Assembly (NCBI GenBank): GCA_019057475.1
Contig: DXJO01000049.1
Coordinates: 1-38,440, forward strand
DNA: 38,440 nt
DNA from: Candidatus Thorarchaeota archaeon
Lineage (GTDB): Archaea; Asgardarchaeota; Thorarchaeia; Thorarchaeales; Thorarchaeaceae
Direction: 5' to 3'
Below, one piece after another: positions 1 through 38,440 of the stretch (position 1 is its first letter; every line of letters begins with the position of its first letter). The translations under genes were made by a program, and so were the position numbers. A model generated the notes under the pieces. It was not told where the DNA came from. It was given only the letters and a program-made list of their open reading frames with translations, and made no database searches.

Positions 1-3000
1 GGTCGTCACATTGGCAATGAGCACCTCGGAGTCTGTGTCCAAGTCCCAGAACACTACAGTCACAGGACTATTCGAACCCCATGGTGTAATCGGACCAGAT
101 GCAACAGTGACACTCGTGTGATGTGCCCTTACAGTTAGTGCCACCAAAGTCCAAGCATGTCCGTAGTTGGCACTGCTTGAGTAGACACTGACATTCAGCT
201 CGTATTCACCAACTGTCCAACCATCGACATCTAGAGTGAAAGCCAACGAAACGAATGGCCCCTGTGTTCCTTTCGTCGCACTGACCACGGTCACGTTCTG
301 AAGTGAAGAAGAGACCTCTCCTCCTGCATCGGCATCATACCACGTCACGTCGAACGACGAGTCTACGCCCCAGGGGATCGTCGAATCGAAGTCTACGACA
401 ATGTATGTGTCATGGGGAGATATGACTAGACGAATCGTGATTGTGGCACCGTGATAGTTTGTCTTTGACAGAATCACGTTGATCAAGTAGGTCCCAGGAC
501 TTGCCGTGCCTACGTCAATGCTCACGCTATAAGCCCCGTCACTGATCTCAGTCACGCTGGCTGTGATCCCCACCGGGTTCTCAACGGAGTTGCCGGCCCC
601 GGTGATCCCAGCGAAGCTGTGGTCAGTGTCATTGTAGGTTATGGTCATGGAAATGTCAAACTCATAGGGCGTTGACACAGAGTTGCCGCCCACCCCGTAG
701 ATGGCAGTGTAGATGTTCCTGAGCGTGAATGTGATGTTGACTGTGCTCTCGAGAAGGTAAGTCTCGCTCGGTGTCGCGTTGATCTGATATACATAGCTGC
801 CAACGCCTAACCCGCTACCGTCGAGTGTGACAGTGTAGCTTCCATTGGCATGGTCTGTTGGCAAACCGACGATGGTTCGATCTGAAGTTATCGTGGCGCC
901 AGGTATCGGGTTGTCATTGAACGAGTCACGTACTGTGATCTTGACTGTGAAGTCGTCGCCAATGGGAGTCGACGGCGGGGTTTCATACGTGATAGAGGTC
1001 TCATGAGAAAGGTCTAGGTCGAAGTAAGTTGTCGCATTGTTGTAGTACTGATAGTATGAATCGATCTCAATGCGCCAGCGCTTTGCATCTCCTAGGTCCG
1101 ATGTGTTCAATGCCACTCCGTAGTCGCCAGTACCGTAATCCTCCAGTGTGACATCAGAGGGACTGCCAGACACAGTCCAGTTCATCGTCACAGTGGCGCC
1201 AGTGACAACCTGAGAGTTGTCGTCATCCACGAGCTGCACCTCAACGTACAACATCTCACCAGCAACTCTTACTGACAATTGATCGTTGACTGCGTCACCG
1301 GGGGACTGGAGTGTGAGACTCGTGTCGTGCTTCACTGTGAAAGTCCGTTGATACGTTCCGACCTCAGTCGGACTGGTCCCAGCAGTGTCATTGAAATTAA
1401 CATCCGCATACCAGACGCCCGCATCCCAGGAGCTTGTGACAGTAATGCCAAGCCACTCAAAATCGCCGCCGGACCCCTGCGTTGTGTCATCTGAGGCATA
1501 GAACAACTGACCTGAGGGATCCGTGAGCAGCAGACGCATTGCTGAACCTCCGATGATCTCTGCAGTGCCTTCGAACTTCGCTGAATCGCCTACATTGAAA
1601 GTGGCCGTGTCACCGTAACTACCAGCCCCAATGCCCATCAGGAGATCCGTAGCTCCGTTGGTTGTGGACAGGACGAACCTCCAGATACCGTAGGTGTCAA
1701 CCGCCGTCGAGGGTATAGTCAACTCAGTGGTTGAGGCCGTTACAGCAGATGATCTGTCATCGCCGTCCGGATCTGTAGCATTCTGGAATGTCCAGTCGCT
1801 AGCCTTGCTCAAGCTCATGTTCACATCGGTGACCCCAGATGGTGGAGAGATTAGGACATTGGCAGTCCAGTATGCCAAGGAGTTGTTGACTACGCTGAAC
1901 GAAGTCCCGGTGTTCTGCTCGTTATCCAGGGTATCAACAGTGTCAGTGACGTTAAGGTATAACGATGGCTCAATCATCACATCCACGGAAGAGTTGGTCG
2001 TGAACTCGACTGTCACTGTGTCAGACCCGGACCAGCTGCCGCTCAGAAACACTGTGTCCTCCTGTGGAATCATGTAGTTGACGAAAAGCCGAGCCAAATC
2101 AGCTCCATTGTAACCGGAAGTTCCTTTGATGTCGTGCCATCGGTCGTATGTGCTCGAGTACATGTACTCTAGCATGATGCAGATGTAGTTCCCTGTCGAC
2201 CATCCGGACCTGCTGATGATCTTCTGAACGAGTCTCGTGATATCCGGTGAAGAGTATCTTGTATCTGCGGCCCATCCCGTCACATCCCAGTCAACACTGG
2301 TGTTAACCCAGTCAAAGCGGTCCTCAAGATGAGGCGTCCCACTGGAGAACGCAGTGACAGTGTCTTCATCAGAGGCATAAAGGCGCATGTCAAAGTAGTT
2401 CGTAGTAGTGGTTGCAGACTCGACCTCAATGTATGCAGACGTGATTATGGCTCCCTGAGGGATAGACAATGGAAATTGGAAACCAGACTCCCACGTTTCA
2501 TGCGTGAGGGTCACTGCGACATACAACTTGCCATCGTTAGTAGGCCCATCCAGGTCAATTCCGGTTGATGGGTTGTCCGTGCAGTCCCTATTGGCATCAT
2601 CGGGCACATACGGTGATACACTGCCTGATGTCATCCCTCCGATGGCAGTATTGTTGGCCTTCAGATTCACCTGTTCTGGGAAGGGACTGACCTCGAAGTC
2701 CATGTAAATCTCATCGATATACGTGTAAGAGTCGTATGCGCTGGCCTGGATTCCTGAGAGATCAGTTCCAATGCCAATATCAAAGGGTAGAGACTCTGGG
2801 GTCGTGATATTTTCATATGCAGACCAGGGGATGACCACTTCCCCGACCAACCAGGCGTTCGTCGTACGCCCTGACTCGTGAACATAGAGCTTGGTTTCAT
2901 GGTCCCCGAACCTCACAAACACATACGTCTGGTTTTGCAGATCAGTATTGGCGGTGACGTTGTACAGGAACGTGATGTGCACAGAATAGAGGGCGCGTCG

Positions 3001-3609
3001 AGGGATGTTGATCATCTGACTGAAGTAGATCTCGTCTGTTGATGCGAGTGTGACGATAGTATTGTACTCGGCATCAAAGCGCCACCCTCTACTACCTCCG
3101 ACTCCATTGGAATCACTGTTCATCTCAAAGACACCGTGTTCAGGATGGTCACTATGCCAGATTCCGGAGGTTTCCTGCTTAATCAATGTCCAATCATCCG
3201 GGACCTGCAGAGTGCTGTCATCGTCGCCCACGTCAAGCCATCTCTCGGCATGATAGTCATCAAGGTCGTTGTTGATTGGGTCTCGGTCCACCCACATGGA
3301 CGAATGGGGAATGTCGACACGCAGGTTGGTTCCGGTCCAGCCTGCTGGCAGATCCACAGAACCAAAGCCCGATGAGGAAGAATCTATATGCAGTGGCCCT
3401 GCAGTCTCGTTTGTGGTCAGCCCCTTCAGTGTGGCGGTCCGTGCAGCGCCAGACCCAGAATACGGTGTTCCCCCTTCTGCATTTGTGCTAGTATTCCGCA
3501 TCGGAGTGATTCCACTCGATTCCACAATCGCAGGGTCACCATCATGAATCAACACTGGAAACAGAAACAAGACAGCGACAAATAACGCTATGATACTAGC
3601 TCTTTTCAA
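1..3609 (-). CDS. Secreted multi-domain surface protein with Ig-like repeats (C-terminus beyond window)
   Basis: The frame is open from a TTG start at 3609 to the window edge, giving 1203 visible residues with no stop; the C-terminus is missing. The TTG is preceded by GGAGG eight bases upstream, and the first residues (MKRASIIALFVAVLFLFPVL) form a clear signal peptide or membrane segment. After a low-complexity Ser/Thr/Gly stretch come a beta-sandwich-like region (about 150-300) and a region (about 390-500) resembling DNRLRE/CBM-like modules, with WDVTGW, a PDITRLVQKII segment and RSGWSTGN. From about 500 onward there are repeated beta-rich Ig-like or Big-type domains, full of D/N/T/S with motifs such as GTYLINV and GSYVYQI. 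It is probably exported and displayed on the cell surface, as an S-layer or adhesin-like protein. The exact ligand is unknown. A C-terminal anchor would lie outside the window. Confidence 0.85.
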   Translation of the reverse strand, partial: MKRASIIALFVAVLFLFPVLIHDGDPAIVESSGITPMRNTSTNAEGGTPYSGSGAARTATLKGLTTNETAGPLHIDSSSSGFGSVDLPAGWTGTNLRVDIPHSSMWVDRDPINNDLDDYHAERWLDVGDDDSTLQVPDDWTLIKQETSGIWHSDHPEHGVFEMNSDSNGVGGSRGWRFDAEYNTIVTLASTDEIYFSQMINIPRRALYSVHITFLYNVTANTDLQNQTYVFVRFGDHETKLYVHESGRTTNAWLVGEVVIPWSAYENITTPESLPFDIGIGTDLSGIQASAYDSYTYIDEIYMDFEVSPFPEQVNLKANNTAIGGMTSGSVSPYVPDDANRDCTDNPSTGIDLDGPTNDGKLYVAVTLTHETWESGFQFPLSIPQGAIITSAYIEVESATTTTNYFDMRLYASDEDTVTAFSSGTPHLEDRFDWVNTSVDWDVTGWAADTRYSSPDITRLVQKIISRSGWSTGNYICIMLEYMYSSTYDRWHDIKGTSGYNGADLARLFVNYMIPQEDTVFLSGSWSGSDTVTVEFTTNSSVDVMIEPSLYLNVTDTVDTLDNEQNTGTSFSVVNNSLAYWTANVLISPPSGVTDVNMSLSKASDWTFQNATDPDGDDRSSAVTASTTELTIPSTAVDTYGIWRFVLSTTNGATDLLMGIGAGSYGDTATFNVGDSAKFEGTAEIIGGSAMRLLLTDPSGQLFYASDDTTQGSGGDFEWLGITVTSSWDAGVWYADVNFNDTAGTSPTEVGTYQRTFTVKHDTSLTLQSPGDAVNDQLSVRVAGEMLYVEVQLVDDDNSQVVTGATVTMNWTVSGSPSDVTLEDYGTGDYGVALNTSDLGDAKRWRIEIDSYYQYYNNATTYFDLDLSHETSITYETPPSTPIGDDFTVKITVRDSFNDNPIPGATITSDRTIVGLPTDHANGSYTVTLDGSGLGVGSYVYQINATPSETYLLESTVNITFTLRNIYTAIYGVGGNSVSTPYEFDISMTITYNDTDHSFAGITGAGNSVENPVGITASVTEISDGAYSVSIDVGTASPGTYLINVILSKTNYHGATITIRLVISPHDTYIVVDFDSTIPWGVDSSFDVTWYDADAGGEVSSSLQNVTVVSATKGTQGPFVSLAFTLDVDGWTVGEYELNVSVYSSSANYGHAWTLVALTVRAHHTSVTVASGPITPWGSNSPVTVVFWDLDTDSEVLIANVTT

Positions 3610-3811
3610 TTCTGAAGCCTCCGAACTTCTCAGGGCAGTGTAAACCGGAATCTTAGGAGCTGGCCGTATTGTGACATGACCAGCTCTAGACAGCTGCCAC
3701 GCATGGCTGGACACGGGACATTATCAATATTTGCTGAACAGACTAATTCGATAAATCGGGATGTTCGAGGACCCGGGCCCACATCAGGTATCAGTGTCAG
3801 AAATCGGATGC

Positions 3812-4528
3812 TCAATCATGAGTGAGAAGATAATCGCGATAACCAACAAACCGGTAACCCAATCTATCCTTCATGTCCTTAAGGAGATTGAAAACAGAGT
3901 TTGCCCTATGGTCAAGCGGATGAATGCCCATCTGCAGGGGCCCGCTAAGCTCAATCTCCATCTGTGCCTCAATGAAAGAAGCACCCTTCATACCCTGACT
4001 GATCAAACACTCAGCAGTTTCAAAAACTCGCGACTCAGGCAAATGGTACAAGCAATTGCCAACAACACAGTAATTGAAGCCTACATCTCTGACAGCGTCC
4101 ACGATACGGCGCGGCGCCACCCATAATGGGGGAACGAATCCAAAGGGTTTCTGTCCAAAGCTCTTCTTGATCAATGACTTCCCGGACTTGAGTCTGGAAA
4201 TCGCTCGCTCCTGGGGTATCCTCCTAAACTCATCAGGAGCACCGGACTTTGCGACGTGAGAGTACCCATGAAGCGAAACCTCGAGATTCAGTGATTGAAG
4301 GTACTCAGCGAACAAGTCGTGCTTCTCAAAACTGTTTGACCGCTTGAGTTCATAAAGTGGCGTGACAAGAAGAGTAAAGCTGTCTATTCCCAGGTCGATT
4401 AGACGGTCATAGGATTTGATGACATCATCTTCCATTGTGGGATTGACATCGTGAAGCGAGAGAAGGATAGTGCCGTCTGCAACTGCCTTAGTCCCTTTGC
4501 GCGAGCTGCCCTGCCCTTTCCGCACCAT
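3812..4528 (-). CDS. DUF2334 / polysaccharide-deacetylase-like protein
   Basis: This 238-residue protein looks like the DUF2334 branch of the NodB-type deacetylase fold. It has SLHDVNP near the N-terminus (the metal/catalytic Asp position), SLHGYSH in the middle (paired histidine metal ligands), a GFVPPLWVAP segment and a late IHPLDHR. These are the positions expected for a metal-dependent hydrolase acting on N- or O-acyl sugars. The substrate cannot be read from sequence. There is no signal peptide, so it is probably cytoplasmic. The ATG at 4528 has AGGTGAG just upstream, and a TATA-like element (ATGTATCA/GTTTATG region near 4560-4567) fits a short leader. It lies downstream of the histone gene, separated by an inverted repeat. 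Confidence 0.75.
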   Translation of the reverse strand: MVRKGQGSSRKGTKAVADGTILLSLHDVNPTMEDDVIKSYDRLIDLGIDSFTLLVTPLYELKRSNSFEKHDLFAEYLQSLNLEVSLHGYSHVAKSGAPDEFRRIPQERAISRLKSGKSLIKKSFGQKPFGFVPPLWVAPRRIVDAVRDVGFNYCVVGNCLYHLPESRVFETAECLISQGMKGASFIEAQMEIELSGPLQMGIHPLDHRANSVFNLLKDMKDRLGYRFVGYRDYLLTHD

Positions 4529-4577
4529 GGTCTCTCACCTGAGAATCCACAAGTTGTGATACATAAACTCATTCTAT

Positions 4578-4612
4578 CGACTAGGGCTTCAAGAAAGCGG
4601 AGAGCCTAGTCG
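4578..4612. repeat. Inverted repeat between the histone and DUF2334 genes
   Basis: CGACTAGG (4578-4585) pairs perfectly with CCTAGTCG (4605-4612) around an 18-19 nt loop that itself contains GCTT/AAGC. It lies just 3' of the histone stop codon on the minus strand and just upstream of the promoter-like region of the DUF2334 gene. It could be a processing or termination hairpin of the histone mRNA, or an operator for the next gene. There is no obvious U-tract. Confidence 0.5.
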
Positions 4613-4646
4613 GCTCTGCTGGGTCTGTGATAAGTCAATCCTAATC

Positions 4647-4883
4647 CTAGCGAGGCTTTTTCCACTGCTTGTAGGCTAAGTCAATGTCCTTGTGCGTGAT
4701 TGTCTTTCTCTTTGCGTGCTCGGTCAGCTCAAAGGCCCTTCTGGCAATGTCCTCACCGACCTCCTCAAGAATTTGCGCTAGGCGCTCCGCACCTTTGTCA
4801 CTGACTCGCTCAGCACCAGATTTTCGTATCAGCTTATCAACAGGTGCCACAGGGATGATTCTATCCTTTTTTGACCGAGGCAA
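4647..4883 (-). CDS. Archaeal histone
   Basis: This 78-residue protein is a histone-fold protein that wraps and compacts DNA. It shows the archaeal histone pattern: an N-terminal IPVAPVDKLIRKSGAERVS helix-strand region, a long central helix with GAERLAQILEEVGEDIARRA, then the RKTITHKDIDLAYKQW closing strand and helix. It has a short basic N-terminus (PRSKKDR) and a basic C-terminus (KKPR), slightly longer than the minimal HMf type of about 68 residues. The start is TTG at 4883, preceded by AAGGAGA. The ATG a few bases upstream is in another frame and hits a stop quickly. It has its own TATA box about 65 bases upstream and is probably monocistronic. Confidence 0.93.
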   Translation of the reverse strand: MPRSKKDRIIPVAPVDKLIRKSGAERVSDKGAERLAQILEEVGEDIARRAFELTEHAKRKTITHKDIDLAYKQWKKPR

Positions 4884-4945
4884 ATCTATTCATTCTCCTT
4901 AGACTGGCTTTAGCAGCCCACATAATCCCCCTTTGACTGCAATCT

Positions 4946-4955
4946 CTATTTAAGC
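4946..4955 (-). promoter_or_regulatory. TATA box of the histone gene
   Basis: On the minus strand the sequence reads GCTTAAATAG, a good archaeal box A. Placing the transcript start about 25 bases downstream (near 4926) gives a leader of about 43 nt carrying the AAGGAGA ribosome binding site before the TTG start. Confidence 0.6.
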
Positions 4956-5002
4956 GCTTGTAAGTGGCGAAAAGAACCCTCTTTGTTACGCGCGGAATTG
5001 AC

Positions 5003-6199
5003 TCAATGGTACCTTTTTCCCAGCTTCAAAATGATGATTTCCGCTCGCGAGATCTGCTCTGAAATCACCTGCAGGTCAAATGCCTTCTCAATTGACTCGA
5101 CGTCTTTCACTGAGGCTTTCACTTCGGGGTACTTAGGAGGGAGTGTGCAGCAAGATGAAACCTCTCCTGCAAGGTAGTATGTACCAATCTCTGCGGCTAG
5201 ATGTTCTATATCCACCTTGTCATCTCCAGCACAAGGCCTCAGGATTGGATAATCGCAGACCGCAGTGTTGATTGCTCTCAGATTCTTGGAGGTCTGCGAG
5301 GCTTGCTCACCGATTATCTCACCTGTAACTATCACGTCTGCATTCTCAATTATCGCAATCTCGCGCGCAAGCCGTAACATGTTCCTCTTGCAGTATATAC
5401 AAATCATCTTCTCTGGAGCATGTTGAACCACTTGAGCAAGATCCAACCCATGAGGTACGATGTACATCTTCACCTCATAATCATGGATGTATTCGGCCAA
5501 TTTTCTGGCCTGCTTGATGGCAACATCCTTGGGGGAGTTGTCCAAGTAGGGATCATTGTCGAAATGCGCGAAAACGGGTATGCATCCTCGCTTCATCACT
5601 TTGTACGAAGCAACGGGAGAGTCAAGGCCGCCTGAGATTGTACAGATGGCCTTGCCCTGAGAGCCAGTTGGCATCCCTCCGACACCTTTGACTGTTTCTG
5701 TAAATAGGTACGCAGTGTCATCGCGCACCTCGACATAAATCGACTCCTCGGGCGCAGTTAGGTTCACCTTGAGATTGAGCTCAGGCAGCCCCTCAAGGAT
5801 ACGTTCCCCAAGCTTCGCTCTGATGTCTTGACTCGTGTAGTCGTGCGTGCCAATTCTCCTAGCATCTACTGCGAATGTACTGCCCTTCGCGAACTGTTCT
5901 TTCGCCATGGCACCCCCGGTTGCCAAGATCGTATCCATATCCGAGGATGCAACCACTACTGGTGAAGCTGATACGATTCCGAAGACTTGCGATGCAGCCT
6001 TTGCTGCTTCAGCAGCCTCTTCAGTTTCAATGAATATCCGTCCGTATTCCCTTCGAACCTTTGTGAAGGACACTCCCTTCTCTTTCAGCGCCGTGCGTAC
6101 ATGTTTGACGAGCAACGAAACCATGCGACGTCTTGTCTGCTTGGACTTGATTCCAATCTCACCGAACCGGAGAAGGACTGTTGAGTAAACGGTCGACAT
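5003..6199 (-). CDS. thiI: tRNA 4-thiouridine synthase ThiI (archaeal type)
   Basis: ThiI adenylates uridine-8 of tRNA and exchanges it for sulfur. From the ATG at 6199 the protein is 398 residues: an N-terminal ferredoxin-like plus THUMP region (to about 165), then a PP-loop ATPase domain with SGGLDSP at about 189. There is no C-terminal rhodanese domain. Cysteines at about 267 and 270 (CIYC) and 350/351 (SSCC) match in spacing the three cysteines known to hold an Fe-S cluster in the Methanococcus enzyme, so a cluster-dependent mechanism is likely (inference from family knowledge). A TTG at 6223 would add eight residues, but the ATG follows a GGAAG site and begins with the conserved STVLLRFGEIGIKS region. 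It is divergent from hyuA. Confidence 0.93.
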   Translation of the reverse strand: MSTVYSTVLLRFGEIGIKSKQTRRRMVSLLVKHVRTALKEKGVSFTKVRREYGRIFIETEEAAEAAKAASQVFGIVSASPVVVASSDMDTILATGGAMAKEQFAKGSTFAVDARRIGTHDYTSQDIRAKLGERILEGLPELNLKVNLTAPEESIYVEVRDDTAYLFTETVKGVGGMPTGSQGKAICTISGGLDSPVASYKVMKRGCIPVFAHFDNDPYLDNSPKDVAIKQARKLAEYIHDYEVKMYIVPHGLDLAQVVQHAPEKMICIYCKRNMLRLAREIAIIENADVIVTGEIIGEQASQTSKNLRAINTAVCDYPILRPCAGDDKVDIEHLAAEIGTYYLAGEVSSCCTLPPKYPEVKASVKDVESIEKAFDLQVISEQISRAEIIILKLGKRYH

Positions 6200-6373
6200 A
6201 CTGAATTCTTCCGACCTCTGCAATTCGTCCTGTTACCCGAATAAAGGATTCTAAACAGACAATTATTGAGCTCCTCACCATATCCCTGAACCACACAGCG
6301 AGTGGGGGCGTAATCCTCAACAGAGTCGCCCAAGTATTCTTAATGCGGCTAGTCCTGCGAACTCCCAAGGAAG

Positions 6374-8401
6374 ATGAAGGTCATAGGTTGTGATGTCGGA
6401 GGATCCTTTACCGATATCATCATGGTCGACACAGATACAGGCGAACAGGTCGTCCACAAAGTACAGTCAACACCACACTCACAGGATGTTGCTGTCATTC
6501 AAGGCATACGTGAAATCCTCGAGGATAATGGAATATCACCCGCTGAAGTGAGTCTAGTTGTTCATGGAACAACCGTTGCCACGAACGCCATGCTCCAGAG
6601 AAAGGGGGCAAGGGTATGTCTTGTTACAACTGCTGGCCTTGAAGACTTATTGGAGATTGGAAGGCAGAACAGGGAAGAAATCTACAGTCTACAAGCAACA
6701 AGACCGCGGCCCCTAGTCGGACGGGAGTACAGGATTGGCGTACACGAGCGATTGGATGCACAAGGCAATGTAATAGAAACCCTGAATGATGATGAAGTTG
6801 AGAGAATCGTCAGCGTACTTCGAAAGAAGAAACCTGATGCGGTCGCGGTTTCGTTGCTGTTCTCATACTGCAACTCTGAGCATGAAATGATGCTGCTTGA
6901 TTGCATCAAGCAGGAGATAGAATGCTACGCCGTTGCATCATCCCAAGTGCTTCCAGAGTTCAGAGAATTCGAACGCACTTCTACAACGGTTTTGGAGGCG
7001 TACCTCGGCCCGTTGGTTCTGGGGTATCTAGGGAACCTCGATACATCGCTAAGGCAGCTTTGCCCGAAGAGCAAACTGCTGATTATGCAGTCTAATGGAG
7101 GGACAGTTCACTCCAGCCGCGCCAGCGGTCGAGCAATCGGCTTGGCAATCTCAGGCCTTGCTGGAGGGGTGATGGGTGGCTGGTACATTGCAGGTCAGAG
7201 CGGAGTAGAACAGGCCATCACAGTGGACATGGGGGGTACCAGCTGCGACATTAGCGCAATTGTGGGAAAAGTGGTTGTGAAACCAGACAATGAAGTTGGA
7301 GGGCTCCCGCTACGTGTGCCTTCAGTTGACGTGAAAACCATTGGAGCAGGAGGAGGGAGTATCGCGTGGGTTGACGACGCGGGTGTACTCCATGTTGGTC
7401 CACAGAGCGCTGGTGCTGATCCTGGACCTGCAGCATATGACAAACGGGGACTCGAGGCTACGGTCACGGATGCCAACCTATTGCTGGGAAGGCTAAATCC
7501 TCAGTTTTTTCTGGGCGGCAGAATGCAGCTTAACGTGGATTGCTCAAGAACTGCGGTTAGCAGACTCTCAAAAAAGATAGGCAAGACTGTGAACGAGGTT
7601 GCATTGGGCATCATCAGAATCTCGACCTCAAACATGATGCAAGCAATCAGAGAGGTGACGGTGGAGCGAGGACACGATCCGCGGCATTTCACACTGGTTC
7701 CGTTCGGAGGTGCAGGACCCACCCAAGCCGTGGATATTGCTGAGGCTCTTAACATCAACACGATTATAGTCCCGCCGTTTCCGGGAATAACGTCGGCCCT
7801 AGGACTCGTGTGCGCTAACCTAAGAGTGGACCTAATGAGGACTGTTCTTACAACTGACCCCGAAATGGATGCGGAGGAAGCTACTTCGGCTCTTAACGAG
7901 CTCACCGAGGAATCCCAACACAGGCTCCTAGAGCAAGGGGCAGAGAAACAGCATATCACATGTGAGTGGTCCATAGATATGCGATACGTAGGCCAGTCAC
8001 ATGAACTCTCAATCCGTTTACCACAGCGTCAGCGTGAACCGCTGTCTGCGTCTAGGCATCTATTCGAGTCTGAACATGAGAGGATATATGGCTACAGAAT
8101 GAAACGGAGAGCAGTCGAATGGGTCACCGTGCGGGTGGTCGCCAGAGCCAAGCAGCTGGACTTGAAGCCATATCGACACGACCCGCTGGAAGGGATGAAC
8201 CCACACAGTCAGCGCGACGTAATTCTTGAGGACAGCTCCTGTGCACGTGCGGAGGTCTATAGGAGAGAGCAACTGTCTGTGAAACAGCAAATCAACGGAC
8301 CGGCAATCATTGAACAAGTGGATTCGACGACTTATCTTGCACCAGACTGGTCTGCAAAACAGCGTAGAGATGGAACTCTAGTAGTGAGGAGGGGTCGATG
8401 A
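6374..8401 (+). CDS. hyuA: Hydantoinase/oxoprolinase A subunit (N-methylhydantoinase A family)
   Basis: This is a 675-residue ATP-dependent subunit of the hydantoinase/5-oxoprolinase/acetone-carboxylase-like family. The N-terminus CDVGGSFTDII and the later VDMGGTSCDIS (about residue 286) are the two phosphate-binding motifs of the actin-like ATPase fold. VHGTTVATNAMLQRKG and PFGGAGP are also family hallmarks. The family couples ATP hydrolysis to opening cyclic amides such as 5-oxoproline or hydantoins, or to carboxylation of ketones; the substrate here is not determined. The ATG follows AAGGAAG. The last four bases (ATGA) overlap the start of the B subunit, so the pair is translationally coupled and probably forms one complex. 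Confidence 0.93.
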   Translation: MKVIGCDVGGSFTDIIMVDTDTGEQVVHKVQSTPHSQDVAVIQGIREILEDNGISPAEVSLVVHGTTVATNAMLQRKGARVCLVTTAGLEDLLEIGRQNREEIYSLQATRPRPLVGREYRIGVHERLDAQGNVIETLNDDEVERIVSVLRKKKPDAVAVSLLFSYCNSEHEMMLLDCIKQEIECYAVASSQVLPEFREFERTSTTVLEAYLGPLVLGYLGNLDTSLRQLCPKSKLLIMQSNGGTVHSSRASGRAIGLAISGLAGGVMGGWYIAGQSGVEQAITVDMGGTSCDISAIVGKVVVKPDNEVGGLPLRVPSVDVKTIGAGGGSIAWVDDAGVLHVGPQSAGADPGPAAYDKRGLEATVTDANLLLGRLNPQFFLGGRMQLNVDCSRTAVSRLSKKIGKTVNEVALGIIRISTSNMMQAIREVTVERGHDPRHFTLVPFGGAGPTQAVDIAEALNINTIIVPPFPGITSALGLVCANLRVDLMRTVLTTDPEMDAEEATSALNELTEESQHRLLEQGAEKQHITCEWSIDMRYVGQSHELSIRLPQRQREPLSASRHLFESEHERIYGYRMKRRAVEWVTVRVVARAKQLDLKPYRHDPLEGMNPHSQRDVILEDSSCARAEVYRREQLSVKQQINGPAIIEQVDSTTYLAPDWSAKQRRDGTLVVRRGR

Positions 8402-9984
8402 AAATGATGGATGACCCGATATCCTTTGAGGTTATTAAGAACGCCTTAGAGTCCTGTGCCCGAGAAATGAGTCAGGCCCTGAGGCGTACTGCGTTCAGTC
8501 CGAACATTAAGGAACGCAGGGATTGCAGTTGCGCCATATTCGACAACGCAGGCAGTCTGGTTGCCCAATCAAAGGACATCCCGGTTCATCTTGGCGCAAT
8601 GCCGCTATCGGTTAAAGCTTGCATCGAGCAGGTGGGTAACGAGATGCGCCAAGGCACGATGGCTCTTCTGAACGACCCATTCTCTGGCGGGTCACACCTT
8701 CCAGATCTGACGCTCGTGGCGCCAGTCTACGATGGAAGCAGCAGAGTGGCATTCGTAGCAAATCGGGCACACCATGCTGATGTGGGAGGTTTAAGTCCAG
8801 GGTCAATGCCGGGCACATCGACATCAATTGATGATGAGGGAATTTTGATACGGCCTCGAATCATTGTCAGGGATAGTGAGCTCGTTCTTGACTTCATAGA
8901 CGACCTGCTGTCAGCGACTCGGACGCCGGATGAACGACTTGGCGATCTTTCCGCTCAGGTTGCAGCAAACACTGTTGGCTCTAGGAGGCTTGAGGGTTTG
9001 TCGAATAAGCACACTTGGAACGGGCTCCTCAAGACATTCGAGGAGCTGAAGCGCTACTCTGCAGAGATGATGAAACGCACACTCATGCCATATCAAGGAA
9101 AACATGCCGAGTTCACCGATGTAATGGACAGTGATGGAGCTGGCACCAGTGAAATTCCCATTATGGTGACTGTGAACTTCGCAAGCGAACGAGTACAGGT
9201 GGACTTTACTGGAACCTCCGAACAGGTCAAAGGGAACATCAATTGCCCCATTGCATCATCTCTCTCTTCAGTGTACTACGTCTTCAAGGCACTGTTTGGC
9301 GAAGGAATCCCAATGAATGAAGGGTGTTGGAGCGCCATCGACATCCATGTACCCAAGAGATCTATCCTTAATCCCGAATACCCAGCGGCCGTTGCTGCAG
9401 GAAATGTAGAAACCTCGCAGAGAATCGTAGACACTACTCTCGGAGCCCTCGCGCAGATTGACCCGGACATAGTGCCCGCTGCTAGTCAAGGAACCATGAA
9501 CAACTTGGCAATTGGGGGAATTGACCCAAGAAGCGGCAGAGCATTCTCATTCTATGAAACAATCGGAGGTGGAGCAGGAGCAGGGCGCGGATATAATGGC
9601 AGCAGCGGCATTCACACTCACATGACGAATACCCTCAACACTCCCGTGGAGTCTCTCGAAACCGAATATCCACTAAGGGTTCTTACATACTCTATTCGCC
9701 GCGCAAGTGGAGGAAGGGGAAGGTGGAATGGTGGCGACGGAATCATCCGAGAAATAGAGATCCTTGGAGAGGACTGCACTGTATCAATACAGTCTGAACG
9801 TAGAGCTTCGCAGCCTTGGGGCTTGAAGGCAGGCGAGCCGGGAGTCATCGGACGAAACACCCTAATGCTGAAAGGCAAGGTGTTGGAGCTCGCCGCGAAG
9901 TCGACTGTGAGCGTTCCTTCAGGGTCTATCGTACGCATCGAAACGCCAGGAGGGGGAGGGTGGGGGAAACCTCCCTCTAATTAA
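8398..9984 (+). CDS. hyuB: Hydantoinase/oxoprolinase B subunit
   Basis: This 528-residue protein is the partner of the preceding ATPase subunit. It begins DPISFEVIKNAL and contains LRRTAFSPNIKERRDCSCAI, SKDIPVHLGAMP, LNDPFSGGSHLPDL and RAHHADVGG. It ends in the Gly-rich ETPGGGGWGKP that closes nearly all B subunits. The histidine and acidic residues in HLGAMP and HHADVGG are probably metal ligands. The start ATG overlaps the hyuA stop (ATGA), with GGAGG five bases before it; an ATG two codons later is a weaker alternative. The gene converges on the lysine-rich unknown gene 32 bases downstream. Confidence 0.93.
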   Translation: MKMMDDPISFEVIKNALESCAREMSQALRRTAFSPNIKERRDCSCAIFDNAGSLVAQSKDIPVHLGAMPLSVKACIEQVGNEMRQGTMALLNDPFSGGSHLPDLTLVAPVYDGSSRVAFVANRAHHADVGGLSPGSMPGTSTSIDDEGILIRPRIIVRDSELVLDFIDDLLSATRTPDERLGDLSAQVAANTVGSRRLEGLSNKHTWNGLLKTFEELKRYSAEMMKRTLMPYQGKHAEFTDVMDSDGAGTSEIPIMVTVNFASERVQVDFTGTSEQVKGNINCPIASSLSSVYYVFKALFGEGIPMNEGCWSAIDIHVPKRSILNPEYPAAVAAGNVETSQRIVDTTLGALAQIDPDIVPAASQGTMNNLAIGGIDPRSGRAFSFYETIGGGAGAGRGYNGSSGIHTHMTNTLNTPVESLETEYPLRVLTYSIRRASGGRGRWNGGDGIIREIEILGEDCTVSIQSERRASQPWGLKAGEPGVIGRNTLMLKGKVLELAAKSTVSVPSGSIVRIETPGGGGWGKPPSN

Positions 9985-10016
9985 GGTTCAACTCAATGAC
10001 GTGGCAGGACTCAAAT

Positions 10017-10775
10017 TCATACCTTCAAAGCCACATTTCCATTCACTGCGTTGATGCGCATCATCTTTGACTCCGAACCAATGGCCACCTTCACGTAATA
10101 CGTTGGCACATAGTAGCCCTCAATCTTCTTGAATGTAAGACTGTGGCTTACTACGCGCTTCGCTTCAGCAGGCTTTCGACCGGCCATCTTGACTACTGCC
10201 TTGGTGACCTTTTCGAGAGTATTGAACTTCCCTGGAGATATCTTGTTCTTCCGAACCCAGGCAGGTGTTGCCTTTTTCTTGCCGGGTCCCTTTAGAAGAC
10301 GCTCCAAGCTTCTGGCAGGAGTGCCAGTTGAGCCATCTAATAACATCGCATCTGTACCTTTGGTTTCAAAGAGTTCTACAATGTCCAACTGGATAGCCTT
10401 GCCAGGAATGCTTTTCCCCTTTTTTGGCGTGTGTATTTCCTTCCCGATCATAGCGGCCTTCATTTGATCCTGAACGCCAAGCTCCTGCTTCCTCACCCGA
10501 ACGAACGCCATCTCGAGCTCCGCCTCATAGTCGCAGTAGAAATCGTATTTGAGAGACGGCTTGCTGATTTTAAGAACAGTACCGGACACTCCCAAGATGT
10601 CAGCGCCAGTTCCTGCGGCGAGCTTCGCTGCTTTCTTAGGCTTCACTTTGGTTCCGAAGTAGTAGAGCTTCTTCTTCTTATCGTCCACTTTCAGTTTCGC
10701 ACTTGCACCAGTCACCTTGAAGAGCGAGGGTGACAATGTTGCTTTCTTTTTTAATTTCGTCCTCTTCTTCGGCAT
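10017..10775 (-). CDS. Lysine-rich protein of unknown function
   Basis: This is a 252-residue, strongly basic protein that I do not recognise. The N-terminus (MPKKRTKLKKKATLSPSLFK) is lysine-rich, and KKKKLYYFGTKVKPKKAAK and GPGKKKATPAWVRKNK follow. The middle has an Asp/Glu-bearing strand-rich part (LKYDFYCDYEAELEMAFVRV). The last 45 residues (FKKIEGYYVPTYYVKVAIG, then MRINAVNGNV) resemble the beta-strand pattern of PepSY-like or ribbon-type modules, where a strand ends in N-A-x-x-G. The charge suggests nucleic-acid or ribosome binding, but that is only inference. It lies 92 bases downstream of gltX on the same strand and may be cotranscribed. The ATG at 10775 has only a weak ribosome binding site. 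Confidence 0.75.
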   Translation of the reverse strand: MPKKRTKLKKKATLSPSLFKVTGASAKLKVDDKKKKLYYFGTKVKPKKAAKLAAGTGADILGVSGTVLKISKPSLKYDFYCDYEAELEMAFVRVRKQELGVQDQMKAAMIGKEIHTPKKGKSIPGKAIQLDIVELFETKGTDAMLLDGSTGTPARSLERLLKGPGKKKATPAWVRKNKISPGKFNTLEKVTKAVVKMAGRKPAEAKRVVSHSLTFKKIEGYYVPTYYVKVAIGSESKMMRINAVNGNVALKV

Positions 10776-10867
10776 AGGATACCACTACGTAGATGGCTAG
10801 TACATGCCTATTTGTCCTCTTTGGCTGCAGGATTGCGACCCCTAGTGATAACTCACATGTGGAATCA

Positions 10868-12616
10868 TTACTTGTGCGCAAAAGCGACTTTCATTGGCGT
10901 GCCGGATTCAACAACGCATCCAAACCCCCATCTTTCAAACTGCAAGAACGTTCCGGGCTTCAGTTTAGATGCACTTGGTTCTGCGAAACCCGTTGTTATT
11001 TGACCGTCAATCATCGTAATCTCCGCTCCCACTGCGCCCTTCTTAGGCACCCACTGAATTATTGGCCCTCCAGCAGTTCGGACATCATTTACGTCTTGAC
11101 TGTGGAATTGACCGACTGGCGATTTCTCCTTGAGGAGTTTGAAGTTGGCGAAATCCTTCAACCTGAAGAGGGTGTCGTTCTTGAATCGATCGTAGTCCTT
11201 CTTTTGAATTCCTACTAGAAGTGTGTCATCAACCATTCCAAGAGGAATCGTCCTGACTCCACGGTCCGGGAAATCAGGATGAACAGGTGCTTCTGCATAG
11301 GTGGTTTCAGACGGAACCCCCGACAGCTCCAGCCAAGTTGGTGATTCAACAAAGAAAAGGCGCGGAGCATCGGCGTCTCGCAGCTTCCGGTTCTCAGAGT
11401 AGAGTGCTTTCATCGAGATTGAGATGTCAACAGTGCTCAGCCCAAGGTCAAGCATAACCTTTCGTACGGCCTGAGAATCAATTCCCCGCTTGGCCAATGA
11501 CTGCATACTCCAGGTGCGAGGATCATCCCATCCTGAGTAGGTTCCATCAAGGACCTCTCTTCGAGACTTGCTCTTGCTGAGTGTGGCGTCTTGGAATTTC
11601 AGGCGGCCATAGTAGAGAAGTTCAGGATGTTGCCAGCCATAGATGCTCCAGATGTGTTGCTCAATCTTCCCCTCCTTCACGAGATCCTTGCCCCTGATTA
11701 TGTGAGATACTCCTAGTTCATGGTCGTCGATTCCCCATGAATACTCCAACAGAGGCCACACACGATAGCGAGTCCCCACTCGGGGATGCTCTGTTTCGGA
11801 GATTCGAAGGATTACGTGGTCTCGCATCGCGGGGTCAGGATTGTCCATCCCGGTCTTCAGACGGACTGCGGCGCCTTTTTCGGGATAGGTGCCATCTAGC
11901 ATCATCTCCCAACGAGATAGATTCTCGTCGACAGAGAGGAGGCTACATGAACAAGGTTTCCCTTTGATCTTGTGCTCCTTTCTCCAAAGTCCGGCATCAC
12001 AATCACACACGTAAGCCTCGCCTTTCTTCAGCAAATCAACTGCATACTTGTAGAATATATCAAGTCGGTCTGATTTGTACACAGTGCGATGCCATTTAGC
12101 TCCAAGATATTCCAGACCCTCAGGAATCATATCAAAAGCTTCAGTCTCGACCTGTTTCTCATCCGAGCCTATCGTGTCATCAAAGACAAGAATAAGCTCA
12201 CCATCATACCTCTTCACGTAATAGTCATTCAGCACGACCATTCGGGCATTGCCAATGTGAAGGGGACCTGATGGAAAGGGTGCAAGTCGCATGACTACCT
12301 TTGGCCACATGCTTGCATTCGGGAGTTCTGGGAGTTCTTTAGACTCTGGCTCCGACTTGGCCTCCTGTTCAAGCAGTTCAGGGGCGATATCACGAAGCTC
12401 TGAACGTTGTGCCTCAAGAGTCAACTTCTCAATCTCATTCACTACCTTGGACACAATCTCCTTGACTTCGCTTGCACGTGACCTTAGGTCGGCCCGGGAT
12501 CCGAGGAGAGCGCCCATCACGGACTTCACGTTCGGTTTCCCTTCGTACTTCACAGCGTTGCCCAAGACGACTTTACGGATTTCGAACTCTAACTCGTCCA
12601 ACCAGAACAGCTCCAT
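10868..12616 (-). CDS. gltX: Glutamyl-tRNA synthetase (archaeal type)
   Basis: The enzyme charges tRNA(Glu), and in most archaea also tRNA(Gln), with glutamate. From the ATG at 12616 it has 582 residues. About 100 N-terminal residues of archaeal/eukaryotic GluRS helices come first, then the HIGH-type motif PSGPLHIGN (about 115-123), a Cys-rich insertion (CDCDAG and KPCSC) that may bind zinc, and the KMSKS-type LSKSKSRR. The C-terminal anticodon-binding domain is the beta-barrel type shared with GlnRS. A TTG seven codons upstream is possible. However, a TATA-like element centred about 24 bases before the ATG would place the transcript start on the ATG itself, favouring 12616 and a leaderless mRNA. 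Confidence 0.94.
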   Translation of the reverse strand: MELFWLDELEFEIRKVVLGNAVKYEGKPNVKSVMGALLGSRADLRSRASEVKEIVSKVVNEIEKLTLEAQRSELRDIAPELLEQEAKSEPESKELPELPNASMWPKVVMRLAPFPSGPLHIGNARMVVLNDYYVKRYDGELILVFDDTIGSDEKQVETEAFDMIPEGLEYLGAKWHRTVYKSDRLDIFYKYAVDLLKKGEAYVCDCDAGLWRKEHKIKGKPCSCSLLSVDENLSRWEMMLDGTYPEKGAAVRLKTGMDNPDPAMRDHVILRISETEHPRVGTRYRVWPLLEYSWGIDDHELGVSHIIRGKDLVKEGKIEQHIWSIYGWQHPELLYYGRLKFQDATLSKSKSRREVLDGTYSGWDDPRTWSMQSLAKRGIDSQAVRKVMLDLGLSTVDISISMKALYSENRKLRDADAPRLFFVESPTWLELSGVPSETTYAEAPVHPDFPDRGVRTIPLGMVDDTLLVGIQKKDYDRFKNDTLFRLKDFANFKLLKEKSPVGQFHSQDVNDVRTAGGPIIQWVPKKGAVGAEITMIDGQITTGFAEPSASKLKPGTFLQFERWGFGCVVESGTPMKVAFAHK

Positions 12617-12635
12617 AGAGGTTGTTAGCCGGAGC

Positions 12636-12643
12636 AATTTAAC
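12636..12643 (-). promoter_or_regulatory. TATA-like box of gltX
   Basis: The minus strand reads GTTAAATT, centred about 24 bases upstream of the ATG at 12616. This spacing predicts transcription starting at or next to the start codon. Confidence 0.45.
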
Positions 12644-12765
12644 AATTCTGATGGGTTACTAGTACTAATGAAGGGTGAAACAAGTGTGTTCTGGTGGAAG
12701 TTGGACTGAGGGTAAGTATACATATTGCGTTCAGCTGGAAATGACGAATTGTTTGAGGTTAGTTT

Positions 12766-13524
12766 CTATTTGGATTTCAAATCTTTCCTTATCATTCTAG
12801 CGACGTTGAGCGGCCAATGACAAATGATGTTAAACTTTTGATATATTGTATCTGTCACTTGTCTTGATCCATTGTTTCGACCTATTATGGGAGAGAATGC
12901 ATGATTGCAAGAAGCGAGATATACTTTAACATCTCCAGTTTGTGAATAGAAATCAAAAATATGTGCAGCCTCTGCGAGAATCGCTTGATCAGTTGGGTCT
13001 GCACCTTTTTTCTTAAGACGGAATAATTGCTTGTGGGTTAGATGTTCATGTTTTAATATTGCTTCGTAGACACTTTTTTCAAAAGTATATGCAATCCGAA
13101 CATTGGTTAAATCAGCAAGTGTATCAAGTGCATTGTAGAGGTTCTCTACTTTTCTCAACCATTCTCCTCTAATTTCGGGCAAGATCGGTTCTCGGGTCAA
13201 TATTTCTAGATAGCTTTCAAGTCTATCTTCACATTTCCCAAGAATATGAGAGCCGAGTCGAAGGATGGCGTTCATATCCATGTGAGGTTTGAATTGTCGT
13301 AAGGTCTTAATCAGGACCTTGTTCAAAACACTATGCGTTTCATCCTCAATTGTTTTTGTGATAATGCCTATACGTTTACCCATGTTCTTCTTCAGAAGAC
13401 CGATTAGGCTCATAGAATGATCATGGAAATCATGCTTGAATGGTTCATCAAAGTCTTCGATTGATGCCACGAAAACTGATGCTGCAAGAAGTACATTGCT
13501 ATCTAATAGTGCTTTAATCTTCAT
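12766..13524 (-). CDS. PIN-like nuclease-fold protein
   Basis: This 252-residue protein starts with the PIN signature LLDSNVLLAAS (Asp8). A central DETHSVL (Asp61/Glu62) and PTDQAILAEA (Asp176, Asp179) follow. These match three of the four acidic sites of PIN-domain RNases. The fourth site, usually in a TNDxxF-like strand, reads LASCNHAF here, so the last Asp appears to be Asn. It is either a weakened nuclease or a divergent subgroup. The long helical middle (residues 80-170) is larger than in small VapC toxins. The start ATG overlaps the end of the upstream gene by 11 bases, so the two are coupled. Base composition is visibly more AT-rich than in the neighbours, which suggests transfer. Confidence 0.7.
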   Translation of the reverse strand: MKIKALLDSNVLLAASVFVASIEDFDEPFKHDFHDHSMSLIGLLKKNMGKRIGIITKTIEDETHSVLNKVLIKTLRQFKPHMDMNAILRLGSHILGKCEDRLESYLEILTREPILPEIRGEWLRKVENLYNALDTLADLTNVRIAYTFEKSVYEAILKHEHLTHKQLFRLKKKGADPTDQAILAEAAHIFDFYSQTGDVKVYLASCNHAFSPIIGRNNGSRQVTDTIYQKFNIICHWPLNVARMIRKDLKSK

Positions 13525-14038
13525 TTACTAACCCCATCACAATATCTTGAAATACTTTGAATCCTTTCTTTCGGATTTTTGCGGGGATAGATTGTATGTC
13601 GTTTTCATTAGCTGGTAACATGTTGGCATGTCTTGCCATGTTTCTTAATACTCTAGCAGTTTGAAAGCTTTGATTTCCAAATAAGGATGGAGGTCCATCT
13701 TTTGCTTCCATCATGAGGGTTATGGAATCTATCAAACTTGGTAATACAGTGATTGCATCTTCAGTAACCCTTGGATTGTCTTTGGTTTCTTTGGCAGTTT
13801 TATATCGTTGAATCATTTGTCCTAGAATTAGAGCACCATTGCGTGAAACATGGAACATTGGAAATGAGGCTTCGATATTGTTGTCTGTATATGTTTCAAG
13901 CCAGTGATTTTCCATATGTTCAAACTCAGCTAACAATGTTTCTAGAGGTTCAATAATCGCTAAATCCACTTTTCCAGATTTTTTGGATTCCTCTACAAAA
14001 TTCATTATTGTACTGAATGTTTCTGATATGTTCAGCAT
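13514..14038 (-). CDS. Unknown partner protein of the PIN-like gene
   Basis: This 174-residue, mostly helical protein has no family I recognise. Hydrophobic heptad-like helices (ISETFSTIMNFVEESKKSG, EPLETLLAEFEHMENHW) are followed by ITVLPSLIDSITLMMEA and a basic C-terminus (IPAKIRKKGFKVFQD). There is no signal peptide or membrane segment. It is first in a two-gene, AT-rich operon and overlaps the PIN-like gene by 11 bases. That suggests a matched pair, such as an antitoxin or regulator with its nuclease, but the size and order do not fit a standard VapBC module. The ATG at 14038 lies about 27 bases from a TATA-like TTTTTATTC, so the mRNA is probably leaderless or nearly so. Confidence 0.6.
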   Translation of the reverse strand: MLNISETFSTIMNFVEESKKSGKVDLAIIEPLETLLAEFEHMENHWLETYTDNNIEASFPMFHVSRNGALILGQMIQRYKTAKETKDNPRVTEDAITVLPSLIDSITLMMEAKDGPPSLFGNQSFQTARVLRNMARHANMLPANENDIQSIPAKIRKKGFKVFQDIVMGLVNED

Positions 14039-14061
14039 AGGTGTGGTTCCCTCTCGGATGG

Positions 14062-14069
14062 TTTTTATT
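14062..14069 (-). promoter_or_regulatory. TATA-like box of the PIN-island operon
   Basis: The minus strand reads AATAAAAA, centred about 27 bases upstream of the ATG at 14038, which predicts an almost leaderless transcript. Confidence 0.45.
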
Positions 14070-14153
14070 CAATATTCCCGGCGAAATCATGTCGAGTCAT
14101 GCAATACATAGACTTGTCTACGTCTTACATATTTAACATTAACTGGAAGAACA

Positions 14154-14195
14154 ATGCGTGAAAAGAAGCCGAGCAAAAAGAAGACAGCGAAGTGA
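14154..14195 (+). other. Possible 13-residue lysine-rich mini-ORF
   Basis: ATG at 14154 encodes MREKKPSKKKTAK and then TGA. GGAAG lies four bases before the ATG, and an AT-rich stretch (ATATTTAAC) lies upstream. It may be a real small basic peptide, a remnant of a longer basic gene, or chance. Nothing besides the ribosome binding site supports it. Confidence 0.2.
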
Positions 14196-14198
14196 AGA

Positions 14199-14206
14199 TT
14201 ATAAGG
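14199..14206 (+). promoter_or_regulatory. TATA-like box before the zinc-ribbon gene
   Basis: TTATAAGG lies about 49 bases before the TTG start at 14251. A transcript start near 14229 would give a leader of about 22 nt containing GGTGG. Confidence 0.4.
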
Positions 14207-14250
14207 CATGACTGCGGATTTCTAGTTGAAATACTGCATCGGGTGGTAAC

Positions 14251-14523
14251 TTGTCTGAACTGAAGTGTTGCAAATTATGCGGAGCTTTTCTTACCTGTGA
14301 CCACAAGAGTGAATGCTGCCCAGAGTGTGAGTACTTTGATCCACAAGACATACTCTGCATGGCTCCTGAGGCATTGAAGAAAGCTAAGAATAAAGAAGTA
14401 GCTGTAAATCGCTTTGATGATGACGAAGTTGATCCTCAAACCTTTCTCTTTGAGGATGATGACGAAGCCGAAGAGGAAACCGACACAACAGATACGCTCG
14501 ACGTTGAAGATGCATGGGGCTAA
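14251..14523 (+). CDS. Small zinc-ribbon protein with acidic tail
   Basis: This 90-residue protein has a cysteine-rich N-terminus: CKLCG, then a Cys/His in TCDHKSECC and PECEYFD. That is six cysteines and a histidine, enough for one zinc ribbon with extra ligands. The C-terminal half is very acidic (FEDDDEAEEETDTTDTLDVE) and probably disordered. I do not know its function; a protein-protein or nucleic-acid adaptor is plausible. The start is TTG with GGTGG four bases upstream. The stop overlaps the start of the next small membrane protein by 10 bases (ATGGGGCTAA), so the two are likely made together. Confidence 0.65.
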   Translation: MSELKCCKLCGAFLTCDHKSECCPECEYFDPQDILCMAPEALKKAKNKEVAVNRFDDDEVDPQTFLFEDDDEAEEETDTTDTLDVEDAWG

Positions 14524-14780
14524 TACCCACATCCTTAGAATTGCTCATGGACATGCTTTTATGGAAATGGCCTCTGTTCTTCCTTGGAGGGGAGCCACGA
14601 GTTTATCGCAAGGTGATTGGGAGTATGACGAAAGTTGGATATATTATGGGGCCAATGCCCCCCCATAATGAACCAGTCTTAACTGCTGAAGAAAGGCTTC
14701 AGCGTGTAAAGGGTTGCGCTGTTCTTTGTTGCGTTGCAATTATCCTAATGGTATTAGTGGGCGTCATCTTGAAGATGTGA
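14514..14780 (+). CDS. Small C-terminally anchored membrane protein
   Basis: This protein has up to 88 residues. It ends in a single strongly hydrophobic helix (CAVLCCVAIILMVLVGVILK) directly at the C-terminus, preceded by a charged LTAEERLQRVKG stretch, so it looks like a tail-anchored protein. The N-terminal half is less typical and the true start may be one of the internal ATGs, for example in MDMLLWKW. The ATG used overlaps the upstream zinc-ribbon gene. A hairpin begins seven bases after the stop, consistent with the end of a transcript here. There is no family assignment. Confidence 0.5.
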   Translation: MGLIPTSLELLMDMLLWKWPLFFLGGEPRVYRKVIGSMTKVGYIMGPMPPHNEPVLTAEERLQRVKGCAVLCCVAIILMVLVGVILKM

Positions 14781-14786
14781 TTAGTG

Positions 14787-14805
14787 CCAAGACAGCCGGT
14801 CTTGG
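14787..14805 (+). terminator. Hairpin after the zinc-ribbon/membrane-protein pair
   Basis: CCAAGAC (14787-14793) pairs perfectly with GTCTTGG (14799-14805) around the loop AGCCG, immediately after the stop at 14780. It has no long T-tract, so it could be a processing or stability element rather than a classical terminator. Confidence 0.45.
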
Positions 14806-14936
14806 GGCGATGCCATAATAGCGCCTGAACGGTCCACGCGACTAAGTTTCAAGGGAGCAGGGTGTTCTATTTGTGAATGAACAACCGCGTGTAAGCCATG
14901 AACTATCACTCATATTCTGATTATGCTGACAGGAAT

Positions 14937-15728
14937 CTAGGGACTTGGCACTGGCAGATTATAGAAGTAGAGTGCCATGAGGGCGATTGCAATGACTAGC
15001 AGGATGGTTGCATTTCCAACAAGCCAGCCCCGAGCGTTCTTCTGGGTAATCTTGATTGGGCCAAGTGGCTTGATCCCGGTTGGTGCTTTGTCATGTGGGT
15101 TTGTTGCCCGCCAGATTATTTCCAAGGGACTTGCGTCACTGGGGAAGATGTCAAGGTACAAGTGACTGGCATAGCCAATGAGGAACAGGCTTGCGATGTA
15201 GTACTCGATGCCTGCACCCACACTGAATGTTTCTGATGAAACGATTCTCGTAGCGACATTGACCACGGTCATTAACACAAAAATGAATGGTAGCACAGCT
15301 GAATGAAAAATGATATTCCTATGACGAGAGATGCCAAGAAACGTTATGTCCCAATCAGGTAAAACTGCCCCAGTCACCATAATCAGAGCGCCAATGAATA
15401 TTGAGAGGTTTCCAACAATCGGCACACCAGTAGTCCACTGATAAATAAGGGCACCAAGCAGCGAGCCAATACAAAAAGCAACGAATGTCAGGGCACTAAC
15501 TGCCCCCACGTTTCCAACAGTTCGGGCGGCCATCCCCTTGTGAGGAGACTTGTAGTATAAGATAGGAACTGAAATGATGCTGGTCGCAAGACCGCCTGCA
15601 ACATAATAAAATAGCAAATCAGATAGGAGACTAGCGTCAGCCTGCCATACACTGAAGACATAGATCAATGTGTAAAGTCCTACGAATAATGCTATCGCGA
15701 AAACCATGTGTGACAACCGATTCATCAT
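14937..15728 (-). CDS. Membrane-bound DUF457/YdjM-like metal-dependent hydrolase family protein
   Basis: This 263-residue protein has about six or seven hydrophobic segments. It carries the DUF457/YdjM signature: LPDWDITFLGISRHRNIIFH (Asp pair, then HR and H) and later ASHLYLDIF (H...D). These conserved acidic and histidine residues next to the membrane are thought to bind metal in the family. The substrate is unknown in general and not inferable here. The stretch NPHDKAPTGIKPLGPIKI probably faces the cytoplasm. It follows the EAP30-like gene by 58 bases on the same strand and could share its transcript, which would link a membrane protein to that cluster. The start is ATG at 15728; a second Met follows at once. 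Confidence 0.75.
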   Translation of the reverse strand: MMNRLSHMVFAIALFVGLYTLIYVFSVWQADASLLSDLLFYYVAGGLATSIISVPILYYKSPHKGMAARTVGNVGAVSALTFVAFCIGSLLGALIYQWTTGVPIVGNLSIFIGALIMVTGAVLPDWDITFLGISRHRNIIFHSAVLPFIFVLMTVVNVATRIVSSETFSVGAGIEYYIASLFLIGYASHLYLDIFPSDASPLEIIWRATNPHDKAPTGIKPLGPIKITQKNARGWLVGNATILLVIAIALMALYFYNLPVPSP

Positions 15729-15786
15729 TACAAACTCCTGTGTACTCCCGGTTTCTGCTTAAGTCCTGCTCAAACGGTCATTCGTC

Positions 15787-18132
15787 TTATTTCTTTCGAC
15801 GCCCTCGAAAACCTGGGAACCAGTATATCGTACTCTTAGAGTAGCTTTTCTGCACCTTTGCCACTCCATTCTCAGCAAGAAGGTCAAGTGCGTTGGTTAC
15901 ACGATCCTCAGTCCATCCAAGACCAACAACAACATCTTCGATTGTTAAGCGACCATCTCTTTTTGCGGCGAGGCCTAGCACTTGTGTGGGGTCCTTGGTT
16001 AGTTCGACAGGCATGAATTTCACTAGGCGTGTGCCATTCTCAAGTCTTGTCATGCCTTGGATGAGCCCTTCTTTGGTCATAGAAGTAACAATGTTTTCTA
16101 TCTCTTTCGACTTGGTGGCCCATCCAAGGGAATCCAATCTAACCAAGAATTCGGAGAACATCATTATGCCCCCGGATTCCTTGGATTCCTGTGCTAATCG
16201 AAGGATGTCTCGTCTCAGACCCTCAAGCCTATCGTCCCGCTTCAGCAAACGTTTGACCATTCCTTTCTTTTTCGTCGCTTCAGCAATCCATGACTCGGGC
16301 TCATAGCCGAGCTCGGTTAGAAGCTCCTCAAATGCACTTCTATAAGCAGGTATGGTGAGCAGCGTGCTTCCTTGCTTTTGGAATGCATCTCTCAGCCTAG
16401 CTCTGATTTCGTCGATGTGTCGCGCCCGTTCCATTAGTTTGTCAAACCTGATAGTGAGACGTTCCTCGTCAGAGAATGGATCTAGGGTCACCGGTATAAC
16501 CAAGTTACTCGTTGAGCTTAGAGTGAACTCGATTGGCCTGTCGTGGTAGTCGTTTGCTCGAATTACTCCCTCATAGCGGCTCTTGGGCAGGGACGCCTTA
16601 ATCACTCCGGCAGCATCTGACCGAAGAAGAAATGCGCCCAGTTCTAGAAGGGCCCCCTCAATGGGTTTGCCTGAATCATCGTGCACGTGAAATCTAACGA
16701 AGCAAGTTGTATCAGTGCCTGAAAGAAGAGGGGACACCTTGCTGAGTTTCATTGGCTTCTTCTTGTTTTCTGGAAATCCAGAAATGATGCCGCTGAGTTC
16801 GTTAAGCAGATTCACTTTCACTAAGCCATCGGATTGCAGAGATTTGCCACCCTCCCTGATTAGGGAACGAGTGACTCCAATGGTGAGAAGGTTGTTATTC
16901 TTCGAGGAGGTCCGCAAGAATTTTCTGAATCCAACATCATTGTTGGCGCGGTGTGTGAGTTCGTCCGTAATCGAGCTGAGCCCGGAATCGGCAGCAATAG
17001 GATTGACATAGTCACGACGCCGGCCAACTTGTTGGTCAATGGGAAGCAAGTACGATGGAGGGTATACCGCGACACGCAGACGGCCCTTCTTGGAGAAACC
17101 AACCATTATGAAGGGAATCATCAGGGTGACGCCGTCTTTATCCGGGCCAACACCACTGCAAGCAACAAGAAAGGCTTCGTGCAACAACCGACGCTGATTC
17201 TCAATTCCACTTTGGGCGCTCTCAGTCCGTGAATGTAATTCCTCTTGCTGTATAAGCAGATCCCTGAAGGTTTTCTGGACCTGGGTCAGAATCTCTTCAC
17301 GTTTGGCAATATCTCTCTTCAGAGCCTTCTTCCGACCCTTCAAGGTCGTTTCGATCTCTTGCATCTTTGAGGACCGTTTACCTGCCGAAGAATCTCTCGC
17401 TGTCATTTGTTCAATCCGTGACTCCAGATTCGCGACCTCTTTCCGAAGAACGGTTATTCGTTTATTGAGTCTGGTGGTTTTCGTCGATGTCTGTGATTCC
17501 TGTTCAGAAACGATGTTCCGCATCTGAGATGCAACTTCTTCATCGACGTGAGAGAGAGCAGCTCCAGCATTGTGAAGAACTCGGAATGTTTCTTGAAGAG
17601 CCTCAGCACATTTTTCAACATCTGAATCCTTCAACAGCTTCGGAAGAATGAGGGCGTACTCTTCAAGCCTCTCTTTGGTCGGCCACTCCAACATCTGTGA
17701 TACGCATGCTGCTAATGGCCCAGATAGCACACCAAGGTGCTCCTGTGATGCAGCGGTTGAAACGGTGTTGACTACTGACAGACAATCGCGGATACAATCA
17801 AGAAGTTCGGAGCTAGAATGGCTACCCCTCACGCGATCCAGCAAATCTCCAAAATTGATTTCTTGATGACTGATAAGACTAGCAGAACTCATGCCCTGAT
17901 ACTCGATAAGAAAGCATCCTGATGATAGTGTCGAGGGAACCACTCTAATCGGAAGATATGTCTTGAGGACGAACTCGATATCATTGTCATTCTTTGTAGC
18001 CAAAGCGTTGATCAAGATTGCTGCCAACGCATAGTCCTCTGGCACCGCTTGCTTAACCGGCTGCCCATCAGCCAACCGAGTGGTTCTGGTTGCCATGACA
18101 GGGATGATGAGTTGACGAGTTGGAGAGTCCAT
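15787..18132 (-). CDS. Large coiled-coil protein with C-terminal EAP30 (ESCRT-II Vps22/SNF8-like) domain
   Basis: A 781-residue protein. Residues 1-200 are a helical region I do not recognise. About 205-325 are a long coiled coil. About 330-450 are an unassigned domain containing VYPPSYL. About 475-552 look like a carboxypeptidase-regulatory-type beta sandwich (DDSGKPIEGALLELG and later RANDYHDRP). About 578-775 resemble the EAP30 fold. In the last part, AYRSAFEELLTELGYEPES, FMPVELTKDPTQVLGLA, TIEDVVVGLGWTEDRVTNAL and IYWFPGF line up, from memory, with human SNF8 segments: a PEFRVQF helix, VPAELNMDHTVVL, TVSEIKASLKWETERA and HYWLPALF. ESCRT-II bridges upstream sorting factors to ESCRT-III in membrane remodelling. 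The family call is motif-based inference. The ATG has AAGGA upstream. The gene is divergent from the longin/GTPase genes. Confidence 0.75.
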   Translation of the reverse strand: MDSPTRQLIIPVMATRTTRLADGQPVKQAVPEDYALAAILINALATKNDNDIEFVLKTYLPIRVVPSTLSSGCFLIEYQGMSSASLISHQEINFGDLLDRVRGSHSSSELLDCIRDCLSVVNTVSTAASQEHLGVLSGPLAACVSQMLEWPTKERLEEYALILPKLLKDSDVEKCAEALQETFRVLHNAGAALSHVDEEVASQMRNIVSEQESQTSTKTTRLNKRITVLRKEVANLESRIEQMTARDSSAGKRSSKMQEIETTLKGRKKALKRDIAKREEILTQVQKTFRDLLIQQEELHSRTESAQSGIENQRRLLHEAFLVACSGVGPDKDGVTLMIPFIMVGFSKKGRLRVAVYPPSYLLPIDQQVGRRRDYVNPIAADSGLSSITDELTHRANNDVGFRKFLRTSSKNNNLLTIGVTRSLIREGGKSLQSDGLVKVNLLNELSGIISGFPENKKKPMKLSKVSPLLSGTDTTCFVRFHVHDDSGKPIEGALLELGAFLLRSDAAGVIKASLPKSRYEGVIRANDYHDRPIEFTLSSTSNLVIPVTLDPFSDEERLTIRFDKLMERARHIDEIRARLRDAFQKQGSTLLTIPAYRSAFEELLTELGYEPESWIAEATKKKGMVKRLLKRDDRLEGLRRDILRLAQESKESGGIMMFSEFLVRLDSLGWATKSKEIENIVTSMTKEGLIQGMTRLENGTRLVKFMPVELTKDPTQVLGLAAKRDGRLTIEDVVVGLGWTEDRVTNALDLLAENGVAKVQKSYSKSTIYWFPGFRGRRKK

Positions 18133-18312
18133 TGTATTGTCCTTGAACCGAACAGCAAATCAATGCTTTTCACCCTTTCTAGGAAGGAACTCAATGCTCG
18201 TAGATGGCGCCTGTTGAGGGTGTGTCCTACGAAAGCGACTAATCAGCAGCATAATTCGAAACCCAGTGAAATGACAAGTGGTTTGGACTCGCGGGAGCTC
18301 ATCAGGGTCAAA

Positions 18313-18320
18313 CATTTATG
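18313..18320 (+). promoter_or_regulatory. TATA-like box of the longin/GTPase genes
   Basis: CATTTATG is centred about 24 bases before an in-frame ATG at 18341 and about 36 before the ATG at 18353, so the mRNA would be leaderless or have a very short leader. Confidence 0.4.
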
Positions 18321-18352
18321 CAGTAAGACACATCCCGAGAATGGGGCGTCAC

Positions 18353-19465
18353 ATGCCAGAAGCGATTTTCGTAGTTCATTTGGACGATTACCAAGGATTC
18401 GTTGTTGAGAAGCGCTATCCCTCCACACTTTCCCTCAATGAGAAGGCGCTAAACCTTGTGTACTATGAGCATGAGAAGGAGAAGGCAACGAACCTCAAGT
18501 TCTCAGATATAGAGGGAATGAGGGTGGTTTCTTTCGCTGAAAGGACACACCCCGGATGGGTAGTGTGCTTTGTCCTCGGAGCTGATGAGGATTACGAAAC
18601 TGAGGACAATAACATGGCAGGCATGGCACGGCTCATCTTGGAACTGATGAGCGAAGTGCCAGATGCGGTCAACTTGCGCGAGATCCTCGGTAATGAGAGT
18701 GTTCTCAATGAACCGAATGAGGAGCAGAAGATGGCGGACATCTTCTTCACTCCTTCATCTGCGCTGCTTCTGGAAAGACTCGAGATAGAGGGTGTGGAAA
18801 AAGCGGCCAAGCTTTCTATCTGGCTTCAAACTCAATTGCAGACAGACACAATCGAGCTCCATGAGATTGTGGAACCACTTATGCAATCCGGAGTTATCAA
18901 GGTTGAACTGCTAGGCAAGACAGGAGAAACTGTTTTCCTGGTCAAGGATATTTTCGGCTATCGCGCCCCACCCGTGAAGTCAATCATGAAAGCTATGGAA
19001 GCTGACCCAGAAATGGGCAAGAAGTACAAGCAGCTTGTTTCAAGTTTCTTCTCGCCCCCCACGGGTAAGGGTTACAATCCCACACTGCCATTGGACGATC
19101 CAAACTCTCCACTTCTTGAGGACAGGGAGAAGATGTCAAGGCTGCTCTCCAAGAGTTTACCTTATATGGTCCTGGAATGTCTGCGCGAGGGCCCTCAGGA
19201 GATTGGGAATATAGCACAGAAGACGGCGCTTCCTCTTGAAACCGTCCAATCTATTCTGTGGTCGTTCGAATCGGACAGAGTGGCTGCCCAGCTTGATGAA
19301 TACGGTATCTGGGTACTTGTTTCAGATCCTGTTATTGAATCATTCATGCCTGAGTTCATACTCCCGGCTATTTCAAAGAAACTAGCAGACAAGGAGCTAG
19401 CACCTGAAACAGCAATTAGGCATCTTGAACTCCTTATCGAGGAGTGGGGTGAAATTTGTGATTAG
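18353..19465 (+). CDS. Longin-like N-terminal domain protein with winged-helix-like repeats
   Basis: From the ATG at 18353 this protein has 370 residues. The first 100 residues follow the beta-beta-alpha-beta-beta-alpha order of longin or roadblock folds: AIFVVHLDDYQGFVVEKRYP, a helix, SDIEGMRVVSF, WVVCFVLGADED, and a final helix AGMARLILELM. The rest is helical, with two segments that look like winged helices (ELHEIVEPLMQSGVIKVELL and IGNIAQKTALPLETVQSIL). I do not know a named family for the whole. Its last codons overlap the start of the longin-Arf GTPase gene by eight bases, so the two proteins are probably made together. A role as GTPase partner or regulator is plausible, by analogy with longin dimers in eukaryotic trafficking. 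An in-frame ATG at 18341 would add four residues. Confidence 0.7.
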   Translation: MPEAIFVVHLDDYQGFVVEKRYPSTLSLNEKALNLVYYEHEKEKATNLKFSDIEGMRVVSFAERTHPGWVVCFVLGADEDYETEDNNMAGMARLILELMSEVPDAVNLREILGNESVLNEPNEEQKMADIFFTPSSALLLERLEIEGVEKAAKLSIWLQTQLQTDTIELHEIVEPLMQSGVIKVELLGKTGETVFLVKDIFGYRAPPVKSIMKAMEADPEMGKKYKQLVSSFFSPPTGKGYNPTLPLDDPNSPLLEDREKMSRLLSKSLPYMVLECLREGPQEIGNIAQKTALPLETVQSILWSFESDRVAAQLDEYGIWVLVSDPVIESFMPEFILPAISKKLADKELAPETAIRHLELLIEEWGEICD

Positions 19466-20306
19466 AGGCGTTTACATTCTTGGACAACAGAGTGAGATGA
19501 TATTCTCAAAAGAGTATGCCAAGAGCGAACACAAAGATAGTCTGATCGAGTTTCTAGTGAATCTTACACAGTTCATCAAGGCTGTGGAGCTCGACGGAAA
19601 TGTGGAGTCAATGGGCGTATCGAGCTGGAGAATATTCTACAGTTTAGAAGATGCTTTCACATTCGTGTTCATTGCCGACAAGGCGGATGACAGCGCACAG
19701 ATTAAGGGGAAGATAAGCGACCTAATTGTGAAATTCATGAAGGATTACGCCCCTCTTGCCATAGCAAACCAGCCTCTTGAAGGACTCGATGCCATCGTGG
19801 ACGAAGTTGCAGTCACTTTGGTGAAAGTCGCCATACTCGGCTTCGCAGGTGTGGGGAAGACGACTACTTTGCACCTATTGAGAGGAGAAACTCTCCCCCT
19901 TGTCCATGACCCCACCATTGGTGTTTCAATCAAGAAATTGCCCACCGAAGTGGAGAATGCTAATATCGTCCTTTGGGATCTCGCAGGTCAATCAAGGTTC
20001 AGTATTCTTTGGGCCAAGATGATTGCCAATGCACAAGTTGTTGTGATTGTTACTGATAGCACGCTGGAGAATGTGCTGAGAAGCAAGAAGTTGGTAACTC
20101 TAGTCAGCGAAGAAGTTCCGAACGCAAGGGTGATTGGCATTGCAAATAAACAAGATCTTCCAACAGCACTGACTCCTGAGCGAGTTGGCCAGATTCTAAG
20201 CATTCCCACTTACGAACTAGTAGCCATCGATATTTCATACCGTGAAAGGCTCATCCAAATCATTAGAAAGTCTATTCTCGAAGGAAAGGCTGACAAGGTT
20301 ACATAG
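19458..20306 (+). CDS. Longin-like domain fused to Arf-family small GTPase
   Basis: This 282-residue protein begins at GTG 19458, with GGGGTGA five bases upstream and an 8-base overlap with the previous gene. Residues 1-105 look like a longin domain (VIRGVYILGQQSEMIFSKEY, then EFLVNLTQF and WRIFYSLEDAFTFVFIADK). Residues 120-282 are a Ras-superfamily GTPase: G1 GFAGVGKTT (128-136), switch I Thr in DPTIGVS (153), G3 WDLAGQ (173-178), G4 NKQD in NKQDLPTAL (230-233) and a G5-like VAID. The WDLAGQ and NKQDLPxA wording is typical of Arf/Arl/Sar proteins. The catalytic Gln after DLAG is kept, so it should hydrolyse GTP. There is no lipidation motif; the longin domain may replace the usual N-terminal membrane helix. 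An ATG at 19425 is a less likely start. Confidence 0.88.
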   Translation: MIRGVYILGQQSEMIFSKEYAKSEHKDSLIEFLVNLTQFIKAVELDGNVESMGVSSWRIFYSLEDAFTFVFIADKADDSAQIKGKISDLIVKFMKDYAPLAIANQPLEGLDAIVDEVAVTLVKVAILGFAGVGKTTTLHLLRGETLPLVHDPTIGVSIKKLPTEVENANIVLWDLAGQSRFSILWAKMIANAQVVVIVTDSTLENVLRSKKLVTLVSEEVPNARVIGIANKQDLPTALTPERVGQILSIPTYELVAIDISYRERLIQIIRKSILEGKADKVT

Positions 20307-20411
20307 TTCGATGCGTAGAGTTGTATGTTGAATTGTAGGTAGGTCACGACAAAGGTTAAGAACGAGCATATCGATGCTCCAAGTAGAAAGAGCACACCTA
20401 GGTGGCTATAC

Positions 20412-20972
20412 ATGTCCTTTGATTTCAGTGCTATGCAGAAGCAGATGGAAGAGATCGCGGAATTCGCGAACAAGGTTGCTGAAACCAAGAAATTGGCGGA
20501 TGAGTTGGCAGAGAACTTTGCTAAGATGAAGCTGTCTATCAACCAGACAATCAACGACTCGTTCACGGAGATCGCAAACCAAATCGATACTCTTCGCAAG
20601 AATATGGAAATGATGGAAAGCATAAAGCCTTCAACCCCAAAAGTTGAGGCTCCGGCTCCGGAAGCAGATCCTACTCCGACCCCCGAGCCGGAGATTACGC
20701 CGGAACCTGAACCCGAACCCACTCCCGAAGTGACAGAACCAGCTCCTGAGCCTGCACCAGAAGCAGAGGCTGCACCAGCAGTTGAAGCTGCTGAAGGCAA
20801 TGACCAACTCGATTTCCTGTTGCAGCAAAAAGATCGCCTGAAGGCTCAGCTTACAGACTTGCGCTTTGATTACATGCGCGGGTACATACCTGAAGACGAC
20901 TACAAGGCCAAAGAGGGAGAACTGGATACGCAGTTAGAGGGTCTGGACAAACAGATAGCAGGACTGAAGTAG
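20412..20972 (+). CDS. Coiled-coil protein with Pro/Glu-rich linker
   Basis: This 186-residue protein has three parts. Residues 1-75 form an amphipathic coiled coil (AMQKQMEEIAEFANKVAETK and TEIANQIDTLRKNMEMM). Residues 76-135 are a Pro/Glu/Ala-rich flexible linker with repeated PEPxP and PAPE units. Residues 136-186 form a C-terminal helical hairpin (LLQQKDRLKAQLTDLRFDYM and DDYKAKEGELDTQLEGLD) resembling SHOCT-type tails. There is no membrane segment. It probably oligomerises and tethers partners. The ATG has AGGTGG six bases upstream. It follows the longin-GTPase gene by 105 bases on the same strand and may belong to the same functional group, but I cannot assign a family. Confidence 0.75.
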   Translation: MSFDFSAMQKQMEEIAEFANKVAETKKLADELAENFAKMKLSINQTINDSFTEIANQIDTLRKNMEMMESIKPSTPKVEAPAPEADPTPTPEPEITPEPEPEPTPEVTEPAPEPAPEAEAAPAVEAAEGNDQLDFLLQQKDRLKAQLTDLRFDYMRGYIPEDDYKAKEGELDTQLEGLDKQIAGLK

Positions 20973-21019
20973 AAGCAGCTTCATACTCGAAGCAGGCTCA
21001 ATGAAACCCATCAATCCAT

Positions 21020-21041
21020 CTTGATGACCACGGTCATCAAG
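21020..21041. repeat. Perfect 22-base palindrome in a convergent intergenic region
   Basis: CTTGATGACC (21020-21029), a two-base AC centre, and GGTCATCAAG (21032-21041) form a perfect dyad. It sits in the 259-base gap between two convergent genes, so it may act as a bidirectional hairpin or as a protein-binding site. The rest of the gap shows nothing else I can support. Confidence 0.55.
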
Positions 21042-21231
21042 CAGCTTAACTTGCGCATCGGGGAATAGGATTACATCCTCGGTGTCGCAAGAACTTCTTT
21101 CTTTCGCATCATGCTCATTCAACCAGTTTGAGCAAAAATCTGAGCTTGATCCCGGTTTGGGTCAAGTTGGGATGTGGGAAGGCGCGCGGGCTGGGTTGAG
21201 GCATTATGGGGTTGAGCAGAAACGGGATGTG

Positions 21232-21975
21232 CTATTTCTTAGGGGTCTTCTTCTTGGGCTTTGCTTCCGCCTTCTTCTTAGTGACCTTCTTCTTGGGCTT
21301 TGCTTCCGCCTTCTTCTTAGTGACCTTCTTCTTGGGCTTCGCTTCCGCCTTCTTCTTGGTCACTTTCTTCTTGGGCGTTTCTTCAGCCCTTTTCTTAGTG
21401 ACTTTCTTCTTGGGCTTTGCCTCAACCTTCTTCTTGGTCACTTTCTTCTTGGGCTTTGCCTCAGCCTTCTTCTTGGTCACTTTCTTCTTGGGCTTCTTCT
21501 CTTCAGGTTTCGGAACTTCGGCAATAAGAGATTCCGCAGTTTCCGCGAGGGGCTCAACTACAATCTCAGGTTGTCGAGCCTTTTCTTTCACCTTGCGATC
21601 GTCGAGAGCGCGTCGCTGCCGTGCAAGTTTGCCAGGTTTCGCGGATTCAGCCGCTGAAACTGCACCAAGAGCTATGTCTATTTCTTTGGTAATCACAGGA
21701 CGCTTGGGCACAGAGGATGCGATTTCCTCAAGGACGTCTACAATCATAATTGGTTTGCCGCCGTCCCGCTTCTCGATCTCTGCAGGAGTCGTGTAGACAA
21801 CAAAGCCACTTTCGTGAATATAGGGAACAATCACGCCTTCAGTTTCCTTGTCCTTGAGTATTCTGCGTGCAATGCTCATCCTGATGTTGAACCGCTGGGC
21901 AAGGTCATAACTAGTGACTGATTTTGCCTTCTTCACGTACTCATCAATTTCGCCAATTGTTTCTGGTTTGGGCAC
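21232..21975 (-). CDS. rps25e: Ribosomal protein S25e with long lysine-rich C-terminal tail
   Basis: The first standard start is GTG at 21975 (247 residues). S25e is a small-subunit winged-helix protein; here SVTSYDLAQRFNIRMSIARR and ILKDKETEGVIVPYI match the archaeal family (ITPYALA...ISVARKIL). Family members usually end soon after, near 100 residues. This one continues with a linker, then six 13-residue repeats of the PKKKVTKKKAEAK type, like a histone-H1 or AlgP tail. The conserved N-terminal part (KKWGRTATKTEKIVRDAV) lies upstream of the GTG in the same frame, back to about 22041. The real protein therefore probably starts at a non-AUG codon there. A TATA box at 22093-22101 fits that start. 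Confidence 0.8.
   Translation of the reverse strand: MPKPETIGEIDEYVKKAKSVTSYDLAQRFNIRMSIARRILKDKETEGVIVPYIHESGFVVYTTPAEIEKRDGGKPIMIVDVLEEIASSVPKRPVITKEIDIALGAVSAAESAKPGKLARQRRALDDRKVKEKARQPEIVVEPLAETAESLIAEVPKPEEKKPKKKVTKKKAEAKPKKKVTKKKVEAKPKKKVTKKRAEETPKKKVTKKKAEAKPKKKVTKKKAEAKPKKKVTKKKAEAKPKKKTPKK
21259..21492 (-). repeat. Six tandem 39-bp units encoding the S25e tail
   Basis: Six head-to-tail 39-base units each encode a 13-residue PKKKVTKKKAEAK-like block, with small variations (VEAK, RAEET). They are followed by a partial unit before the stop. Near-identity at the DNA level between units suggests recent slippage or recombination. Confidence 0.85.
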
Positions 21976-22092
21976 AGCATCTCGGACAATCTTCTCTGTC
22001 TTTGTTGCCGTTCGTCCCCACTTCTTGCGGCTGATAGCAATTACACTCCTAGATTTGTTCCCAAGGGGTCACCGCGAACGTTTTGAGTTCGG

Positions 22093-22101
22093 CTTTTAAA
22101 G
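22093..22101 (-). promoter_or_regulatory. TATA box of the S25e gene
   Basis: The minus strand reads CTTTAAAAG. A start point about 26 bases downstream (near 22071) leaves about 30 nt to the putative non-AUG start at 22041, or about 96 nt to the GTG at 21975. A 12-base perfect palindrome, CTCATGCATGAG (22105-22116), lies directly upstream and could be a regulator site. Confidence 0.5.
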
Positions 22102-22184
22102 ATGCTCATGCATGAGAACGAAAAAACAGCTATGATCGAAAGCGACGGGCAAGTTTTGGCGATTAGGCATATCGATGTGTGAAA

Positions 22185-23483
22185 TCACTTGCTGCTGGAA
22201 TCGACGTGTTTGCGTTGCTTTATAATTAGCTTCTGCCGGGCTGAAACATCGCTTCTCGGAGGTATATCTTTGTCAATGATACAACCCGGGGCTATGACAC
22301 TGTGCTCTCCTATGCGTTGAGCGGGGTATATAGCTGAGTTGATGCCCACGACAACTCCGTCCCCTATAATGGCGCCGAATTTGCTCAATGGTATCTGCAC
22401 ACGCCCGTCCTTGTAGTTGAGATGGAACGGTTTGTTGTCCGGACGCCAGTTCCAGGTTTGCGCTCCGGATTCGATGCACGTGTTTGCACCAACGATTGAA
22501 TCTGCTATGTAGGTCATCCTTCCGACAGTGACTTTGTCAAAGATCACACTGTTACGCACCTCAACAGAATATCCGATGCGCACATCATCACATAGACTGG
22601 TGTATTTCCGAATGAGTGAGTGGTCGCCTACATACACTCCCTTACCTATGTAGATTGGCCCCTTTAGGGTCGTGCCCGGACGTATGACGCTATTCTCATC
22701 GATGAAGACAGGACCTTCTATTACAACGTGCCGATGTATTTCAGCAGTTTCAGCAATAAAGGTCCCGTGCCCACGGATCTGTCTGTCCATAACAATCCGA
22801 TTGGCTTCAAGCACATCCCAAGGCCAAGTAAATTCTGCCCATTCCTTCTCCCAGACAGCGGCAGCGATTACGGATTTGGCCTCTATCATCTTCTCGATTG
22901 TGCGCTCCATGGTCTTATGCTCCTCAAGGAGAGGGAGTGTTCTTACTGAAAACACTGACACGCCAGCCACCGCATAGTTGCTGACATAGCGATCGGGCCC
23001 ACCCTTCTCTACAAGCATTTCCACGACTCCGTTTTTTCCAATCCGAACCGTGCCAAACTGCTCGGGATTGGACACGAGAGTCACGAGCATTGTTACTTCT
23101 GCTTCCATGTTCTCGTGATTAGTCAGAGTGCGAGAAACCATCTCAGGGTCCACAAGAACGTCACCGTTGACAAGCAGGAACTCATCGTCATTTTCAATTT
23201 CATCACGAGCAGTTAGTATTGCGTTTTCAACACCTTTCTGCTCATGCTGGATTACATAGCGTATCCTCACGCCTGAGTCGGCACCATGCTGGAAGTAGTC
23301 GATAATCTCATCACGGCCATGCCCTACAACAACAACAATATCCTTGAATCCGTTTTCCTTCAAGCTATCGATGATGTACTGCATCACAGGGCGGCCTGCA
23401 ATCTTCAACATCGTCTTTGACCTATTAGCGGTTAGTGGCCTAAGTCTCTGACCAACTCCGGCAGTCAATACAAGTGCCTTCAT
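22185..23483 (-). CDS. Bifunctional sugar-1-phosphate nucleotidylyltransferase / acyltransferase (GlmU-like)
   Basis: This 432-residue enzyme has an N-terminal nucleotidylyltransferase domain: MKALVLTAGVGQRLRPLT, the KPxLxIAG-type KTMLKIAGRPVMQYI, and NGDVLVDPEMV. A left-handed beta-helix of hexapeptide repeats follows from about residue 245 (IEGPVFIDENSVIRPGTTL onward), the acyltransferase half. Archaeal homologues make UDP-GlcNAc or dTDP-glucose-type sugars for glycan synthesis; the exact sugar is not determined. An ATG eight codons upstream at 23507 exists. However, the TATA-like TTTTATG near 23517-23527 lies too close to it, so the transcript would start past it, supporting 23483. Confidence 0.9.
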   Translation of the reverse strand: MKALVLTAGVGQRLRPLTANRSKTMLKIAGRPVMQYIIDSLKENGFKDIVVVVGHGRDEIIDYFQHGADSGVRIRYVIQHEQKGVENAILTARDEIENDDEFLLVNGDVLVDPEMVSRTLTNHENMEAEVTMLVTLVSNPEQFGTVRIGKNGVVEMLVEKGGPDRYVSNYAVAGVSVFSVRTLPLLEEHKTMERTIEKMIEAKSVIAAAVWEKEWAEFTWPWDVLEANRIVMDRQIRGHGTFIAETAEIHRHVVIEGPVFIDENSVIRPGTTLKGPIYIGKGVYVGDHSLIRKYTSLCDDVRIGYSVEVRNSVIFDKVTVGRMTYIADSIVGANTCIESGAQTWNWRPDNKPFHLNYKDGRVQIPLSKFGAIIGDGVVVGINSAIYPAQRIGEHSVIAPGCIIDKDIPPRSDVSARQKLIIKQRKHVDSSSK

Positions 23484-23546
23484 CCGACTCACACTCACAG
23501 TAGGCATCTGATTAGCTCATAAAACTGTTGGCTGTTACGCACGTTG

Positions 23547-24272
23547 TTAGTTGACCAAGCTGAAGTATATACGCCTCTTGCCGGCGCCCACATTCTTAGT
23601 CTTCCCGATTTTGATAGCGCCTACCTCTCGCGTGTTTTTCACATGCGTTCCGGCACAAGAAGCCACGTCGTAGTTTCCAATGGCAATCACTCTGAACTCC
23701 TTCACTGACTTTGGGACCATCTCAAGGTATCTTGTTTGATAGCCTTTCTCATTGAGGTAGTCAATTGCGTCCCTACGTAGCATAAACTCAATGGAAACAT
23801 CAAGGTTCTTAGCCAGAATCTCGTTCACTCCAGCCTCAACCTTGCGCTTCATCTCATCATCAAAAGACTCAAGCGGCGAGTAGTCGGCCCTGCTCTTGTC
23901 GGGTTTTATCATGTTACCAACAGTGATGACTCCGTAATTTAGCTGGAGGTATCGAGAGAGAACATGCTGCGCCGTGTGGAATCTCATGCTTTCGTATCGC
24001 TTGTTCCAATCAAGAGAACCATGAACATTAGCCCCAGCACTTAGCGCAACGGGCCCGTCCACTAAGTGCTGAATCTCTCCGGAGTCCTTCTTCGTGTTCA
24101 CAATCGTTAGAGTGGTAGTGCCATCGCTTATTTTCCCCCGATCTCCGCTCTGCCCGCCTCCCTCAGGATAGAATGCCGTGCGATCAAGTACAATATAGCC
24201 ATCGCCCACTGCCACAATCTTCGCATCAAACTCTCGGATGTAATTATCCTTCATGTGGAGGAATTCGGTCAC
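23547..24272 (-). CDS. alaX: Alanyl-tRNA editing protein AlaX (AlaX-M type)
   Basis: This is a free-standing editing domain that hydrolyses Ser or Gly mis-attached to tRNA(Ala). The 241 residues contain the N-terminal YPEGGGQSGDRG segment typical of AlaX-M. The zinc-binding HTAQH (about 99-103) and CAGTH motifs of the AlaRS editing fold are both present. The GTG start at 24272 gives the family-typical opening TEFLHMKDNYIREFDA. A GGGGAG ribosome binding site lies inside the end of the upstream gene, six bases away, so the two genes form an operon. Confidence 0.93.
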   Translation of the reverse strand: MTEFLHMKDNYIREFDAKIVAVGDGYIVLDRTAFYPEGGGQSGDRGKISDGTTTLTIVNTKKDSGEIQHLVDGPVALSAGANVHGSLDWNKRYESMRFHTAQHVLSRYLQLNYGVITVGNMIKPDKSRADYSPLESFDDEMKRKVEAGVNEILAKNLDVSIEFMLRRDAIDYLNEKGYQTRYLEMVPKSVKEFRVIAIGNYDVASCAGTHVKNTREVGAIKIGKTKNVGAGKRRIYFSLVN

Positions 24273-24278
24273 ATGTAC

Positions 24279-24812
24279 TTACTCCGGGGAGCTAGTTCTC
24301 CGTCTCGAGCGCAGCCACTCTTCAAGTGCTAGCTGCATCGCCATATCAAGTTCAACACCTGTGAAACTGACACCTTCGCTTTCTGCCGCAGCGTCCATAA
24401 TCTCTTTGACTGCTTCCTTAGATTCCAAGTCGCTAAGTTCGCTGATGATTGTATCAGTAGTGGATTCATCAACACCATGGTCCAAGAGGCATTTCGCCAG
24501 GGGAGTGCGTGATGTCGGTATGTGACCAGAACCTGTGGATGGCTCCAAACCTACTGCGTGCATCTTCTCCTCGAAGCTCTCAGTGATAATGTCTTGCCGG
24601 GACTTGACCGGCACATCCTTGATAGTCTTGCCCTTTTCGATGCGTGACATCATCTTGCTCATTTGTTTGATGATTGGCGGCCCTTCAGGCCCCTTAGGTC
24701 GCCTTCTGATTGCAACCCCTATAACAATTAGAACTATCAATACTGCAACGAAGTAGACACCAGGTGGCTCAAGAAGCAAGGCGGTATTTTGGATAATCTC
24801 ATCTATTTGCAT
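24279..24812 (-). CDS. Membrane-anchored protein of unknown function
   Basis: From the ATG at 24812 this protein has 177 residues. A short N-terminus is followed by one membrane helix (VYFVAVLIVLIVIGVAI) and a positively charged RRRPKGPEG cytoplasmic edge. The rest is a soluble, helical, mixed-charge domain (SRTPLAKCLLDHGVDESTTD, then ELSDLESKEAVKEIMDA). No family was recognised. An upstream start at 24869 would add 19 residues of atypical sequence, and the TATA element at 24872-24879 would then be too close. It sits six bases upstream of alaX, so it is cotranscribed with an RNA-quality-control gene; whether that is functional is unknown. Confidence 0.65.
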   Translation of the reverse strand: MQIDEIIQNTALLLEPPGVYFVAVLIVLIVIGVAIRRRPKGPEGPPIIKQMSKMMSRIEKGKTIKDVPVKSRQDIITESFEEKMHAVGLEPSTGSGHIPTSRTPLAKCLLDHGVDESTTDTIISELSDLESKEAVKEIMDAAAESEGVSFTGVELDMAMQLALEEWLRSRRRTSSPE

Positions 24813-24871
24813 AGGCAACTGCCCCTGTGGTAATCTTGAACCACTGCAGAAGAATCCTTGAGCGACCACAA

Positions 24872-24879
24872 CTTTAAAC
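24872..24879. promoter_or_regulatory. Shared TATA element between larB and the divergent membrane-protein gene
   Basis: CTTTAAAC contains a palindromic TTTAAA core. About 26 bases to the right gives a larB leader of about 24 nt. About 26 bases to the left gives a leader of about 38 nt for the minus-strand gene starting at 24812. One element could serve both directions, or two overlapping promoters share it. Confidence 0.4.
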
Positions 24880-24925
24880 TTTCTCCTGACTAATCCTGAA
24901 ACCGGAAACGCGTGAGGAAGATGTT

Positions 24926-25708
24926 ATGCACACTACTAGAGATATTCTGAAAGCGCTGACCAGCGGAAAGCTGACGATTGAAGAGGCAGAGAAGAAGCTC
25001 CAGGTTCTCACGCTAAGTCATGTGGAGGATCTTGCTGTCCTTGACCACGGTAGACAGGACCGGACTGGCATACCTGAGGTAGTCATGGCAAAAACAAAGC
25101 AGAGCGACGAAATCATCAAAATAACGAGAAACATGCTGGCTGCTAATGGGTTCGCACTACTTACAAGGGCAGACCAGAAGAAAATCGACGCTCTTGAGAG
25201 TGCTATCGATGATTATGTCATCAATGTGAGCGGTAGTGGAGATCATCTCACCGTGTTTGTTCATTCTCAGAACTGGAAACCCCCCGAAGCTTTGGGGAGA
25301 ATAGCCGTAATTACTGCTGGAACCTCAGACATTCCATATGCACGTGAAGTGGAAGCCATTGCCAAAGTCGTGGGAGTTGAAACACTATCATTCTTTGACG
25401 TAGGAGTGGCAGGAATCCACCGACTCATCGACCCCCTGAAGCAAATAATCGAAAAGGATGTAGATGCGGTAGTTGTCCTGGCAGGAATGGAGGGCGCACT
25501 GCCAACTGTAATAGCTTCGTTAGTCGATATTCCCGTGATAGGAGTGCCAATACCATCTGGCTACGGTTATGGTGGCGAAGGAATTTCTGCGCTATATTCA
25601 ATGCTCCAATCATGTGCACCAGGTCTAGCAGTGGTGAACATCGGTAATGGCCTTGGCGCAGGAGCCATAGCATCCCTCATTGCCAGAAGGAGAGGTAAAC
25701 CCAACTGA
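24926..25708 (+). CDS. larB: LarB (nickel-pincer cofactor biosynthesis carboxylase/hydrolase)
   Basis: LarB carboxylates the pyridine ring of nicotinic acid adenine dinucleotide in making the nickel pincer cofactor of lactate racemase. This 260-residue protein has the LarB N-terminal motif LDHGRQDRTGIPEVV and the PurE-like C-terminal domain: ITAGTSDIPYAREVEAIAKV, a DVGVAGIHRL loop, LAGMEGALPTVIASLVDIP and GVPIPSGYGYGGEG. The ATG follows a GAGGAAG site. No larC or larE is in the window, so the pathway would need genes elsewhere. The gene converges on the M20 peptidase gene 20 bases later. Confidence 0.9.
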   Translation: MHTTRDILKALTSGKLTIEEAEKKLQVLTLSHVEDLAVLDHGRQDRTGIPEVVMAKTKQSDEIIKITRNMLAANGFALLTRADQKKIDALESAIDDYVINVSGSGDHLTVFVHSQNWKPPEALGRIAVITAGTSDIPYAREVEAIAKVVGVETLSFFDVGVAGIHRLIDPLKQIIEKDVDAVVVLAGMEGALPTVIASLVDIPVIGVPIPSGYGYGGEGISALYSMLQSCAPGLAVVNIGNGLGAGAIASLIARRRGKPN

Positions 25709-25728
25709 TGCAGACAAAGTCGCATTTA

Positions 25729-26877
25729 TCACTCACCAAAGTGCCGAGCAATTTGAAGGTAGACATCAACAGATTGGAACATCTCATCAATGTGTATGTA
25801 TTCGTCAGGTTGGTGTGCCTGCTCGATGGAGCCGGGTCCACATATCACATTGATAACCTCTATCTTTGGTTGAAGTACCGAGCAGTCCGTGCCAAAAGTT
25901 GCCGCCGTGGGCACTGGCCGCCTTCCTGTAACCCGCTCAACTGCGTCGAGACTAACTCCGACTATTTCAGCATCACGGGGAGTTGAAACAGCAGGCTTGC
26001 CGTGAATGTACTCGATTTCGATGCATTCAGACAATCCAGATTTCGCAAGACGGGCATTCATCTCCGCCAGCACGGACTCCACGGTCTGCCCCTTGGACAG
26101 CCTCATGTCCAAGTGCGCTTCGCAGCGGTCGGGCACGACATTGATCTTCACTCCTCCTTTGATGATACCCACACTGATTGTTGGTTTGCCCAGCAGTTCA
26201 TCTGGTTCAAAGGTGTACGATTGGCCTGTAAGAACATCCAACGCTCTCGTGCATAATCGAATCGCGTTTTTCCCCTCGTTAGGTCTAGACCCGTGAGCGG
26301 CTTTGCCAGTCGCGATTACACGGGACCAGAACATTCCTTTCTCGCCGACAAGGACATTGAGGTTTGTGGGTTCCGCACAGACGCCAAACTTCACTCCCGC
26401 TAGCTTCCCGCTCTTAGCAACCTCTTCAGCACCTGAGCAGCCACTCTCTTCGTCAGATGTGGCCAGCATGAGAAGAGGAAGGTTGTGCTTCTCCTCGCTG
26501 TATAGAATCAGGGTTTCTGTCAAAGCTGTAACTGGCCCCTTCATGTCGCATGCCCCCCGCCCGTACATGCGTCCATCCACAAGCTCTGCACCGAATGGAT
26601 CGTAAGCCCAAGCATCTGGAGAACCAGCTGGTACAGTATCCATATGACCATGCAGGACTAGTGAACCCAATTCTTCGTCCACAGTAGAGAATATCAGATT
26701 TGGCCGATCACTTGGACCAACGGACTCGCAAGCGACACCGTGTGATTCCATATGGTCTCGAAGAACCTTGGCGACTTCAGCTTCTCTGCCCGGGGGGCTC
26801 TCAGAGTTCGTGGCTATGAGAGTTCTAAGAAGTGACAGCATCCGTGATTGGTTGGTCTTGATCAACTTGGCACCCAA
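25729..26877 (-). CDS. M20-family metallopeptidase (ArgE/DapE-like)
   Basis: A 382-residue zinc hydrolase of the acetylornithine deacetylase / succinyl-diaminopimelate desuccinylase family. Metal and catalytic sites are visible in order: GHMDTVPAG (His, catalytic Asp), YGRGACDMKG (bridging Asp), DEESGCSGAE (catalytic Glu and ligand Glu), CAEPT (ligand), and a late His in EQAHQPDEYI. The dimerisation lid contains GKAAHGSRPNEGKNAI. It removes an acyl group or a residue from an amino acid or small peptide; the specific substrate is not clear. The TTG at 26877 has GGATGAT five bases upstream; an ATG 12 codons later lacks a ribosome binding site. Confidence 0.9.
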   Translation of the reverse strand: MGAKLIKTNQSRMLSLLRTLIATNSESPPGREAEVAKVLRDHMESHGVACESVGPSDRPNLIFSTVDEELGSLVLHGHMDTVPAGSPDAWAYDPFGAELVDGRMYGRGACDMKGPVTALTETLILYSEEKHNLPLLMLATSDEESGCSGAEEVAKSGKLAGVKFGVCAEPTNLNVLVGEKGMFWSRVIATGKAAHGSRPNEGKNAIRLCTRALDVLTGQSYTFEPDELLGKPTISVGIIKGGVKINVVPDRCEAHLDMRLSKGQTVESVLAEMNARLAKSGLSECIEIEYIHGKPAVSTPRDAEIVGVSLDAVERVTGRRPVPTAATFGTDCSVLQPKIEVINVICGPGSIEQAHQPDEYIHIDEMFQSVDVYLQIARHFGE

Positions 26878-27007
26878 GCAGCATCATCCCAGACCCTGAT
26901 AATAACATTCCCGAACGCCTGACCTGTGCCAAACGAAAAATGTGGTATGGCTGAAACCTCTCCAGGTCAGTTAAAGGCGGGACGGATTGAGCCGCACTCT
27001 TTGTCCC

Positions 27008-27199
27008 CTATACCCCTATAGCGATGTGCAAATCGTCACCCCACAGGATCCTGCGCTGTTTTCGAATGACGACCGGATATGTCCGTCCATATACATCTTC
27101 AACTGATACCTTGTACTCCCCTGAGAGGAACTTACGCACGGATTTCCGCAACTTGCGTGTGGGGATATCGCGAATGCGTATTGTGTAGGTTTCAGCCAT
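27008..27199 (-). CDS. Small basic protein of unknown function
   Basis: A 63-residue protein starting at ATG 27199, with GGAG about eight bases upstream. It is strongly basic in its first half (TRKLRKSVRKFLSG) and alternates strands (TYTIRIRDI, YKVSVEDVYGR, TYPVVIRK). The length and charge suggest nucleic-acid or ribosome binding, but I know no family. The 300 bases upstream (27200-27499) hold a TATA box and a palindrome and no other gene I can support, so the gene has a distinct promoter and a leader of about 60 nt. Confidence 0.6.
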   Translation of the reverse strand: MAETYTIRIRDIPTRKLRKSVRKFLSGEYKVSVEDVYGRTYPVVIRKQRRILWGDDLHIAIGV

Positions 27200-27249
27200 G
27201 GTTCTTAGCTCCAACGGATGCTGGGTGGCGCGGCCAGCTTGTAACGGTG

Positions 27250-27270
27250 CGAAGCTTGTACAATGCTTCG
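27250..27270. promoter_or_regulatory. Palindrome over the predicted start site of the small basic gene
   Basis: CGAAGC (27250-27255) and GCTTCG (27265-27270) flank TTGTACAAT, whose TTGTACAA is itself palindromic. The copy ACGGTG flanks it on both sides. It covers the predicted transcription start (about 27257) of the minus-strand gene, as a repressor site would. It could also form an mRNA 5' hairpin. Confidence 0.45.
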
Positions 27271-27278
27271 TACGGTGG

Positions 27279-27287
27279 CATATATAC
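27279..27287 (-). promoter_or_regulatory. TATA box of the small basic gene
   Basis: The minus strand reads GTATATATG, a strong archaeal TATA box, with the palindrome directly downstream. Nothing else clear is seen between here and 27499. Confidence 0.6.
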
Positions 27288-27499
27288 GCAAATCGTTTCA
27301 ATTTCAACCGGGAGGGGCAAACAGAGTGGCCTTAGAAGTCATCTAGCTTGTGCGTTCTAACATCGCCTCTAGAACTGAGAGAACGTATTGTAACAGAGAA
27401 CACTGATGATGTCTTCGTCTTAACAAATGGCCAACATCCTGTATGGCAATTATGTATCGTATAGTAGATCCTTAGCGGCTATTTTTTGGTTGGACGTTC

Positions 27500-28975
27500 C
27501 TAGGGATTATACGCGAATGGGTGTCGAGCTGAGTCTTTCCTAGCTACAATCTCATTGACGTCTTGTCGTCGTTCTATCGCCCTTCGGATGGCGTGTCGAA
27601 CTGCACGGAAGTTGTTGATGTGCACACGCTTTGGATTATTGGCACTAGGATGCACGAATACATTGGCGGCTATCACCAAGTCAGGAATGAGCTCCTCAGG
27701 AATTATCATGTCTGTTATGGTGCGTGTCACAGCATCAGCCACTGCCTTCTGAGCTACTTCGTATACCAGCGCTTTGTGTTTTTCATCGACGATTGTAACT
27801 GTTGAAACGAAGACTGTTGTGGGTTCGAGGTCTTTGATGACATTGGAAGCATGAAAGCCCTCCGTCATTGTCCCGGCAGCTGCTAATGCTTCTTTGAGTG
27901 GTCCGTCCCGAAGACCCATGACAAGATCGACGTGTGCAACCTCCAGCCCTTCTCCAGCCAGCGCTTCTCCATGCAGCAATGTCAAGTCGTCGATGACTTC
28001 CGGAACTATGCCAATAGCCGTGGGATAGGACTCAGCAATCAAAGTCTTGTCGCCCATTTTGAACGTGACTGGTCCTCGCTTAATGAGTTGGAGGTCTTCC
28101 AAACACGTCCTGAGCTCGTCTATATCCTCGTACCTGAGAGCGTCACCTTCAATCAATGGAGCTCGTGCGGTTCCTACTGGAATCCCCATCATATTCAAGG
28201 CGGCCTTGACAGCAAGCCCGCCGCCCTTGTTTACCATTAGCCGGATTGTTTTCTGTAAGCTTCGTTGAATGATTAGGCCTTCCTTGAGGTCTCCGCTGGC
28301 AAGTGCTGCTTGCATTCGTATGTAGCGGTCTGGAAAGATATTGGCACTCAAGAGTATCGCACCATCACAGCCGGTAGCAAGGGCTGGAAGAGCAACCTCA
28401 TCATGTCCGATAACTACCTGAAAGGTTTCCGGCCGGCGAACGAGAATCGTCGTAAGATCAAGCAGGTTCGCACTTGAGTCCTTCATCCCGATGATTCCAT
28501 CTATCTCTCGGAGACCATCTACAAGCCACCAATCGATGTTAACTCCCGTCACTTGGGGGATATTGTAAAGGAATATCGGAATATCGCTTGCGTTGGCGAC
28601 CCGTTCAAAGTGCTCATAGATTTCCTTCGTGCTAGGTTTAAGGAAATACGGTGTGACCACTAGTGCGGCCGAAGCACCGAATTCAACAGCTCTCCTTGTG
28701 AGCTGAATGGCTTCCCTTGTGGATGCAGCTCCCGTGCCAGCCATTACAGGAACCCTGCCTTTTGCTGCGTCACAAGCAATCCTGAATGCATCGACCTTCT
28801 CATCGAAGCTCATGCTAGTGAATTCGCCTGTTGTTCCGCAAGGAACGATTCCCGTCGCACCACTCTTGATTACATGGTCAATCAATCCACGGTATTGCTC
28901 CTCGTTGACGCCATCTTTGCTGAATGGTGTTACCAAAGCGGGGAATACGCCCTTGAATGTGAAGTCATCTGTCAT
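27500..28975 (-). CDS. Class I aldolase (NAL/DHDPS family) fused to a formaldehyde-activating enzyme (Fae) domain, intact Fae motifs
   Basis: A 491-residue fusion. Residues 1-300 are a TIM-barrel aldolase: GTTGEF (47-52), Tyr137 in YNIPQVTG and Schiff-base Lys165 in GMKDSS. The Arg that DHDPS uses for aspartate semialdehyde is absent, so it is a pyruvate-type aldolase of other specificity. Residues 333-491 match Fae, which condenses formaldehyde with tetrahydromethanopterin: GEALAGEGLEVAHVDL (conserved His348), a PDLVIAANVFVHP segment, and the C-terminal HPFAYN tail that ends Fae proteins. The part between is shorter than in free Fae and lacks the usual PNLPxKP-like loop. The start ATG lies six bases after the partner gene, with GGAAGTGAT as ribosome binding site. 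Formaldehyde channelling is inference. Confidence 0.87.
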   Translation of the reverse strand: MTDDFTFKGVFPALVTPFSKDGVNEEQYRGLIDHVIKSGATGIVPCGTTGEFTSMSFDEKVDAFRIACDAAKGRVPVMAGTGAASTREAIQLTRRAVEFGASAALVVTPYFLKPSTKEIYEHFERVANASDIPIFLYNIPQVTGVNIDWWLVDGLREIDGIIGMKDSSANLLDLTTILVRRPETFQVVIGHDEVALPALATGCDGAILLSANIFPDRYIRMQAALASGDLKEGLIIQRSLQKTIRLMVNKGGGLAVKAALNMMGIPVGTARAPLIEGDALRYEDIDELRTCLEDLQLIKRGPVTFKMGDKTLIAESYPTAIGIVPEVIDDLTLLHGEALAGEGLEVAHVDLVMGLRDGPLKEALAAAGTMTEGFHASNVIKDLEPTTVFVSTVTIVDEKHKALVYEVAQKAVADAVTRTITDMIIPEELIPDLVIAANVFVHPSANNPKRVHINNFRAVRHAIRRAIERRQDVNEIVARKDSARHPFAYNP

Positions 28976-28981
28976 TTCTGA

Positions 28982-30379
28982 TCACTTCCATATCTGTCCC
29001 AAGGCAGCTGACACGACTCTCTCAGTCGCCGCTGTTACTTGCCGTCGGTTTCTGGAGTTTAGGTCAATGTCTAGTGCCATAATCACCACATTGTCAACAA
29101 TGACTTGATCTGGCACCTTGCCACTCTTGAGATGCGCCGCCACAGCCCTTGCGGCTCCTGACTGTACAGGCCCGTAGAAGAGGGTGGCCTGACGCATTGA
29201 CTTGATTTTCTTGATAGGCACCATGATGCTTGTCGGTCTCACAGGAAGATTAGGTTCCAATATCACCGTTAGTGCTTCGTGACCTACTCTTGGATTCATG
29301 AGCAGCTTAACGAATGCCGAACCCAGAGCGCTATGTTTCGGCCCGGTCATAATAGCCACTGACACGGTATCTTCAGAAGCCTTCCCGATTTCCGCATCTT
29401 GAAGGTAGTCCGGTCCAACTCCGAATGTCCCAAGAGCTCCTTGTATGTCGATGTCCTTTGTAGCCTTGGGATGAGTCAGGGCCTCTATCAGTCCAAGATT
29501 CTCCAGTTCAATTCGAATCTCAGCCCTTAGCTCATGAGTCAGAGTGCCGCCTGAATTCAAAGGCATTCTAGAATAGCCTGCGTTTATCCCCATTATTCTA
29601 AGCGCTGCCTTTACGGGAGGTGCGCCTCCCTTTCTTGTGACTATTCGTGCAAAGGTCTGCGCCGAGAGCTGAAGCTTCGCAGCATTCTTCATGTCACCCT
29701 TTTGCACCTTGTCCATGATGTCGAGCCAAATGTGAGGCATCACGTTTGCGGATGCCAAGATTGCCGCACTCGCTCCTGCCGCAACCGCAGAGAGGAAGCA
29801 CTCATCATGGCCAATCAGCACTGGCATCTTGCCATCTAGCTTCTGAATCAGCTCGAGAGTATGGCCTATGTGGCCACTACTATCCTTGATCCCAACGATA
29901 TTGTCAAGCTCGGCCAAGTCCTCTACAATGTTCGATTGCAGAACCCCGAGCGTACATTGTGGAATGTTATACATTATGATTGGCAGCCCGCCCGTTCCGG
30001 CAACAGCTTCATAGTGCTCGTAGTATCCCTTGTCTGTCGGGCGAAGATAGAATGGCGAAATGACTAGGGCTGCATCGCATCCTATGTCTGCAGCATACTT
30101 GGTCATCTTGACTGTTGCTTCTGTGCTAGTTTCTCCAGTCCCAGCCACCACGGGCACGCGACCATCCGCGAATTCCACACACATCTTGAAGAGTTTCTTC
30201 CGCTCCTCGGTCCGCATATAGACGAATTCTCCGGTCGTCCCAGCAGGCACAAGACCCGTCGCGCCCTTCTCAATCGTGTAATCGATTATGTCCTTGAATC
30301 CTTCTTCTATTATGTCGCCGTCCTTTGTGAAAGGGGTCACCAAGGCGGGCATAACACCCTTTGGTTCGAACTTAGCCAT
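28982..30379 (-). CDS. Class I aldolase fused to a degenerate Fae-like domain (paralogue of the next gene)
   Basis: From the ATG at 30379 (AGGTGG six bases upstream; the TTG one codon earlier is less likely) this is a 465-residue paralogue of the downstream gene. Counting that upstream residue, the barrel keeps GTTGEF, Tyr138 in YNIPQCT and Lys166 in GIKDSS, so it should be a working aldolase. The C-terminal domain (about 330-462) is Fae-like and keeps the EPNLPVRPTSIMVP and FYGPVQSGAARAVAAHL segments. But the conserved His is Ser341, the nearby Asp is Ala343, and the HPFAxN tail is missing. It is probably not an active Fae by itself. It is the first gene of the two-gene operon and has its own TATA box. 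Confidence 0.85.
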   Translation of the reverse strand: MAKFEPKGVMPALVTPFTKDGDIIEEGFKDIIDYTIEKGATGLVPAGTTGEFVYMRTEERKKLFKMCVEFADGRVPVVAGTGETSTEATVKMTKYAADIGCDAALVISPFYLRPTDKGYYEHYEAVAGTGGLPIIMYNIPQCTLGVLQSNIVEDLAELDNIVGIKDSSGHIGHTLELIQKLDGKMPVLIGHDECFLSAVAAGASAAILASANVMPHIWLDIMDKVQKGDMKNAAKLQLSAQTFARIVTRKGGAPPVKAALRIMGINAGYSRMPLNSGGTLTHELRAEIRIELENLGLIEALTHPKATKDIDIQGALGTFGVGPDYLQDAEIGKASEDTVSVAIMTGPKHSALGSAFVKLLMNPRVGHEALTVILEPNLPVRPTSIMVPIKKIKSMRQATLFYGPVQSGAARAVAAHLKSGKVPDQVIVDNVVIMALDIDLNSRNRRQVTAATERVVSAALGQIWK

Positions 30380-30415
30380 CAAGAACCACCTGACAGGCTT
30401 CGCGGGCTGTGCAGT

Positions 30416-30424
30416 TGTATAAAA
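30416..30424 (-). promoter_or_regulatory. TATA box of the aldolase-Fae operon
   Basis: The minus strand reads CTTTTATAC, centred about 41 bases before the ATG at 30379. The predicted leader of about 15 nt contains the AGGTGG site, so the two fusion genes can be transcribed separately from the large genes upstream. Confidence 0.55.
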
Positions 30425-30446
30425 GGTTCCGCTTGTTAGTTTCAGA

Positions 30447-32897
30447 TTAGTAGGATTTCGCCAAATTAGCGCGTCGTGCCGCGTACTGGAGCGAGTTGTT
30501 GAAGTACTGCCCTATCACCTTAGCTAGCGCCGGCCCCACAATATAGTTTATCTCGCCTGGGAGCATGGCATTCAAATTCGTCTTGGACGTCAATTTGCCG
30601 CTCCTCTTCAGATTCCCGATTTCTCTCTGGACAATGACCCTGGCCTCATCCCACGTCATGGCTTCAGCTTTGGGGCCAATCAGACCTCTCTTTATGTCAG
30701 AGATGGATCGCATTACGAACACAGCAAGACTGTCCAAGTCTTTGCTCTTAATCATCTGGCCGGAACCATGTTCAGAGCAAGCTCCTTCCTTGGGTATTGC
30801 ACCGCAATTTGTGCAGACAGAACGTCCTCGGCTTGTTCGTACATAGAATGCAAGAAGGTTGGCGAGCTTTGTATCGTCGTTTGCTGTCCAGTTCAAACCC
30901 GCAGTTCCAACTCGGGCTATTGCCCTGAATACGGTATGAGCCTTTGTGTAGACAAAAGATAGCGCATCGAGCGATGTCTTCTTGCGCTCAGCAAGCCTTT
31001 GCTGCTGTCGTTTTGCTTCAATGGCCAGTTCCTCTTTTGCCGCCATTCCAGACCGTTCCTGTTTCAAGAAGCGATGCATCACATCATATGCGATGGCGTA
31101 GTTATCAAACGTGAGCCCATCCCGGACTAGAGGGGCTTCCACTACACCCTCGAATACTGGACTTGGCGTTGATTCAAGATTCGAAGAAGCAGCATCCAAT
31201 GCCTTGCTTGCCAAACGTGCATGCATCCATGCGCTTAGTGTTGATGCATCGAGTTCAGGATGCACACATTTTAGCTCGTAGATGCGAATAGCTGTAAGGT
31301 CAATCAGGATCTCCTCGCGCAGGAATTGAAGCTCGGTTTCTGTATCTTCATAGATGCTCGTGAGTAGTGCCTTCATGCGGAGCAGGTCTTGCTTCGACCG
31401 CATGTAGGTTTCCACTATGCGTGTGAGATTCGTCAACAGACCTATAGTGAAATGCCAGACCAAGTCCAGCTTGATTGCTCTCGCGACTTCTTCATGCCTG
31501 AGTTGCTGACTTATATCAGAAACGGAGGCCATACCCAGTGAACTTAGAGCGCCATCATGAACTTGCTCACGCTGCTTGATGAGTAACTTGAGGTTCTCTG
31601 GAGAGGGAACACGCATCTTTGATTCGAGGGTTTCCAGTACTTGAACCTCAATGCCCATCAGGCTGCTGCGGTCCTTGGTCAGAAGATCCAATGATATCTT
31701 GTCTAACTCCGATGCTCTCCACCCCTTTGCTCTTAGCATACCCTTAACCTGCTTCTGGAGAGTGGTTTCAAGTTTCTCAAGACGTTTCAACGATCGCTCC
31801 ATTACCTCAAGGTCTTCCTTGTTGATGGAGGGGCCTTCGGCTTTGGCAGTAGGTGGCTCAGCCACACTCATCAAACCTTCTGCTAGCTGCAATACGTCTT
31901 TGACGCCCTTCACTCGCAGCGCGGCTTGAATATCACTGGAGTTAATCTGAAGTAGCTGTGACAGCATATTGTAGACGCTGTCAGGCTCAGCTTTGATCAT
32001 CTCACTCAAATGGTTCGCGACTACCTGACCCATCTTCGCCTCATACTCCTCAAGCGATGTGGGCGTTTCGAGATCGATTTCTACAGCTTCGATTAGCCTA
32101 AGCTTCAATTCATGGGCAGCTCGTATCGCCTGTGTTTCCAGAGGGCTCTGGCAGAATCGTTTCAGCACCGCATCAGAAATAGCGTTCCAAGCCGAGTCAG
32201 TAACGGATTGCGTGGGTCGTCCCTCTGCGTACTTCATAGTCCCGTAAATTTGACTCAGACCACGGGTTAGAACCGTGATTTCTGCAGTTTCTTCATCTCT
32301 GGGTCTGAGCAATTCATCCCTCAAAGAGAGAGCGGTTTCTTTCAGACCAGAAGCCTTTGTGTAAAGTTCTCGCCTCCATGCTGCGCTCCAGCCAGTTACT
32401 TCATTAATGAAATCAATATCATGATTTGGCGAATAGTCAGTTGGAATCTTTCCGAGATACTCCTTCACCAAGGATAGAGCCATTTCCTTCGTGCTTTGAT
32501 CAGTTGCGCTTTTGTCGCCTAGCTTATCTGCGGCCTTGATGAAGAACTCACTTACAAGGCGGGATACATCGACCTCCTCTTGGAATTTAACACCGAGCAG
32601 CTCCCGAATCTCTAACTCAAGCTGACGACGCTCCTTGCGTGTTGCTTCGTCCTTGAGCTCAATTGTAAGGTCTTGCGCCTCATCAAACCCTAGCAGCTTA
32701 ACACCTTGGTAATGGTACAACCAGAATGACGCAAAGAAGGATAAGATATCTTCCATGGGTCGAGAGCCTTCCGCAATTTCCGTTAAGAGCTGACGATCCC
32801 TATTACTTCGCATGTGGTTGACAAGCGCTTCCCTCAGGAGAATCTCCTTTCCAGCCTCGGACATCTGCCTGGTCTTGAGAATCCATGAACTTGCCAC
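30447..32897 (-). CDS. Large helical protein with a zinc-ribbon-like motif, unknown function
   Basis: An 816-residue protein I cannot assign. It is nearly all helical, with long charged amphipathic stretches (for example 360-400, KEDLEVMERSLKRLEKLETT, and 625-650, EELAIEAKRQQQRLAERKK). A single C-x2-C-x8-C-x2-H motif sits at 695-710 (CTNCGAIPKEGACSEH), probably one zinc site. The last 100 residues are helical and include LPGEINYIVGPALAKVIGQY. No membrane segment or signal peptide is clear. The GTG start overlaps the upstream stop by one base (TAGTG), so it is translationally coupled to the 872-residue protein; the two probably work together as a structural or scaffold pair. Confidence 0.8.
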   Translation of the reverse strand: MASSWILKTRQMSEAGKEILLREALVNHMRSNRDRQLLTEIAEGSRPMEDILSFFASFWLYHYQGVKLLGFDEAQDLTIELKDEATRKERRQLELEIRELLGVKFQEEVDVSRLVSEFFIKAADKLGDKSATDQSTKEMALSLVKEYLGKIPTDYSPNHDIDFINEVTGWSAAWRRELYTKASGLKETALSLRDELLRPRDEETAEITVLTRGLSQIYGTMKYAEGRPTQSVTDSAWNAISDAVLKRFCQSPLETQAIRAAHELKLRLIEAVEIDLETPTSLEEYEAKMGQVVANHLSEMIKAEPDSVYNMLSQLLQINSSDIQAALRVKGVKDVLQLAEGLMSVAEPPTAKAEGPSINKEDLEVMERSLKRLEKLETTLQKQVKGMLRAKGWRASELDKISLDLLTKDRSSLMGIEVQVLETLESKMRVPSPENLKLLIKQREQVHDGALSSLGMASVSDISQQLRHEEVARAIKLDLVWHFTIGLLTNLTRIVETYMRSKQDLLRMKALLTSIYEDTETELQFLREEILIDLTAIRIYELKCVHPELDASTLSAWMHARLASKALDAASSNLESTPSPVFEGVVEAPLVRDGLTFDNYAIAYDVMHRFLKQERSGMAAKEELAIEAKRQQQRLAERKKTSLDALSFVYTKAHTVFRAIARVGTAGLNWTANDDTKLANLLAFYVRTSRGRSVCTNCGAIPKEGACSEHGSGQMIKSKDLDSLAVFVMRSISDIKRGLIGPKAEAMTWDEARVIVQREIGNLKRSGKLTSKTNLNAMLPGEINYIVGPALAKVIGQYFNNSLQYAARRANLAKSY

Positions 32898-35515
32898 TAG
32901 ACTGCACCTCCCATCTTGCTTCCACCGATTCTGATTGTGAGTTCGCTTCCTCTTTGTTCATAGGTTACCACATAGATGAAGTCAGGAGAATCAGGATTTC
33001 TTAGATACGCTCTTGTTGGCCGCGGAAGTAGTCTACTTAATCCTCTAATGACCGAATCCATCAGATACTCGAGAAACTCGTCACCAATGCTGAGAGAGAT
33101 TGTTTCGGTGGCAGTCGATCCCTCAGATTGCAGTTGTTTCAACCTTTCAAGGAAAATGGCTTCCATCTTCTCTTGACTCTCATTCATCATTGAGAGTTCC
33201 TTTGTCATGGTGTCGCGTAGCTCAGTATAGAGTAGTGTTTCTTGTGACATCTCGGGCGTGGGTGGAATTGGATGTTCTGAAAGACCGGGTGAGTACTCAG
33301 CATCAATGTCAGCAATGCGCAAATTCATGCTTCGAGGAGGATTGGGCTTGTCTGGGATAGTGATGCCAGTGCTATCAAGAGATGCTTGAGCAAGTCTTCG
33401 CTTCTCTCGGATCGATTCATACTCGGCCGTTTCCTCGTTGAATTGGGATTGTGTCTGCTGAAGCAGAGTATCCCTCGTTTCGTTGTGAGCCCTTATCTTG
33501 GCATTCTCAGCTTCTATTACTTGGCGTTCTTGTTCCCATTCCTGAACCAGAATCTGATACTCCTGTTCTCGCACATTGGCCTTGCTGGCAATTCGCTCAA
33601 CTGTTGACCGCGCAGTTCCCCTGCGTCCTGCCTTATCATGAATAAACTGTAGGAAATCCATCAGCTTAGTGGAGAGGCTATCATCCGTTCCTTGAACGCG
33701 AAAATCCTCAACCCAGAGCCGGGCTTCGGTTTTCCACATCTCGGGTTTCTCACTCTGCTTGTCTATTATCGACAACAGCGCTTCCGTCAGGTCAACGCCT
33801 TCATTCAGGACTGCATCAATAGCCTCCGAAATTAATGCCTTGCTCAAGAGGTGGTCCGCCACATCGGGCACCACATCTGCTACAAGGGTCTCGAAGTCGG
33901 AGAGTAAATTCTGAAGTGCTATGCCGGTTTCTGAGAGTGTAGCACTGCCCTCACTGACTCCAGCTGAGTGGTTGTTCTCGATTTCAGAGCGGACAACCTG
34001 AGCCACGTCGCCGAATCTTATCAAGGCCCATGCATCAATCTTCTCAAAGGATTCTTGGATATCACTGACAATCACGCTTATCAACTCGGCTGGATGATCT
34101 TGCTTGGAGCCTTCGAACGCCTTCTTGCCAATGACCGCATTCAGTTGACTATACAAATCATCGAAGAACTTGTGGAATAGCATGGTTTCAGTGGGACCCA
34201 TCTCTTGATTTGACATCTCGTCCCGGAAATCCCGCATAGTTTCGAATATCGCTCTTCTGGTTGCCCCCACAATCAGGTATTGCTGCAAATCCAGCACGAA
34301 GTACTGAGCCACTTTCTTGGCATAAACGACGAAATACCTCATGGTGCTCTTCAGCTGCCACGCCCTCAGCTCATCGTTAACGGGGAACTCACGCTCAACG
34401 GATTCCATCATATAGCTCACAAGGTTTTTCGCGAGTTCAGTCTTGAATCCATCAAACCGCGTCTTGTCAGATTCTATCTCGGAGTTGAGCTTGGACTTGT
34501 GTTCTGAGAGCGACAGTGTGAGTCCAGAACTAACGTGCTGCTCAATAACCACTTCAAATGAATCAACAGTTTCAGTTAGGAGCGTAGCGAATTCGTTTGT
34601 CCTCTTCTTGAGTGAATCGAGCTCGCGGATTTCCGCTCGCTCACTCCCGAGAAACTGAACAAGGGCAGCAATCGATGCGCGAACGATGTCTACCTCTTCT
34701 ATACCGTAGGCGTATGTGTTTAGTTCGCTTAGAATTGCTCTGCCCGTGTTAGCAACACTTGATGATATCGTTTCAATAGCCAAGGGCGTGAGGATTCTTT
34801 GTTTGAAGTAGTGGATTTTCTCTATCTCGCTCGATTTAGGAGAATCAAACCTAAGGTCGGTGCGCTCCACTATTGTTATCCCGGGAGGCAACGTAGTGAA
34901 GTCGTCGCGGCACTGTAATTTGATAGCGACTTCCTCGTCGATGTTTTCCGATTTAAGCTGAATCGAGTCCCACGAACCCTTGAACTGACGGTCCATCAAT
35001 TCTACAAAGACAACGCGGTTCAGGCGATCCACGAACTTGCTAAGTATGGCCATCCCATCGGTTTCGTAGTTCAAGCTGCTATTAACAACTGCAGCCTCCA
35101 CGTCAGCAATCTTCTTTGATAATCCCTGCATATGATTGTCAATCTTGAACGGATCTACAATGCCCTCTTCCCAGCTCAGCACACACACATGAGAACTAAC
35201 CTCATTTGACAAAGCACCAGCGATGGAGAGCTGTTCTGGCAGAACTTCGGAACCTTGAGCGCGGTCTAGGTTCCATTCCAATGAGAGTATCTCAAGACCC
35301 TCTGTTTTTCTTAGAGCATCCCTAATCGCGAAGACTAGAGACGATATATTCATGGCAACAGCTTCGGAATTCTGTTCCATCATGCTGCCAGAGCCTATTG
35401 CACTACCAAGGGGGTTCCCACGACTTGTGGAAACTCCAAGTACTGAGGCCGAAGCCATTCTGATTGCCTCAATGGTGCTTCGAGCTTGCGCCTTTTTTCT
35501 GGATAGTCCGCTCAT
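32897..35515 (-). CDS. Large coiled-coil protein, unknown function
   Basis: An 872-residue protein without a family I recognise. A Ser/Gly-rich N-terminus (SVLGVSTSRGNPLGSAIGSG) is followed by a mixed strand/helix region (60-250), a long helical part (250-640) and a clear coiled coil (about 655-735, EQEYQILVQEWEQERQVIEA and EETAEYESIREKRRLAQA). After a proline-rich linker (PDKPNPPRS, PPTPEMS) comes a compact C-terminal strand-rich domain ending ELTIRIGGSKMGGAV. There is no signal peptide. The ATG at 35515 is preceded by GGGGAC, and a TTG one codon upstream is in frame. The gene is coupled by a one-base overlap to the 816-residue protein, so the two form one operon. Confidence 0.8.
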   Translation of the reverse strand: MSGLSRKKAQARSTIEAIRMASASVLGVSTSRGNPLGSAIGSGSMMEQNSEAVAMNISSLVFAIRDALRKTEGLEILSLEWNLDRAQGSEVLPEQLSIAGALSNEVSSHVCVLSWEEGIVDPFKIDNHMQGLSKKIADVEAAVVNSSLNYETDGMAILSKFVDRLNRVVFVELMDRQFKGSWDSIQLKSENIDEEVAIKLQCRDDFTTLPPGITIVERTDLRFDSPKSSEIEKIHYFKQRILTPLAIETISSSVANTGRAILSELNTYAYGIEEVDIVRASIAALVQFLGSERAEIRELDSLKKRTNEFATLLTETVDSFEVVIEQHVSSGLTLSLSEHKSKLNSEIESDKTRFDGFKTELAKNLVSYMMESVEREFPVNDELRAWQLKSTMRYFVVYAKKVAQYFVLDLQQYLIVGATRRAIFETMRDFRDEMSNQEMGPTETMLFHKFFDDLYSQLNAVIGKKAFEGSKQDHPAELISVIVSDIQESFEKIDAWALIRFGDVAQVVRSEIENNHSAGVSEGSATLSETGIALQNLLSDFETLVADVVPDVADHLLSKALISEAIDAVLNEGVDLTEALLSIIDKQSEKPEMWKTEARLWVEDFRVQGTDDSLSTKLMDFLQFIHDKAGRRGTARSTVERIASKANVREQEYQILVQEWEQERQVIEAENAKIRAHNETRDTLLQQTQSQFNEETAEYESIREKRRLAQASLDSTGITIPDKPNPPRSMNLRIADIDAEYSPGLSEHPIPPTPEMSQETLLYTELRDTMTKELSMMNESQEKMEAIFLERLKQLQSEGSTATETISLSIGDEFLEYLMDSVIRGLSRLLPRPTRAYLRNPDSPDFIYVVTYEQRGSELTIRIGGSKMGGAV

Positions 35516-35712
35516 CAATCGGTCCCCTGAACGAATTTCATAATTCGTAGATTGTCAGAAACTATGAACAGGGCTGCCCGATGCTGTTCTGGTTTCTGGT
35601 AAGGGACTTTCGTGTGGGTGTCTTTTGAATCTAGCTCGATTGTACATTGAAGGGAATTAGGCAGGGTGCCAGACTCCGTGGTTGTTTTCGTGGATAAGTC
35701 CAGCTTTTTCAA
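35515..35712 (-). CDS. Possible 65-residue protein between the MBL-fold gene and the large coiled-coil gene
   Basis: An ATG at 35712 opens a 65-residue frame. It overlaps the last 56 bases of the metallo-beta-lactamase gene and shares bases with the start of the next gene (TTGATG). Its second half (YQKPEQHRAALFIVSDNLRI) reads like real protein, and the frame fills the otherwise empty 140-base gap exactly. There is no clear ribosome binding site, and the overlap is longer than usual. It could be a small linker protein or chance. Confidence 0.35.
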   Translation of the reverse strand: MKKLDLSTKTTTESGTLPNSLQCTIELDSKDTHTKVPYQKPEQHRAALFIVSDNLRIMKFVQGTD

Positions 35713-36604
35713 GTGCGTTCAGCGTAACTTGTATTGTTGTGGGCAGCAATGCAGGATTACTCTGTGGAACTGGTACACTGCGGGCTCGTATCATGTCGTA
35801 TGTCAATTGATTGACATCCGCATCACCTCTCAAAGAAATGTGTTCCAGCAAGAAATCCTGGAATTGGATAACTCCATTGCTGACCTCCTCGAACTGTAGG
35901 GAAACATCACGCAGGATATGAGCTACATCATGAGCAGGTAGAAGGAATTCAATATCCAGTGTCCGAAGATGTTCGATTGCAGCCAGCTTAGCTGAGAGAC
36001 TGCCGGTCAGATCAACGTAGAATTTTCTAGGCTCATTGGGGAAGTTGTTGACCTCATCGCCTGAAAACAATGCTTTCCTTGGAGCATCATAAAAGACACA
36101 GTGCCCAGAGGAATGTCCACCCGTCAGGATGACTGTTAGAGCTGTGCCCCCCACCCGGATTGTGTCCCCATCCTCAATGAAACGGTCTGGCTCGATTCCC
36201 CGAAAGTTGACTCGTAACGGACTCTTATCAAACTTCATTGCAACACGCCCCGCAAAGTCCATCCTGAGTCGCTCTTTGATAAACAGCTGAGGCGCACTTA
36301 GTAGCTCAGCATCGTTCTTATGAATCATCACAGGAGCGCCCGTCGCCTTATGCAAGCGTGCAGCACCGCCGATGTGATCCGGATGTCCATGTGTGCACAG
36401 AATGCCCACAACATCCTTCCTATGACTAAGGCCGAGGTCCTTTATCGCCTTCAGAATTGCCTTTCCGGGGTTTCCAGCTGTTCCGGGGTCTATGATGAGA
36501 ATCTCACCATCATCTACCACAAGGTAGCTAGCGATGAAACCAAACTCATCGGCGAATTTGCCATTTACAACATGAATACCGGGTACAATCTCTTTCGCAC
36601 TCAT
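35657..36604 (-). CDS. Metallo-beta-lactamase-fold hydrolase (LACTB2/glyoxalase-II-like)
   Basis: From the ATG at 36604 this is a 315-residue protein with all the metal ligands of the fold: THGHPDHIGG (HxHxDH), a His in GGHSSGHCVFYD, an Asp in FSGDEV and a His in LLPAHD. The C-terminal 90 residues form a winged-helix-like extension (TTIQVTLNALEKAGLIHENN), as in LACTB2-type enzymes and RNA-related hydrolases. It is probably a zinc hydrolase acting on a thioester or a nucleic acid; sequence alone cannot choose. The frame continues upstream to 36775 but that part is atypical, and a TATA-like element about 33 bases before the ATG (near 36637) supports 36604. It may head the transcript of the large coiled-coil genes. 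Confidence 0.88.
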   Translation of the reverse strand: MSAKEIVPGIHVVNGKFADEFGFIASYLVVDDGEILIIDPGTAGNPGKAILKAIKDLGLSHRKDVVGILCTHGHPDHIGGAARLHKATGAPVMIHKNDAELLSAPQLFIKERLRMDFAGRVAMKFDKSPLRVNFRGIEPDRFIEDGDTIRVGGTALTVILTGGHSSGHCVFYDAPRKALFSGDEVNNFPNEPRKFYVDLTGSLSAKLAAIEHLRTLDIEFLLPAHDVAHILRDVSLQFEEVSNGVIQFQDFLLEHISLRGDADVNQLTYDMIRARSVPVPQSNPALLPTTIQVTLNALEKAGLIHENNHGVWHPA

Positions 36605-36726
36605 TGTCCATCTAAAAGAACCCCTTCCAATCCTTATGATAATATCGACGACGAGAGCCTTATCAGTGGAATTCAAACCACTGTTCCAGTGCAAGAAACA
36701 AGAGTTCTCATCGATGAGGCAGAAAG

Positions 36727-37209
36727 ATGAAAGGTGTGTATGCACTTGTGATTCAAATCGAGAAGAACCTTGCAACTACCGTAGGTGCATTGGGTCAAGT
36801 CGGGTTTCAGAGAGGAATCTGGATTTATGTGGGGTCGGCAACGGGAACGGGGTCAACCAATTTGGAAAATCGAGTCAGGCGGCACTTCACGGATGAGAAA
36901 GCCGTACACTGGCACATCGACTATCTTCTGAAGACAAACGCGAAACCCCTTCGTGCAATTTGGGCAGAATCCGATCGCGCGGCGGAATGTGATCTAGCAA
37001 GAGAAATGAACAAGTCGCCCCTATTTGTGGCGGGACCAAGGGGCTTTGGATCTTCAGACTGCACTAGAGGCTGTGGAACGCATCTGTTCCGATTCACAGG
37101 ACTTGGCAAGGTCGACGGAAGTATCCGAGGAATCCTCTCGAATTTGGGTTTGATCCCCTTCATAACAGAAAAGGACACTCGCCGTTGCCCGAAACTTGCA
37201 CAATCCTAG
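36727..37209 (+). CDS. DUF123 GIY-YIG-like nuclease family protein
   Basis: This 160-residue protein belongs to the DUF123 (Uri-type, GIY-YIG related) family, sometimes found fused to endonuclease III. The core is visible: GVYALVIQI, then IWIYVGSATG (the YVG/GSA part of the GIY-YIG sheet), RVRRHF (catalytic-type Arg), and the family hallmark HWHIDYLL. SSDCTRGCGTHLF is the usual Cys-containing turn. About 20 residues after the HLFRF strand are loosely conserved at best. The ATG has GAGGCAG upstream. It is divergent from the MBL-fold gene and ends three bases from the convergent tnpB stop, so the tail may have been changed by the insertion. Confidence 0.8.
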   Translation: MKGVYALVIQIEKNLATTVGALGQVGFQRGIWIYVGSATGTGSTNLENRVRRHFTDEKAVHWHIDYLLKTNAKPLRAIWAESDRAAECDLAREMNKSPLFVAGPRGFGSSDCTRGCGTHLFRFTGLGKVDGSIRGILSNLGLIPFITEKDTRRCPKLAQS

Positions 37210-37212
37210 ACA

Positions 37213-38427
37213 TCAATGTCCTTGACTGATGTTCGGTTCCTGATTCATCGAGGTCTGCTCTGCAGATCCTATTGGATCTGCGACAAGTCTTACATCCTCT
37301 CCACAGGCGTTTTCTGTCTCCGTCCAACTGGCGGCGACAAGATTACATGCAGCGTTGAAATCGCGGTCCAGCTCCAACCCGCACTCATCACAGACGTAGA
37401 CTCTGTCTGATAAGCTCAGGTCGCTCTTGATATTCCCGCAGACTGAACATTTCTTCGATGACGGGTAGAATCTTGGGGCAACAACAAGTTCGGAACCGTA
37501 CCACTCGCACTTGTACCCCAATTGTCTTCTGAACTCGTAGAACCCTACATCAGCAATCACTCGGGACAGTCTCCTGTTCTTCAGCAGCCCTGAGACACAC
37601 AGGTCCTCAATCACTATCTGACTGTGGTTCTTGGCCAGATGGGTCGTGATCTTGTGCAGTGTGTCTTGCCGTATGTTGAAGACTCTTAGATGGAGTCTAG
37701 CAAGTCCAAGTCTTGCCTTCTCCCTGTTCTTGCTCCCTCTCTTCTTTCGTGATAGGCTCTTGGATAGTTTCCTCAGCTTTCTCAGTCTCTTCTCTAGGAT
37801 TCGCGGATTGGAATACGTAGTTCCATCAGAGAGAGTGGCCAGAGTCTTGACACCAAGGTCCACTCCTACAGGTCCGCCTTTTGGAGGTTCAGGAATAATT
37901 ATCTCCATCTCAACAGTCACTGATACATGCCATCTGTCAGCTCTTCTGGTCACGGTGGCCGACAGGACCCTTCCTTTGAAGTAGCTCTCTCTCTTCTCCT
38001 TGAGCCTGATTCTTCCTAGTCGTGGTAATTGAATCATTCGACCAATAAATCGGATAGTGCCAGTGAGCCTGAAACTGTCGTGTACACCCCGCTTCTTGAA
38101 CCTGGGAAATCCCACTCTCTTCCCGCACTTCAGTCCCCGATAGAAGTTCTTGAAGGCGCGTTCAAGGTCTCTCAGGGCTTCCTGTGGGGCACACTTGGAA
38201 ACCTCGTACATCCATGGGAAGACCGTTTTCTTCAGTCGGTTCAGTTCCCTGTGTTGTGCAATAGCACTGGCAAAACGCTTCTTGTCCTGATTCTGACGGT
38301 AGAGTGCGATTCTCTGCTGCAGACCCCAGTTGTAGGCAAAACGCGCACACCCGGCATGTCGAGAGAGCCTAGTCCTCTGCTGGTTGTTTGGGTCCAGTTC
38401 ATATTTGAAGGCTCTAGCAATCAGCAT
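37213..38427 (-). mobile_element. tnpB: TnpB (IS200/IS605-family RNA-guided nuclease), apparently intact
   Basis: A 404-residue TnpB, the RNA-guided DNA nuclease encoded by IS200/IS605 and IS607 elements and the ancestor of Cas12. The three RuvC acidic sites are present (GVDLGVK, VIEDLCV and LDRDFNAA). The four-Cys zinc finger (CSVCG...CDECG) is also present. The C-terminal NACGEDVR and TSMNQEPN strings are typical of the family, so it looks full length and active. No TnpA is seen, and the upstream end lies at the window edge. Guide RNA is normally transcribed across the 3' end of tnpB and beyond; here that would run into the end of the convergent DUF123 gene. The ATG is at 38427. Confidence 0.9.
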
Positions 38428-38440
38428 TGAACATCCACAC

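Follow-up and report, generated by a model that had tools for sequence, protein, structure and literature searches.

A longin–Arf-like GTPase fusion and its longin–winged-helix neighbour in Thorarchaeota: a candidate two-protein membrane-switch module

In eukaryotic vesicle coats and nutrient-signalling complexes, GTPases of the Arf and Rag types and longin proteins occur as separate subunits. In the genome of a Candidatus Thorarchaeota archaeon (3.34 Mb; assembly GCA_019057475.1), one gene within the window, i.e. the whole stretch of 38,440 nucleotides of contig DXJO01000049.1 that was analysed, joins both in a single chain, which raises the question of whether such a protein constitutes a switch sufficient in itself or a component of a larger assembly. 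The first-pass annotation had described a longin-like domain and an Arf-like GTPase in one open reading frame at 19458..20306; the frame is there (+ strand, 282 aa, GTG start) and both domains were confirmed. The GTG at 19458 is regarded as the right start, since the orthologues open at the equivalent MIR/VIR residue and since the reading frame of one orthologue (L037) is shut one codon 5' of this position. Among 59 related genomes, 54 contain relatives of the fusion gene, and about 25 of these relatives are full-length orthologues with 67-95% identity; hence, the fusion is not a product of chance.

The G domain (aa ~119-282; 19812..20303, +) bears the full G1-G4 set with WDLAGQ and NKQDLP that had been read from the sequence at first sight, namely the P-loop GFAGVGKTT (G1), PTIG in switch I, WDLAGQ (G3) and NKQD (G4), all of them intact. 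Throughout an alignment of 80 homologues, the P-loop including its lysine, the switch I threonine, WD..GQ and NKQD are invariant or nearly so, and the small-GTPase fold is complete in the AF2 model; judged from its residues, the domain appears to be of the active type. The Pfam Arf family (PF00025) matches aa 125-279 (285-aa numbering) with E=1.7e-19 and 70.4 bits versus a cut-off of 22.3, while Roc and Ras families are also above their cut-offs with scores below that of Arf. The best Foldseek matches include ArfR proteins from Asgards (GerdArfR1, HodArfR1) as well as Arl1 and Arl8b. In a tree with a small reference set of 20 other GTPases of the same genome plus ARF1 and RAB1A (both identical to PDB chains), from which Rag, Sar, SRbeta, G-alpha and ArfR are absent, the longin-fused GTPases constitute one clade (99/99), which includes one more GTPase of this genome (L170) and joins ARF1 (support 95/81), not RAB1A.

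The initial assignment to the Arf/Arl/Sar group is thus upheld with respect to the Arf side of the Arf/Rab split in this limited tree, but strict membership in Arf was rejected because two defining features fail. An Arf-type N-terminal amphipathic helix and a myristoylatable Gly2 are absent from the chain, which opens with MIRGVYILG, corresponding to longin strand 1, and nearly all family members feature WDLAGQ or WDFAGQ instead of the WDVGGQ switch II. Hence, the GTPase is named Arf-like rather than Arf. Eukaryotic Arf/Arl proteins and Asgard ArfR (PDB 8oum, 8ouk) rank with the closest matches of the G domain in both structure and sequence and share NKQDLP and the Arf side of the tree, whereas the N-terminal longin, DLAGQ and the GVGKT P-loop of the present protein stand opposite an amphipathic or myristoylated helix and DVGGQ.

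The N-terminal part (aa ~1-103; 19458..19766, +) is predicted by AF2 to adopt a b-b-a-b-b-b-a-a topology over residues 2-102, with strands at 2-8, 14-19, 50-54, 57-64 and 67-74 and helices at 26-43, 79-96 and 98-102. Failure of this region to fold as a longin or roadblock domain had been named as the result that would speak against the annotation, and structure prediction yields a longin topology. Taken alone, the ~100 N-terminal residues of the window copy have no Pfam match; in relatives, however, Clat_adaptor_s (PF01217) is found in 12 of 20 family members (best 1.1e-8), Fuz_longin_1 in seven and Longin in three. A profile of these N-terminal domains only, comprising 20 sequences and run against proteins of known structure in the PDB, matches AP-2 sigma over the whole domain length with E=2.4e-7, followed by AP-3 sigma (9e-6) and AP-4 sigma (0.0015), and more weakly MON1, VAMP7 and delta-COP. 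On account of the profile matches to AP sigma and of Clat_adaptor_s in relatives, the predicted domain is assigned to the longin fold of the adaptor-sigma type. A roadblock identity was rejected, as strand 1 lacks a preceding helix, two helices follow at the C-terminus and the matches are to sigma, MON1 and VAMP7. In eukaryotes, Arf1 recruits AP and COPI coats, and a sigma-type longin is therefore an apt companion of an Arf-like GTPase. Compared with AP-complex sigma and COPI zeta, the likeness in sequence to AP-2 and AP-3 sigma extends over the full length, whereas the eukaryotic sigma is a separate subunit of an Arf1-recruited coat and the domain considered here is covalently joined to its GTPase. 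Elsewhere in the same genome, a 218-aa protein (contig 56, L004:4174-4827) matches the longin of this family and has no GTPase domain.

The architecture as such is of a kind already known, since 26 of the 74 small GTPases of MK-D1 (Ca. P. syntrophicum) carry a roadblock or longin domain in the same chain, and these fusions, with which the present protein has the one-chain architecture in common, were classed as Rag-like but close to Arf (PMC10933270). Longin and G domain are connected by a linker (aa ~104-118; 19767..19811, +) with a predicted helix at 110-118. The AF2 model of the entire chain, based on the alignment of 80 sequences, attains a mean pLDDT of 83.5 and a pTM of 0.61; therefore, the packing of the longin against the G domain is not firm. 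This bears directly on the suggestion of the first-pass annotation that the single chain would be a self-regulated or self-targeted GTPase. In such a switch, the longin would fold onto its own G domain, acting as GEF or GAP in cis or by autoinhibition, and the neighbouring gene would merely be co-expressed. The covalent fusion ensures proximity of both domains, and longin and roadblock platforms of known systems bind small GTPases directly. On the other hand, the packing is not firm, and a second longin protein, with which the fusion is strongly paired and has diversified in parallel, as detailed below, argues for a hetero-complex. Accommodation of both domains in one chain is thus the part of the suggestion that stands; purely self-contained regulation is possible, less well supported than a two-protein module, and in our estimate unlikely.

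The second longin protein, which the first-pass annotation did not mention, is encoded directly upstream (18353..19465, +) by a gene that overlaps the fusion gene by 8 nt (19458–19465). It comprises 370 aa, has no confident Pfam family and is modelled by AF2 (mean pLDDT 90.5) as a longin domain (aa ~1-115) followed by tandem winged helices (~123-205 and ~254-331), the longin consisting of strands 4–11 and 15–22, helix 30–42, strands 48–53, 56–61 and 69–75 and helices 81–101 and 108–114. The top three Foldseek matches are chains of GATOR1/SEA entries (9o5d_D with E=9.9e-5, 8adl_S and 9v0j_A; E up to 7.7e-4; whole-chain TM ~0.2), while longins of zeta-COP and AP sigma appear further down the list. 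Chain length suggests that the matched chains are NPRL2/Npr2-type subunits; because their identity is judged by length only and the whole-chain TM is about 0.2, the resemblance to NPRL2 is to be read as architectural likeness. Like NPRL2 and NPRL3 of GATOR1/SEACIT, the partner combines a longin with tandem winged helices; in contrast to them, Pfam NPR2/NPR3 is not seen among the best 25 of 31 families listed for 42 partner members, no invariant arginine occurs in the longin of these 42 proteins, and no DEPDC5-like gene was seen nearby. Conservation among these 42 longins thus gives no indication of a GATOR1-type arginine finger. A PDB profile search with the partner returned essentially winged-helix matches only and no direct sequence link to NPRL2. 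An 'NPRL2-like longin domain' family is already contained in the asCOG set for Asgards (PMC9834061). The identification of the partner as a plain HTH regulator was rejected, since the Pfam HTH matches are weak and confined to winged helix 2 in the window protein, and since a longin comes first in the AF2 model. A third relative of the partner longin in this genome (L118:928-1953, -) continues with apparent zinc ribbons and has no winged helices.

The pairing of both genes extends over Thor-, Jord-, Freya-, Sigyn-, Hermod-, Hel- and Lokiarchaeia with variable gene order. According to an iterated partner profile, all 28 Thor loci and eight Jord/Freya/Sigyn loci have the partner upstream of the longin-GTPase, while four Hermod loci and one Hel locus have it downstream. 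The entire neighbourhood is syntenic within Thorarchaeia, so that the 28 Thor loci are not independent of one another; long-range synteny with the window, however, is limited to Thor loci, and the paired loci of the other classes are therefore independent of it. The MK-D1 fusions differ in this respect: a longin–winged-helix gene is consistently paired with the GTPase here, whereas the GTPase genes of MK-D1 do not generally share operons with those for RB, longin or TRAPPC3 and an NPRL2-like partner does not feature in the main text of that study (PMC10933270). A paralogous Thor locus (L114) likewise carries partner and longin-GTPase, and the genome of the window contains exactly two full-length partner genes, each adjoining a longin-GTPase or within ~1 kb of one; the second of them, on contig 45, is separated by no more than about 1 kb from a paralogous longin-GTPase of 599 aa. 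Identity between the own-genome paralogues A and B amounts to only 29% for the GTPase and 21% for the partner, which argues that the pair is old. Moreover, the trees of GTPase and partner from 22 nearby pairs agree in their main groups (Thor-A, Thor-B, Jord/Freya/Sigyn, Hermod, Hel+Loki and f5/f16), and the protein distances of both families correlate with a Mantel r=0.80, a value reached by 0 of 5000 permutations. By these comparisons of sequences, the two families are seen to have diversified together. Further paired arrangements were encountered, for instance on contig 52 of the same genome (L002:3849-7590, -), where a 641-aa longin-GTPase adjoins a protein of 571 aa that contains two longin-like segments; the C-terminal extension of this GTPase has the appearance of a further longin and winged helices.

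On balance, we lean towards regarding the longin-Arf-like GTPase as one half of a two-protein membrane-switch module together with the upstream longin–winged-helix–winged-helix protein. Counted against it are the many longin-GTPases, among them most Loki loci of the neighbourhood set, for which the fetched flank contains no partner, the many Loki partners that lack a GTPase in their vicinity, the missing invariant arginine in the partner longin, and the weak similarity of partner and GTPase longins in an end-to-end hhalign comparison (E=0.0026, probability 12%). Longins form heterodimeric platforms in GATOR1, Mon1-Ccz1 and TRAPP. By analogy, the longins of GTPase and partner could pair into a heterodimeric platform, which would hold the GTPase at the inner membrane and control its nucleotide state, so that a longin–longin complex is probably formed rather than a self-contained enzyme; the partner would then be a regulator or an effector of the GTPase, and GEF or GAP roles within the pair are conceivable. 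The bacterial MglA/MglB operon, encoding a small GTPase and its roadblock GAP, resembles the pair in that a small GTPase gene is paired with a longin/roadblock-fold gene, and differs in that both proteins here have a longin, the partner has winged helices and the G domain is Arf-like.

Alternatively, two copies of the GTPase might pair via their longins in the manner in which Rags pair via roadblocks, leaving the partner as a downstream effector only. Homodimers of Rag-like fusions have been proposed from AF2 models for MK-D1 (PMC10933270), and tandem sets of two or three longin-GTPases, which occur in several genomes, as in the Freyarchaeota contig L072 (three genes, 3973-6975) and in the Hermod locus L091, would permit heterodimers as well. 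Such an arrangement would leave both the longin of the partner and the parallel duplication of the two genes unexplained, and we deem it quite unlikely. The Hermod locus (L091:2-4252) encodes a longin-GTPase, a longin-like protein with a cyclin/zinc-like part, a second longin-GTPase and a partner, and looks like a set of two GTPases and two longin proteins.

The partner family, which is present in 104 of the 147 Asgard genomes and reaches as many as 13 matches in a single one, provides a further indication of what the two-protein module might be connected to. In 20 regions outside Thorarchaeia, taken from the partner-family list regardless of their neighbours and containing 30 partner ORFs, a predicted single-pass surface receptor is beside or fused to 25 of the 30, transmembrane segments being called by simple hydropathy rather than by a trained predictor. 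The gene for a type-I-like membrane protein is located directly upstream of 18 partner ORFs, mostly at a distance of 2–11 nt, directly downstream of five and fused in two, while a directly upstream receptor was found for none of the 135 other ORFs of the same regions. The upstream proteins are large (roughly 860–1940 aa where seen), and for some ectodomains there are matches to LamG, DUF2341 or Ig-like families, several of them under the curated cut-offs. In the fused receptor-partners of 2648 and 2669 aa, a signal near 7–28 and a transmembrane segment near 2170–2214 precede the partner at 2283–2660, and the cytoplasmic tails of most unfused receptors are about as long as the stretch before the fused partner. 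Eight of the 20 regions also contain a GTPase of the longin-GTPase family; at the window locus, no receptor adjoins the partner and GTPase genes. Among individual loci, L150 (2592-10535 and 10990-18996, -) encodes tandem proteins of ~2650 aa with a LamG/DUF2341 ectodomain, one C-terminal transmembrane segment and a fused longin–winged-helix cytoplasmic part, and Loki-type regions (L149, L155, L157 and L162-L167; class names for L148–L167 being derived from tree position) show giant type-I-like surface proteins tightly coupled to partner genes, often in two to three tandem repeats.

In relatives, the partner gene is joined to that of a membrane receptor by translational coupling or by fusion, which also speaks against the idea of a transcription regulator whose winged helices bind DNA and which is tuned by the GTPase. 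Winged helix 2 does resemble ArsR/TrmB-type HTH domains. NPRL2/3-type proteins, however, possess winged helices as well and are not known to act as transcription factors, and this idea appears very improbable. Within the two-protein module, the partner of Loki-type relatives may rather receive input from a surface receptor or sort it, while the thorarchaeal copy of the window, devoid of an adjacent receptor, may employ a coiled-coil protein as a third component. As a tentative extension, rather doubtful at present, Asgards might harbour a receptor-coupled small-GTPase system comprising a LamG/Ig-like single-pass receptor or adhesin, an NPRL2-like cytoplasmic partner, either separate or fused, and the sigma-longin-Arf-like GTPase, of which the Thor window would represent the cytosolic core; if true, this would be a prokaryotic arrangement joining features of GATOR1-Rag signalling and of Arf-adaptor cargo coupling. 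More generally, the pairing across Asgards and the receptor coupling in relatives hint at a module of ancient origin for signalling or sorting at membranes. The sigma-longin-Arf-like GTPase and its GATOR1-like partner constitute a concrete two-protein system in which the function of a pre-eukaryotic module may be tested, and the coupling or fusion to surface receptors suggests, in a form open to testing, what its input or cargo could be. A search of full-text open-access articles in PMC returned no report of the gene pair or the receptor link; the second longin partner and the receptor link are thus provisionally considered as what is added here to the known type of fusion.

The candidate third component is encoded downstream of the GTPase (20412..20972, +) as a 186-aa coiled-coil protein with an acidic, proline-rich middle, which occupies the same position across Thorarchaeia, and a coiled-coil gene of ~110 aa is found at this position in Jord/Freya/Sigynarchaeia. 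An identity as CdvA is not supported, as the Pfam CdvA match (E=0.007) is under the cut-off. A further gene (15787-18132, -), which is conserved in Thorarchaeia and oriented divergently to the operon, encodes a 781-aa coiled-coil protein with C-terminal winged helices of the EAP30/ESCRT-II-like type (Pfam E=2.8e-5, just under the cut-off). On the other side of the locus, the gene at 21232-21975 (-) encodes an S25-type winged-helix domain that bears a long tail of KKKVTKKK/EAKP repeats.
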